Origin: Candidatus Falkowiibacteriota bacterium
GTDB lineage: Bacteria > Patescibacteriota > Patescibacteriia > Patescibacteriales > UBA12465
Assembly (NCBI GenBank): GCA_009885285.1
Contig: VFKX01000005.1
Span: 1-50,282, forward strand
Length of the DNA stretch: 50,282 bases
Direction: 5' to 3'
Each line of letters begins with the position of its first letter. Position 1 is the first letter of the stretch. The position numbers and the translations under genes were made by a program. Below the pieces are notes generated by a model, which was not told where the DNA came from, did no database searches, and saw only the letters and a program-made list of their open reading frames with translations. Below, piece after piece: positions 1-50,282 of the stretch.

Positions 1-212
1 ACAACGAGAGCTTGAGGTGAACCTTGAAATCCTTGAGCTTCATACCAGCGAGCGATACTGAAGTGATCGGGATTGGAGATGATGCGGACGGCGATGGCGT
101 CGGAGTCAGTTAAAGAACCGGAAGTCTGAGCCTGAGAATAATTAGCATCCGCTAAAAATACAATTAGTAACAACACCGCCCCAATGGTTAATATTCTCCT
201 ATTCTTAATCAT
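1..212 (-). CDS. Secreted protein, N-terminal part only (window edge)
   Basis: An open frame starts with ATG at 212 and runs off the left edge, giving about 70 residues. It opens with a basic stretch (MIKNRR) and a hydrophobic core (ILTIGAVLLLIVFLADA), followed by a likely signal-peptidase site near SQAQ, so the product is probably exported. The visible mature part reads ...SLTDSDAIAVRIIS, then NPDHFSIARWYEAQGFQG. I recall similar N-termini in secreted Patescibacteria proteins but cannot check this. It starts 21 bases after the stop of the giant pilin-headed gene on the same strand and is probably the third gene of that surface operon. Function unknown. Confidence 0.7.
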   Translation of the reverse strand, partial: MIKNRRILTIGAVLLLIVFLADANYSQAQTSGSLTDSDAIAVRIISNPDHFSIARWYEAQGFQGSPQALV

Positions 213-233
213 ACTTCACAAAGATTAGCATAC

Positions 234-3200
234 CTAGTTAATCGGGGCGCATTGACCGTTATTACAAAATATCTCTTGTGACTTCGCACTTTCGTTCTTA
301 TAGCTGTCAAGCGCACTAACGGCAAAATAATCATTCTTAAATTCAAATTGCGAAGAATTAAAACTTAAAGTAGCAGCAGCTGATAAAGAATCGAAAGATT
401 CACCATAAGCGCCTGATTTAATACCATGATATAAACGATACGACGTGGCCCCATCAATAACATTCCATTTGAATATGGCTGTGGAACTAGAAATAATCAA
501 GCCAAAACTACCTGGAGTGGCTGGAGGTGTCTTATCAGTCGGAGTAATTGTCTTTTCTACAGACAAAGGACTCTCAACCTTATTCGTTGAAATAACACTG
601 AGCTTAAAGACATAGGGGACATTATTGGTCAGGCCGGTTAAGGTGGTGCTACATGAATATGTATTACCTGATAAAGTACAAGCGCCTAAGCCCACCGCCT
701 TCTCGAGCATCGCTCCCTTGCCTGACTTTAAGTAATAAACTTTATAAGAACCGACTTGACTAGCTGAGGATTGCCAGTTTACTCTCACTGCCCCACCGGT
801 TTGCAAATCAGTAACTGAACTAATGTCGCCACCGGAAATACTGGCTTCGCGGAAGAAATATGATTCTTTAAGCACACTCCAAATACATAAGCCATCGGCC
901 GATCCGTCATTATTTTGATCAGGACCGCAAGCCGAACCGATGTTCGAACAGGTGTTCTTATCAGTACTGCAAACTAAGTTAGATCCTTGCCCGCGAATAA
1001 CAGCCCGGTTAATGATAGCTGGTAAATCATCTAGCGTTCCGGATGTTCCTGCATCGCGGCAATAATAGAACTTATAATTATAATCTGAGCAACTACCACC
1101 AATTGAACCGGTACAATTGTCGGCCCAAGGAGACCAAAGACCGTTAGCAGCTACTGGCGGCCAGGTATTTTTACAAGAGAAAACATAAATATTAGCGGCA
1201 TGGTTATAGTTATTTCCTCCGGAATAGACATTGCAACAATTATTTGAGCAAATTTCATCAGTACAAGAACAAGTACCACTGGCGCAAATACCGCCACTAA
1301 AATTACTCATATTAACTGTGGCCTTGACTTGGGCTTCCGCGTCGGTTGCTCCTGATGTCGCAGACACAAAAACTTTATTTCTAGCTAAACCGGTGACGGG
1401 TAAGATTGAGGCGACAGCTGGATTAGGATTCTGGAAAGTCCAGGTCCAGAAATAGCCAGTAGTTGGTTGAATTGGCTGTCCGCCCAAGCTATAGGCCTGA
1501 GCAGTGAAGACCTTATCTTTATCAACTACAGTATCAAAAGTCTTATCACTCACATCTGCATCTTTTTCATCCAGGCCGTTTTCTGTAGTGTTAAACAAAT
1601 ATGAGGACGGAGAAACTTTGACATCATTAATGGCGCAAATTCCGGCCATCGGGCCCTGATCAGACAAAGTTGAGAATTTAATAATCTGGGAATTCGGATA
1701 ATTCTTGCCATTCAAGCTAATATTCTCTCCGGGAATATATGAGCTGGTATCAACATTTAAATAACCCAATCCGTTAAATCCTATTCCAGAATAACTCAGC
1801 ACGCCCGACTGGCTGTTTAAAGCGGCATCGCCCAAAACAACAAAATAATAGTTAGAAGAGGCATTTAAAAGTTTTCGAGGCGCAAAGGAAGCAGAAGAAG
1901 TTTCTCCGGTCGTCTCTCCGCTGGCAGTTCCCGGGACAGCACAATATAGATTATTGGAATTTGGTGTATCGGCTAAGGCCTGGTCAGAGAATTTCATAGC
2001 CAAGCTTTTCCATTCGTACTTAATGGCAGTCAATATTTTGGTAATTAAACCTTTACTCTGCAGAGCTAATAAGTGATCAATAGAATCGGCCTCAGCCACA
2101 AAAGTGCCGGACGGGCAAACTCCGTTACCATAGACTCTCTCTTCAAGCAACATGATATTGTTTTGTAAGCTAGAGATATCCATCTTCTGATTAAAGTTTA
2201 CCTGGATAACTGAATTACGACAGACCTCATCTTCCATGTGCGCCGGTGAAGTGCTGACGATGGCTGGCCGAGCTTCGCAGCAAGTGTCTTGTCCACAGCC
2301 GACAGTCTCCGGTGAGCCACATTCATTATCGCTTGAGCAGCCGCAACATAGTCCGCGGCTAGCGCCTGAACAATTACCCTTATCAGCTAAACATTGGAGT
2401 TTCGGGTTCAGGGCTGTGCAAGCATCCGTAGTTGCGCCAGGCTGACAGCAGCAAGTACCGCAGTCAGTATCGAGCGTGCCTAATTGTCCGCTCGGAGAGA
2501 AACAGCCAAATCCGGCAAAAGTACATTTGTCGGTCGCGCAAGTTGAAGAAGCACTACCAGCGCAAGTTAAACCAGGTCCAGTTGGAGGATTTGCACAATT
2601 ATCAACACAGGTAGTTAGACTATCAAAAGTACCGAGTCTCACAGGTGTTGAACTAGCACAAATATTTTCATTGGTCAGAGGAATGGCTTCGCAATTATAG
2701 TAAGCGCAATAACCATTATCAGCTCCGCCGGTAATCGCGGTTCCTAAAGTACAAGAGTCATCGCCTGGAGCTGGTGTCTTATTAGAATTAAAACAGCAAC
2801 GAGAATTAGCACTGCAAGCGGTAAAATCTAAACCGGGACATGGATCAGAATTAACACAATCTGCAGTACAGGCCCCAATGCTCGGATAATTTCCAATTTT
2901 TACCGGTGTGCTCGATGCACATTGTGTCGGGTTAGTCGCCGAACAATCATAATAGGCGCAATATCCGAAAGAAGGATTGCCGGGAATAGAAGAAATAAGA
3001 GTACCATCGCCGCCGCGACAAATATCATCGGCTGAGGTAGCAGTCTTTTTGGAATCTAAACAACAAGCATTGCTATGATCAGCACACTCAGATCCGGTGA
3101 GGTTAGAGCAATCAGTACAAACACCGCTCGGAAAAGCAGTATTGCTAGTATCGCAGAATTGACCGCCATGGTCAGCGCAATTACAAGCAGCATCATGCTC

Positions 3201-6020
3201 AGCTGCTGTCGTTCCCACAGAAGCACAACCCCCGCAACTACCCAACGTAGCACCGGTAGTCTTTCCAGTATCTGACCCACACGTTCCCTGGCAGGTCAAA
3301 GGCGCACAGCAGTCACGAGCATCTTGGCCTATAGTACAACAACAATCGCATTTAGGCTGATCAGGGACAATGCATTTATCAGGCTCTCCGACATTTGGAT
3401 TATCAGAGCAAGTTGCTCCGGCAGCACAAATCTTGGCGGAAACACAGTGTCCGACTTCAGAAATATTCTGGCAAGTGAAATCAGTCGAACAAACAGAACA
3501 ATCGGAAGTTAAGCTCACACAGCGATTACCAGTCGACCGGGTCCAGCCATTTGGGCAAGAGGTCGGTATAGTGATTTCCCAATGTTTGTCTTTATTGCAA
3601 GTTTGCGGAGTAGTGAAATTTTTCCCACCCAAGGTATAAGATAATGAAGTCGGCAGGTCGCAAGTCGCGCCGGCGCCATTCTTAACGCATTTATCTAAAG
3701 AGGCGTCATAGGTGCAATTATTCAAACCCAGTTCACCGCAACCACTGACAGTGCTGCAGGAATAATCGCAAGCGCCGACAATCTTCGATCCGCCTCCGGC
3801 ATAAGGAGAACAAGTTCCCGGAACATTCGGACAAGTCGCGCCGGTCTGGCAGGATCCGAAATAAGAGGCCAGGCCGGAACAGCTATAAGCATATGGATTT
3901 GGCGTGGTTGTTGAAAAGCCCGTATTAAAACTCCATTCAAAAACTGAAGTCGGGATATTGATAAAACAATTATCCAGGGTGTCAACACAGCGCCCCTTGC
4001 CGTAAGTATTCTGCGGGCAGCAGACCTTTGTGCCACAATCAGAATTGGAACTACATTCTCCGATAGAAAAGTTTACTTCATTGCCCCATTTGCTATTCTT
4101 AATCACCCGAGCCGGACCAGTAATTGAGCCTACTGGGACTTTGGCCTGAATGGTGTCTGCCCGGCCATCTTTAGCAATCGTGCCGGTGGCGGATTTCTGA
4201 TTATTAAAGTGCACAAGGCCGACATTATTCAATTGACCAAAATATTCACCCCAGAAAGTTACCGGCGTAGCGATAGGGCCAAATTCAGGTTCAATCTTAC
4301 AAATACTGCTGCTCAAATCTAAATTTGCATCAGAATGAAAAGTATTCGGGTTCAATTTCTGAGTATCAATCGTAGTAGTTCCCCGAACAATCTTGATTGT
4401 TTGATATCCATCAACCAATCCGGCCGGCACTTTAACGACAATCTGATTATCCTTCCAGACTGAATTGAGGCACATGTCTGGAAAATCATAAGCTGCTTCA
4501 GTGTTACCAAAAAATACTTGAGAGGAACCGCGAGCACCGCCAAAACCATTACCTCGAATCGTCACGTATTGTCCGGCGTTCCCAGCGGTCGGCAGGAATG
4601 AAGAAATAAAAGGACCCTCTCCCGGCTCAGGCTCTTTTGTAAAACTTAAAAAATTACTTTTCTCTGCATGTCCATTGATATTATTCTGCACAAAACTGCC
4701 GGACTGTCCAGATCTGATATTTGGCGTAGTAGATGTGCCAGTTAAGCCGACCGGGTTACTGAAACTGGAGCTGAGCGCCTGAACATTACTCTGATAATTA
4801 CCAAAATAGGCGCTACCGGAAAATAAATTTATACCCTGATACCCAACTTGTGAACTCAATGCTCCGGTATTCGGACTCAAATAGCATAAACCCGGGCGGG
4901 AAATATTATTAACCTGAAAATCTGCAATATCCGGCCCATAAGTATTACCGGTCGTGTCCTCAAGATTGTCAGCATTCACAACTTTAATAGATCCGACACT
5001 AGCGCCGCTCGGCACCGCAATGACAATTTCAGTATCTCTCCAAGTATTGGCGCAGGCAGAATTAAGTTCGACTGGATTGCGGCCATCGCGGGGATTACCA
5101 TTGCCTTCAAATACTACCTTACTGGTCGTAGCCGAATACGAACCGAAATTCTTACCAATGATTGTTATAAAATTACCGACAGCGCCGTTCGGTGTAGCAA
5201 TATTGCATGTAGTGGCACAATCACTGTCGACTTTACAGGTCTGATTCGGATTATTGTCACAGAAACCGCCGTTCGGGCTGATAGCAGTAATGACTGGCGG
5301 ACCAAAACAAGTACAGGACGTCGGGTTACAGGTTAAATATTCTGAACAATGGTTATTATCGGCATCGCAAGTGGCGTTAGTTAAATCGCTATCGCAAGGA
5401 TCACCCAGATTCCCTCTCGGCTTACAGCCACAATCGCCAGCATCGCAATAATCGCTCGGAGCGCAGATTTGAGCCGCTGCCTGACAGCCAGGATTTATAT
5501 TGGAGTCGCAACTAGTCGGAGCATTGCCGCCTCCGCCGCCGCTACAATTAGAACCGACACAAGATCCATATGATCCCCCGCTACAAACCATGGCACCGCC
5601 GCAACCACAAGACATGCTCTCGCCATCGAGACAGCCGCTAGACGAACCGTTAGTCGCACCGCTTAAACGGGAAATAATAAAAGTCGCAATTGCCCATGAC
5701 GATAGCACAATTACTAAACCAATTACCGCATTCTTGAGTAAACTTTTGGCTTTAGTCAGTTTTTCTTCATCGCCTCCGGAACTCATCCATAAAAAACCTG
5801 CATAAATAATCAAGCCGACGGCAATAACTCCTAGAAAACCTAAAGCGATATTAATAATCCGGCCGACAATTGTGCGCGGATCAGTAGTGGCAAGAGCCCC
5901 ATTCAAACCGGTGCCGACTTCATTAGTGCCAAATCCTTGAGCCAGCACAAAATTTGAAACCAGAAGTCCGGCTGAAATTAGGAAAAAGATTAATAGATTT
6001 TTTTTAGAGATTCTATTCAC
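234..6020 (-). CDS. Giant cysteine-rich surface protein with N-terminal VirB2/TrbC-like pilin segment, IPT/TIG and FnIII domains
   Basis: 1928 residues, starting at GTG (6020) with no Shine-Dalgarno. Residues 1-28 form a signal peptide ending LAQ. Residues about 45-120 are a VirB2/TrbC-type pilin unit: TDPRTIVGRIIN, a first membrane helix, a polar GGDEEKLTKAKSLLKNA loop, and a second helix ending IISRL. A Gly/Cys-rich linker follows. IPT/TIG-like domains start near residues 243, 468 and 573, recognisable by ISPNGG / LPTAGNAG / EPEFGP followed by GKNFG-, GNGFG- or GEYFG-type turns. About residues 645-1260 are extremely Cys-rich and include two tandem modules of about 75 residues. A Big_5-like domain starts near 1250 and two FnIII-like domains near 1727 and 1837. 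I count about 126 cysteines. It lies 47 bases after a shorter paralogue with the same head. Adhesion or envelope anchoring is inferred from domain types. Confidence 0.85.
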   Translation of the reverse strand: MNRISKKNLLIFFLISAGLLVSNFVLAQGFGTNEVGTGLNGALATTDPRTIVGRIINIALGFLGVIAVGLIIYAGFLWMSSGGDEEKLTKAKSLLKNAVIGLVIVLSSWAIATFIISRLSGATNGSSSGCLDGESMSCGCGGAMVCSGGSYGSCVGSNCSGGGGGNAPTSCDSNINPGCQAAAQICAPSDYCDAGDCGCKPRGNLGDPCDSDLTNATCDADNNHCSEYLTCNPTSCTCFGPPVITAISPNGGFCDNNPNQTCKVDSDCATTCNIATPNGAVGNFITIIGKNFGSYSATTSKVVFEGNGNPRDGRNPVELNSACANTWRDTEIVIAVPSGASVGSIKVVNADNLEDTTGNTYGPDIADFQVNNISRPGLCYLSPNTGALSSQVGYQGINLFSGSAYFGNYQSNVQALSSSFSNPVGLTGTSTTPNIRSGQSGSFVQNNINGHAEKSNFLSFTKEPEPGEGPFISSFLPTAGNAGQYVTIRGNGFGGARGSSQVFFGNTEAAYDFPDMCLNSVWKDNQIVVKVPAGLVDGYQTIKIVRGTTTIDTQKLNPNTFHSDANLDLSSSICKIEPEFGPIATPVTFWGEYFGQLNNVGLVHFNNQKSATGTIAKDGRADTIQAKVPVGSITGPARVIKNSKWGNEVNFSIGECSSNSDCGTKVCCPQNTYGKGRCVDTLDNCFINIPTSVFEWSFNTGFSTTTPNPYAYSCSGLASYFGSCQTGATCPNVPGTCSPYAGGGSKIVGACDYSCSTVSGCGELGLNNCTYDASLDKCVKNGAGATCDLPTSLSYTLGGKNFTTPQTCNKDKHWEITIPTSCPNGWTRSTGNRCVSLTSDCSVCSTDFTCQNISEVGHCVSAKICAAGATCSDNPNVGEPDKCIVPDQPKCDCCCTIGQDARDCCAPLTCQGTCGSDTGKTTGATLGSCGGCASVGTTAAEHDAACNCADHGGQFCDTSNTAFPSGVCTDCSNLTGSECADHSNACCLDSKKTATSADDICRGGDGTLISSIPGNPSFGYCAYYDCSATNPTQCASSTPVKIGNYPSIGACTADCVNSDPCPGLDFTACSANSRCCFNSNKTPAPGDDSCTLGTAITGGADNGYCAYYNCEAIPLTNENICASSTPVRLGTFDSLTTCVDNCANPPTGPGLTCAGSASSTCATDKCTFAGFGCFSPSGQLGTLDTDCGTCCCQPGATTDACTALNPKLQCLADKGNCSGASRGLCCGCSSDNECGSPETVGCGQDTCCEARPAIVSTSPAHMEDEVCRNSVIQVNFNQKMDISSLQNNIMLLEERVYGNGVCPSGTFVAEADSIDHLLALQSKGLITKILTAIKYEWKSLAMKFSDQALADTPNSNNLYCAVPGTASGETTGETSSASFAPRKLLNASSNYYFVVLGDAALNSQSGVLSYSGIGFNGLGYLNVDTSSYIPGENISLNGKNYPNSQIIKFSTLSDQGPMAGICAINDVKVSPSSYLFNTTENGLDEKDADVSDKTFDTVVDKDKVFTAQAYSLGGQPIQPTTGYFWTWTFQNPNPAVASILPVTGLARNKVFVSATSGATDAEAQVKATVNMSNFSGGICASGTCSCTDEICSNNCCNVYSGGNNYNHAANIYVFSCKNTWPPVAANGLWSPWADNCTGSIGGSCSDYNYKFYYCRDAGTSGTLDDLPAIINRAVIRGQGSNLVCSTDKNTCSNIGSACGPDQNNDGSADGLCIWSVLKESYFFREASISGGDISSVTDLQTGGAVRVNWQSSASQVGSYKVYYLKSGKGAMLEKAVGLGACTLSGNTYSCSTTLTGLTNNVPYVFKLSVISTNKVESPLSVEKTITPTDKTPPATPGSFGLIISSSTAIFKWNVIDGATSYRLYHGIKSGAYGESFDSLSAAATLSFNSSQFEFKNDYFAVSALDSYKNESAKSQEIFCNNGQCAPIN

Positions 6021-6067
6021 AAATTTAATATACGCGAATTAATTCTGCCGCTGCGACAGATTGAAAG

Positions 6068-8767
6068 CTACTGGCAATTACCATCTGCCCCCAAGGCGCT
6101 ACTCGGAGAACCAAAACAACATGACGGCTGAGCCTCAGTGGCAATACAGCCCGGACCAATGCTCGGCTTATAGCAATTTTGGTAAATATCTTTGACTCCA
6201 GAACCGACTTGCGCCCGGAAAGTCAGAGATTCTGCAAAAGGCGAATGATTAATCTTGGTAATTGTCAGGTCAGGCTCCCCATCCAAAGGAGACACGTCTT
6301 TATTTTCACTGGTAATCCAATATCCTAAGGCGCTAGGCGAAGATGCTCGCAGATTTATCAGCTTATGTTCAAAAGTTGATGTCCCATTATTAACGATGAC
6401 GCTGCCGGTGTCCAGAGTGCTATTAAGCATTAAGCCGTTAAAGCTGATAGTGATAGGGTCGGCTAAATTTATACCGCTCTGTCCCTGAATCGGAGAAATT
6501 GACGTTATCTGCGGCGGTGTCAGCATGATCGTGTCATTAATATAGAAAGACCATTTGTATTTATCCTTCTTATTAACATTAACTGTTGTGCTGTAATTAT
6601 CATCATAAAAGTCCAGAGGCCCCTCCGCATAAGTATTTCTGTCGCCATCAAAAGAATTGGTGGCCGCATCCACAATACCGTCAAGACTGCTCAAATTCGC
6701 CAAAGGATAATTATGCCCCTGCGCATCCTGGCAAGTCTGGTATCCTAAAGAAGTCGGAGCGCAAATGTTATAAGGAGCGGAGGCGGCGCAATCTGAATTA
6801 GCTGTACAAGTTTTTAAATTTGCCGAAACCAACTCAATAGCTAAATGACTGGACGCCGGTAAGCAATAAATTTCCTCGCCGCATCCATTAACACCACATT
6901 TAACGTCCGAGATAAATTCTAAAGTCTTATAGCCATTACTGACTTTAAATTTTCCGCCCAAGAAACTACCGACACAGACATTATTCTGGCAGCTATATGA
7001 ACGACAATCAGAATTTCTAGTGCAGCCACCTCCAGCTAAAGTGCTCGAGGCATTAGCGTTTACCACCTTGATAAAATTCGCTACTTCGCTAGCGGTTCCG
7101 GAAACAGTGACTGGGTTAATGGCTTCATTAAAATTAATCTGGATAGCGGAATTCATCGGCCGGTCTTGCTTATCGTTTGATTGGCTTAATTCTTGTCTGT
7201 CCTGGCCGCCGGATAAAGGACGAACCAATAAGGCAGTATTATTGGAAGTGGTTACAGCTACGGTGTTTCCTGAAGCCCCGGCTACTTTTGCGCTTAAGTT
7301 TACAGTTGTGCCACTCAGTCCGACATTGATAGCCTCATGGCCACTCAACTTTGCCTGAATATTACTGGCCTGTGTGCCGGCATTACAAATTGCCGGTACG
7401 GCGATATTGTTATTCGCTCCAGTCCTGGCGAATGTGTAAACTGTATCATTAATAGTCAAAGTGTCAGCCAGTCTTTCCGGGGAAATCGAGATTGTCCAAA
7501 GACTGCCGGCCGGATGACTGGCAGCTGTCAAGGTTAAATAATTTGCGAATACCGCCTCGCCGCTCGCATTAAAATCAGCGGCACCGAGCAGGTTATTGGC
7601 TGCATCGAATAACTGAGCTTTGTCCGGAGCATCAGCCGGCACAGCTACTTTCAAGCTCGATAATGCGCCATGATAATTTAAAACGACGGTAGCACCTGCC
7701 GGGTTAATGCTATTAACACTGGCGGCCGAATAAGTGTTCGGACAAGAACTGATAAGGATGGCGCCAGTAGCAGCGGCCGCTGGAGTTACAACCTTAAAAA
7801 GATCTTTCTGATTGTCGGGCAATGGAAAAATTCCTGCAGGTGCAACTACCGGCGGCGTCAAATCAAAATTTGTATTGACGGTAAACGACCACTGAGCGAA
7901 GTCGGCCGAGCAGCTCCGGAACATTGAAGTGCCATCCAATTTTTCAAAATCATTAGTCAGCTTAATAGTGTATCCAGTATTAGCGTTGGTTGACCCTAAT
8001 GGTGTCAGCGGCATCAGGACTAAAGTCTTGTTTACTCCCGTCACACTAACCAGAACATTAGTTATATTAGCGTTAGTACTAGGACAAGCCGTACTCGTAC
8101 AAGCGTCACCCAGCTCAGTCTTATATATTCTAATAGCCAACGGATTTATTTTATTACAATCGGCTGCGTCGCAAGCGCAAGCCGAACCGGCAGTATTAAC
8201 ACAGACCGAATCTAATTTCATCTCTTCCTTAAAAGTTACCATGATGGAGGTATTGCGCGGTACATCAGTCTGAGCGTCTTCCGGATAAGTGCCTGCTATT
8301 GTACAGGCACCAATTGCTCCGGCGCCGGCATTCAAAGAATTTCCGCCAGGACCATTTAAATCAGTTCCTACATTTGCGCCAGTAGCGGCCATTAAGCGCG
8401 ACAGAACGAAAGTTGTAATACCCCAGGCAGACAAAATTATAGCCAAGCCTATAAGAGCGTTAGTTAAAATCTTTTTGGCACTAGAAATTTTTTCTTCTTC
8501 GCCGCCAGAAGTGGTCCACAGGAAACCGGCATACATAATCAGGCCGACGGCAATCACTCCTAAGAAACCTAAGGCCCACTGAATAATGCGACCAATAATA
8601 ATTCGGGGGTCAGTAGAACTCAAGGCGCCGCCCAGACCATTGTTAACCTGATTAATTCCGAAGTCTTGCGCAGACGCAAAACTGGCACCAAGAATGAAAT
8701 AACTTGCCGCCGCGATAACGATAATTAGGCTTAATGATAAGCCTCTATGTTTTATATATTTAGCCAT
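6068..8767 (-). CDS. Surface protein with N-terminal VirB2/TrbC-like pilin segment and Big_5-like Ig domains
   Basis: 899 residues. The signal peptide (about 1-34, ending SFASAQ) is followed by a pilin-type unit almost superimposable on that of the next gene: TDPRIIIGRIIQ, a helix, YAGFLWTTSGGEEEKI, AKKILTNA and a second helix ending VLSRL (about residues 50-125). The rest is extracellular in style. Ig-like segments of the bacterial Big_5/SbsA type begin near residue 150 (YPEDAQTDVPRN), near 527 (RPMNSAIQINFNEAINP) and near 750 (SISPIQGQSGINLADPITI). Cysteine clusters lie between them, though fewer than in the downstream paralogue. It is the first gene of a minus-strand operon with the giant gene and the truncated secreted gene. 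The shared head suggests common membrane insertion or polymerisation; this is inference. Confidence 0.85.
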   Translation of the reverse strand: MAKYIKHRGLSLSLIIVIAAASYFILGASFASAQDFGINQVNNGLGGALSSTDPRIIIGRIIQWALGFLGVIAVGLIMYAGFLWTTSGGEEEKISSAKKILTNALIGLAIILSAWGITTFVLSRLMAATGANVGTDLNGPGGNSLNAGAGAIGACTIAGTYPEDAQTDVPRNTSIMVTFKEEMKLDSVCVNTAGSACACDAADCNKINPLAIRIYKTELGDACTSTACPSTNANITNVLVSVTGVNKTLVLMPLTPLGSTNANTGYTIKLTNDFEKLDGTSMFRSCSADFAQWSFTVNTNFDLTPPVVAPAGIFPLPDNQKDLFKVVTPAAAATGAILISSCPNTYSAASVNSINPAGATVVLNYHGALSSLKVAVPADAPDKAQLFDAANNLLGAADFNASGEAVFANYLTLTAASHPAGSLWTISISPERLADTLTINDTVYTFARTGANNNIAVPAICNAGTQASNIQAKLSGHEAINVGLSGTTVNLSAKVAGASGNTVAVTTSNNTALLVRPLSGGQDRQELSQSNDKQDRPMNSAIQINFNEAINPVTVSGTASEVANFIKVVNANASSTLAGGGCTRNSDCRSYSCQNNVCVGSFLGGKFKVSNGYKTLEFISDVKCGVNGCGEEIYCLPASSHLAIELVSANLKTCTANSDCAASAPYNICAPTSLGYQTCQDAQGHNYPLANLSSLDGIVDAATNSFDGDRNTYAEGPLDFYDDNYSTTVNVNKKDKYKWSFYINDTIMLTPPQITSISPIQGQSGINLADPITISFNGLMLNSTLDTGSVIVNNGTSTFEHKLINLRASSPSALGYWITSENKDVSPLDGEPDLTITKINHSPFAESLTFRAQVGSGVKDIYQNCYKPSIGPGCIATEAQPSCCFGSPSSALGADGNCQ

Positions 8768-8827
8768 TGTTTAAAGTGATAAAAGTTTTTAAACTGGCGC
8801 GCTTTATGGTACAATCTGAATGCTTCC

Positions 8828-8856
8828 ATTATAACACAAACAGCCGTAAATGAAAA
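8828..8856 (-). promoter_or_regulatory. Sigma70-type promoter of the pilin-headed surface operon
   Basis: On the minus strand, TTTTCA (8851-8856) and TATAAT (8828-8833) are separated by exactly 17 bases, about 60 bases before the ATG at 8767. The element lies in the 117-base gap shared with the divergent rel gene. Confidence 0.65.
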
Positions 8857-8884
8857 AGGGTTTTACCGTTTTATACTTGCTTCT

Positions 8885-10351
8885 ATGAAAATCGATAGGG
8901 TTATAAAAAAGTTTCAAGAAAATCATCCCGACGAAGATCCTTCGATCATCGCCATCGCTTATGATTTTGCCAATGAAGCGCATCAGGGCCAGCTTCGCAA
9001 AAGCGGCGAACCGTATATCCAGCACCCCCTGCACACTGCCTACATATTAGCTGAAATTAAGGCTGACCTAGCCACCGTGGTGGCCGGCTTATTGCATGAC
9101 GTGCCGGAAGATACTGACAGAACACTTGAAGACGTTAAAATATTATTCGGCCCGGAAATTGCTACTCTAGTTGAAGGCGTGACAAAATTGGGAAAAATAA
9201 AATATCGCGGCATAGAACGCTATCGGGAAAACCTCAAGAAGATGTTTTTAGCCATGGCCAGCGATTTACGAGTCATTTTTATTAAATTCTGCGATCGACT
9301 CAATAATCTTCGAACCTTAGAAAACCTGCCGCCGGAAAAACAGAAGCGTATTGCCCAAGAAACCCTGGAAATTTACGCCCCCATTGCCGGATTACTCGGT
9401 ATCGGGCGCTTAAAATGGCAAATGGAGGACATCTGTTTCAAAGTTCTTTTCCCGGATAAGTATCATGAACTGGAGTATAAATACGAAGTTGAGAAAAAGA
9501 TTGAGCGCAACCGCTTTTTCTATAACTTAAAAAGCATTTTGACTCCAAAACTGGAAGAGTCCGGATTAAAATACAATATCGAGGTCAGGTTTAAACACTT
9601 ATACAGTATTTATCGCAAGATGCAGGAGAAGGATAAGCAATTTGACGAAATCTATGACGTTTTCGCCCTTCGCCTGATCGTTCCGACGATTGATGATTGC
9701 TATAAAGCGCTCGGTATCATTCACACGATTTGGAAACCGAAGCCCAATCGATTCAAAGACTATATCGCTGTTCCCAAGCCCAACGGCTACCGTTCGCTAC
9801 ATACGACTATCTTCGGTCCCGAAGGCAAGACCACTGAATTCCAAATCAGAACCCAGGAAATGCACGAAGAAAGCATTTATGGCTTATCTGCTCATTGGTA
9901 CTATAAACATCAACGTGGCCAAGCGACCTATAAAGCACCGACCTGGGTTGATGAGATTATCGAGATCCAAAAAGAAATTACCAATACTAACGAATTTGTT
10001 AAAAAGATCAAGCTCGATATTTTCCGAGATCGTATCTTCGTCTTCTCGCCTAAGGGAGATGTTTTTGAGCTACCGGAAGGAGCAACCCCAGTAGACTTTG
10101 CCTATGCCGTCCATTCCAATATTGGCAATAAGGCGACGGGCGTGATAGTTAATGACCGCCTCGGGCGCCTAGACCAAGAGCTCAAAAATGGTGACTTCGT
10201 GGATATTATTATTGAAAAAAAACGGCCGCATCCGAATCGGGACTGGCTAAAGTTTGTTAAAACTAAAAGAGCTAAAGACCGCATCAAGCAATTTGCTAAA
10301 AAATCTACCCTGGACAACATCAAGCGCTTTATTCCGGGTATAAACAAATAA
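8885..10351 (+). CDS. rel: Bifunctional (p)ppGpp synthetase/hydrolase (Rel/SpoT type), short form
   Basis: 488 residues. An N-terminal HD hydrolase domain carries H33, H47, the H71-D72 pair and E75/D76 (LLHDVPEDT), plus the later DRLNNLRTL motif. The synthetase domain contains RFKDYIAVPKPNGYRSLHT at 289-307. RFKD fits the RxKD loop of bifunctional Rel/SpoT enzymes rather than the ExDD loop of RelA. A TGS domain follows from about 381 (DRIFVFSPKGDVFELP). The protein stops about 50 residues after TGS, so the helical/ACT C-terminus of long Rel proteins, used for ribosome and amino-acid sensing, is missing. The residues for making and degrading the alarmone both appear intact. TATACT (8872-8877) lies only 7 bases before the ATG, suggesting a leaderless or nearly leaderless mRNA. 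Confidence 0.93.
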   Translation: MKIDRVIKKFQENHPDEDPSIIAIAYDFANEAHQGQLRKSGEPYIQHPLHTAYILAEIKADLATVVAGLLHDVPEDTDRTLEDVKILFGPEIATLVEGVTKLGKIKYRGIERYRENLKKMFLAMASDLRVIFIKFCDRLNNLRTLENLPPEKQKRIAQETLEIYAPIAGLLGIGRLKWQMEDICFKVLFPDKYHELEYKYEVEKKIERNRFFYNLKSILTPKLEESGLKYNIEVRFKHLYSIYRKMQEKDKQFDEIYDVFALRLIVPTIDDCYKALGIIHTIWKPKPNRFKDYIAVPKPNGYRSLHTTIFGPEGKTTEFQIRTQEMHEESIYGLSAHWYYKHQRGQATYKAPTWVDEIIEIQKEITNTNEFVKKIKLDIFRDRIFVFSPKGDVFELPEGATPVDFAYAVHSNIGNKATGVIVNDRLGRLDQELKNGDFVDIIIEKKRPHPNRDWLKFVKTKRAKDRIKQFAKKSTLDNIKRFIPGINK

Positions 10352-10379
10352 AAAAACCGCCAGCTATTGTTAGCGGCGG
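10350..10379 (-). terminator. Rho-independent terminator of the 10402-10659 membrane gene
   Basis: A hairpin with arms CCGCC-A-GCTA and TAGC-GGCGG around a TTGT loop (10357-10379), with one bulged A. On the minus strand it is followed by a run of seven T. It overlaps the rel stop codon; there is no T tract on the plus strand. Confidence 0.75.
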
Positions 10380-10401
10380 CAGGACTTAGTCTTGAATATA
10401 T

Positions 10402-10659
10402 TTACCAAGCTGGTAATCTATTTAGCGTACTTGCTCCATAAATTAGCTCACGCAAATAATGCAATAACAGCGACATCAACATATTTGCCAAGCATAACAA
10501 ATACATTATCACGAGCACATTACTTAGCTCGTCAATCAGATCTATCTGCCAGCAAATATCAATAATACCAAGAACGATATATACTAGGCCGACAGCGAAC
10601 ATTGAAACAAATGCCAGTAAGACGAATTTTTCACAAGCGGATTGCAAAAATTTATTCAT
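10402..10659 (-). CDS. Small two-helix membrane protein, function unknown
   Basis: 85 residues. Two hydrophobic spans are visible, about residues 13-37 (VLLAFVSMFAVGLVYIVLGI) and 47-68 (NVLVIMYLLCLANMLMSLLL), joined by a short acidic stretch. The C-terminus is short and polar. TATAAT sits 9 bases before the start codon on the coding strand (10669-10674) and there is no Shine-Dalgarno, so the mRNA is probably leaderless. A good terminator follows the stop. The size, own promoter and own terminator support a real single-gene unit. I do not recognise the family. Confidence 0.6.
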   Translation of the reverse strand: MNKFLQSACEKFVLLAFVSMFAVGLVYIVLGIIDICWQIDLIDELSNVLVIMYLLCLANMLMSLLLHYLRELIYGASTLNRLPAW

Positions 10660-10781
10660 ATCAGATAAATTATAAGTTGTTAATGATCAAAACCCCATAT
10701 TTACAGGATTATTGTACTACACAATAACAGTGGCACGCAAGGCTAGATCATAAACAAACATTAAAAACCGAAAATATATAC

Positions 10782-10809
10782 AAAAAGACCCTCAAACGAG
10801 GATCTTTTT
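10782..10809 (-). terminator. Terminator downstream of rpsU (symmetrical)
   Basis: AAAAAGA-C-CCTC, loop AAAC, GAGG-A-TCTTTTT. It works in principle on both strands and lies 22 bases after the rpsU stop on the minus strand. Confidence 0.75.
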
Positions 10810-10830
10810 ATATACTTTTCAATATTTCTA

Positions 10831-11073
10831 CTAGGAACGCATTGTGCTTTCCGGTAATTTGCCAGTTTTACGTAAAAACTCATTTTTCTTACGCAAATCC
10901 AACCCGATTAATGCGTGTTTTTTCTGCTTTTGCTTGGTTTTTTTAGGTTCCAAGTGCTGTTTTGAACGCGCCTTTTCTAAGCGCTTGCTATTTTTCAAGC
11001 CTTTCTTGAATTTTCTCAAGAAACTTTCAAAACTTTCACCTGGCTTTCTCTTAAAGTCCGCCATAAAGTCCAC
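10831..11073 (-). CDS. rpsU: Small ribosomal subunit protein bS21
   Basis: 80 residues and strongly basic. The segment FKRKPGESFESFLRKFKKGL matches the conserved bS21 core. bS21 sits near the 3' end of 16S rRNA and aids initiation. A very strong Shine-Dalgarno (GGAAGGTGG) ends 5 bases before the ATG at 11073; a second in-frame ATG lies at 11064 (MADFKRK) and could also be used. The gene overlaps the end of hisS by 23 bases, so its ribosome site is inside hisS and the two are probably translationally coupled. The Lys-rich C-terminal half (to LPESTMRS) is less conserved. Confidence 0.8.
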   Translation of the reverse strand: MDFMADFKRKPGESFESFLRKFKKGLKNSKRLEKARSKQHLEPKKTKQKQKKHALIGLDLRKKNEFLRKTGKLPESTMRS

Positions 11074-12433
11074 CTTCCTTTCTATTATTTAATCTTTTCT
11101 CGATTAATTTATCTTTTTTTAATAATCTTTCTTTGATTTTCTTGTAAACGACAGTTTCTTGGGCACCTGAATCCATGTCCCGCATCAAGATTGTTCCATC
11201 CATTATTTCTTTTTTACCTAGGATTAAACAAGTTTTTGCTTGCATGGCAGTGGCCTCCTCAAGCTGTATCTTTAAGCTATCTGAGGCAAAAGACTGGCGT
11301 ACATTAAATCCGGCACCACGCAAATCATCGAATAATTGCAAAGATTTGAGCTTAGCCTGGTCGCCCAACTGGGCAATAAACACTATATCTTCTTCCTGGC
11401 TTTTAATCAAGAGCTGGCGATCCTTAACGCGGGCCAGCGTTCTTTCAACACCGATAGCCAAACCAATGGCCGGAGTTGAGACTCCACCCAGATTTTCCAC
11501 CAAGGAATCGTATCGTCCACCGCCACCGAGAGCAATCTTACCTAAAAGCGAACCATCGTCATTTATCGGCCAGAACTCAAAAACGGTATCATTGTAATAA
11601 GTCAGGCCGCGCACGAGGTACGGGCTAAAATTATAACTGATATTAAGCTCATCTAAGAATTCTAGGGTCTTCGTGAAATGCTCGCGACTGCTTTCTGATA
11701 AATAATCAGCAATCTGAGGCGCTTCTTCGCGAAGTTTAATGCAGTCATCGTCCTTACAATCAAGCAAGCTCAGAGGATTCTTCAATAAATTATTTTTGCA
11801 TTGATTACAGAGCTTGGACCGGCGCCCTCTTTCTTTATAGAAAGCACCGAGCTTATTACTATATTCTTTATGACATTCAGCTGTACCAATGCTGTTTATT
11901 TGAACTTGAGTCTTTATTCCTAACTCGGTAAAAAAATTATGAGCCACTGTAATCAGCAAAGCTTCTGCTAACGGCTTATCCTCTCCAATGATCTCTAAGC
12001 TCATCTGAGTTGATTCGCGATAATGTCCAGTTTGTAATTTTTCATGACGGAAAATCGGACCAAGAGAAAATAGCCGCGATGGCAAGCCTGACTCACCCAT
12101 ATTATTTTCCAGATAGGCCCTAATAATACCCTGAGTGATCTCCGGACGCAGGACCATTTTTTCATTCTTTTCGCCCTCTACAGGATAAAATTCGCGTTCA
12201 GCCCCATGACGAGTTGACTTCTTATATAAGTCATAGCTCTCCAAAATCGGAGTCTTAATCGGCGTAAAGCTATAGATCTTAGCAAAATCATTAGCTTTAT
12301 TAACGATAAAGTCAAAATAGCGACATTCCGCCCCAACCCAATCCTTCATCCCTAAAAGGCGACTCGGAGTCTTTTCACTTCTACGCACAGCGGGCTTGAC
12401 GGGCTCCAACTCTCCTTTTTTTCTTCTAGGCAT
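11051..12433 (-). CDS. hisS: Histidyl-tRNA synthetase (divergent)
   Basis: 460 residues from the ATG at 12433 (MPRRKKGELE). An in-frame start at 12475 would run back into lepB, so I prefer 12433, 7 bases after the lepB stop. Class II features are visible: motif 2 region FRHEKLQTGHYRESTQ, the HisA-type motif LVRGLTYYNDTVFEF, and motif 3 region AIGLAIGVERTLA. A C-terminal anticodon-binding domain follows (from about EDIVFIAQLG). Several normally strict residues differ: GR to GH and REF to RES in motif 2, and RGLDYY to RGLTYY. A CxxC pair (LCNQC) and a DCKDDDC stretch lie in the insertion domain. It attaches histidine to tRNA-His in the cytoplasm. Confidence 0.85.
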   Translation of the reverse strand: MPRRKKGELEPVKPAVRRSEKTPSRLLGMKDWVGAECRYFDFIVNKANDFAKIYSFTPIKTPILESYDLYKKSTRHGAEREFYPVEGEKNEKMVLRPEITQGIIRAYLENNMGESGLPSRLFSLGPIFRHEKLQTGHYRESTQMSLEIIGEDKPLAEALLITVAHNFFTELGIKTQVQINSIGTAECHKEYSNKLGAFYKERGRRSKLCNQCKNNLLKNPLSLLDCKDDDCIKLREEAPQIADYLSESSREHFTKTLEFLDELNISYNFSPYLVRGLTYYNDTVFEFWPINDDGSLLGKIALGGGGRYDSLVENLGGVSTPAIGLAIGVERTLARVKDRQLLIKSQEEDIVFIAQLGDQAKLKSLQLFDDLRGAGFNVRQSFASDSLKIQLEEATAMQAKTCLILGKKEIMDGTILMRDMDSGAQETVVYKKIKERLLKKDKLIEKRLNNRKEGGLYGGL

Positions 12434-12440
12434 ATATTCT

Positions 12441-13010
12441 TTATTTATTATATTGATTCCAATAATTCTTATCAAAAACAGTGACGTCCTTCAGCGGCCA
12501 ACCTCGAAACAAAACTTTACCGGTCACAAAACTTTTATTTACGGGGCCAAAACTGCGAGAGTCTTTTGAAGCAGCCCGATTATCACCAAGCACGAAATAC
12601 TCATCCGGCCCGACAGCCACCTTTAATTCACTGGAATCGAAAGTAATTAACTCACCCGCCAGATACTTCTCATTAATAGCTAGGCCATCAGGATTCTCTG
12701 AATTAAAAATCAGCACTTTACCATCCTTAATCTGCACTTCTTCGCCAGGCAAACCGATAACTCGCTTAATGAAATACTCTTGGGGATTGCGCGGATAACG
12801 GAAAACAATAACCTGGCCGCGTTCCGGTTGAGCAAATCGATAACTGAGCTCATCGATGATTAAGTATTCATGATCATGGAAATTCGGTTCCATTGAAGCC
12901 CCTTTAACATAGAAGGGTTGAATCAGAAAGTATCGGACCGGCAAGATAATAGCCAAGGAAATAGCAATTACCTTGGTGATTTCCCAAACGAACAAAAAAA
13001 ACTTCTTCAT
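12441..13010 (-). CDS. lepB: Signal peptidase I
   Basis: 189 residues. One N-terminal membrane anchor (about 8-30) is followed by the catalytic serine in GASMEP (Ser39) and the general-base lysine in YFIKRVIGLPGE (Lys82). The later box GDNRAASKDSRSFGPV is typical of S26 peptidases. It removes signal peptides from exported proteins on the outer face of the membrane, which would include the secreted proteins in this window. First gene of lepB-hisS-rpsU. A TATATT box (13020-13025) sits only 9 bases upstream of the ATG and no Shine-Dalgarno is present. Confidence 0.93.
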   Translation of the reverse strand: MKKFFLFVWEITKVIAISLAIILPVRYFLIQPFYVKGASMEPNFHDHEYLIIDELSYRFAQPERGQVIVFRYPRNPQEYFIKRVIGLPGEEVQIKDGKVLIFNSENPDGLAINEKYLAGELITFDSSELKVAVGPDEYFVLGDNRAASKDSRSFGPVNKSFVTGKVLFRGWPLKDVTVFDKNYWNQYNK

Positions 13011-13099
13011 ATCGTAAAAAATATAAATATATTGACTAACGCAAGCACTACTGTATCAGAAAAATACCAAAAAATCAAATGAGTGATTTTATCTAACAT

Positions 13100-14161
13100 T
13101 TAGTAAATAAACATCGCATCACCATAACTGAAGAAGCGGTAGTGATTGACTATGGCTTGACGATATGCCTCGTCAATGTTTTCCTTGCCCGCTAAAGCAC
13201 TAACGAGCATAAGCAGTGTTGATTTGGGCAAATGGAAATTAGTTATTAAGGCATCGACAATCTTCAGCTTGATCCCAGGATAAATAAATATATTGGTCCA
13301 AAACGACTGGGCCTTGATTTGACCTTGATTATGTTCCCTCTGAAACTTACTCCAATCAGCAGACTCTAAAGTCCTACAGCTGGTGGTGCCAACTGGAATA
13401 ATTCGTCCCCCTTCTTGTTTAGCTCTCATAATGACCTTCGCAGCTTTCGCGTTTATTTCAGCCCACTCGCTATGCATTTTATGGTCCAAAATATTTTCAG
13501 TCTTGACGGCGGCAAAAGTACCGAGCCCGACATGTAGCGTCACTGTCACTATTTTTACGCCCTTCGCCTTAATTTTCTTCAAGAGGCGATCTGTAAAATG
13601 CAGTCCGGCAGTCGGCGCGGCTGCCGACCCAGCCTTGTTGTCATCAGCAAAGACGGTCTGATAATTTTGCTTATCGCTGCTTATTTTATCCGTCCTTTTG
13701 ATATACGGGGGTAATGGTACAATCCCGATTCTCGATACCGACTTCATAAATTCTGCACCGGACTGATTAAACTTAACTTGCCAGGTACCGTCTTCATTAT
13801 TTTTTATGATTTGTGCGCTCAGGCGGCACTTAGGAAAAGTGATTTCCATTCCCTCGCGAACGCGACCGCCTACCATGCATTCCCAAACATCAGATTTGAT
13901 TTTATGGTGCAAAAATATTTCAACCGCTCCGCCGCTATTTTTTTTATGACCCAAGAGGCGAGCCGGAAAAACCTTAGAATCATTTAAGACCAAAACGTCG
14001 CCTTTATTTAAATAATCGACAATGTCATAAAAAACGTGATGCTGAAAGTCACCGGTTAATTTATTAAGCGCCAGCAAGCGACAGTGGTCACGAGGACTGC
14101 TAGGCTGTTGAGCAATTAACTCAGCGGGTAAATTATAATCAAAATCACTAGTCTGATACAT
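13100..14161 (-). CDS. queA: S-adenosylmethionine:tRNA ribosyltransferase-isomerase
   Basis: 353 residues, normal length for QueA. Diagnostic stretches are the N-terminal DFDYNLPAELIAQQP, LVLNDSKVFPARL, GGAVEIFL, the AAPTAGLHFT box near the middle, TLHVGLGTF, and TNFHLPKSTLLMLVSA near the end. It transfers the ribosyl part of SAM to preQ1 in the tRNA wobble position, giving epoxyqueuosine. It lies 9 bases after ruvB on the same strand and is the last gene of the M16-helicase-ruvB-queA run. An adjacent ruvB-queA pair is common in bacteria. Confidence 0.95.
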   Translation of the reverse strand: MYQTSDFDYNLPAELIAQQPSSPRDHCRLLALNKLTGDFQHHVFYDIVDYLNKGDVLVLNDSKVFPARLLGHKKNSGGAVEIFLHHKIKSDVWECMVGGRVREGMEITFPKCRLSAQIIKNNEDGTWQVKFNQSGAEFMKSVSRIGIVPLPPYIKRTDKISSDKQNYQTVFADDNKAGSAAAPTAGLHFTDRLLKKIKAKGVKIVTVTLHVGLGTFAAVKTENILDHKMHSEWAEINAKAAKVIMRAKQEGGRIIPVGTTSCRTLESADWSKFQREHNQGQIKAQSFWTNIFIYPGIKLKIVDALITNFHLPKSTLLMLVSALAGKENIDEAYRQAIVNHYRFFSYGDAMFIY

Positions 14162-14170
14162 ATAATATTC

Positions 14171-15187
14171 TTACTTTTCAGCCATATTTTTTAAACCCAG
14201 GTGCTGATATCCAAGAGCAGTCACTAACCTCCCGCGTGGCGAACGGTCCAAGAAGCCTAATTGCATAAGATAAGGCTCGTAAATATTTTCAATCGTATCC
14301 ATTTCTTCGCCGCTAGCCGCTGCTAAAGTATTCAAGCCGACCGGACCGCCCTTAAACTTGTGGATAATGGTTTCCAGGATACGGCGATCAACCAAGTCAA
14401 GACCTAGTTCATCAACCTCTAATGTCTTAAAGGCCTCCAAACTAGTCAGCAAGGAAACCTGGCCATCGCTTTTTACCTCACAATAATCTCGAACGCGTTT
14501 CAATAAGCGATTAGCGATACGCGGCGTCCGGCGACTGCGGCCGGCGATTTCCCGCCGAGCCTCCTCATCCATGCGCACATTTAAGATGCCGGCGCTGCGT
14601 CCGATAATTTTCTCAATATCTTGATTCTCATAAAAATTAAGATGGTGTGTCACACCAAAGCGATCTCTCAGAGGAGCCGACAGTAAACTGGCTAAAGTCG
14701 TGGCGCCGATAATAGTAAACTTCGGCAAATCCAAACGCAAAGTCCGGGCACTCGGCCCCTTACCCATAATAATATCCAGCGCATAGTCCTCCATCGCCGG
14801 ATATAATATTTCCTCAACGACTTTGGGTAAGCGATGGATTTCATCAATAAATAAAATATCTCCCGCCTCAAGGTTAGTCAAAATGGCCGCCAAGTCACCG
14901 CTCTTTTCAATAGCCGGGCCCGACGTCACGCGGATGTTAGCCCCGATTTCATTAGCGATAACATGGGCTAAAGTCGTCTTGCCCAGACCAGGAGCGCCGT
15001 ATAGCAGGATATGTTCAATTGCTTCTCCCCTTTTTTTAGCAGCCGCAATAGTTATTTCCAGGTTCTCCTTAATCTTCTGCTGGCCCACATATTCCCGAAA
15101 CGATTTGGGGCGCAACGATAAATCAAGGGCTACATCACCTTGTCTTTCAATCGGACTAATTAAGCGCTCGGCTTCAGTAATTGGCAT
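14171..15187 (-). CDS. ruvB: Holliday junction branch-migration helicase subunit RuvB
   Basis: 338 residues, full length. Walker A GAPGLGKT at 64-71, Walker [11 protein letters not shown], the TIIGATT sensor-1 region, the arginine-finger segment LRDRFG, and the C-terminal winged helix with [17 protein letters not shown]. Together with RuvA it drives branch migration of four-way junctions. It starts 9 bases after the helicase-nuclease gene, which places two recombination activities in one transcript. No Shine-Dalgarno precedes the ATG. Confidence 0.96.
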
Positions 15188-15196
15188 ATAGATATT

Positions 15197-18193
15197 TTAA
15201 ACCTCCCGGAATTCACAAATTGAATTAAAGTCACAGAACTTACACATAGGCGAGGGCGTCGGCGTAAAATCGCGCTTATTGATTGCGGCAATCTCCTCCA
15301 GTATATCGAGACGAAGTTTAGTAATGTCTTTTTCCTTAGCTTGGAATGAAAACTTTTCGCCGCTTTCCAGATAATAATAACTGAGAGCGCTGACTTTGAT
15401 GCCTAAGAACTCTTCCAGAAATAACTGATACAAGATTAGCTGCCGCTTATCCTTAAACTCTAGCTTCTCCTTGTTTTTACCGGTCTTATAATCAACTACC
15501 TCCAAGGTTCCATCGCTTAACTTATCGACGCGATCGATAGCGCCTTTAATGACAGCGCCGCCGATCTTAAAGGAAAACTTTTTTTCCAGAAACAAAATCT
15601 CGGTATCAGTTGGACCAGCCTTATAGGCGATCAGAAACTTTTTCAAAGCCTCGCGACCCTTGATCTGATATTTATCACGCTCTTCTTTGGAAGCATAGCC
15701 GTCGTCCTGCCAGAACTCGGCATATAGCTCCATGAGTCGTTCTTCATTCAGTAGCGCGGTTCGGGCTCGCTGCTGTTCAAGCTCGCTCGCAGTTTTTTCC
15801 AGCCCGGCAAACAAGTCGCCTTGCAAGATTCGCCGCTCACTCAAAAATGGTAAAAGAAAATTATATAAAGTATTGTGCAGTACCCGGCCGAAAATGAGCG
15901 AAGCTTTATCAGTCGAAGCAGGAATCTTCAAAATGAAAGCAAACTTGTATTGCAGAGGGCAACTGGAATAGGCAGCCAATTGCGAGAAAGAAAACTTATC
16001 CGGCAGAGGGTATTTCTCAGCCGCACTTTTCTCGACCGGCGATATTTCCCGCGAGTTCAAGTAATGCAAATCGCGCAAAAAATCATTCTTCTCGCTTAGC
16101 GCCAATTCCGGTCCAATAACACTGGTCAACCCCATCTCTTCAATGAATCGCGAAGGCTTCTTCTCGCGCGCGCCGCCGTAGTCTTTAGCTCCAGTCAAAT
16201 AAAGTTCATCCTTGGCACGAGTCGCAGCTACATAGAACAGGCGCCGCTCCTCTTCAATATGGGCGTCAGCACTAACTGTCAATTTTTCCCGCACCATGGC
16301 ATCGGGAATCGAAATTTTCTCCGAACGCGAAATAGTTGGGAACTTCTTGTCGACTAGATTAACCATGAAAACATATTTAAATTCCAAACCCTTGGCGCCA
16401 TGGACGGTCATAATTTTCACCATTTCGCTGTCAGCAAAATCCAGTTTTAAAGAGCCAGTCTCTCCGGCTTCCAGCTCCAGATTAATAGCTGCCAAGAAAT
16501 CGCCCAAGCGCAAATCAGGTTCGGTTTCCTCCATCGTCTTAATTTTTTTGTATAATTGATTGAGTAAGGAGAAAGTTTCTAGGTCGCGGTCATGATCTAG
16601 GCCCGCTAGTAAGCCAGAGTCGTAAGCAAAACGCAAAAATATCTTAGTCGGCTTGGCCGTCGGTGCCATCTGCGAAAACTCATTAATTAAGGCCAATAAT
16701 TTATCAATATTCAAAACACTTTCCGAACTTAGACCACTGATCTGATCAACATTCTTCAAAGCCTCATACAAAGACCAGACTTTACGGCTCGCCACCTTGT
16801 TAATGGTAATCAGGTCAAGATGGGAAACCTTAAATATTTCCATGTTCAAGACGCGAAAAATCGCCGCTGACTCATGATAATTGTCCAACAAACGGAAGAA
16901 GGCCAAGATATCTAAAATTATGGGCTTATAGTACAGGCCGCGCCAAGACATGAATTGATTAGGAATTTGCTGTCTGGTCAATTCCTTAACATAAGCCTCG
17001 GCAGTGTCGTTAGCCCGAACTAAAATCGCGAAGTCAGACCAGCTCACCTGACCCGCTCCGGCCTCATACAATTCTTTAATTTTCAGGCCGACAAAAGACA
17101 ATTCGTCGTGACCGGATTCAAAATTTAAAAACTTAACTGGAGTAGAAACAGGCTTAGTTGAGTCAATTTCTCCCTTGGCTTGCAGTTGTTTATTCAGTTC
17201 TAATTTCGCTTCCAGGCGGTTTGGATTATTATGCTGGATAAAGCGATATGAGTGATCAAGAATCGCCTGCCGCGAACGATAATTTTCAGTCAGGACTATT
17301 TCTTTCGCCTGCGGATAATCGTCCTTAAACTGCATGATATTTGACAAGGAGGCGCCCCGGAATTTATAGATGGCTTGATCGTCATCACCAACGACCAGTA
17401 AATTATTTTTCGGTGCCGCCAACATTTTCACTAATTCATATTGAGCCCAATTCGTATCTTGGAATTCATCAACCATGACGTATTTGAATTTATCTCGGTA
17501 GTACTTCAAGATATTTTTTCTTTCCTTAAATAACTTCAAGGTATAGGTAATCAAATCACCGAAGTCAAGAAAATTGTTTTCTAAAAGCAGCTGGTTATAA
17601 GTGTTAAACGCACCAGCCAATTCCTTAATCCTGTCTTTTTCCTGAGCCTCTTCTTCTGTATCATCCGGTAGGCCAGATTCCAGAGAATCAGCATATTTCA
17701 AATATTCCGCTGCGGATATATTTTCATCTTTTAAGCGGGAAAAATGCCTTAACATTTCCGAAATGAATTTCGTGGGATTACCTAATGGTCTATAATAATC
17801 CAGCTTAAAACGGCTAAAGTTTTTCTTAACGATCACCCATTGGTCAGTTGAACTCAGAAGCTTAAAGGCCGGATTAAGGCCGATATCTAAACCAAATTCG
17901 CGCAGCACCCGTTCAGAAAATCCGTGGAAAGTATTTATCCAGAGATCAACGTATCCGTAAGGCATGACCTTATCCGCTCGCTCTTCAAGTTCTCCGGCGG
18001 CTTTCTCGGTAAAAGTCAGGAGTAGAATTTCGTCTGTCCTAATCTTCTTTTCGAGCGCCAGATAGGCCAGACGATTAATCAACACTGTCGTCTTGCCCGT
18101 CCCGGCGCCAGCGATAATTAAAAGCGGATCTTGATCGTGAACTACTGCCGCCTGCTGCCCCTTATTCAGTTTCTTCAATAATTCGGAAGCCAT
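15197..18193 (-). CDS. UvrD/Rep-family helicase fused to a C-terminal Fe-S PD-(D/E)XK nuclease
   Basis: 998 residues. The SF1A helicase motifs are in order: Walker A AGAGTGKT (28-35), LTFTEKAAGELEER, DEFQDTN (about 243), VVGDDDQAIYKFRGA, LTENYRS, VHGAKGLEFK and FYVAATRAKDELYLT. From about residue 735 a RecB/AddB-like nuclease follows: YSSCPLQ, a GRVLHNTLY segment, IDRVD, VVDYKTGK (about 897-904) and the cysteines CKFC-x5-C near the end (about 984-993). With the cysteine at about 748 this gives the four ligands of a 4Fe-4S nuclease as in AddB or Cas4. It probably resects or processes double-strand ends. The helicase and nuclease arrangement resembles AddA/AdnA, but no partner subunit is in the window. 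Confidence 0.9.
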   Translation of the reverse strand: MASELLKKLNKGQQAAVVHDQDPLLIIAGAGTGKTTVLINRLAYLALEKKIRTDEILLLTFTEKAAGELEERADKVMPYGYVDLWINTFHGFSERVLREFGLDIGLNPAFKLLSSTDQWVIVKKNFSRFKLDYYRPLGNPTKFISEMLRHFSRLKDENISAAEYLKYADSLESGLPDDTEEEAQEKDRIKELAGAFNTYNQLLLENNFLDFGDLITYTLKLFKERKNILKYYRDKFKYVMVDEFQDTNWAQYELVKMLAAPKNNLLVVGDDDQAIYKFRGASLSNIMQFKDDYPQAKEIVLTENYRSRQAILDHSYRFIQHNNPNRLEAKLELNKQLQAKGEIDSTKPVSTPVKFLNFESGHDELSFVGLKIKELYEAGAGQVSWSDFAILVRANDTAEAYVKELTRQQIPNQFMSWRGLYYKPIILDILAFFRLLDNYHESAAIFRVLNMEIFKVSHLDLITINKVASRKVWSLYEALKNVDQISGLSSESVLNIDKLLALINEFSQMAPTAKPTKIFLRFAYDSGLLAGLDHDRDLETFSLLNQLYKKIKTMEETEPDLRLGDFLAAINLELEAGETGSLKLDFADSEMVKIMTVHGAKGLEFKYVFMVNLVDKKFPTISRSEKISIPDAMVREKLTVSADAHIEEERRLFYVAATRAKDELYLTGAKDYGGAREKKPSRFIEEMGLTSVIGPELALSEKNDFLRDLHYLNSREISPVEKSAAEKYPLPDKFSFSQLAAYSSCPLQYKFAFILKIPASTDKASLIFGRVLHNTLYNFLLPFLSERRILQGDLFAGLEKTASELEQQRARTALLNEERLMELYAEFWQDDGYASKEERDKYQIKGREALKKFLIAYKAGPTDTEILFLEKKFSFKIGGAVIKGAIDRVDKLSDGTLEVVDYKTGKNKEKLEFKDKRQLILYQLFLEEFLGIKVSALSYYYLESGEKFSFQAKEKDITKLRLDILEEIAAINKRDFTPTPSPMCKFCDFNSICEFREV

Positions 18194-18215
18194 GGAATGA
18201 TATGATTAACTTTCT

Positions 18216-19481
18216 TTAAAACTTCAAAATGCTCTGGAATTTTTCCTCTTTCGCTTGACCAATTAAAGCCAGATTCAGGCCGCGATCGAGGAAGATTTTC
18301 AGAGCGACCGCGCGAATTTCTGCGGCTGTCACTTTATTAATTTTTCTTAAAAATTCTCCGGGGGTCATTATCTGCTTACGTAAAACTGCTTGGCGTGCAT
18401 ACCAAGTCGCGAGGTTATCAGTCGCCTCCATCTGCAATAATGATTTGCCTTGTAAAAGATCCTTGGCGCGTTTCAGCTCCTTAGCAGTCACCAGCTCTTC
18501 GGTCAACTTCTTGTATTCTGCTAAAATAATCTTTACGGCCGCTTCGGCTTTGGCAATCGGGACACCCGCCTGAGTAGTGAGATAACCGGAATCGGAATAT
18601 GTTTCGTACATGGTTCTGACGTAATAAGCTAAACCATTCCTTTCCCGCAAATTTATAAATAAACGAGAGCTCATGGAACCACCTAAAATAATTGATAGAA
18701 GCTTCAGCTTAAATTCATCCGGATGGCCGATAGGAAAAGCGCGCACGCCCAAAGATAAATTAATCTGATCTGTTTTTTTGTAAACCGCTCGTACAATCGG
18801 CGCCTTCTGAACTTCTTTAACCGCCAGTTTATCCTGCCACTTATTGACTTTAAATTTTGAAAACATTTTAACGGCCTCTTTTTTAGCCACCTCCGTGATG
18901 CCGCCCACTAAAATGACATGCATGGATTTTGATCCGTACTGCGTCTCTAAATATTTGATAAAATCAGCCCTCTTAAAACTTTTAATATTTTCCTTCGTGC
19001 CGATCGTTTCCCAGCCAGCCGGAGTATCGCCGTACAAAACAGACTCAAAGACATCCTCGACATGCATCATCGGATTATCTTCATACATATTCAATTCCTC
19101 GATTATCACACCCTTCTCACGCTCGATTTCCTCTTCTTCCATTTTAGAATTCAAGAGCATGTCACTAACAATGTCCAAAGCCAGCGGTAATTTCGAGGCA
19201 GCCACCTTTACCCAATAGCCGGTGTATTCTTTACTGGTAAAAGCATTATATTCTCCACCCAAGGAGTCAAGCTCGCTCGATAGAGCTAAGGTATTGGGAC
19301 GCTTATCAGTCCCCTTAAAAAACATGTGTTCTAGGAAATGAGACAGGCCGTTATTCTCTCGGGTTTCATATTTTGAGCCGGCTTTAAGAATGACTAAAAC
19401 GGTGGCGGTCGGTGCCCCCTTAATAGGCACGGTAATTAACGGAATTTTATTTGACAGAACTTTGACTTTATATTTATTCAT
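18216..19481 (-). CDS. M16-family zinc metalloprotease (processing-peptidase type)
   Basis: 421 residues from the ATG at 19481 (MNKYKVKVLSNKIP). A GTG at 19535 would add 18 residues of poor family likeness. The inverted zinc motif HxxEH is seen as HFLEH (48-52), followed by the downstream glutamate region EREKGVIIEEL. The C-terminal half keeps the GGSMSSRLFINLRE segment typical of M16B enzymes. The likely job is peptide or protein processing; substrates are unknown. It is the first gene of the run leading into the helicase (22-base gap). It is divergent from radC, and the AT-rich 113-base gap between them carries the radC promoter. Confidence 0.88.
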   Translation of the reverse strand: MNKYKVKVLSNKIPLITVPIKGAPTATVLVILKAGSKYETRENNGLSHFLEHMFFKGTDKRPNTLALSSELDSLGGEYNAFTSKEYTGYWVKVAASKLPLALDIVSDMLLNSKMEEEEIEREKGVIIEELNMYEDNPMMHVEDVFESVLYGDTPAGWETIGTKENIKSFKRADFIKYLETQYGSKSMHVILVGGITEVAKKEAVKMFSKFKVNKWQDKLAVKEVQKAPIVRAVYKKTDQINLSLGVRAFPIGHPDEFKLKLLSIILGGSMSSRLFINLRERNGLAYYVRTMYETYSDSGYLTTQAGVPIAKAEAAVKIILAEYKKLTEELVTAKELKRAKDLLQGKSLLQMEATDNLATWYARQAVLRKQIMTPGEFLRKINKVTAAEIRAVALKIFLDRGLNLALIGQAKEEKFQSILKF

Positions 19482-19594
19482 ATAATTGCGGGCTAAATTT
19501 AATAATAACAGCTTTTCGTGTTTTAAATTTACCACATCTTTGATATAATTTAAAGGCGACCAGAATATACCTTCATTATTAATAAACGGAGATT

Positions 19595-20311
19595 ATGCCT
19601 TATAAAATAAGCGATCACAATTTCGTCCTCAACCACGGCAAACAATATAAAATCATGCGCGTCAAGGATATGGCCGACGAGGAAAAGCCGCGCGAAAAAA
19701 TGGTCAAAGATGGCGCCGGCACTTTAAGTTCGGCCGAACTGCTCGCCATTGTTCTCAGTGTCGGAACAAAAAAAGAGGAAGTTTTTTCCATGTCCAGTCG
19801 TCTACTGCGAGAATACGGAGAAAAAGGCATTGCTTATCAAAGAGACCCGAACATAATTGAGCGCGATTTGAAGATTCCCCTGGTAAAAGCCTGCCAGATA
19901 GTCGCCTGTTTTGAATTAGGGCGACGATTTTATCAGAAAAAACCGGGTGGCTCTATAACTATTCGGACCGCTAAACAGGCTTTTGATTACTTAAAAGACA
20001 TGGGTAATCTAAACAAAGAGCAATTCCGTGGGCTATATCTAAATACTCATTATCAGTTAATCCATGACGAGGTAATTTCTATCGGCACTCTCGACTCATC
20101 GCTAGTAGCCGCCCGCGAAGTCTTCCGTCCGGCCCTGGAGTATTCCGCTGCCGCTATTATTATCGCCCACAACCATCCTTCCGGCGTCGTCAAGGCGACC
20201 AAGGCTGATGTTGAAGTTACTAATAAACTTATTGAAGCTGGCAATATTCTTGACATTGAGGTCCTGGATCATCTGATTATCGCTAAGAATAAATTCGCCA
20301 GCATTATCTAG
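19595..20311 (+). CDS. radC: RadC-like JAB/MPN domain protein
   Basis: 238 residues, normal RadC size. The N-terminal helix-hairpin-helix region has AGTLSSAELLAIVLSVGT. The C-terminal JAB domain has GLYLNTHYQLIHDEVISIGT, REVFRPALEYSAAAIIIAHN and HPSG (about 191-196). In the JAMM pattern H-x-H-x7-S-x2-D the serine is threonine here (KATKADVE). The family's molecular role is unsettled. The ATG is preceded by GGAG, one of the few recognisable Shine-Dalgarno sequences here, and by TATAAT at 19544-19549. It is followed after 3 bases by a small gene that is probably co-translated. Confidence 0.92.
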   Translation: MPYKISDHNFVLNHGKQYKIMRVKDMADEEKPREKMVKDGAGTLSSAELLAIVLSVGTKKEEVFSMSSRLLREYGEKGIAYQRDPNIIERDLKIPLVKACQIVACFELGRRFYQKKPGGSITIRTAKQAFDYLKDMGNLNKEQFRGLYLNTHYQLIHDEVISIGTLDSSLVAAREVFRPALEYSAAAIIIAHNHPSGVVKATKADVEVTNKLIEAGNILDIEVLDHLIIAKNKFASII

Positions 20312-20314
20312 ACC

Positions 20315-20614
20315 ATGAAGAAAAAATACCAGATAACCACAAAGAGTCAGCTCCTGCGTGATGAAGCCAGCGTAAAATTTCACGTTAAAAGCGACGATTA
20401 TTTCGGCACCATCGCCACAGTTTTAAATTTACTCGAGCAGCGCCTAAAAAAAGACAGCGATATCGATACCACTGTCTTAAATACAACTCTGAAGAATCTC
20501 CGAGACGATCTCTTATTTCTGCAAGAAAATTACGAAATAAAGATTCGTCCTCAAATTAGACCAAGTGCCAAAAATAAGAAAATTATCCCGAAAGGCAAGC
20601 TGATCAGCCAATGA
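20315..20614 (+). CDS. Small basic protein of unknown function, coupled to radC
   Basis: 99 residues. It starts 3 bases after the radC stop, so translation is probably coupled. The middle (LNLLEQRLKKDSDIDTTVLN, then LKNLRDDLLFLQENYEI) is predicted helical and possibly coiled coil; the C-terminus is Lys/Pro-rich and basic. No known family recognised. Its last 64 bases overlap the 3' end of the opposing ligase gene, and I see no terminator between them. Confidence 0.65.
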   Translation: MKKKYQITTKSQLLRDEASVKFHVKSDDYFGTIATVLNLLEQRLKKDSDIDTTVLNTTLKNLRDDLLFLQENYEIKIRPQIRPSAKNKKIIPKGKLISQ

Positions 20615-21852
20615 TCAAAAATCATGATAATTATCAAAGCCACTAAAATCGCCCCGGAAAAAGCCGCGCGGTGATTTTTTGAATAAGTTGAAGCTAAAAA
20701 CGACAAGAAGAAAATTAAGGCAAAAACGCCACACTCCGACCACAATAAAAGAAAAACATTGTGCACCGGTTGGTAATTCCAGCCCTCTTTTTTATTAGCA
20801 TCAGTATCCCGCAAATATTGCGGGTAATTGCCGACGCCAACCCCAATCAAACTATTGTCCATTATCACTTCCTTGGATTGCATGACATATTCACTGCGCT
20901 CATCAATAGAAATTTGTTCCAGCCGGGTATCAGCTTTAATCCTGACTTGCAAGAGCGATTGATACGGATAACCGATGATAAAAATCATGACTCCAGAAAA
21001 GTATATCAAAGCTAAATATCTACCGATAATCCAGCGGTCTCTTTTTAACAAGAAGCTAATCAGCAAGGCTAATAAACCAAAAGCATAGGCAATCCAAGCA
21101 GTCCGGGAAAAAGTAAAAAATAGGGCCAATAAGGCTACAAAATAAAAAAGGAAAAGAAAAATTGACTCACTAATTTCTCTCCAGCCCCGGATTATTTTTT
21201 TCTTAGCCAAGAGGTAGGCCGCCAGAATTAAAGTGATAGCTAGTACGCCGCCAAATATATTCGGGTGGTCCATGCCGCCATAAACCCTCAGCCAGCGCCC
21301 AGAGGCTGTCTCAATAACCGATGTTCCCAAGGCTTCCGGGTTGTGTGCTGCCAGTCCTAAATATTTAGAGACTGGAGAAGTTTGGGTTAAAAATTGATAA
21401 ACACCAAGCGTGGCTTGAAAAAATATGCTCAATAAAAAGATATAAATGATTTTGGAACGGTGAAAAAACTTATTTTCAAAATCCACTATTTTCGTACCCT
21501 CTCTGACAATATAAAAAACTCCAACCGCCATCAAGAAAAGCAGATAGTAAAAGAAGGCAAGTAACTGATCAGGGGCCACAAAAAATGAGACGAGAATAGA
21601 TATCTCCAGTCCGGCCAAAGACCACCACATCCAAGAAATCTTGACTCCTACCTCGGGGCGCTTAAGCTTATAAACAAAGAAGGTTATCAAAGTTACTAGC
21701 AATAAGAGATGGCTAACATAAAGACTGATTTCGTTAAAATTAGTATCCGCCGGCACCAAAATCAGCTTTGTCTGCCAAGGCAAGAGAAAGACAAAAAGGT
21801 AAAAGGAGTACTCAATTACTCTCTTTAAAGATTTCGTGAATTTTGTTTCCAT
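20551..21852 (-). CDS. O-antigen ligase/polymerase-like membrane protein (Wzy_C type)
   Basis: 433 residues with about 10-12 membrane spans. The hallmark periplasmic-loop region is visible: FTFSRTAWIAYAFGLL, IGVGVGNYPQYL, then YQPVHNVFLLLWSECGVFAL, with the PVHN histidine typical of WaaL/Wzy-like enzymes. These ligate or polymerise lipid-linked glycans at the outer face of the membrane. The start overlaps the upstream nucleotidyltransferase gene by 41 bases, and the C-terminal codons overlap the convergent small gene. The acceptor cannot be read from the sequence. Confidence 0.85.
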   Translation of the reverse strand: METKFTKSLKRVIEYSFYLFVFLLPWQTKLILVPADTNFNEISLYVSHLLLLVTLITFFVYKLKRPEVGVKISWMWWSLAGLEISILVSFFVAPDQLLAFFYYLLFLMAVGVFYIVREGTKIVDFENKFFHRSKIIYIFLLSIFFQATLGVYQFLTQTSPVSKYLGLAAHNPEALGTSVIETASGRWLRVYGGMDHPNIFGGVLAITLILAAYLLAKKKIIRGWREISESIFLFLFYFVALLALFFTFSRTAWIAYAFGLLALLISFLLKRDRWIIGRYLALIYFSGVMIFIIGYPYQSLLQVRIKADTRLEQISIDERSEYVMQSKEVIMDNSLIGVGVGNYPQYLRDTDANKKEGWNYQPVHNVFLLLWSECGVFALIFFLSFLASTYSKNHRAAFSGAILVALIIIMIFDHWLISLPFGIIFLFLALGLI

Positions 21853-22714
21853 ATTTTTCAGCGAATTCCCGGCGTCGGTCGCGCAGGTATAGTTTTAACA
21901 TTGAATCATTAATGACAACGCCATCTGAGTTATTCATGGCGGCCAGCAATTCCGGCGGCATAATGGCTAGCTGGATTTTTTTGGCAAATTTCTCAAAACA
22001 ATCACCAACTAAATTTCTACTGTCCACGGCCTGTGGCAATATCTCCGACTCTGAACGACTAGAATTATTGGCCAAGCAAAAGCCCTCATATGTATTATTC
22101 TTATTATACAATACAACTAGGGTGCGACGCCAATAATCAAAATATGGGTCTTGACCGGCTAAACGAAGACTATCAATATTCAGATAATCAGCACTCAAAT
22201 AAAAACTCAGGCAAATTTTATCCCGCTTGTTGTCTATCCGGGGACGAGAGTTTAAAATCTTAGCTAGTCCAGTGCAATAGAGACGAGTTAGCCATAGACG
22301 ATGTGGTGAAGTGACAATAAAAAAATCGATATCACTGCCATCGCGCAAATTATTCTGTCCGATAGAGTTGGCTAACGCTATCATCTTAACAGCTGACCAA
22401 ATTTGAAAAATTTTAACAAAACGCCGGGCAATCCTAATCTTTCTTAAGCTATAATTGTGGCGCTGTTGTCTTATTTCTGTAATTTCATTCCGCCCTTTAA
22501 GAAAATATAAACCCCTCTGGTAAGCAATGATTGGCATATTGCTAGCAGCTTCGTTATCCAGTAATTCCGTGATATTAGTAAAATCGATTTTCTCAGTCAG
22601 CCATTTCCAAATTTCAAAGGAAGTGAGAGGATAATCGAACATATCAAAGAAAGCAATCATGCTGATGATTGCCTTCCGATTTTTTAATTTTTCTTCAGAT
22701 TCTAACTGCGTCAT
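21812..22714 (-). CDS. Nucleotidyltransferase-fold protein with N-terminal winged-helix-like region
   Basis: 300 residues. After an N-terminal helical region resembling a winged helix (MIAFFDMFDYPLTSFEIWKW), the segment ALANSIGQNNLRDGSDIDFF carries the pol-beta-like DxD metal motif (DIDFF), with RDGS in place of the usual GS-x-A-x-G-x-S-DIDL pattern. The C-terminal part is helical. The transferred group and substrate are unknown. It overlaps the O-antigen-ligase-like gene by 41 bases and follows rmuC by 17 bases, so a role in glycan or envelope biology is possible but unproven. Confidence 0.6.
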   Translation of the reverse strand: MTQLESEEKLKNRKAIISMIAFFDMFDYPLTSFEIWKWLTEKIDFTNITELLDNEAASNMPIIAYQRGLYFLKGRNEITEIRQQRHNYSLRKIRIARRFVKIFQIWSAVKMIALANSIGQNNLRDGSDIDFFIVTSPHRLWLTRLYCTGLAKILNSRPRIDNKRDKICLSFYLSADYLNIDSLRLAGQDPYFDYWRRTLVVLYNKNNTYEGFCLANNSSRSESEILPQAVDSRNLVGDCFEKFAKKIQLAIMPPELLAAMNNSDGVVINDSMLKLYLRDRRREFAEKYGNKIHEIFKESN

Positions 22715-22731
22715 TAAATTATTTTAGCTTT

Positions 22732-23862
22732 CTACTGCCCTAATTTCGGCCGGTCAATTGTCAAAACTTCAATGTCGCTCGTGCCCCCGGTAATCTTCAT
22801 GACATCCTTATCAATCTTTTTAAATTCAGAAGAAGCATTATTATAATGATTAACTGTTGTCGACAAACTAAGCCCAAGTTTCTTGATAAACTCATCATAA
22901 CCGGCCATATGCTTGCCTAACTTCTCAATATTAGCCTTAATTTCCATGGCTTTTTCCTCAATTTGCATGGCTTTTAAACCCTGCAAAACGGTTTGCAAAT
23001 AAGCCAGGAAAGAGGTTGGCGATACAATAATAACTTTCTTATCGCGATAGGCATACTCAATCAAGTCGCGGGTATTAACTTTAACGGCGCCAACTTTGTT
23101 AACAAGTAAATCGTAATAAATAGCTTCCGAGGGAATGAACATGAAAGCGAACTCCATTGTCCGGCGTTCTGGCAAAACATACTTTGAAGTTTCGTCAATG
23201 CGATTTTTCAAATCTTTCTTGAATTCCTGCTCTAGCTTTTCGCGCGAAACCGCATCCGTAGCATTTAAGATACGCTCATAATTTTCCAGAGAAAACTTGG
23301 CGTCAATCGGAATAACTTTATCTTTAACAAAAACGACGGCGTCAACGATCAAATCTTTACCGGTCTTTTCATCCTTACCCATCTTATACTGCATTTGGTA
23401 TGATCCTGGCGGCAAGACGTTGCGTAGTGTTTCTTCTAGAAAATATTCGCCAAGCACGCCCCGCTGTTTCGGATTTTTAAGAATATCTTGTAAACTCTGC
23501 AATTGCGAGGAGAAGTTAACCACTTGCTTATTTGTTTCATCTAGCTTAGTCAGCTTTTCAGTCACGTCAGCAATTAAGCGCGCTGATTGAGCAGAAATAT
23601 TCTGCACAATCTTAGCTGTTTGGCCGAATTGATCCTGATTAGCGCGGTGCGTTTCCGATAGCTTCTTGTCGAGCTCAGTCCGCAATTCGCCGTTCTGCAA
23701 AGACAAGTTTGATAGTTTTTCTGATTGCTTAATCAAGCGCTCTGCCAGAGCATCAAGCTTACCGCTATCCGTACTGTCTTTTTTTCTGAGCAGCAAAGCA
23801 ATGACGGCGCCAACGCCGATGATTAAGACAAGTAATAAAATTCCAATTAAATAATTATTCAT
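22732..23862 (-). CDS. rmuC: RmuC-family DNA recombination protein
   Basis: 376 residues. An N-terminal membrane helix (about 4-25) and a long coiled coil (about 35-125) precede the RmuC core: KQRGVLGEYFLEETLRNVLP, DAVVFVKDKVIPIDAKFSLE and FMFIPSEAIYYDLL, with the PD-(D/E)XK-like positions D-A-V and D-A-K. RmuC is proposed to be a nuclease limiting inversions at short repeats. TATAAT (23871-23876) lies 8 bases before the ATG with no Shine-Dalgarno, again suggesting a leaderless transcript. It heads the operon with the nucleotidyltransferase and ligase genes. Confidence 0.93.
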   Translation of the reverse strand: MNNYLIGILLLVLIIGVGAVIALLLRKKDSTDSGKLDALAERLIKQSEKLSNLSLQNGELRTELDKKLSETHRANQDQFGQTAKIVQNISAQSARLIADVTEKLTKLDETNKQVVNFSSQLQSLQDILKNPKQRGVLGEYFLEETLRNVLPPGSYQMQYKMGKDEKTGKDLIVDAVVFVKDKVIPIDAKFSLENYERILNATDAVSREKLEQEFKKDLKNRIDETSKYVLPERRTMEFAFMFIPSEAIYYDLLVNKVGAVKVNTRDLIEYAYRDKKVIIVSPTSFLAYLQTVLQGLKAMQIEEKAMEIKANIEKLGKHMAGYDEFIKKLGLSLSTTVNHYNNASSEFKKIDKDVMKITGGTSDIEVLTIDRPKLGQ

Positions 23863-23934
23863 ATGAGTATATTATATCCTAAGGCTCAGGATTTTTAAAG
23901 TTGACAATTGAACGTAAATATATGATTTTGAACA

Positions 23935-23964
23935 AGAAAAAAGGCCTTAAATAAATTTAAGGCC
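23935..23964 (-). terminator. Terminator of the 23984-24520 secreted-protein gene
   Basis: A perfect 10-bp stem, GGCCTTAAAT / ATTTAAGGCC (23943-23964), with a two-base loop (in practice a few terminal pairs will open). On the minus strand a T-rich run follows (TTTTTTCTTG), 20 bases after the stop. Confidence 0.85.
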
Positions 23965-23983
23965 AGTAAGCTAATTGCGATTT

Positions 23984-24520
23984 TTAATTTGAGCAAACAA
24001 TGCGGTAATGGAAATCATCACTATATTCGAATCCGAAATCAATTGGATAAGCGAATAAGCTTGTGCCGCTTGTACTTGTCTTTAACGAAATAACGAATAA
24101 ATTATTTTCGCTATCTTGTGTTAAGAAAAATGTTGGATAGCCGTTATTCGCTAATAAATCAAAATGTTCCTTGCGAAATTTGTAAATCTGAGCCTGAGTC
24201 ATTACTAAATTGTTCAAATTTACGTCAATTTTGATAAACATTTCTCTCAATGTCATTTTTTGATTATCACGAACTTCATAAACTGTTGCTTCTGTTCCGA
24301 TAGAGCCGAAGCTTGTTTTATCTAAGTTGTATCGATAATAATCTTTATCAAAGTAAGCGCAGAAGCTTGGCAAATGGTTTGATAAATTATCATTTTCGAA
24401 GGCTGTGATAATGACGTGCTTTTCTACTTTTTTTACTTCCCTTTGGAATTGGGCATTAGATGCTGTTAAACCTGTGATAACTAGTAGTGCCGATACGAAT
24501 AATCTGATAACGTTTTTCAT
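23984..24520 (-). CDS. Secreted protein of unknown function, apparently highly expressed
   Basis: 178 residues. The clear signal peptide (MKNVIRLFVSALLVITGLTA, then SNAQ) is followed by a mature domain of about 155 residues with alternating beta-like stretches and many aromatic residues (FCAYFDKDYYRYNL, YPTFFLTQDSENN, FGFEYSDDFHYRI). There are only two cysteines in the mature part, one near the start and one at the end (IVCSN), which could form a disulfide. No family recognised. It has a consensus promoter (24661-24689), a leader of about 135 bases with a long hairpin, an AGGA ribosome site and a strong terminator. The gene is single and flanked by AT-rich DNA, which fits a recently gained cargo gene. 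Confidence 0.75.
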   Translation of the reverse strand: MKNVIRLFVSALLVITGLTASNAQFQREVKKVEKHVIITAFENDNLSNHLPSFCAYFDKDYYRYNLDKTSFGSIGTEATVYEVRDNQKMTLREMFIKIDVNLNNLVMTQAQIYKFRKEHFDLLANNGYPTFFLTQDSENNLFVISLKTSTSGTSLFAYPIDFGFEYSDDFHYRIVCSN

Positions 24521-24556
24521 TGTTTTTCCTTTTTTTAGTTAATATATATAAGATTT

Positions 24557-24602
24557 CAATTATCGATCAAGGCCCTGATGACAAGGCTCTGGTCGATAAC
24601 TG
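24557..24602 (-). promoter_or_regulatory. Long hairpin in the 5' leader of the secreted-protein gene
   Basis: The two arms, 24557-24574 and 24585-24602, are 18 bases each and pair with only two mismatches plus G-U pairs around a 10-base loop. It sits about 36 bases upstream of the ATG and lacks a T tract, so it is a leader structure (stability or regulation) rather than a terminator. It matches no riboswitch class I know. Confidence 0.5.
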
Positions 24603-24660
24603 AATCTCTATTAACTATTGTTGTCAAAGTTCTTTCTCGCTTCTCAATCTTACAAGGTAA

Positions 24661-24689
24661 ATTATAGCATAGAATTAAAGTATTGTCAA
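24661..24689 (-). promoter_or_regulatory. Perfect consensus sigma70 promoter of the secreted-protein gene
   Basis: On the minus strand TTGACA (24684-24689) and TATAAT (24661-24666) match consensus exactly, with a 17-base spacer. Confidence 0.85.
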
Positions 24690-24740
24690 GCATCTGAACA
24701 AAGATACAATAATATTGTACTAATATTAGCCACTATACAA

Positions 24741-24768
24741 AGAACCGACCTTTTTAGGCCGGCTCTTA
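24741..24768 (-). terminator. Probable terminator of the MBL-ndk-gyrA-mscL operon
   Basis: An 11-bp stem, AAGAGCCGGCC / GGTCGGTTCTT on the minus strand (two G-U pairs), with a six-base loop, about 36 bases after the mscL stop. It is followed by a weak T stretch (TTTGTATAG). Confidence 0.55.
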
Positions 24769-24803
24769 ATTTTATACTCTGCTAAATATTTTCTCTTAAA
24801 ACC

Positions 24804-25241
24804 TCACTTCTTAAGCAAATCTCGTATTTCCATTAACAACTCCTGATCCTTGGATAATGGAGCGGCCTTCTTCTCAACGGCCTGTTCTGCCTTAATAATT
24901 GGCTCCAGTTTTCTCTTAATCCGGCTCATGACTTTGACAGCCACGAAGACGGTTAATGCAATTATCAAGAAATCAAGGACATTCTGCAGAAAATTACCAA
25001 TGTTCAAGGTAATCGCCTGTTTAACGACGGAACCATCAATCATCACTGCCTCTTTAAGAATAATCTTGAGCTCAGAGAAGCTTACCCCGCCCATCAAGAC
25101 GCTTAGTGGCGGCATAACGATATCAGCCACCAACGACGAAACAATCTTCCCAAAGGCGCCGCCAATGATAACAGCGATGGCCAAATCAAGGACATTACCC
25201 TTGACCGCGAATTCCTTGAATTCTTTAAAGAAATTTTTCAT
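24804..25241 (-). CDS. mscL: Large-conductance mechanosensitive channel
   Basis: 145 residues, normal MscL size. The N-terminal helix (MKNFFKEFKEFAVKGNVLDL) and first pore helix AIAVIIGGAFGKIVSSLVAD, then IVMPPLS, are typical. A periplasmic loop leads to the second helix (VLDFLIIALTVFVAVKVM) and a charged C-terminal bundle helix ending DLLKK. It opens as a homopentamer under membrane tension to release solutes during osmotic downshock. It starts 11 bases after gyrA and is probably the last gene of that operon. Confidence 0.96.
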   Translation of the reverse strand: MKNFFKEFKEFAVKGNVLDLAIAVIIGGAFGKIVSSLVADIVMPPLSVLMGGVSFSELKIILKEAVMIDGSVVKQAITLNIGNFLQNVLDFLIIALTVFVAVKVMSRIKRKLEPIIKAEQAVEKKAAPLSKDQELLMEIRDLLKK

Positions 25242-25252
25242 ATCATATTTAA

Positions 25253-27778
25253 CTAGACCCAGGTGACGCCAGCAACTTTGTCACCATCTTCTTTAAATCT
25301 CATAATCTTCACTCCTTGAGTATCGCGACCAAGAACACTAACCGACTTAAACGGTGTTCTGATAACTTGGCCATTTTCAGAAATTACAATTAAATCGCGA
25401 TCATCCATTGCATCGGAGTTAACCAAGAAGGCGTTCGTAATATCACCTGTCTTATCAGTCACTTTAGCAGTTTTAATGCCGCTACCGCCTCTGCCCTGAA
25501 TCTTATAAGCAGAGAAATCTGTACGTTTACCATAACCACGAGCCATGATTGTCAAAATTTGATAATTACGTTTCCGCTCCTTATCAGTCTTGGCAATGCC
25601 GACGCCGATTAAAGTATCGTCCTTATGTAATCTAATGCCGTGAACACCGGCTGCGCCGCGTCCCATTTCTCGGACGTCGGTTTCCTTAAATCGGATAGCC
25701 TGGCCTTTGGCGGTAATTAACTGGATATGGTCACTGCCGGAAGTCGGCTTAACCCAAATCAGCTTATCGCCTTCACCGATCTTAATAGCAATCAAACCGC
25801 TGCGACGGACATTAGAGAAAGCGGTCAATTCCACCTTCTTAACTAATCCCTGAGCAGTAGCGAAGAATAAATATTTACTGAAGACTGCTTTATCTAAAGG
25901 CAGAATTGAAGAGACTTGCTCGCCGCCGATCAGCTGCAGGAAATTTACAACCGGTGTGCCTTTGGCAATACGGGAGGCCTGAGGGATTTCATAGACCTTA
26001 AGTTGGAAGACGCGTCCTTTAGTTGTAAAGAAAAGCACGTCATTATGAGTTTGGGACGTAAACATGAATTCCACCAAGTCTTCTTCCTTAGTAGTTAATC
26101 CCATCACGCCCTTTCCGCCGCGCGCCTGGACTTTGAAGGTATCTGGTTCAATGCGCTTGATATAGCCGTCCCGAGTCATCATAACGACAGTTTCCTCGTT
26201 CGGAACCAGATCTTCCATGCTGAACTCCTTAATGCCATGAGCGACAACCTCGGTCCGGCGTTTATCACCGAATTTTTCAGCCAATTCCATCAGTTCGTCC
26301 TTCACAATCGTTTTCATGCGGGCCACGGATTTCAAAATCGCTTCGAGCTCCTTAATGATGCGCATTTTTTCCTTCCATTCTTCTTCGACGCGCATCTGTT
26401 CCAGGTTCGCTAAGTTCTGCAAACGCATCTCTAAAATAGCGACAGCCTGCCGTTCAGACAAAGCAAACTTCTTGATTAAGCTGAACTTAGCGACTTCCTT
26501 ATCCTTAGATGCTTTAATGGTCTTAATAACATCATCAATATTTTTTAAAGCAATCATTAAGCCTTCTAAAATATGGGCGCGATCTTTGGCTTTATTTAAA
26601 TCAAATAAAGTCCGACGTCTAACTACTTCCTGGCGGTGTTTGATATACTCCTCCAAAATCATTTTCAGAGTCAGAACTTTCGGCTGAATACCGTCAACGA
26701 GCGCCAACATATTCAAATGAAATGTCGTCTGCAGTGAAGTATGCTTATACAAGCTATTTAGAATTTTCTTAGGATACGAGTCTTTCTTAAGTTCAATGAC
26801 GATGCGGACACCGTCTTTATCGGACTCATCGCGCAAACCTTTTATTCCTTCGATTTTCTTTTCGCGGACTAAGTCAGCAATCTTTTCTACTAAATCAGCC
26901 TTATTAACCTGATAAGGAATTTCAGTGACGATAATCCGGAAGCTGCCATTCTTTTCTTCCTCGATTTCCGCTTTACCGCGCACGACTACACCGCCCTTGC
27001 CGGTGGCATAAGCCGCCAAGATTTCTTTCTTATCATAAATAATCCCGCCGGTCGGGAAATCAGGACCCTTAACGAATTTCATCAAGTCCTCAACACTGGC
27101 ATCTGGATTTTCAATCAAATGATCGATGGCTCCAGCCAATTCCTTCAGGTTGTGGGGAGGAATATTTGTCGACATGCCGACAGCAATACCCATCGTGCCG
27201 TTTAGTAATAAGTTCGGCAGTTTTGAAGGCAATAAACGCGGTTCTTTATGGCTGCCATCGTAGTTAGGGATAAAGTCAACCGTATCTTTATCAATATCAA
27301 AAAGCATTTCTTCGGCTACGGCAGATAATTTTGCTTCGGTATAACGCATAGCCGCAGCATTATCGCCATCCATCGAACCGAAATTTCCTTGACCGCGGAC
27401 CAGTGGATAACGCATGGAAAAATCCTGCGCCATTCTGACCATGGATTCATACACAGCACTATCACCATGTGGATGGTACTTACCTAAAACTTCGCCGACG
27501 ACAGTGGCAGATTTACGGAATTTAGCATTAGCTTTCAGACCAACGCTCCACATCGCATATAAAATACGGCGATGAACCGGTTTCAGACCGTCGCGGACAT
27601 CCGGCAAAGCTCGGGAAACAATAACGCTCATCGCATATTCCAGATACGAACGTCCCATTTCCTCAACAATCGGCTGTTCTTCAACAATGCCAAACTCAGT
27701 TTTCTTACGTAAGTTTGCTCCGATTACAACCGGCTCTTCTTCATTAATATTCTTTTTTTCTTCCTCAGGTTTAGACAT
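25253..27778 (-). CDS. gyrA: DNA gyrase subunit A
   Basis: 841 residues. The winged-helix tower has [17 protein letters not shown] and the DNA-cleaving tyrosine in [12 protein letters not shown] (Tyr146). The positions linked to quinolone resistance in other bacteria read Ser107 and Glu111, the common sensitive-type serine. The C-terminal beta-pinwheel is present. Its GyrA box is QARGGKG (about 548-554), one change from the QRRGGKG consensus, with a second box-like QGRGGSG further on, so this is GyrA rather than ParC. With GyrB it introduces negative supercoils. It lies 9 bases after the preceding gene; no Shine-Dalgarno. Confidence 0.95.
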
Positions 27779-27787
27779 AAAGAAAAT

Positions 27788-28273
27788 TTAGTAAGCAATT
27801 AAGGTTATCCCTTCGCACCCAAGCGGTATCACGCAGGGCTTAGTCTCGCCGACAGTCGGCATACAATCTATATATTTAGGACAATTAGACACTGCCGGAG
27901 AGGAGTTTTTTGGTGTAGAGGTGGCGATTGGTACCGAAGTGCTAGCGATAGGGGTCGACGACGTGGCTACAACAGCCGACGAAGACGCATTCTTAGCAGT
28001 ATTATCCATTAAGCCCTCTAAAAATTTATCACTCGCTTCTTTTTCAGCCATTGCCTTATCTTTTTTTATTCCGTCCAGTTTGTTTCGCGCCTCAGCCAAA
28101 GTTTTTTCTAAGTCAGCTTTTAAACCTTGCCATTCAGTTGACGGCTGCTCTTGACTGCGATTATTCTGCCAAACATTCTTTAGGTTTAAACCCCAAAGGA
28201 TGAGAATAATCAAAGCGATGGAGCCGATAGCGACCCTCATCTGAAATTTCTTCTTGGCTGAAATCTCGTTCAT
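27788..28273 (-). CDS. Membrane-anchored protein with coiled coil, Ser/Thr/Pro linker and Cys-rich GCEGIT tail
   Basis: 161 residues. A single membrane helix (about 13-30) is followed by a charged coiled coil (about 45-85), a low-complexity Ala/Ser/Thr/Pro linker (about 92-125) and a compact tail: NCPKYIDCMP, then CVIPLGCEGITLIAY with four cysteines. I recall this tail as recurrent in Patescibacteria secreted proteins, but cannot verify it here. The C-terminal part probably lies outside the membrane, tethered by the linker. It sits between ndk and gyrA in one operon. Function unknown. Confidence 0.75.
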   Translation of the reverse strand: MNEISAKKKFQMRVAIGSIALIILILWGLNLKNVWQNNRSQEQPSTEWQGLKADLEKTLAEARNKLDGIKKDKAMAEKEASDKFLEGLMDNTAKNASSSAVVATSSTPIASTSVPIATSTPKNSSPAVSNCPKYIDCMPTVGETKPCVIPLGCEGITLIAY

Positions 28274-28296
28274 AGCGTTTTAATAATTTTTAAACT

Positions 28297-28899
28297 CTAC
28301 TCTTTGATGCCGTCCAAATTGATATCATATAGGATTTGCTCAGCCAATAAACGATATTTAAGAATCTCTTCCGGAGTAAACCAAATCGGAATTTCTCTGG
28401 CGGCATCTTCGATAGGATCAGAACAATGAATCAAATTGCGGACTGCACGTTCATCAACACTGGCTAATTGATAAGAATCTAAGGTATAGTCACCGCGAAT
28501 CGTGCCGCCATCAGATGATAAAGGTTCGGTCGCACCCACAATTTTCTTAACAATGCCGACAGCCTGATTGCCTTCCCAAATCATCGGAACAATCGGACCA
28601 CAGGTCATAAATTTAACCAAAGCCCGGACAATATCCTTGCCATATTCAATCGCCTCTTTGTCAACCACCATACCGGCCGCCTTTCTATCTTCAACAATTC
28701 TTTCGCCCTTTTTAGTAAACCAGGCGTCGTCTTTATTATAATGATTCCAGATTTGTTCTTCAGTAGCCATGGAGATTTTCAAGGCCACTAATTTCAAACC
28801 AGTATTTTCAATTCTCTTAATCACTTCGCCAATCAAGCCGCGCTGAACAGCGTCGGGCTTAAGAATAACAAAAGTTCTTTCGTGTTTCGGGTGTGTCAT
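28297..28899 (-). CDS. ndk: Nucleoside diphosphate kinase, extended form
   Basis: 200 residues, against about 140 for typical Ndk. The core is clear: RTFVILKPDAVQRGLIGEVI at the start, GPIVPMIWEG, GATEP, GTIRGDY, and the phosphohistidine motif RNLIHCSD (usual NxxHGSD), then AAREIPIWF. The extra length is an insertion of about 25-30 residues between the KGERIVEDRK region and FMTCGP, a smaller one before the active-site histidine, and a C-terminal helix. It transfers the gamma-phosphate between NTPs and NDPs. It starts 4 bases after the MBL gene. Confidence 0.94.
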   Translation of the reverse strand: MTHPKHERTFVILKPDAVQRGLIGEVIKRIENTGLKLVALKISMATEEQIWNHYNKDDAWFTKKGERIVEDRKAAGMVVDKEAIEYGKDIVRALVKFMTCGPIVPMIWEGNQAVGIVKKIVGATEPLSSDGGTIRGDYTLDSYQLASVDERAVRNLIHCSDPIEDAAREIPIWFTPEEILKYRLLAEQILYDINLDGIKE

Positions 28900-28903
28900 A
28901 ATT

Positions 28904-29548
28904 TTAAATACTTAATATTACTAATTCCATATCTTCGCTAGGAAGATCTTTCTTGGATATTTTTAATTTTTCTTCCATAATCGGCGTTAAACCGATTTCT
29001 TTAATAAACTTCTCAATCTCATCCAGATCATACTTTACATCTTTAGTCTTATAATGCATCGGAATGACAATTCGCGGTTCGATTTGCGAAATAACCTCTA
29101 CTGCCTTCTTGGCATCAAGAGTATAATGGCCGCCGACTGGAATCAACAGGATATCAGTACCAGCCAGCTTCTCGAGCTGCGCGTCTGTCAGGACATGACC
29201 GAGGTCTCCGAGATGGGTAACGGAAATATCATCAATTTCAAAACGATAAATAACATTAGTGCCTCTTTCAGTGCCATTCTTATCATCATGATAAGAATCA
29301 ACACCTTCAATCAGGACACCTTTAAAGTCATACTCACCCGCACAATCAATAATAAAAGGAGTGCCTCGCAAAGCTTCCGTATTATTATGATCCTCATGCT
29401 GATGAGAAACCGTAACGATATCGGCTTCAAAATTCGGCACCTTAAGTCCGCTTTCTTTATTAAACGGATCGGTGACGACAGTAACGCCATCCGGACCGGC
29501 CTTATCTTGAAGCTTAAAACAAGAATGCCCTTGCCAGGTAATAATCAT
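28904..29548 (-). CDS. Metallo-beta-lactamase-fold hydrolase (UlaG-like)
   Basis: 214 residues. The start MIITWQGHSCFKLQ is typical of the UlaG/UPF0173-like branch. Metal ligands are seen in SHQHEDHNN (HxHxDH variant), THLGDLGH, and PMHYKT near the end, with IPVGGHYTLDA in the core. Enzymes of this branch hydrolyse lactones or phosphodiesters; the substrate here is not evident. It is the first gene of the operon that continues into ndk, the membrane protein, gyrA and mscL, and has a good promoter. Confidence 0.88.
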   Translation of the reverse strand: MIITWQGHSCFKLQDKAGPDGVTVVTDPFNKESGLKVPNFEADIVTVSHQHEDHNNTEALRGTPFIIDCAGEYDFKGVLIEGVDSYHDDKNGTERGTNVIYRFEIDDISVTHLGDLGHVLTDAQLEKLAGTDILLIPVGGHYTLDAKKAVEVISQIEPRIVIPMHYKTKDVKYDLDEIEKFIKEIGLTPIMEEKLKISKKDLPSEDMELVILSI

Positions 29549-29587
29549 AAATTAATCAATAAAAATAGGCTTTAGAACCTTAGCTCC

Positions 29588-29616
29588 ATTATATCAGAGC
29601 ACTTCGTTGGGGTCAA
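29588..29616 (-). promoter_or_regulatory. Sigma70 promoter of the MBL-ndk-gyrA-mscL operon
   Basis: TTGACC (29611-29616) and TATAAT (29588-29593) on the minus strand, 17-base spacer, about 35-base leader. Confidence 0.8.
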
Positions 29617-29652
29617 CCGAAGACACTTGACTTTTTTGGTTATTATTAAGCA

Positions 29653-30504
29653 TTATTTCAATAATATTTCTATGCTCCCCTCAAGATCAGTCCTTTTTAC
29701 AGGGATTCTCAAGTTCGATGCCCGCTCTAAAAATTGACCCCCAGGATGACCATAACGGTTATCTACTCCAACTGAAATAACTATTAACTCCGGCTTAATC
29801 ACCTCCAGAAATTCCCAACTATTAGACGTATTTGAACCGTGGTGCGAGGCTTTGAAAATATTTATGTCTTCAAGCCAGCCGATTTGCAAAAGCGCCCGCT
29901 CAACAAAATCTGCATTATCTCCGGCGAGCAAGACCGTTCGGCCGCCACAGTTGATCTTGGCCGTTACAGAGTTATTGGCGTCCTCCTTAATTACCAGAGA
30001 TTCAGGATCAATTAATCTAAGACTACAACTGGAGTCCAAATCGACTCTCAGCTGTCCCTGAACCTCGATTAATTTAACATTGTATGCACGGGCGACCCTC
30101 AATAACTCTATAAAGTTTAATGAACTAGACTTTTTTCCCGAATATATCAAGTTATTTACTTGATAGCGCTTAACTACTTCTACTAGTCCAATAATATGGT
30201 CGTCATGATAATGACTGATCACTAAATAGTCAATTTTACGCTGATAAAAGGGCAAATATTGACCCAAGCCCTGCAGAACTAAGTTATCCGGGCCGCCATC
30301 AAATATAATGGTGTGACCGCTTGCTGATTCAAGCAAAACGGCATCTCCTTGACCAATGTCAAAGAAGACTAATTTTGTCCCAGAATGACTAATATTAATG
30401 AAAAAATACATTATAATTATTGCCAATACCGTAAATACTCCGAATAATCTCAACAACCTACGGATATTTTCCTTTCTTTTGTTTTTGAAATCATTCTTTT
30501 TCAT
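29653..30504 (-). CDS. ComEC/Rec2-type metallo-beta-lactamase domain protein with one membrane anchor
   Basis: 283 residues. An N-terminal helix (about 18-36) anchors an extracytoplasmic hydrolase with FFDIGQGDAVLLE, IFDGGP, the metal motif SHYHDDHIIGL, LLAGDNAD, and KASHHGSNTSN followed by ISVGVDNRYGHPG. This set matches the C-terminal domain of ComEC, thought to degrade one strand of incoming DNA. The ComEC competence membrane channel is absent here. It may be a nuclease or a cell-wall-side phosphodiesterase. TAGAAT lies 6 bases before the ATG, or GAGG acts as a ribosome site. Confidence 0.87.
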   Translation of the reverse strand: MKKNDFKNKRKENIRRLLRLFGVFTVLAIIIMYFFINISHSGTKLVFFDIGQGDAVLLESASGHTIIFDGGPDNLVLQGLGQYLPFYQRKIDYLVISHYHDDHIIGLVEVVKRYQVNNLIYSGKKSSSLNFIELLRVARAYNVKLIEVQGQLRVDLDSSCSLRLIDPESLVIKEDANNSVTAKINCGGRTVLLAGDNADFVERALLQIGWLEDINIFKASHHGSNTSNSWEFLEVIKPELIVISVGVDNRYGHPGGQFLERASNLRIPVKRTDLEGSIEILLK

Positions 30505-30566
30505 ATCCTCATTCTACAGGCGCCGACCTTAAGAAATGATAAAAATATAATAAAAGTCTCTGCCCA

Positions 30567-30595
30567 TTGACAAATTCCAATAAATGTTATATAAT
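30567..30595 (+). promoter_or_regulatory. Perfect consensus sigma70 promoter of the unknown gene at 30653
   Basis: TTGACA (30567-30572), 17-base spacer, TATAAT (30590-30595). Confidence 0.85.
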
Positions 30596-30652
30596 AATTA
30601 GTTCCTTAAAATATTAATATACATACAAAACAGGCCGAGGAGGGCCAACAAA

Positions 30653-31378
30653 ATGTCAACAAATACACAAGTTTCAGTTAAGCGCAATGCGCCGGTAGCA
30701 AACATCAGCGCAATGGGTGACCAGATTTTTCGTCAAAAAACAGTGGATTGGCTAAGAGAATCTTTGAGTAAAGGATCAGAACAGTGCTTTGATTTTGTTC
30801 AGTCAACGACAGACAGAACTGTATTCGGTGAATCAAGATTTTCGAAAATTTTTGGGCAATCTCCGTTTTCCGGACTAACAGAAGAGCTTTTCCATGCCGG
30901 AATAGTATACGTAGATGCCAAATACACAGACGTTCGCATTTACAAGAATGTCCTGGTAAAGATGCCAAACATTTCATGCTTGAGGTCCTGTGACGATCAT
31001 TTCTGCGCAGTGCCAGTCGACAAGGATTTAGAACAGAACCCGGAAATCATCTTCGTGCCGAAACACTTTCGGCAAACTCTTTTCGTTACCGATGAACAAG
31101 CAAAACCAGTTACAAAAACTAAAGTATTTAGGAATTTCTTCGTAAAAGAAAATTTCTTAAACAGAATGGCGGTATGCGACATCATCATCCAGGCAAAACA
31201 TGACTTCCAAACAGGAGAAGAACATCTGGTGATAAATTACCAAAACGTCAGGTGCAACAAACAGGTGGCTGTTGAGTATGACATTAAAATCGGCGTATCC
31301 CAGATGCCAGAGAACAGCGATCAAATTCTCATTCCTGGTAGCAAGCAATGTTTAAGCTTTATCAAACGTAACGCTTAG
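30653..31378 (+). CDS. Cytoplasmic protein of unknown function, apparently highly expressed
   Basis: 241 residues with no signal peptide or membrane span. I do not recognise a family. The N-terminal 25 residues look flexible; the rest alternates helical and beta-like stretches, with notable segments ESRFSKIFGQSPFSGLTEEL, ISCLRSCDDHFCAVPVDKD and MAVCDIIIQAKHD. Six of its seven cysteines lie in the second half, but without a clear zinc pattern. A perfect consensus promoter, a strong GGAGG ribosome site and a good terminator suggest an abundant product. It is a single-gene unit between a ComEC-like gene and a histone-like gene. Confidence 0.75.
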   Translation: MSTNTQVSVKRNAPVANISAMGDQIFRQKTVDWLRESLSKGSEQCFDFVQSTTDRTVFGESRFSKIFGQSPFSGLTEELFHAGIVYVDAKYTDVRIYKNVLVKMPNISCLRSCDDHFCAVPVDKDLEQNPEIIFVPKHFRQTLFVTDEQAKPVTKTKVFRNFFVKENFLNRMAVCDIIIQAKHDFQTGEEHLVINYQNVRCNKQVAVEYDIKIGVSQMPENSDQILIPGSKQCLSFIKRNA

Positions 31379-31401
31379 CAATCAATAAAAAGTCTTATTA
31401 A

Positions 31402-31428
31402 AAACCATCAATCACTGATGGTTTTTTT
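31402..31428 (+). terminator. Terminator of the unknown gene at 30653
   Basis: Stem AAACCATCA / TGATGGTTT (9 bp), 5-base loop, followed by Ts (31402-31428), about 24 bases after the stop. Confidence 0.9.
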
Positions 31429-31432
31429 CTAT

Positions 31433-31461
31433 ACAAAAACCGCCCTGATTCCGCAGGCCGG
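31433..31461 (-). terminator. Terminator of the histone-like gene
   Basis: On the minus strand an 8-bp GC-rich stem, CCGGCCTG / CAGGGCGG with one mismatch, and loop CGGAAT (31440-31461), then TTTTTGT. It lies about 54 bases after the stop. Confidence 0.8.
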
Positions 31462-31514
31462 TCTCTGTATAATTTTCAAATCAATAAAATTTATTGTAAC
31501 ATAAATTTTAGAAA

Positions 31515-31658
31515 TTACTTTTTCTTTTTAACGACTTTTTTGACAGCCTTCTTAGGAGCAGCCTTTTTGACGACTTTCTTTACGGCCTTCTTGATGACTT
31601 TTTTAGGAGCCTTCTTGATGACTTTCTTTACAGCCTTTTTGACAACTTTCTTTTTCAT
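31515..31658 (-). CDS. Histone H1-like lysine-rich peptide (47 residues)
   Basis: A short frame of 47 residues from the ATG at 31658 to TAA at 31515. The whole protein is built from Lys, Val, Ala, Ile and Pro in KKAVKKV / KKVIKKAPKK type repeats, so it is extremely basic and has no acidic residue. This composition matches the C-terminal tails of histone H1 and bacterial H1-like proteins, which bind DNA without sequence specificity. The ribosome site GGAAGGGGGTGA is the strongest in the window, and a well-spaced promoter and a terminator flank the gene, so it is real and probably abundant. Role in nucleoid compaction is inferred. Confidence 0.85.
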   Translation of the reverse strand: MKKKVVKKAVKKVIKKAPKKVIKKAVKKVVKKAAPKKAVKKVVKKKK

Positions 31659-31728
31659 AATATCACCCCCTTCCTTAAATAAATTGAAATTTATTTTTAT
31701 TTTTTAATTAAAAACTTTTCTTAAAATA

Positions 31729-31757
31729 ATTATATAACTTTTTTAAATAACAAGCAA
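31729..31757 (-). promoter_or_regulatory. Sigma70 promoter of the histone-like gene
   Basis: TTGCTT (31752-31757), 17-base spacer, TATAAT (31729-31734) on the minus strand, leaving an AT-rich leader of about 65 bases. Confidence 0.75.
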
Positions 31758-32070
31758 TACATTTTTTATTTTTTAAGAGACTAAATTATTATTATAAAAT
31801 ATTTTTACAACATATTCTTAATATTTATAAAAGCAGCGGCATGCGCAACGCATTATAGTTAATATCCATCGGTATAATTATAAATAATAAATGATATGCG
31901 CCATCAAAATAATATTTGCTTAACTATCGCCAACACTAATAACATTCAACTTAAAATATATTAATTAACATAAAAAATATTTATCAATCTTGATTATCAT
32001 AAATATATTTTCTTAAACTTGCTTATCCTCTCAATGACGCTCAAAATTATTTTCAATCTTATCGATTATA
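31758..32070 (-). other. AT-rich intergenic stretch with no recognised element
   Basis: About 310 bases upstream of the histone-like promoter and beyond the glyS terminator. I see no open frame of note, no tRNA, no DnaA-box cluster and no clear repeat. A short GC-rich island with the palindrome GCATGC lies near 31835. It could be a curved or protein-bound upstream region, but nothing proves this. Confidence 0.4.
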
Positions 32071-32074
32071 AAAA

Positions 32075-32108
32075 AAATCCGCCGCTCGATTCCGAGAGCG
32101 ACGGATTT
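32075..32108 (-). terminator. Terminator of the tyrS-argS-glyS operon
   Basis: A 13-bp stem, AAATCCGTCGCTC / GAGCGGCGGATTT (one G-U on the minus strand) with an 8-base loop, then TTTTT, about 42 bases after the glyS stop. T tracts exist on both sides, so it could act in both directions. Confidence 0.88.
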
Positions 32109-32149
32109 TTTATTTTTTTTCTTCCACAAGAGCTTCTTCCGATTGAATG

Positions 32150-33538
32150 CTAAATCCGGGACCGGAAAAAATTTTCTAACTCACTTATCTTAATTCTCTC
32201 TTGTTGCATATTATCCCGATTGCGGACCGTCACTTCAGAATTTTCTAAGGTTTCAAAGTCAACCGTGAGGCAAAATGGGGTCCCAATCTCGTCTTGGCGG
32301 CGGTAACGCTTACCGATATTGCCGTTATCATCAAATTCACAGCGCCAATCCATCTTTAACTTATCAAATACTTCTCGAGCTTTAGCCACCAACTCTGGTT
32401 TATTCTTCAGAAGCGGAAAAACGGCGATCTTAATCGGGGCTAACTTCGGAATGAGCTTTAAAACAATTCTGGTCTCACCTTCTAATTCTTCTTCTTGATA
32501 CGCTTCAGACAGAACTGCTAAGAATGTCCGACCGACACCAGCCGAAGTCTCAACAATATGAGGAATGTATTTCTCATTTGTTGCCGGGTCCAAGTAATTA
32601 AGCTCCTTTCCGGAATATTTGGAGTGCTGGGTCAGATCATAATCGCCACGAGCATGAATGCCTTCCATTTCCTTGAAACCAAAAGGGAAGCGATATTCAA
32701 TATCATACGCCTCTTTAGCATAGAATACTAGATTCTCATGCTTATGCCATTGCAGGTTGGCCGGATCAATTCCTAAATCTAAATAAAATTGCCAGCGGGT
32801 TTCTTTCCATTTATCAAAATAGGTCATGTCATCGCCCGGTTTCACAAAATACTGCATTTCCATCTGTTCGAATTCTCTGGTCCGGAAAATAAATTGTCGG
32901 GCCGTAATCTCGTTGCGGAAAGCTTTACCGATTTGCGCAATACCGAAAGGAATCTTAACGCGAGCGGAGTCCAGAACGTTCTTATAGTTAACGTAAATTC
33001 CTTGACAGGTCTCGCCGCGCAGATAAGTCGGTTCTTTAGTCCAGTCACCAGTAAAATTACCGAGATTAGACTGAACTAACAAATTAAACTTACGGCCGGG
33101 AGTAAAATCAGCCGCTCCGCAATTCGGACATTTAATCTTATCGCGGTTAGCTTCAAAAATGATATTTATCTCGTCTTCGGTCATCTTTTCATCAGCAAAA
33201 ATACCGGCTTCATCAAGTAACGTATCTAATCGCAAGCGGGCATGACATTTCCGACACTCCGTTAGCGGATCGGAAAAGCCTTTAACGTGGCCCGATGCTT
33301 CCCAAATTTTCGGACTCATGAAAATTGCTGAATCTAAACCAACAATGTCATCACGCATCTGCGTCATCGCCTTCCACCATTCTTTCTTGATGTTGTTAGC
33401 TAACTCCACGCCATAAGGGCCAAAATCGTAAACAGCGGCAAAGCCATCATAAATTTCTGAGGAGGGAAAAACAAAACCACGGCGCTTACAGAGGGAAATA
33501 ATCTTGTCCATTGAATTGTCAGCGGTATTTTTCTTCAT
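32150..33538 (-). CDS. glyS: Glycyl-tRNA synthetase, single-chain alpha2 type
   Basis: 462 residues, the length of the dimeric GlyRS found in many bacteria and eukaryotes rather than the split alpha2beta2 form. Visible features: SLCKRRGFVFPSSEIYDGFA at the start, AVYDFGPYG, SGHVKGFSDPLTEC, zinc-like cysteines CRKC and CPNC, motif 2 region GKAFRNEITARQFIFRTREF, and motif 3 with VETSAGVGRTFLAVL. An anticodon-binding domain follows (from about IKIAVFPLL). It attaches glycine to tRNA-Gly. It lies 11 bases after argS. Confidence 0.95.
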   Translation of the reverse strand: MKKNTADNSMDKIISLCKRRGFVFPSSEIYDGFAAVYDFGPYGVELANNIKKEWWKAMTQMRDDIVGLDSAIFMSPKIWEASGHVKGFSDPLTECRKCHARLRLDTLLDEAGIFADEKMTEDEINIIFEANRDKIKCPNCGAADFTPGRKFNLLVQSNLGNFTGDWTKEPTYLRGETCQGIYVNYKNVLDSARVKIPFGIAQIGKAFRNEITARQFIFRTREFEQMEMQYFVKPGDDMTYFDKWKETRWQFYLDLGIDPANLQWHKHENLVFYAKEAYDIEYRFPFGFKEMEGIHARGDYDLTQHSKYSGKELNYLDPATNEKYIPHIVETSAGVGRTFLAVLSEAYQEEELEGETRIVLKLIPKLAPIKIAVFPLLKNKPELVAKAREVFDKLKMDWRCEFDDNGNIGKRYRRQDEIGTPFCLTVDFETLENSEVTVRNRDNMQQERIKISELENFFRSRI

Positions 33539-33549
33539 ATATTTATATA

Positions 33550-35241
33550 TTACATTTCATCAAGTGCTTTTATGCCTAAAATTCTAAATCCATTATCTAA
33601 GACTTGGGCCAGCGACTTGATTAAAGCTAGACGGGCCCGTCGCACCTTCGGGGCTGACTTCATGATATTGATTTCATGGTAATAATCGCTGAACATCTGA
33701 ACCAATTCAAATAAATACTTCGCCACTTCACTCGGATTATATTTTTCTCCGGCGGAAGCAATCACATCGGGATATTTCGCCATTTTAATCATTAAGTCTT
33801 TCTCTCTTTGCTCAACTAATAGGCTAAGATCCGCAAACCCGAAACTGAAGCCGGCTTTTCTGACAACACTCTTTAATCTAGCATAGCCATATTCTAAATA
33901 ACAAGCCGTAAAGCCGTCAAAGCGAGCCGCTTCATCAATATTAAAAGTGATTATTTTATCAGCACTGACTTTCAACATCTCGAACTTAATGGTGGCAATC
34001 GTCAAAGCTAAAGCAACCTCAGCAATCTTTTCTTTATTCCAATCTTGGTGGCGCTGACTAGTCTCAGTGAACAGCTTTTCAAAAAGTTTATCTCGTAAAA
34101 ACTTATAAGTAATAACGTTGCCTGTTCGCGAGGACATCATTCCGCTAGGCAAAGTAACAAAATCGTAGGTGAGGTGCACCATCGGCTGCTTATAGCCGAT
34201 CAGCTCCAAGACTTTAAATAATTGTTTGAAATATAAGCTTTGGCGCACATCCACGACGTAAATAGAACGAGTTAAGTCGTATTTTTTAAACTTCTCGGTC
34301 GCTAAAGCCAAGTCAGCCACTGGATAAAGTGCTGTCCCGTCTGACCGAATGACCGGTAAGACCCCAAGACCAAATTCTTCAAGGTCAGCAATGATTGCGC
34401 CTTCACTCAAGCGCAATATTTTTTTAGCCTTTAACTGTTCTACTAGTTTCAGGCCTTCGTCAATCACTTCATTCTCGTAATACGTTTCCTGAAACTTAAT
34501 ACCTAGCTCTTTATATATGGAAGCGAAATAATTAATACTCCATTGCCTGGTTTCTTGCCATAATTCATAATTCTTGCCAGCTCGGCTCTCGACCTCTTTC
34601 ATAATCTTCACTACCTCATTCTTATCATCAGGATTATCAGTTAAAAGCTGACTAGCCTCGGAATAACACTTGCCCAATAAGTAACCTTTGTCCTCAGAAC
34701 TTTCTTTATACTTTGGGCTTTTCTGCCAGTTCCAAATAGTTTTAGCGACATGAATGCCGAAATCATTAATATATGATACCGGAATAGAAGTAAAACCATT
34801 GGCAGACAATAAACGATTAACGGTATCGCCGTAAGAAATATTACGTAAATGGCCGACATGGTATTCCTTATGCGTATTACCGTTGGAAAATTCTATCATT
34901 ACCTGTTTATTTGCACCCTGATCGTTCTGTCCGTAACCCTGATTCAGGCTTCTGATTTTTTTTACCACCTCTTGGCTTAAATAAGCAGGCAAAATATAGA
35001 AATTTAGATAAGGACCAGCCGCTTTAATATCAGAAAAATATTTTTTCAGCTTCTCGTCATTCTTTAATTTAAAAGCTAGTTCTATAGTAAATTCAATCGG
35101 ATTCTTCTGATTACGCTTAGCCTCCTCAAAACAAGCGAGGCTGAGGTCGCCTAAACTTGAGTTTGGTGGATATGTAAAATTAGCCCTGTCCAAGCTTAAT
35201 GCCTCCTTGATTATTTTTTTTACTTCATCGAGCAAGTACAT
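33550..35241 (-). CDS. argS: Arginyl-tRNA synthetase
   Basis: 563 residues. An N-terminal additional domain (about 1-85, with NSSLGDLSLACFEEAK) precedes the class I core: EFSNGNTHKEYHVGHLRNIS contains the HIGH box as HVGH, followed by YINDFGIHVAK. The KMSKS-like site is SSRTGN in LPSGMMSSRTGN, the relaxed form common in ArgRS. The DALR anticodon-binding domain fills the C-terminus. It starts 21 bases after tyrS and is the middle gene of the three-synthetase operon. Confidence 0.95.
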   Translation of the reverse strand: MYLLDEVKKIIKEALSLDRANFTYPPNSSLGDLSLACFEEAKRNQKNPIEFTIELAFKLKNDEKLKKYFSDIKAAGPYLNFYILPAYLSQEVVKKIRSLNQGYGQNDQGANKQVMIEFSNGNTHKEYHVGHLRNISYGDTVNRLLSANGFTSIPVSYINDFGIHVAKTIWNWQKSPKYKESSEDKGYLLGKCYSEASQLLTDNPDDKNEVVKIMKEVESRAGKNYELWQETRQWSINYFASIYKELGIKFQETYYENEVIDEGLKLVEQLKAKKILRLSEGAIIADLEEFGLGVLPVIRSDGTALYPVADLALATEKFKKYDLTRSIYVVDVRQSLYFKQLFKVLELIGYKQPMVHLTYDFVTLPSGMMSSRTGNVITYKFLRDKLFEKLFTETSQRHQDWNKEKIAEVALALTIATIKFEMLKVSADKIITFNIDEAARFDGFTACYLEYGYARLKSVVRKAGFSFGFADLSLLVEQREKDLMIKMAKYPDVIASAGEKYNPSEVAKYLFELVQMFSDYYHEINIMKSAPKVRRARLALIKSLAQVLDNGFRILGIKALDEM

Positions 35242-35262
35242 AGTCGTATCGGAGTAATTAAT

Positions 35263-36516
35263 TTATCTAGTCACTCGGACAAAATTGAATTTTCCTTTCT
35301 GAATAACAACGGCTACTGTATCACCAAAAGCGATCTGCTTCTTAATATCCTTAATGACGACCATATCGCTATTCTCATCTTGGTCAGCCTTTTCAATTTT
35401 TATTTTAATGGCGCCTTCTTCAATCTTCTGACGCGCCTCAGTTTTACTCTTAACCAAACCGGTTTCCACTAATAAATCTACCAGAGTATAATTGTCCCGA
35501 GTGGTCTTGTACTCAGCCATCTCGACCGGCACTTCTTTTTTCTGAATAGTGCTGATGAAATTTTCTTGCGCCTTATTAGCGGCTTCTTGACCGTGATTAA
35601 TCCTAGTGATTTCATGAGCTAGTTTCATCTTATAGTCGCGCGGATTAACCTCGCTGGATGACAATTTCGCCTTTATCTCATTAACTTCGTTAAGAGAAAT
35701 ATTCGTGCACAATTCAAAAGCGGGTACAAGAATTCCATCAGGCCAAGACATGGCCTTGCCGTACATTTCATTTGGCCCTTCATTTAAAGACATCACGTTC
35801 CCTTCAGTCTTGCCCATCTTCTTGCCGGTTTCATCAGCCAAAAGCTTCATCGTCATCACGAATTTTTCCTTGTTCTTTAAAGTCCGAAGCAAATCGCGGC
35901 CGCACATCATATTAAACATCTGATCATTGCCGCCGATTTCCAAATCAACATCCATAACGACGCTATCATAGGCCTGAGTCAAAGGATATAAAAATTCATG
36001 AAGGTAAATCGGTTTTTCCTCTTTCAATCTTTCCTGAAACATGTCACGCTGGATCATTTGCTGAACAGTAAAATTTGAGGCTAGCTCAATTAGATCACGG
36101 AAAGCTAATTTATCATTCCATTCACTGTTATACATTATTTTAGCCGGATTTTCTCCGTCAAACTTTAGATAAGCCGAAGCCTGCTCCATGTAATTGGCAG
36201 CGTTAGCCAGAACCTCTTCGCGGGACATTTTTTTTCGAGCCGCTTTCTTGTCAGTCGGATCGCCAATCAGACCGGTAAAATCACCGATTAAAAATATCAC
36301 TTCGTGTCCCAAAGCTTGGAATTGCCCAAGTTTATTTATAGAAATAGCGTTACCAACATGTAAAGAAGGGGCGGTTGGATCATAGCCGCAATAAAGCCGG
36401 ATTCTCTCACCACTCAGCAGCTTTTTTTCTAAATTTTCGTAGCTCGGGTAGATTTTTTCTACACCACGGGTTAAAAGCTCAGCTACCAGTTTTTTATCAG
36501 TTACAACCTTGGTCAT
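35263..36516 (-). CDS. tyrS: Tyrosyl-tRNA synthetase
   Basis: 417 residues. Class I signatures: GYDPTAPSLHVGNAISINKL with the HIGH box as HVGN, GDFTGLIGDPTDKKAARKKM, the KMSKS box as KKMGKTEGN, and the tyrosine-pocket segment HEFLYPLTQAYDSV with GGNDQMFNMMCGRDL. A C-terminal S4-like RNA-binding domain is present (VDLLVETGLVKSKTEARQKI). It is the first gene of tyrS-argS-glyS and is divergent from the membrane gene at 36605. Confidence 0.96.
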   Translation of the reverse strand: MTKVVTDKKLVAELLTRGVEKIYPSYENLEKKLLSGERIRLYCGYDPTAPSLHVGNAISINKLGQFQALGHEVIFLIGDFTGLIGDPTDKKAARKKMSREEVLANAANYMEQASAYLKFDGENPAKIMYNSEWNDKLAFRDLIELASNFTVQQMIQRDMFQERLKEEKPIYLHEFLYPLTQAYDSVVMDVDLEIGGNDQMFNMMCGRDLLRTLKNKEKFVMTMKLLADETGKKMGKTEGNVMSLNEGPNEMYGKAMSWPDGILVPAFELCTNISLNEVNEIKAKLSSSEVNPRDYKMKLAHEITRINHGQEAANKAQENFISTIQKKEVPVEMAEYKTTRDNYTLVDLLVETGLVKSKTEARQKIEEGAIKIKIEKADQDENSDMVVIKDIKKQIAFGDTVAVVIQKGKFNFVRVTR

Positions 36517-36532
36517 ATATGGATATTATTCT

Positions 36533-36562
36533 TTGGTATTAATTAAAAAATTATGATATAAT
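36533..36562 (+). promoter_or_regulatory. Promoter of the membrane protein-pilB-translin-phosphatase operon
   Basis: TTGGTA (36533-36538), 18-base spacer, TATAAT (36557-36562), leader about 36 bases. Confidence 0.6.
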
Positions 36563-36604
36563 CCTATCAGACTTTCATAAATATTTCAATTAAATTTCAA
36601 ACGT

Positions 36605-37579
36605 ATGTTTTCTTACAGAACTCTATTAAAACAGGCCTGGACCATCACCTGGGAACATAAATATCTTTGGTTTCTTGGACTATTCGCTTCATTAGTTGCT
36701 GGCGGCGGTTCTTGGGAATATCAGGTTATCACGCAAAACTTAGGCCAAAGTCCAATTGATGGTTCATTCATGCGTCTGGGCGGCATTTTAGCTATTGGCG
36801 ATGTGATAAAAAATTTCTTCCTCGGCCTCGTTACGTTGGCACAGCAAGACTTTTGGACCATCCTTAGCGTTACTTCTATCATCTTAATTTCTGTAATCTT
36901 ACTGACTTTTTTCATCTGGATGGCTATCACTTCTCAGGGAGCCTTAATCAGCAGTGTTAAAAAAATCATAACTGCTAAGAAAAAGCCGGAAAATCTCACT
37001 GTGCGCGATAGTTTAAGCGAGGGGTACAAACATTTTTGGCCAGTATTAGGTCTGAACATCTTCGTCAAAGGCCTGATTTACCTGATTGTTTTCCTCATCA
37101 GCCTCCCCCTCCTATTCATGGTCGTCAGTAATTCATTTGCTCTATACGTCGCTTATATCATTATCTTTGTGGCCTTTATTCCAGTAGCCATGGGCTTATC
37201 TCTGATGATTAAGTATGCTATCGCCTATAAAGTCATCGAAAATAAGTCATTTGTCGCCTCTCTGGAACATAGCTTTAGATTATTCCGCAATAATTGGCTA
37301 GTAAGTTTAGAGATGGCGGTTATCCTCTTTCTGCTTAATTTCCTATTCAGTGGAGTAGCCTTAATTGCTCTGTCTCTGATATTATTGCCGCTATTCCTTA
37401 TCGGCCTGATGTTTAATGCCTTCTGGTTAACTATTGTTTCCTTATTCTTGGCCATTGCTGTCGTTATTATCTTCGGCTCAATTCTCACCACCTTCCAAAC
37501 TGCTTCCTGGACCAACCTCTTCTTACATTTAAAAGAAAAAGGCGGACTGGCAAAGCTAGAACGCTTATTCTCAAGATAA
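36605..37579 (+). CDS. Polytopic membrane protein of unknown function
   Basis: 324 residues with about six or seven membrane spans (near residues 20-36, 82-107, 145-175, 180-210, 232-258, 260-295). The N-terminal cytoplasmic helix (LLKQAWTITWEHKYLWFLGL) and a VIENKSFVASLEHSFRLFRN amphipathic segment are the most distinctive parts. No catalytic motif is seen; the layout recalls permease-like membrane-domain families but I cannot assign one. It is the first gene of the operon with the double PilB, 35 bases upstream. No Shine-Dalgarno. Confidence 0.75.
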   Translation: MFSYRTLLKQAWTITWEHKYLWFLGLFASLVAGGGSWEYQVITQNLGQSPIDGSFMRLGGILAIGDVIKNFFLGLVTLAQQDFWTILSVTSIILISVILLTFFIWMAITSQGALISSVKKIITAKKKPENLTVRDSLSEGYKHFWPVLGLNIFVKGLIYLIVFLISLPLLFMVVSNSFALYVAYIIIFVAFIPVAMGLSLMIKYAIAYKVIENKSFVASLEHSFRLFRNNWLVSLEMAVILFLLNFLFSGVALIALSLILLPLFLIGLMFNAFWLTIVSLFLAIAVVIIFGSILTTFQTASWTNLFLHLKEKGGLAKLERLFSR

Positions 37580-37614
37580 ACCGTCCTATCTAAATTATTG
37601 ATCCAACCAAACCT

Positions 37615-40600
37615 ATGAGTGATCTCGCCTCCATTGAGAATTTAATTAATCCGACCGACGACGAAGAGAGCGTTGCCGGTCTTTTTGCGAAAAAACAAGG
37701 AGAAATTAAAAATAAAGAAATAGAAAAGGAAACCAAAGAAGCTGCGCAGCAGTTAGGCTTTGACTATGTAAATTTATCCGGCTTCCCTATTAGCCCCGAG
37801 GCTCTCGCCCTAATCCAAGAGCAGAGAGCCAAGGAACTGGGCGCTATCTGTTTTTATTATGACGGCAAGAGCATTAGACTCGGCTGTGTTAGCCCGACTA
37901 CAGAGGTTAAGGCAGAAATGACTCGGCTCGGCGACCAATACTTTGCCAATACCAAACTTTATCTAATATCCACGACTAGTCTAGAAATCGGTTTAGAGGC
38001 CTATAAAAATCTACCGAAAGTTAAGAAATATGAAAGCGGTGTAGAGATTACCGAAGAAAACCTGGAAAAATTCAAGAGCGATATCAGCAGTTATAAGAGC
38101 TTGAATGAAAAAATCAATGAAGTAAATATCACTGATATCATTACTTTAATACTCGCCACCGCCATGAAAGTCAGGGGTAGCGATATCCATATTGAAGCCG
38201 AGGAAACTGGCGTCGTCATCAGAATCAGAATTGACGGTGTCTTACAAGAAGCAGCCGTGATAGACAGAACGAAGTGGAATAAAATCGTATCCCGTTTAAA
38301 AATTCTGGCCAGAGTCAAGATTAATATTGATAACCAACCGCAAGACGGACGCTACACCATTTATTTAACCAATAAAAAAATAGATGTCCGTGTTTCTTTC
38401 CTGCCGACAGCCTATGGCGAAAGCGTCGTCATGCGTCTTCTTGACTCATCATCAGTGGCTCTCGAATTTGAAAGTCTTGGTATCAGACCGGAGATCATGC
38501 CTTTACTGGCTCGGGAAATCTCTAAGCCTAATGGCTTAGTGGTCACCGTCGGTCCGACTGGTAGCGGCAAAACAACAACTTTATACGCCGTTTTAAATAA
38601 GCTTAACCGTCCCGGCACAAAGATTATTACCCTGGAAGACCCGATTGAATATCAGCTTAAAGGCATTAACCAAAGCCAAGTCGATGAAAAGCGCGGCTAC
38701 ACTTTCTCTGATGGTCTGCGCTCGATTTTGCGCCAAGACCCTAACGTCGTCATGGTTGGAGAAATTCGCGATTTAGAGACAGCAGAAATTGCCGTCCAAG
38801 CCTCGCTGACCGGACATCTCGTCCTTTCCACTATGCACACCAATGATTCCGCTGGTTCAATTCCTCGATTGATTGACCTTGGAGTTAAGCCGTATTTCCT
38901 GGCGCCATCAATCAATGTCATTATCGGCCAACGCTTAGTCCGAAAAGTCTGCCAGACTTGCCGCGTTGAGCATGTACTTAGCGTTGATGAGTCCGAACAA
39001 ATCAATAAAATCCTGGCCGTACTTTCTCCAAAAGCCGGCGTTAACATCCCTTCAACTTTGCCGACCATCTATGCTGCCGGACCAGGCTGTGATCAATGCA
39101 ATTTTATTGGTTATAAAGGTCGCTTAGGCATCTATGAGGTCTTAGCCATGAATGACAAGCTTAAGCAATTAACTATTGATCAGGCGCCTTCTTTTAAACT
39201 TTTGCAGCAAGCCATTGAAGACGGCATGATTACCATGTTGCAGGACGGTATCCTTAAAATAATGGACGGACTAACTTCTATAGAGGAAGTTTACCGCGTT
39301 ATCGGCAACTTCGACTATATCAATGAGCTTTACGATGTTGTTATCTCTCAAACAATCGGCCGCGGCGTAAAAATAACACCTGCTCAATTCCAAAAAGCTG
39401 GCGAATTAAGCCAAAGTATTGGCGACATTTCGCAAGCCGTCAAAGATATCCCTACCGGAGAAATCATTAATCTGGTCTTAGCACTGGGCGCTGTTAGCGA
39501 TGCCGGCGATATTCACATTGAGCCAACCGAAATTGACGTCAAAGTCCGCTTCAGAATTGATGGTGTCATGCACGATGTTTTAAGCTTACCAAAAACCAGT
39601 TATTTTCCGCTTCTTTCAGAAATAAAAATATTGGCCGGTGCGCCGACCAACGTTAAGCGGGCTACATTTGACGGCCGCTTCGCAATTTATCTGCCCGACA
39701 ATAAAGTTGACTGCCGTTTATCCATTATTGCCGGCGGTTACGGTGAAACAATCGTTATCCGCTTACTATCAACTTCAGCTGCAAATTTAGACATGAATAA
39801 GTTGGGCATTACTGCTGTTGCCTTCGACTCCCTGCAAGAGGCCATGAAGAAAACTAGAGGTATTATCATCACGACCGGTCCAACCGGCAGCGGTAAGACT
39901 ACCACCCTATACAGTATTTTGAATAAACTTAATAAAGCGGACGTTAAGATAATTACGGTTGAAGATCCAATTGAATATCAGTTGGCTGGTGTCATGCAAA
40001 CCCAAATTGACGAAGAACGCGGCTATACTTTTGCCTCTGCCATGCGCTCCTTGCTGCGCCAAAACCCGAACATCATGATGATCGGTGAAATCCGCGACAG
40101 TGAAACAGCCAAGATAGCGATTGAAGCCTCCTTGACCGGTCACTTAGTGCTTTCTACTATTCACGCGAATTCCGCCGCCAGTGCCATCTCTCGTTTCGTC
40201 GGCCTCGGTGTTGACCGGCAGACCCTAGCCAATTCTATTGAATTCGCCATCGGTCAACGTTTAGTGCGCCGCCTCTGTCCGTACTGTAAAAAGGTAGCCG
40301 ATGTTTCACCGGAAGAAATTAAACACGTCCAGGATATATTAGCGAATATTAAAAACCCCAAGATTACTATTCCGACTAACCTGTTCTTTTATACTGGCGT
40401 CGGCTGCGTTAAATGCGGCCAGATTGGCTATAAAGGACGTCTAGGCTTATATGAAACCTTAACCATGAGCCCGAATATCCAAAAACTGATTCAAACGGAA
40501 AATGTTATTGATGTGGATATTGAGAATGCGGCCGTCAGCGAAGGCATGGTGACCATGATTCAAGACGGCGTCTTAAAAGCTTTAAATGGCGACACTAGCC

Positions 40601-40626
40601 TTGAAGAAGTTTTCCGCGTAATTTAA
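37615..40626 (+). CDS. pilB: Tandem PilB/GspE protein: one chain with two complete secretion ATPase modules
   Basis: 1003 residues, about twice a PilB core. Residues 1-125 form an MshEN-like N-domain. Module 1 (about 160-565) has SDIHIE, RIRIDGVLQEA, Walker A GPTGSGKT (313-320), EDPIEYQL, Walker B-type VVMVGEIRDLETAEI, the His box LSTMH, and zinc cysteines CQTC with CDQC, then GYKGRLGIYEVL. Module 2 (about 610-1003) repeats the order: DIHIE, RFRIDGVMHDV, Walker A GPTGSGKT (755-762), EDPIEYQL, MMIGEIRDSETAKI, LSTIH, CPYC with CVKC, GYKGRLGLYETL. Every key residue I can check is present in both. The frame is unbroken, so this is a true fusion or internal duplication. PilB hexamers power type IV pilus assembly; here three chains could form the ring. 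No pilin or PilC lies nearby. Confidence 0.93.
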   Translation: MSDLASIENLINPTDDEESVAGLFAKKQGEIKNKEIEKETKEAAQQLGFDYVNLSGFPISPEALALIQEQRAKELGAICFYYDGKSIRLGCVSPTTEVKAEMTRLGDQYFANTKLYLISTTSLEIGLEAYKNLPKVKKYESGVEITEENLEKFKSDISSYKSLNEKINEVNITDIITLILATAMKVRGSDIHIEAEETGVVIRIRIDGVLQEAAVIDRTKWNKIVSRLKILARVKINIDNQPQDGRYTIYLTNKKIDVRVSFLPTAYGESVVMRLLDSSSVALEFESLGIRPEIMPLLAREISKPNGLVVTVGPTGSGKTTTLYAVLNKLNRPGTKIITLEDPIEYQLKGINQSQVDEKRGYTFSDGLRSILRQDPNVVMVGEIRDLETAEIAVQASLTGHLVLSTMHTNDSAGSIPRLIDLGVKPYFLAPSINVIIGQRLVRKVCQTCRVEHVLSVDESEQINKILAVLSPKAGVNIPSTLPTIYAAGPGCDQCNFIGYKGRLGIYEVLAMNDKLKQLTIDQAPSFKLLQQAIEDGMITMLQDGILKIMDGLTSIEEVYRVIGNFDYINELYDVVISQTIGRGVKITPAQFQKAGELSQSIGDISQAVKDIPTGEIINLVLALGAVSDAGDIHIEPTEIDVKVRFRIDGVMHDVLSLPKTSYFPLLSEIKILAGAPTNVKRATFDGRFAIYLPDNKVDCRLSIIAGGYGETIVIRLLSTSAANLDMNKLGITAVAFDSLQEAMKKTRGIIITTGPTGSGKTTTLYSILNKLNKADVKIITVEDPIEYQLAGVMQTQIDEERGYTFASAMRSLLRQNPNIMMIGEIRDSETAKIAIEASLTGHLVLSTIHANSAASAISRFVGLGVDRQTLANSIEFAIGQRLVRRLCPYCKKVADVSPEEIKHVQDILANIKNPKITIPTNLFFYTGVGCVKCGQIGYKGRLGLYETLTMSPNIQKLIQTENVIDVDIENAAVSEGMVTMIQDGVLKALNGDTSLEEVFRVI

Positions 40627-40642
40627 TTTTGTAATTATTCTT

Positions 40643-41218
40643 ATGATCAGCCCTAAATTTTTAGAAGAACTCAGAAAAGACTACCAAGCCAATGAATCAG
40701 AGCGTCGCCAGATAATCAGCGCCTCCAACAATATCTTGTTTGAGGCTAAGAAAACAATATTTGCCCTGCAAAGACAAGATTTTAAAACTGCCGTGACTAA
40801 AATTGCAGCCAACGAAGAAAATCTAAAAAATCTCGCCAAACGCTTCGGCCAAGAACGATTGAACAAGGAAGGGGCTTATAAAGCAGCGGCCGAAGAATAT
40901 CTTGAAGGCAAGACTTTTTTCTTGGTCATTAAGGGTAAAAAAATAGAAGCAACTCCAGGTTTGCAACTTGACTATGAGGCTTATCTCGGCGGAATTTGTG
41001 ACTTAATTGGCGAATTAGTCAGATACGCAACTAACCAAGCCGCTAACGGCAAATTCACCGCTGTGGCAAAAATCAAACAAGGTGCAGAGGACATTATGGC
41101 GCAACTGATTGACTTTGATATGACTGGCTACCTTCGAACCAAATATGACCAAGCCCGTGGCCACTTGCGTAAACTTGAGCAGATGGCCTATGAAATCAAA
41201 TTAAGGGGTAAAAAATAA
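40643..41218 (+). CDS. Translin-like protein
   Basis: 191 residues, largely helical. The best clues are the segment AYLGGICDLIGELVR (about 118-132), very like the YLxGLxDLxGEL signature of translin/TRAX proteins, and TGYLRTKYDQARGHLRKLEQ near the end, like the conserved LRxKxDxAR helix. The N-terminus (SERRQIISASNNILFEAKKT) fits the usual R-x-I-x-SR-x-KK start. Translins form octameric shells that bind single-stranded RNA or DNA, and the TRAX partner is an RNase. The gene lies 16 bases after the double pilB and 11 before a phosphoesterase gene. A role in RNA metabolism is inference. Confidence 0.6.
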   Translation: MISPKFLEELRKDYQANESERRQIISASNNILFEAKKTIFALQRQDFKTAVTKIAANEENLKNLAKRFGQERLNKEGAYKAAAEEYLEGKTFFLVIKGKKIEATPGLQLDYEAYLGGICDLIGELVRYATNQAANGKFTAVAKIKQGAEDIMAQLIDFDMTGYLRTKYDQARGHLRKLEQMAYEIKLRGKK

Positions 41219-41229
41219 TCCTTCCCCTT

Positions 41230-41730
41230 ATGATGATTGCTATAATCTCCGACATTCACGACAATGTCGCTAATTTAGAGAAGTGCTTGAGTTGGTGTCT
41301 TAAAAACGATATAGAGAAGCTAGTCGCCTGTGGCGATATGGCAAATATTGATACAATTGCCTATTTATCTGCTAATTTTCCGGGAGAAATATATTTAATT
41401 GACGGTAACGCCGAGCTTTATGGTGAACGTGAACTTGAACCGTTCACTAATATCATTTATAGCGGTGAGATAGGCTTAAGAGAAATCGGCGGTCTAAGAA
41501 TCGGCTTCTGCCACCAGCCAGAAAAGATTAAGAAAGTTTTTAAACTGGCACAAACGGCTCCGGACTTCATCTTTTACGGACATACTCATAAACCTTGGCT
41601 CGAGCGCGACGGAGATACGACCATAGCTAATCCTGGTAATCTCGCCGGCATTATCCATCAAGCCACCTTCGCCGTCCTTGATTGCCAATATAAAAAATTA
41701 GATTTAAAAATACTTGCTGATTTAAAATAA
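41230..41730 (+). CDS. YfcE/MJ0936-type metallophosphoesterase
   Basis: 166 residues, the usual size of this small family. Metal-ligand motifs appear in order: SDIHDN, CGDM, the GNHD box as GNAEL, GFCHQP, and GHTHKPW, ending ANPGNLAG. The GN-C/H-D box is degenerate at its last two positions. Family members hydrolyse phosphodiesters or 2',3'-cyclic phosphate mimics with Mn. Two ATGs in a row (41230, 41233) could serve as start. It is co-transcribed with the translin-like gene, so an RNA-end substrate is a fair guess. Confidence 0.9.
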   Translation: MMIAIISDIHDNVANLEKCLSWCLKNDIEKLVACGDMANIDTIAYLSANFPGEIYLIDGNAELYGERELEPFTNIIYSGEIGLREIGGLRIGFCHQPEKIKKVFKLAQTAPDFIFYGHTHKPWLERDGDTTIANPGNLAGIIHQATFAVLDCQYKKLDLKILADLK

Positions 41731-41742
41731 GTCCTTAACAAT

Positions 41743-42528
41743 ATGGACAATCTTTCAAAATTAAAAAGCGTCTTGATCGGCACGATTAAGGCAGCCGGAC
41801 TCGCCATCATTAAAGATTATAATGATCTGGATATGAAGAGCGTTAAGCTTAAATCTGCTCGCGACCTAGTGACCGGAGCGGATTTAAAAAGTGAAAAGAT
41901 AATCTTAGACAAAATCAAAGCTAGCTTTCCTGATCATCAAATACTGTCCGAGGAATCAGGCCGCAGCGGCAAAAAAAGCGACTATCTCTGGATTATCGAC
42001 CCGCTCGATGGGACCACGAATTTTTTCATGCATAACCCGCTCTGGTCGGTTTCGATTGGACTAGCGTATAAAGGCAAAATGATAATGGGCGCTGTTTATG
42101 CTCCCATGCAAAAAGAGTTATACCACGCCGTCCTCGGTCAGGGTGCGTATCTGAATAACAAGAAAATTACGGTCAATAATGACCCGATCAAATCTTTAAA
42201 CGCCTTCTGTCATGGTCGGGAAATTAAAAATATTCAGAGAATGGTTAAATACTTCGCTTACCAAAAAGAGCATAGTCTTGATTGCCGACAAATCGGCAGT
42301 GCCGCCATTGAAACAGCTTATGTGGCTGCCGGCCGACTCTCATCGATCCTTATTCCCGGGGCCTGGCCTTGGGATGTAGCAGCTGGCACGATTCTAATTA
42401 GAGAAGCTGGTGGCAAGGTCACCGACTTTAACGGTCGAGAATGGAATCACGCCGAAAGAGATTATTTAGGGGCAAGTCAGAAGTCGCATAAAAAAATACT
42501 TAAAATTATAAAATCACTGGGAATATAA
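41743..42528 (+). CDS. Inositol-monophosphatase-family sugar phosphatase
   Basis: 261 residues. The metal-binding motifs of the family are all seen: EESG, DPLDGTTNF, and WPWDVAAG, with GGKVTDFNG near the end. The family includes SuhB, CysQ (3'-phosphoadenosine phosphatase) and fructose-1,6-bisphosphatase; the substrate cannot be told from the motifs. It lies 12 bases after the phosphoesterase gene and ends the plus-strand operon. Confidence 0.92.
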   Translation: MDNLSKLKSVLIGTIKAAGLAIIKDYNDLDMKSVKLKSARDLVTGADLKSEKIILDKIKASFPDHQILSEESGRSGKKSDYLWIIDPLDGTTNFFMHNPLWSVSIGLAYKGKMIMGAVYAPMQKELYHAVLGQGAYLNNKKITVNNDPIKSLNAFCHGREIKNIQRMVKYFAYQKEHSLDCRQIGSAAIETAYVAAGRLSSILIPGAWPWDVAAGTILIREAGGKVTDFNGREWNHAERDYLGASQKSHKKILKIIKSLGI

Positions 42529-42542
42529 TTACCGAACTACTT

Positions 42543-42568
42543 AAAAGCCATCCGTAAAGATGGCTTTT
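42543..42568 (+). terminator. Bidirectional terminator between the phosphatase operon and uvrA
   Basis: A 10-bp perfect stem, AAAAGCCATC / GATGGCTTTT, with a six-base loop. Flanked by A and T tracts on both sides, it serves both converging genes. Confidence 0.9.
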
Positions 42569-42581
42569 ATATTTCACTTTT

Positions 42582-45071
42582 CTAGATAATCGCTTTCAGA
42601 TATTTACCGGTATGGCTTTTGGGGTTCTGAGAAATTTCAATCGGCGTACCAGCGCCAACCAAGTAACCACCAGCATCTCCGCCTTCTGGCCCCATATCAA
42701 TAATCCAATCTACGGATTTAATAACATCCAGATTATGTTCAATAATCAAAACAGTATTACCCTGATCAACCAACATGTTTAAGACTTTTAGTAATCTATC
42801 AATATCAGCAAAATGCAGGCCAGTGGTTGGTTCATCAAGAATGTATAAAGTCTTGCCAGTCGCGCGTCGAGATAATTCAGTCGCCAGCTTGATGCGCTGC
42901 GCTTCACCGCCTGAAAATGTCGTTGCACTTTGACCGAGTTTGATATAGCCCAAACCAACTTCGTCCAAAGTCTTCAGTTTTTGACTGATCGCCGAGTGCC
43001 CCTTAAAGAATTCTTTAGCTTCTTCAATGGTCATCTCCAGGACCTCATAAATATTTTTACCTTTATACAAAACTTCTAAGACTTTGGACTGAAATTTCTT
43101 GCCGCCACAGACATCGCAAGTCAGATAAACATCGGATAAGAATTGCATCTCAACTTTAATAACACCATCGCCAGCACAATTCTCACATCTTCCGCCAGGG
43201 ACATTAAAAGAAAAATGTCCGGCACTTAATCCCTTAACGCGCGCTTCCGGCAAGTCAGCAAATAAATCTCGGATATAGGTAAACAAACCGGTATAAGTAG
43301 CGGGGTTAGACCGCGGCGTCCGACCAATCGGCGATTGATCAATGTCAATCACTTTATCAATATGCTCTAGCCCGGTTAAATCTTTATGAACACCCGGTTC
43401 AGTCTTAGCACGATAGAATTTTTTGGTCAGGGCATTGGCTAAAATATCATTCATCAAAGTTGACTTGCCGCTACCAGAAACACCGGTAATAGCCACTAGT
43501 TTTCCCAGAGGAATATCGACGTCAACATTCTTTAAGTTATGTTCAGTGGCACCCGATATCTTAATAGACTTGCCGTTACCCGGTCTAAATATTTTTGGCG
43601 TTTTAATTTCTTTTTTTCCTGACAGATAGGCACCGGTAAGAGATGGGGCACAATCCTTAATATCTTCTGGTAGACCAGAAAACAGGACATTGCCACCAAA
43701 ATCACCTGCTCCGGGACCGATATCAATCAACCAATCGGCCGCCACCATTGTCGAAGCGTCATGTTCAACTACAATCACGGTGTTGCCGTTATCTCGCAAT
43801 TCTTTCAGGGTCAATATTAACTTATCATTATCACGTTGATGTAGGCCAATAGAGGGCTCATCTAAAACATATAAGACACCGCAGAGAGCTGAGCCGACTT
43901 GCGAAGCTAAGCGGATACGCTGGGCTTCTCCGCCGCTCAAAGTGGCGGCTGCCCGACTCAGAGTGAGATAATCGAGGCCGACGTTAGCGAGAAACTCCAG
44001 GTTCTTCACCATCTCCTTAATGATTGGTTCGGCAATTTTGGCGCCGCCGTTTAAACCGGCCGAATTTTTTATCCACGAAGATAGAAGTTCTACCGCGGAC
44101 TTAATACTTTTATCAGTCACTTCAATGATGGACAAACCGTCAATCTTTACCAGTAAGGATTCTGGTCGCAAGCGAGCTCCCTGGCATGACGGGCACAAAG
44201 CAGTCCGCATTACCTTTTCAATCTCCTGCTTAACAAATCCGGACTTGGTCTCCTGATACTTTTCTTCAAGCGCAGCTAAAATACCTTTAAACTCGCTATC
44301 GCCTCTGAGTAATAGATTTTTATGGACAGTATTTATATCCTTAATAGCGGGACGCAAGCTGAAGTCATGCCGTTCTGCCAACTTTTCCAATTCAAATAAT
44401 AAGCCACTCACGCTTAGATTAGCATGAGATAAAGGCTTAATAGCTCCTTCCGGGATACTAAGGTTATTATTAAACACTAATTCTGGGTCAATTTCTGACT
44501 TTGTTCCCAATCCGCCGCAAACCAAGCAGGCTCCATGGCCAGAGTTGAAAGAAAAATCGCGTGGCTCTAGCTCAACGCGGCGATAATCGCAATTAGGACA
44601 AGAAAAATATCTTTCTAGGCGCACTGATTTAATTTCGCGGCCGCGAACCGTCTTAGCCGTCTTTTTTTCTTCAGACGCTCTCTTCAGCTTAATTTGGCAA
44701 TGCGGGCAAAACGGCTGTCCGGCTCGAGCATACAACAAACGCAGATAATCATAGATTTCTGTGATAGTGCCGACGGTCGATCGCGGATTATGGCCCACTG
44801 TCCGCTGATCAATTGAAATAGCCGGCGACAAGCCTTCAACCGAATCAACATCCGGCTTATCCATCAAACCGACAAATTGGCGGGCATAGGAAGACAGGGA
44901 CTCGACATAACGGCGCTGCCCCTCGGCATAAATAGTATCAAACGCTAAAGATGATTTTCCTGATCCTGATAGGCCGGTAATGACCACTAGCTTATCTCGA
45001 GGAATGTCTAAATCAATATTCTTGAGATTATTAGTCCTTGCCCCGCGGATCTTAATGAAATTCTCGGCCAT
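42582..45071 (-). CDS. uvrA: UvrA-family ABC ATPase lacking the UvrB-binding domain
   Basis: 829 residues, about 110 shorter than standard UvrA. Both ABC units are intact: Walker [10 protein letters not shown] (33-41), signature LSGGEAQR, and Walker [13 protein letters not shown]; then Walker [10 protein letters not shown] (about 530), FSGGEAQR and [12 protein letters not shown]. Zinc pairs C158/C161 and C182/C185 and the second module CENC...CDVC are present. Only 32 residues separate CPHC (122-125) from the next zinc cysteines, where the UvrB-binding domain (about 115 residues, 131-245 in well-known UvrAs) should be. This layout is that of class II UvrA (UvrA2). It may be a damage sensor that acts without UvrB, or the only UvrA in a reduced genome. 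Confidence 0.93.
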
Positions 45072-45103
45072 GTAATTGGTGAATATTAAAAAATAATAGG
45101 TTT

Positions 45104-45132
45104 ATTGTAGCGGAAAATCATTTAAAAAACAA
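45104..45132 (-). promoter_or_regulatory. Sigma70-like promoter of uvrA
   Basis: TTGTTT (45127-45132) and TACAAT (45104-45109) with a 17-base spacer on the minus strand, leader about 27 bases. It overlaps the T tract of the upstream terminator. Confidence 0.55.
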
Positions 45133-45149
45133 GCCTAGCCGCGGTAGGC
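45121..45149 (-). terminator. Terminator of the patatin-PLD operon
   Basis: Stem GCCTA / TAGGC around CCGCGGC (45133-45149), followed on the minus strand by TTGTTTTTT, about 20 bases after the PLD-gene stop. Confidence 0.65.
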
Positions 45150-45168
45150 CAGACTTACCCTAAACTCC

Positions 45169-46206
45169 TTAAAATATTGGGTAAAAAATCTTTAAGATAG
45201 CGATCAATATCTTATCGGAAAACTTTATATTCCTACCGGCCGCTTCGAAAGGAATAGCTTCCTTTTTCCAGCTCTCGATAATTTTCTTCAAATCAGATAC
45301 TAACTGCTTTTGCTGAAAAAACATGCCGGCTTCAATATTCCAACGAAAAGACAAAATATCCATGTTTTGCGAGCCGATAACGCCCTCATTATCATCAATT
45401 AGCATGATTTTAGCATGATTCATGGTCGGCATCAGGTAAAACTTCACGCCCATGGCCGACATCCGGCATGAGTTAAGATAATTAACTTTATTTAGAGGCT
45501 TTACGTCAGTATCGTCAGGAATAATAATTTCGACGGTTACACCGCGCCGACAAGCATCGTCGAGTAAAGCTAGCATCCAGCGAGGCGGCAGTAGATATGG
45601 GGTCGCCATCCGAATAGACTCCTTAGCTCCAATAATCTTCTTTTTATAATACTCGCTCAAATGATAGCCGCCCCGGGTCACCGATAAATTATCAACGATC
45701 CAGGATTTTATCTTCTTAACAAGTGGCAAGCGGCTATATTTTAGAACTGACTCTTTTTTACCTCCGGCCATTTCATAGCCGTAAGCAAAGGATTTTAAAA
45801 GAGGCTTGACGATATATCCCTGAAGCTTAACCTGCATATCCCGCCAATTTCTGGTTTTCTCTTCAATATTAACTCCCCCGATAAGAGCAGTCTTATTATC
45901 AATGATAATTATCTTGCGATGCGTGTGCCTGAACCAATGAGAGAAAAAAATGAACTCGGCCCCCGCCTGTCGCAACTCGGTAATTGTTTCCGCCTTCAAA
46001 GAATTACTGCCATATGAATCAGCAATTATCACCACTTCAATGCCCGCTCGAGCCTTTTCCTTAATCAGCTTCAGAAAATCATGAGTCTCTCGAGTATCAT
46101 TCAAAAAAATATACATCTCAATATAAATGGATTTACTGGCGGCTGCCATGGCTTTAAACATAGCATCCCAAGCTTTATATGAAGTTGTATAGAGCCGGTA
46201 TTTCAT
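45169..46206 (-). CDS. Phospholipase D-superfamily protein (cardiolipin-synthase type)
   Basis: 345 residues. Two HKD motifs are visible: HTHRKIIIIDNKTALIGGVN in the first half and MNHAKIMLIDDNEGVIGSQN in the second (HxK-x4-D each), as needed for one active site of the two-repeat family. The layout is like bacterial cardiolipin synthase, but the usual N-terminal membrane helices are missing. It either transfers phosphatidyl groups or cleaves phospholipid or nucleic acid. Its start overlaps the patatin gene by 4 bases, so the two are translationally coupled, which favours phospholipid. Confidence 0.9.
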   Translation of the reverse strand: MKYRLYTTSYKAWDAMFKAMAAASKSIYIEMYIFLNDTRETHDFLKLIKEKARAGIEVVIIADSYGSNSLKAETITELRQAGAEFIFFSHWFRHTHRKIIIIDNKTALIGGVNIEEKTRNWRDMQVKLQGYIVKPLLKSFAYGYEMAGGKKESVLKYSRLPLVKKIKSWIVDNLSVTRGGYHLSEYYKKKIIGAKESIRMATPYLLPPRWMLALLDDACRRGVTVEIIIPDDTDVKPLNKVNYLNSCRMSAMGVKFYLMPTMNHAKIMLIDDNEGVIGSQNMDILSFRWNIEAGMFFQQKQLVSDLKKIIESWKKEAIPFEAAGRNIKFSDKILIAILKIFYPIF

Positions 46207-47027
46207 TGAATGTAACTGGCTAAAAGTTTCTTTATTTTAGGAATTGCTTTATCTGTCGCTTTTTCGCCTATCCGAATTAGCTCATCAGTCACAGCTTTAC
46301 TGAAATAGCTTTGCAAACCCTGGTCTTTGACCAGCATAGAAGTATCTGGTTCAATAATAATATCCGCGCCCCGAATATCGGCCTTTGCCAAGTTATGTAA
46401 GACAATCCGAGTACTGCGTAAAATGACTTTCGGCATGGTAAATTTCCGATTTACAAATTCATTCTGATGATACAAATTTACACCAATAACAATATCAGCC
46501 CCCATGTTCTTCACTAGATTACAAGGAACCGGATTACTAAGTCCGCCATCGACACAAAGTTTGCCGGCATGAGAAACAGGCTTAAAGACCAAAGGAACGG
46601 CCACGCTCGCCTGAACCGCACGCGCGACATCACCCGTCTCAAAGATGTAAGGCAAACCACTGATTAGGTCAGTGGCAACAATACGCAAAGGTATTTTCAA
46701 ACTCGCAAAAGTATAATGATTCAGGCTTTTTTTCAAAACCGCATTAACCTTGCTACCCCCGATAAATCCGCCGGTCAAACTGAAGTCAAGAAACATTGGT
46801 AGATTCTCTAAAGGACGTTCGGCTAATTCTGCCTGCATCTTCTTAACATCGGCATGGGCGGCATAATAGGCAGCTATCCAAGCGCCGATACTAGCGCCAC
46901 TTAAATAATCAATGGGGATGCCATGCTTAACAAGCGACTTAATCACACCAATGTGAGCAAATCCCCGAAAAGCACCGGAGCCAAGAGCCAGACCGATAGT
47001 TTTACGCCCTACAACTTGCTTTTGCAT
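46203..47027 (-). CDS. Patatin-like phospholipase (RssA/YlbK type)
   Basis: 274 residues. The oxyanion-hole segment LALGSGAFRGFAHIGV and the nucleophile motif GASIG (elbow serine) lie at the N-terminus. The catalytic aspartate is in CVDGGLSNPVP. This Ser-Asp dyad defines bacterial patatins, which act as lipid acyl hydrolases. No signal peptide is evident, so the protein is probably cytoplasmic or membrane-associated. It follows a coiled-coil protein by 11 bases and overlaps the PLD gene by 4, forming a three-gene lipid cassette. Confidence 0.92.
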   Translation of the reverse strand: MQKQVVGRKTIGLALGSGAFRGFAHIGVIKSLVKHGIPIDYLSGASIGAWIAAYYAAHADVKKMQAELAERPLENLPMFLDFSLTGGFIGGSKVNAVLKKSLNHYTFASLKIPLRIVATDLISGLPYIFETGDVARAVQASVAVPLVFKPVSHAGKLCVDGGLSNPVPCNLVKNMGADIVIGVNLYHQNEFVNRKFTMPKVILRSTRIVLHNLAKADIRGADIIIEPDTSMLVKDQGLQSYFSKAVTDELIRIGEKATDKAIPKIKKLLASYIQ

Positions 47028-47038
47028 ATGTGTCTGGT

Positions 47039-47383
47039 TTATTGATGGCCGCCGACTTGCTGATGCTCTCGGATTTCCGCCACCTTGAGCTTGATCTGAG
47101 CATTGGTAATCTGCTGCGGATTCTGCAGGCGAACCTCTAGCTCCTTTTCGATCTCGTCTTCATTATTTACGCCTTCGGCCGCAATATCCTGCCTAATAGA
47201 TTCTTTAATGGCATCCAACTCTTTCGCATCGCGAGATTTTAAAAATTCCTGAGCTGTCTCAGCCTTGATTTCTTCCAGATGCTTGTCGTAGTCATGTGAT
47301 TTTTCGGAAGACTTAGTGTTAAATTCGGCAGCGGCCTGCTCTGCTTCAGCAGAGAAACTCTGCAAATGATTTTCTAGATTCAT
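47039..47383 (-). CDS. Hydrophilic coiled-coil protein of unknown function
   Basis: 114 residues, rich in Glu, Gln, Lys and Ala with no cysteine and no hydrophobic span. Most of it (about 5-100) should form long helices or a coiled coil (FSAEAEQAAAEFNTKS, DKHLEEIKAETAQEF, IEKELEVRLQ). The C-terminus is polar (REHQQVGGHQ). No family recognised. It starts the operon with the patatin and PLD genes. Confidence 0.65.
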   Translation of the reverse strand: MNLENHLQSFSAEAEQAAAEFNTKSSEKSHDYDKHLEEIKAETAQEFLKSRDAKELDAIKESIRQDIAAEGVNNEDEIEKELEVRLQNPQQITNAQIKLKVAEIREHQQVGGHQ

Positions 47384-47440
47384 ATGTTTAATAAGATTAC
47401 TATTGAATTCAAGTACATATTACCATATCTACAATAATCA

Positions 47441-47581
47441 TCATACTGATAAGTTTTGTTGTTTAACTAGTAATTCAATCATCGGCCGGGCAATCGGAGA
47501 TATATCAATATCATTGAGTTTATCAAGGTCAATAAACGCGGCACCGAGATGAAAGCGTTGACCGCCAGCAAGATTATTCAT
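47441..47581 (-). CDS. Possible small protein of 46 residues
   Basis: ATG at 47581 and TGA at 47441. The translation (MNNLAGGQRFHLGAAFIDLD, then DISPIARPMIELLVKQ) looks protein-like, with balanced composition and a helical C-terminus. No Shine-Dalgarno; a TATGAT box lies about 11 bases upstream, as at other starts here. It could also be a fragment of a decayed gene. Family unknown. Confidence 0.4.
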   Translation of the reverse strand: MNNLAGGQRFHLGAAFIDLDKLNDIDISPIARPMIELLVKQQNLSV

Positions 47582-47615
47582 AATTACAAGTTATCATAAA
47601 TATTGCCGAAAAACA

Positions 47616-47641
47616 AAAACTCCGGCCATTACCAGAGTTTT
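47616..47641 (-). terminator. Hairpin terminator next to repeat copy 1
   Basis: A 10-bp stem, AAAACTCTGG / CCGGAGTTTT on the minus strand (one G-U), followed by TGTTTTT. It is the second terminator in series after the small membrane-protein operon. Confidence 0.6.
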
Positions 47642-47644
47642 AAG

Positions 47645-47720
47645 TGTAGTCTTCAGGTCTGAAATTTATCAAAATTTTGATGGGATTATTGGGGAAATTG
47701 AGAAGTGGGCGGAAGTTTTA
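47645..47720 (+). repeat. 76-bp direct repeat, copy 1
   Basis: Aligns without gaps to 49493-49568 with 67 of 76 bases identical. Read on the plus strand both copies give a similar peptide, here SEIYQNFDGIIGEIEKWAEV ending in a stop a few codons later. It lies in an intergenic region between terminators. Confidence 0.85.
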
Positions 47721-47746
47721 GGCTAAATAAAAAATAATTAAAAAAG

Positions 47747-47773
47747 AACCCTCATCTTTTTTAGATGAGGGTT
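47747..47773 (-). terminator. Terminator of the two-membrane-protein operon
   Basis: An 11-bp perfect stem, AACCCTCATCT / AGATGAGGGTT, with loop of five. T tract (CTTTTTTAATT) on the minus strand, about 74 bases after the stop at 47847. Confidence 0.85.
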
Positions 47774-47846
47774 AAGTGGTTTAAATGAGATGTTAGTTAT
47801 TCTTAGAAACAAATATCCAACCCGTGAGACAGAACCAGATAAGGTG

Positions 47847-48113
47847 TCATACTTTAAATGAATATCCCAGGATTGTTAGTGCGGCAAGAAAACAAAAGAA
47901 ATAAGTGAATGGTAATCTTGGCCAACTTTTTAAAGTGGAGTGAAAGTAATCATTTTCTAAAAAAGGAAAAGCTATTAATAGAAATAATCCTAGAACTTTT
48001 ATTCCCGCTAAAACAACCGAGGTATTATTCCAACTACACTTTTGGTTCTCTGGAATACTAGATTCTAGTTTTAACGTACGTCTTATTAAGTAGGGGGCCT
48101 TATTTATATCCAC
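47847..48113 (-). CDS. Small membrane protein of unknown function (88 residues)
   Basis: An N-terminal polar part of about 30 residues is followed by two hydrophobic spans (VVLAGIKVLGLFLLIAFPFL and FTYFFCFLAALTILGYSFKV). It starts 3 bases after the stop of the other small membrane gene, so the two are translationally coupled and may form a pair. AT-rich. No family recognised. Confidence 0.55.
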   Translation of the reverse strand: MDINKAPYLIRRTLKLESSIPENQKCSWNNTSVVLAGIKVLGLFLLIAFPFLENDYFHSTLKSWPRLPFTYFFCFLAALTILGYSFKV

Positions 48114-48116
48114 ATC

Positions 48117-48404
48117 TTAATCTTCATTCTGTTTATTTTCATCGCTGCTTATATTAAGCCAAAGAACAACAAGGGTCATTGTAATTAGGAGCGCACTAAC
48201 ACTTGCTGGCATTTTTATTAGCGATAATCCAATTCCTAGAATAACAGTTGCGCAAACACATAGCAGATAAAACGTTGCCGAAGTAAAGCTCTTAAAACCA
48301 TTTAAGATTCTAGCGACACCTAGTCGCATAACTCCGATAAAAGATATAATGGCAAGGATTAACCCTATTACAGCAAAAATTATAATTGATTCCACATGTT
48401 CCAT
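48117..48404 (-). CDS. Small three-helix membrane protein of unknown function (95 residues)
   Basis: Three hydrophobic spans (about 7-26, 43-62 and 68-84) and an acidic polar tail (SSDENKQNED). It is the first gene of a two-gene operon, divergent from the TrmB-type regulator, which may control it. A TAGAAT box lies at 48427-48432 on the coding strand, about 22 bases upstream. Low GC compared with the core genes. Confidence 0.6.
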   Translation of the reverse strand: MEHVESIIIFAVIGLILAIISFIGVMRLGVARILNGFKSFTSATFYLLCVCATVILGIGLSLIKMPASVSALLITMTLVVLWLNISSDENKQNED

Positions 48405-48473
48405 TTTTTTGAATTTTTGTGTCCATATTCTAGGACAGTTATTAATTTGTGAATGAACTTATTTATTAATAAC

Positions 48474-48502
48474 TTGATAATAAATCAATTATGTGTTATA
48501 GT
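48474..48502 (+). promoter_or_regulatory. Sigma70 promoter of the TrmB-type regulator
   Basis: TTGATA (48474-48479), 17-base spacer, TATAGT (48497-48502). Confidence 0.75.
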
Positions 48503-48508
48503 AAATAG

Positions 48509-48526
48509 TGTCGACTAACTACGACA
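48509..48526. promoter_or_regulatory. Candidate operator: inverted repeat at the regulator's start site
   Basis: TGTCG-N8-CGACA, starting 6 bases after the -10 box, so it covers the expected transcription start. It lies between the divergent membrane-protein genes and the regulator. Autoregulation is inference. Confidence 0.45.
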
Positions 48527-48547
48527 AATGACTAATAATTTAACCTT

Positions 48548-49378
48548 ATGCTTGATGAGATTTTTGAAAAGTTTGGCTTTAAAAAAGAACACTCTGATGT
48601 TTATTTAACGCTTCTCGAGAGTGGGGTTATATCGGCCGGGAACTTAGCGAAACGTTTAAATATACCAAGAACAACCTTGTACGGATTGTTAAACGATTTG
48701 GCACATGGCGGATTAATTCTTCAAAGCGAAAAAGAAAATATTAAACTATGGCAAGCTGTAAATCCGGAAAATATCAAAACTATTATTAATGAGAAAATAA
48801 ACTCCTTGGAAAATACTAGAAATAATTTTGATAATGTTTTGGAAAAATTAAAAGCATCACAGAAGACTGATTTTATGAGTCCCAAGTTCAATTATTTTGA
48901 GGGAGCGGAAGAAATGAAGACAATGTTAAAAAATGTACTGTTGCATGATAATTTACAAACCGAACTTTGTTGGCCGATTAAAGATATAATAAAGGTTGTC
49001 GGAGAAGAGTTTTTACATGAATTTAACAAAAAAAGGGTCCGCAATAATATCTACATTCGAGTTATTTGGCCAATAGATAAAACTGGGGACATTACTAAAG
49101 ATGTTTTTCTTGCCCCTGGCAAGGAAGTAAAACGAGAAGTAAGAATTGCCCCCGAGGGTGTTGATTTTTCTATGGGCTACTGGGCTTATGGGAACAAAGT
49201 AATATTTATGTCTTCTAAAAAAGAGAATTTTGGTTTTATTGTTGAGAGTAAAGAGCTAAGACAACTTTTAAAAACACAATTTGAAATACTCTGGAATATC
49301 TCGAAACCACTCAAGGAAGACATTGAATCTTCTAAAAAGTTTTTAGATGATATTATTAGGCCAAGATTAATTAAATAA
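48548..49378 (+). CDS. TrmB-family transcriptional regulator
   Basis: 276 residues. An N-terminal winged helix-turn-helix of TrmB type: FGFKKEHSDVYLTLLESGVI, then NLAKRLNIPRTTLYGLLNDL (recognition helix) and a wing ending LWQAVNPENI. A short coiled coil follows (about 80-105). The C-terminal domain (from about residue 115) is an effector or dimer domain with FNYFEGAEEMKTML, of the PLD-like fold seen in this family. TrmB proteins commonly respond to sugars in archaea; the ligand here is unknown. It is divergent from the two small membrane proteins with a candidate operator at its start site. The gene is AT-rich. Confidence 0.88.
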   Translation: MLDEIFEKFGFKKEHSDVYLTLLESGVISAGNLAKRLNIPRTTLYGLLNDLAHGGLILQSEKENIKLWQAVNPENIKTIINEKINSLENTRNNFDNVLEKLKASQKTDFMSPKFNYFEGAEEMKTMLKNVLLHDNLQTELCWPIKDIIKVVGEEFLHEFNKKRVRNNIYIRVIWPIDKTGDITKDVFLAPGKEVKREVRIAPEGVDFSMGYWAYGNKVIFMSSKKENFGFIVESKELRQLLKTQFEILWNISKPLKEDIESSKKFLDDIIRPRLIK

Positions 49379-49386
49379 TAACCTCC

Positions 49387-49433
49387 TCCCCGCACTCAAA
49401 GAGCCAGCGCTTCGATGGCTCTTTTCATGCGGG
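49387..49433 (+). terminator. Composite hairpin after the TrmB-type gene
   Basis: Outer stem CCCCGCA / TGCGGGG (7 bp) and inner stem AAAGAGCCA / TGGCTCTTT (9 bp), separated by a symmetrical 3x3 internal loop, with a 9-base apical loop. It is 9 bases after the stop and followed by TTTCCT, so termination is likely but the tract is short. Confidence 0.6.
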
Positions 49434-49456
49434 GTTTCCTGTCCTAATAAAAAAAT

Positions 49457-49487
49457 AAAAGAACGAGCAGTTAATGATCGTTCTTTT
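49457..49487. terminator. Bidirectional hairpin terminator next to repeat copy 2
   Basis: A 10-bp stem, AAAAGAACGA / TCGTTCTTTT, around an 11-base loop, with T-rich flanks on both strands. It lies between the TrmB-type gene and the convergent UPF0489-like gene. Confidence 0.75.
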
Positions 49488-49492
49488 TTACT

Positions 49493-49568
49493 TGTAGTCT
49501 TAAAGTCTGATATTTCTCAAAATTTTAATGAGATTGTTGGGGAAATTGAGAGGTGGGCGGAAATTTTA
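49493..49568 (+). repeat. 76-bp direct repeat, copy 2
   Basis: 67 of 76 bases match 47645-47720, same orientation. The plus-strand peptide is SDISQNFNEIVGEIERWAEI. Its end overlaps the stop of the opposing UPF0489-like gene by three bases (49566-49568). Confidence 0.85.
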
Positions 49569-50282
49569 AGCACTGATTTCTAGAGGAACCTTTAACTTTA
49601 AGCCAAAAATGTTAGAAAATATTTTTAAAATATCTTCCTGTTCCTTCCAATCGCTTGAAGATGTTGTTAATGAGATAAGAATAAATTTTATTTTATCGGC
49701 TCTGCTTTTGATAGCAGAGAAATATTGATGAATAATTTGTGGTTTATCAATAAAATCAGAAAAATAATCAAAATCAATATTTAACACAATATTATTTTCA
49801 GTTTCTAATATCTTTTCTAAATCAGTTACTCTTTTTCTTTGATAATGTTTAATTTTTGGTATATTTCCATTGAAAAAGCAGTCGTCATTTAGTCCTCCTT
49901 TGTAATAAGTGCTCGTTTCCTGTTTTACAAAAAAATACAATTTTTTATTATCAAAAAAATTATAGAAAATCGCGGGTATTAAATAATTTCCCCAAAGGAA
50001 TGTTTTAAAATCATCTTTATTTTTAATTGCGACAGTATCATTTCTAAATTGTTCTAAATTCTTGTAAAAGTTTAATCCATTATTTTTTATTTTGGTTGCT
50101 AATTCCTCACAATAAGCGGTGCCTGCATCAAAATGATCATCTATGTGGACATAGGTATATTTGCCAAAATCTTTATTTTTTATACCATCTAAAAAACACC
50201 AAAAGGATAGGCGGTGATTATCCATTAAATATATTTTGTCTTTTTGAAAGAAAAATAAAAGATTTTCTTCTTGCGTGTGGTC
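49566..50282 (-). CDS. UPF0489-like protein, 5' end beyond the window
   Basis: The frame is open to the right edge (at least 238 residues). The first internal ATG is at 50225, but the in-frame residues upstream (QEENLLFFFQKDKIYL, followed by MDNHRLSFW) look like an authentic beta strand before the MDNHR motif, so the true start is outside. Features: IYLMDNHRLSFWCFLDG, YVHIDDHFDAG and IVLNIDFDYFSDF, which resemble the conserved His/Asp patterns of UPF0489 (arginase-fold-like, uncharacterised). Possible metal ligands are H and D in HIDDHFD and DFDYF. Very AT-rich with no clear neighbours in view. Confidence 0.65.
   Translation of the reverse strand, partial: DHTQEENLLFFFQKDKIYLMDNHRLSFWCFLDGIKNKDFGKYTYVHIDDHFDAGTAYCEELATKIKNNGLNFYKNLEQFRNDTVAIKNKDDFKTFLWGNYLIPAIFYNFFDNKKLYFFVKQETSTYYKGGLNDDCFFNGNIPKIKHYQRKRVTDLEKILETENNIVLNIDFDYFSDFIDKPQIIHQYFSAIKSRADKIKFILISLTTSSSDWKEQEDILKIFSNIFGLKLKVPLEISA

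Follow-up and report, generated by a model that had tools for sequence, protein, structure and literature searches.

A secretion-type ATPase with two PilB/GspE-clade cores in one chain, conserved and widespread in Patescibacteria

Typically, ATPases of the PilB/GspE clade (TIGR02538, TIGR02533, PF00437) have a single core per chain, made of an N2D and a CTD domain and marked by Walker A, ASP, Walker B, and HIS boxes, two arginine fingers, and a tetra-cysteine zinc site. In Geobacter PilB, the fingers are R271 and R286, the ASP-box residue E357 binds Mg, E395 is catalytic, H420 is the HIS-box residue, and T411 is donated by the neighbour (PMC5424180, PMC6858323). PilB rings have C2 symmetry (CCOCCO), in which opposite positions are alike, and C3 rings (OCOCOC) are known for PilT, FlaI, and the archaeal GspE2 (PMC6858323). 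PilT and PilU belong to the same superfamily, but PilT has one core per chain and no zinc site. Tandem cores in one polypeptide do occur in KaiC and p97, where the cores stack as two homotypic rings. We found no description of a tandem or fused PilB or GspE in the open literature that we searched, and the ATPase described here is apparently an undescribed variant of a known ATPase family.

Two ATPase cores in a single reading frame

The window that we analysed is a stretch of 50,282 nucleotides from a Candidatus Falkowiibacteriota bacterium (contig VFKX01000005.1). On its forward strand, one open frame runs from an ATG at 37615 to a stop at 40626 and encodes 1003 aa. The Pfam T2SSE model matches this protein in two stretches (171-561 and about 612-1003; 764.5 bits in total), and when the chain is aligned with itself, residues 142-563 and 584-1003 are 45% identical (370 bits, E 1e-129), a likeness that by this alignment far exceeds chance. 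Both modules have a Walker A motif, an ASP box, a Walker B motif, a HIS box, and two CxxC pairs, and the Walker A motifs, at 313 and 755, are 442 residues apart. The initial annotation, made from the sequence alone, had claimed two complete ATPase cores in one chain; the two T2SSE stretches, the identity between the modules, and the doubled motif set bear this out, and its coordinates, motif list, Walker A spacing, and unbroken frame were all correct.

The chain begins with an N-terminal domain (N1D, residues 1-135, 37615-38019) that precedes module 1 only. This domain had been called MshEN-like; that there is a single N-domain, on module 1, stands, but the match to MshEN, the kind of domain through which the extension motor PilB would bind c-di-GMP or a partner, is weak (17.0 bits against a curated cut-off of 23.1, E 0.0057, covering half of MshEN), and we place the domain by this match together with the predicted structure. 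The N2D of module 1 (residues 160-285, 38092-38469) carries the arginine fingers R259 and R274, and its CTD (residues 290-565, 38482-39309) has Walker A at 313-320, ASP-box E345, catalytic E383, HIS-box H408, cysteines 446/449/492/495, and the motif RQDP at 373-376. A linker of 41 residues (566-606, 39310-39432) follows, which echoes the strand-helix-helix lead-in found ahead of the module 1 N2D (residues 142-167, with the second copy at 583-609 in the model). Module 2 then repeats the pattern, with an N2D (residues 607-727, 39433-39795) carrying fingers R701 and R716, and a CTD (residues 732-1003, 39808-40623) with Walker A at 755-762, ASP-box E787, catalytic E825, HIS-box H850, cysteines 888/891/931/934, and, at 815-818, the diagnostic motif RQNP. 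Because the likeness between the modules starts upstream of the N2D, at the lead-in, module 2 is a copy of everything beyond the N-terminal domain. We also considered a conserved Asp-Ile-His motif of the N2D as the ASP box and rejected it, the ASP-box residues being E345 and E787.

An AlphaFold2 single-chain model, built from an alignment of 102 family sequences, has two well-formed cores (mean pLDDT 85.3); as its pTM is 0.50, it leaves the relative placement of the two modules free. The module 2 model matches the PilB structures of G. metallireducens and T. thermophilus with Z 46-47 and rmsd 1.6-2.0 Å. In the predicted poses, the N2D-CTD arrangement of module 2 is PilB-like and that of module 1 PilT C3-like, although such predicted conformations are unreliable. 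Among the structural matches listed there was no solved chain with two cores of the PilB/GspE family, and a search of viral folds gave one single-core DotB-like match and weak ATPase matches.

For comparisons across the family we collected 104 distinct full-length double proteins, 53 from the class of the window (class 1) and 51 from a second class of Patescibacteria (class 2). They are 921-1095 aa long, with Walker A spacings of 430-450 residues, most commonly 442. The Walker A, ASP, Walker B, and HIS boxes and the two arginine fingers are present in both modules of the window protein and are invariant or nearly so in the 104. The tetra-cysteine zinc motif is likewise present in both modules in the window, is kept by module 1 in 104/104, and has been lost from module 2 in 6/51 class 2 members. 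The protein thus belongs, as a secretion-type ATPase with two cores, to the PilB/GspE clade of PilT/VirB11-like ATPases, and it breaks the rule of one core per chain, having one N1D for two cores.

The double ATPase exceeds the PilB and GspE cut-offs (TIGR02538, TIGR02533) only when the scores of its two stretches are added together; a single-module orthologue (L101) scores 482-490 bits, below both cut-offs (630-676), and the canonical PilB of the window's own genome, at 535 bits, is also under the equivalog cut-off. A PilT/PilU identity was rejected, since the zinc motif is present, and the PilT model TIGR01420 (cut-off 319.1) is passed only by summing two stretches (326.4 bits); identity to PilT/PilU is about 30%.

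The initial annotation had named the protein PilB. The genome has a separate canonical PilB (585 aa) on another contig, C101, beside PilM and the one PilC gene that this genome encodes, with PilT on contig C76, and several further genomes with the double ATPase have just two T2SSF matches, which amounts to one PilC. There is no pilC or pilM beside the double ATPase in the window, so that, in contrast to canonical PilB, it lies outside the pilus operon and has no PilC of its own. It is therefore a paralogue of the pilus PilB, and the label PilB overstates what is known. Most likely it serves as an additional motor, for assembly or retraction, that would act either on the PilC platform it shares with PilB or on another, so far unrecognised platform; we put the possibility that it engages PilC at somewhat under an even chance. 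In one genome, a PilC (T2SSF) match lies inside a 727-aa open frame (G716:C1:746329-747309), perhaps a fusion.

Catalytic residues and the arrangement of the cores

We transferred the residue roles of Geobacter PilB (PMC5424180, PMC6858323) by alignment. For module 1 and module 2 respectively, finger R271 corresponds to R259 and R701, finger R286 to R274 and R716, the ASP-box glutamate E357 to E345 and E787, the catalytic E395 to E383 and E825, the HIS-box H420 to H408 and H850, and T411, which comes from the neighbouring packing unit, to T399 and T841. Both ASP-box glutamates, both catalytic glutamates, the Walker lysines, and the first arginine fingers are invariant in 104/104. In class 1 (n=53) the mapped residues are kept in both modules, with lysine for arginine at one finger in two proteins and serine for T841 in three. 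The interface residues T841, H843, and R885 of module 2 are kept almost everywhere. By this mapping, three chains of the window protein would hold six potentially active sites.

The two modules of class 2, as aligned, diverge in different directions. Module 1 has lost the arginine of a QDGR motif in 30/51, with at least 4 changes on the tree that we examined, and module 2 never has. Module 2 has lost zinc cysteines in six proteins and the HIS-box histidine in three, and module 1 has lost neither. The QDGR arginine was considered as an arginine finger and rejected; because the mapping gives R259 and R274 as the fingers, its loss from class 2 first modules does not amount to a loss of catalysis. 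In the second modules without the HIS-box histidine (L165, L209, and L194), the second finger is a lysine, and the trans-acting threonine is T, T, and S. These represent two independent losses, and the retained threonine is a hint that would suit a ring in which the threonine of module 2 completes the site of module 1.

Of the arrangements that we weighed, an alternating ring is most likely, and we give about an even chance to three chains closing into one ring of six cores in which module 1 and module 2 alternate. Each site would then take its Walker A, ASP, and HIS boxes from a single core and its arginine fingers from the N2D of that core, and the next core would supply the threonine, with T841 of module 2 serving the module 1 site and T399 of module 1 serving the module 2 site, so that the modules would complete each other's sites. 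The ring would hold three N-domains instead of six and would have C3 rather than C2 order, and alternation could let one module turn mainly into a motor and the other mainly into a regulator. The initial annotation had suggested that a double core could fix the known two-fold asymmetry of the ring, but this fails. Positions i and i+3 of an alternating ring are always unlike, so exact C2 symmetry, which needs opposite positions to be alike, is impossible. Under a C2 firing order, every opposite pair would be one module 1 and one module 2. Alternation fits C3 (OCOCOC), which is natural to it and which PilT and FlaI rings can adopt, or a lower symmetry.

F1-ATPase, alpha3beta3, is a trimer of unlike pairs, and its 3+3 alternation would be shared by the double ATPase if the ring model is right. 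The same would hold for the alternating diverged duplicates of Pex1/Pex6 (PMC4490564). In contrast to the double ATPase, both have separate chains and belong to unrelated or distant ATPase families, so we draw a functional analogy and make no claim of membership. We hold more tentatively, and consider rather unlikely in its full form, that the double ATPase is a pseudo-hexameric rotary motor with covalently enforced alternation, C3 order, and a 3+3 division of labour like that of F1-ATPase, in which the window's lineage would fire all six sites and one kind of site would be partly out of use in class 2 lineages.

Somewhat less likely still is a stacked double ring of six chains, with a homotypic ring of module 1 on a homotypic ring of module 2, as in KaiC and p97, one facing the membrane and the other regulating. 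Stacking is a familiar arrangement among tandem ATPases with two cores (p97, PMC8861141), and the linker of 41 residues would be long enough to permit it, which is a point against alternation. KaiC chains do align across both modules of our model (Z about 11.8), but at an rmsd of about 17 Å. In addition, the N2D and CTD of PilB already form two tiers, which stacking into a dodecamer would raise to four, and T841, which in homotypic rings would serve only the module 2 site, is kept in module 2 lineages that lack H850 and R716.

We consider it improbable that six chains form a motor ring of module 1 only, with module 2 outside it as a tethered regulator or spare. Module 1 is nearer to the single-module orthologues and evolves more slowly than module 2 (CTD column entropy in class 1 of 0.82 vs 1.05), and in some class 2 members the zinc cysteines or the HIS-box histidine are missing from module 2 alone, as this arrangement might predict. 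Against this, every catalytic residue is kept by module 2 in 53/53 class 1 proteins, as T841, H843, and R885 are almost everywhere, and the QDGR arginine is lost from class 2 first modules and not from second modules.

Origin, distribution and gene neighbourhood

A careful tree with 71 rows puts every one of its 24 second modules, whichever of the two classes they come from, into a single clade with support 100/99, although it should be kept in mind that module 2 sits on long branches. This tree of module 1 against module 2 had been proposed by the initial annotation. Class 1 first modules branch beside the single-module orthologues, and class 2 first modules group with two other class 2 sequences. 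The RQNP motif marks the same clade: in the first tree set it was present in 27/27 second-module rows, whereas the 27 first modules, 38 single forms, and 10 canonical PilBs, all 75, had RQDP and never RQNP. Over all 104 doubles, 99 second modules have N at that position. As the module 2 clade and its signature are common to both classes, the pairing is ancient, and we read the tree and motif as pointing to one old duplication with fusion, after which either many lineages lost module 2 or the gene was transferred.

A recent tandem duplication in each lineage independently, which would leave modules 1 and 2 without any special relation across lineages, seems very unlikely. The long module 2 branches might favour it, and the AU test keeps a clade of modules 1 and 2 in some sets (p 0.092 in an earlier set with fewer class 2 rows; p 0.167 when the class 2 modules are forced together). 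When the class 1 modules are forced together, the constraint is rejected (AU p 0.009), and neither the single clade across classes nor the shared RQNP is expected from separate duplications. Among ten N-domain-less or short paralogues that we checked, there was no stand-alone module 2, and the nine that were placed in the tree, which also argue against independent duplication, group with canonical PilB and carry RQDP. PilB-type ATPases of about 400 aa without the N-domain, with the zinc motif and in a separate operon (L228:2057-3253, L229:2323-3519, L230:2085-3269), cluster with canonical PilB.

The full-length single frame was present in 41/60 relatives, 35/36 from the family of the window and 6/24 from other families of its order. 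More widely, 31/380 genomes of class 1 have the double form, while the best match in most of the remaining genomes is of single-module length (about 560-650 aa), and 52/383 genomes of class 2 match at the threshold that separates doubles. In a scan of named genomes, we found the double ATPase in Falkowbacteria, Buchananbacteria, and Moranbacteria, with the frame checked at each locus. It is encoded in one frame on a closed chromosome (CP066698.1, L041, Falkowbacteria) and in two single-contig genomes (G003 and G023). The search for further two-domain proteins and the check for a joining error, both suggested by the initial annotation, thus gave a family of doubles in two classes and no sign of a false join. 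Although the window's assembly consists of 118 contigs, the chance that assembly or binning fused two genes is practically nil, given the identical frame in 104 independent sequences, among them the closed chromosome and the single-contig genomes, and the conserved gene flanks. The double ATPase is real, ancient, and conserved, and its family is widespread in Patescibacteria.

In the window, a multi-spanning membrane protein of 324 aa (36605-37579, forward strand; DUF7847-like, E 0.0036) ends 35 bases upstream of the ATPase. Downstream on the same strand are a translin-family protein of 191 aa (40643-41218), a calcineurin-like phosphoesterase of 166 aa in the same operon (41230-41730), and an ORF of 261 aa (41743-42528), inositol-monophosphatase-like by reading rather than by a family-library scan, which closes the run. 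The order membrane protein, ATPase, translin, phosphoesterase is typical of class 1. In other families, genes in the identical order surround a single-module orthologue, and FtsH often precedes them, so the double and single ATPases share one locus. This orthologue (for example L101, L105, and L119) is 53-58% identical to the N-domain and module 1 of the doubles and lacks module 2. Where we checked single-module genomes (L104:1962-3821, L106:1927-3753), FtsH precedes the membrane protein and the ATPase, and other single-module genomes have frames of equal length at that position. One genome, G318, apparently has both a single-module ATPase and a second ATPase copy cut by the contig end.

The usual upstream neighbour in class 2 is instead a DHH (NrnA-like) phosphoesterase of about 380 aa (examples are L073:6582-7766, L074:6700-7854, and L164:3311-4444). 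Since the neighbours differ in this way between the classes, gene context names no machine for the double ATPase. It is odd that translin, a nucleic-acid-binding family, lies directly 3' of a secretion-type ATPase throughout class 1. In a few genomes, the gene directly next to the double ATPase encodes a protein of 568 aa without a Pfam match (L163:2490-4196, L151:7037-8743, L167:1632-3338). The membrane protein was present in 12/12 class 1 genomes searched, linked to the ATPase or not. Its model weakly resembles choline-transporter-like proteins (best E 0.027) and has no PilC-like match, and we rejected it as a PilC substitute. It is absent from 4/7 class 2 genomes that have the double ATPase, so an obligate partnership is unlikely.

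Meaning for ring ATPases and for Patescibacteria

Type IV pili of Patescibacteria serve in host attachment and twitching (PMC12206443). Whether ATP turnover in PilT/VirB11-like rings follows C2 or C3 order is disputed, as structures of either kind are available (PMC6858323, PMC5424180). The sites of a homohexamer cannot be altered one at a time. With two distinguishable fused cores, alternate sites can be switched off kind by kind, and if the ring alternates, exact C2 symmetry is forbidden by the sequence itself. The double ATPase may therefore offer a natural test of how a six-part ring fires.
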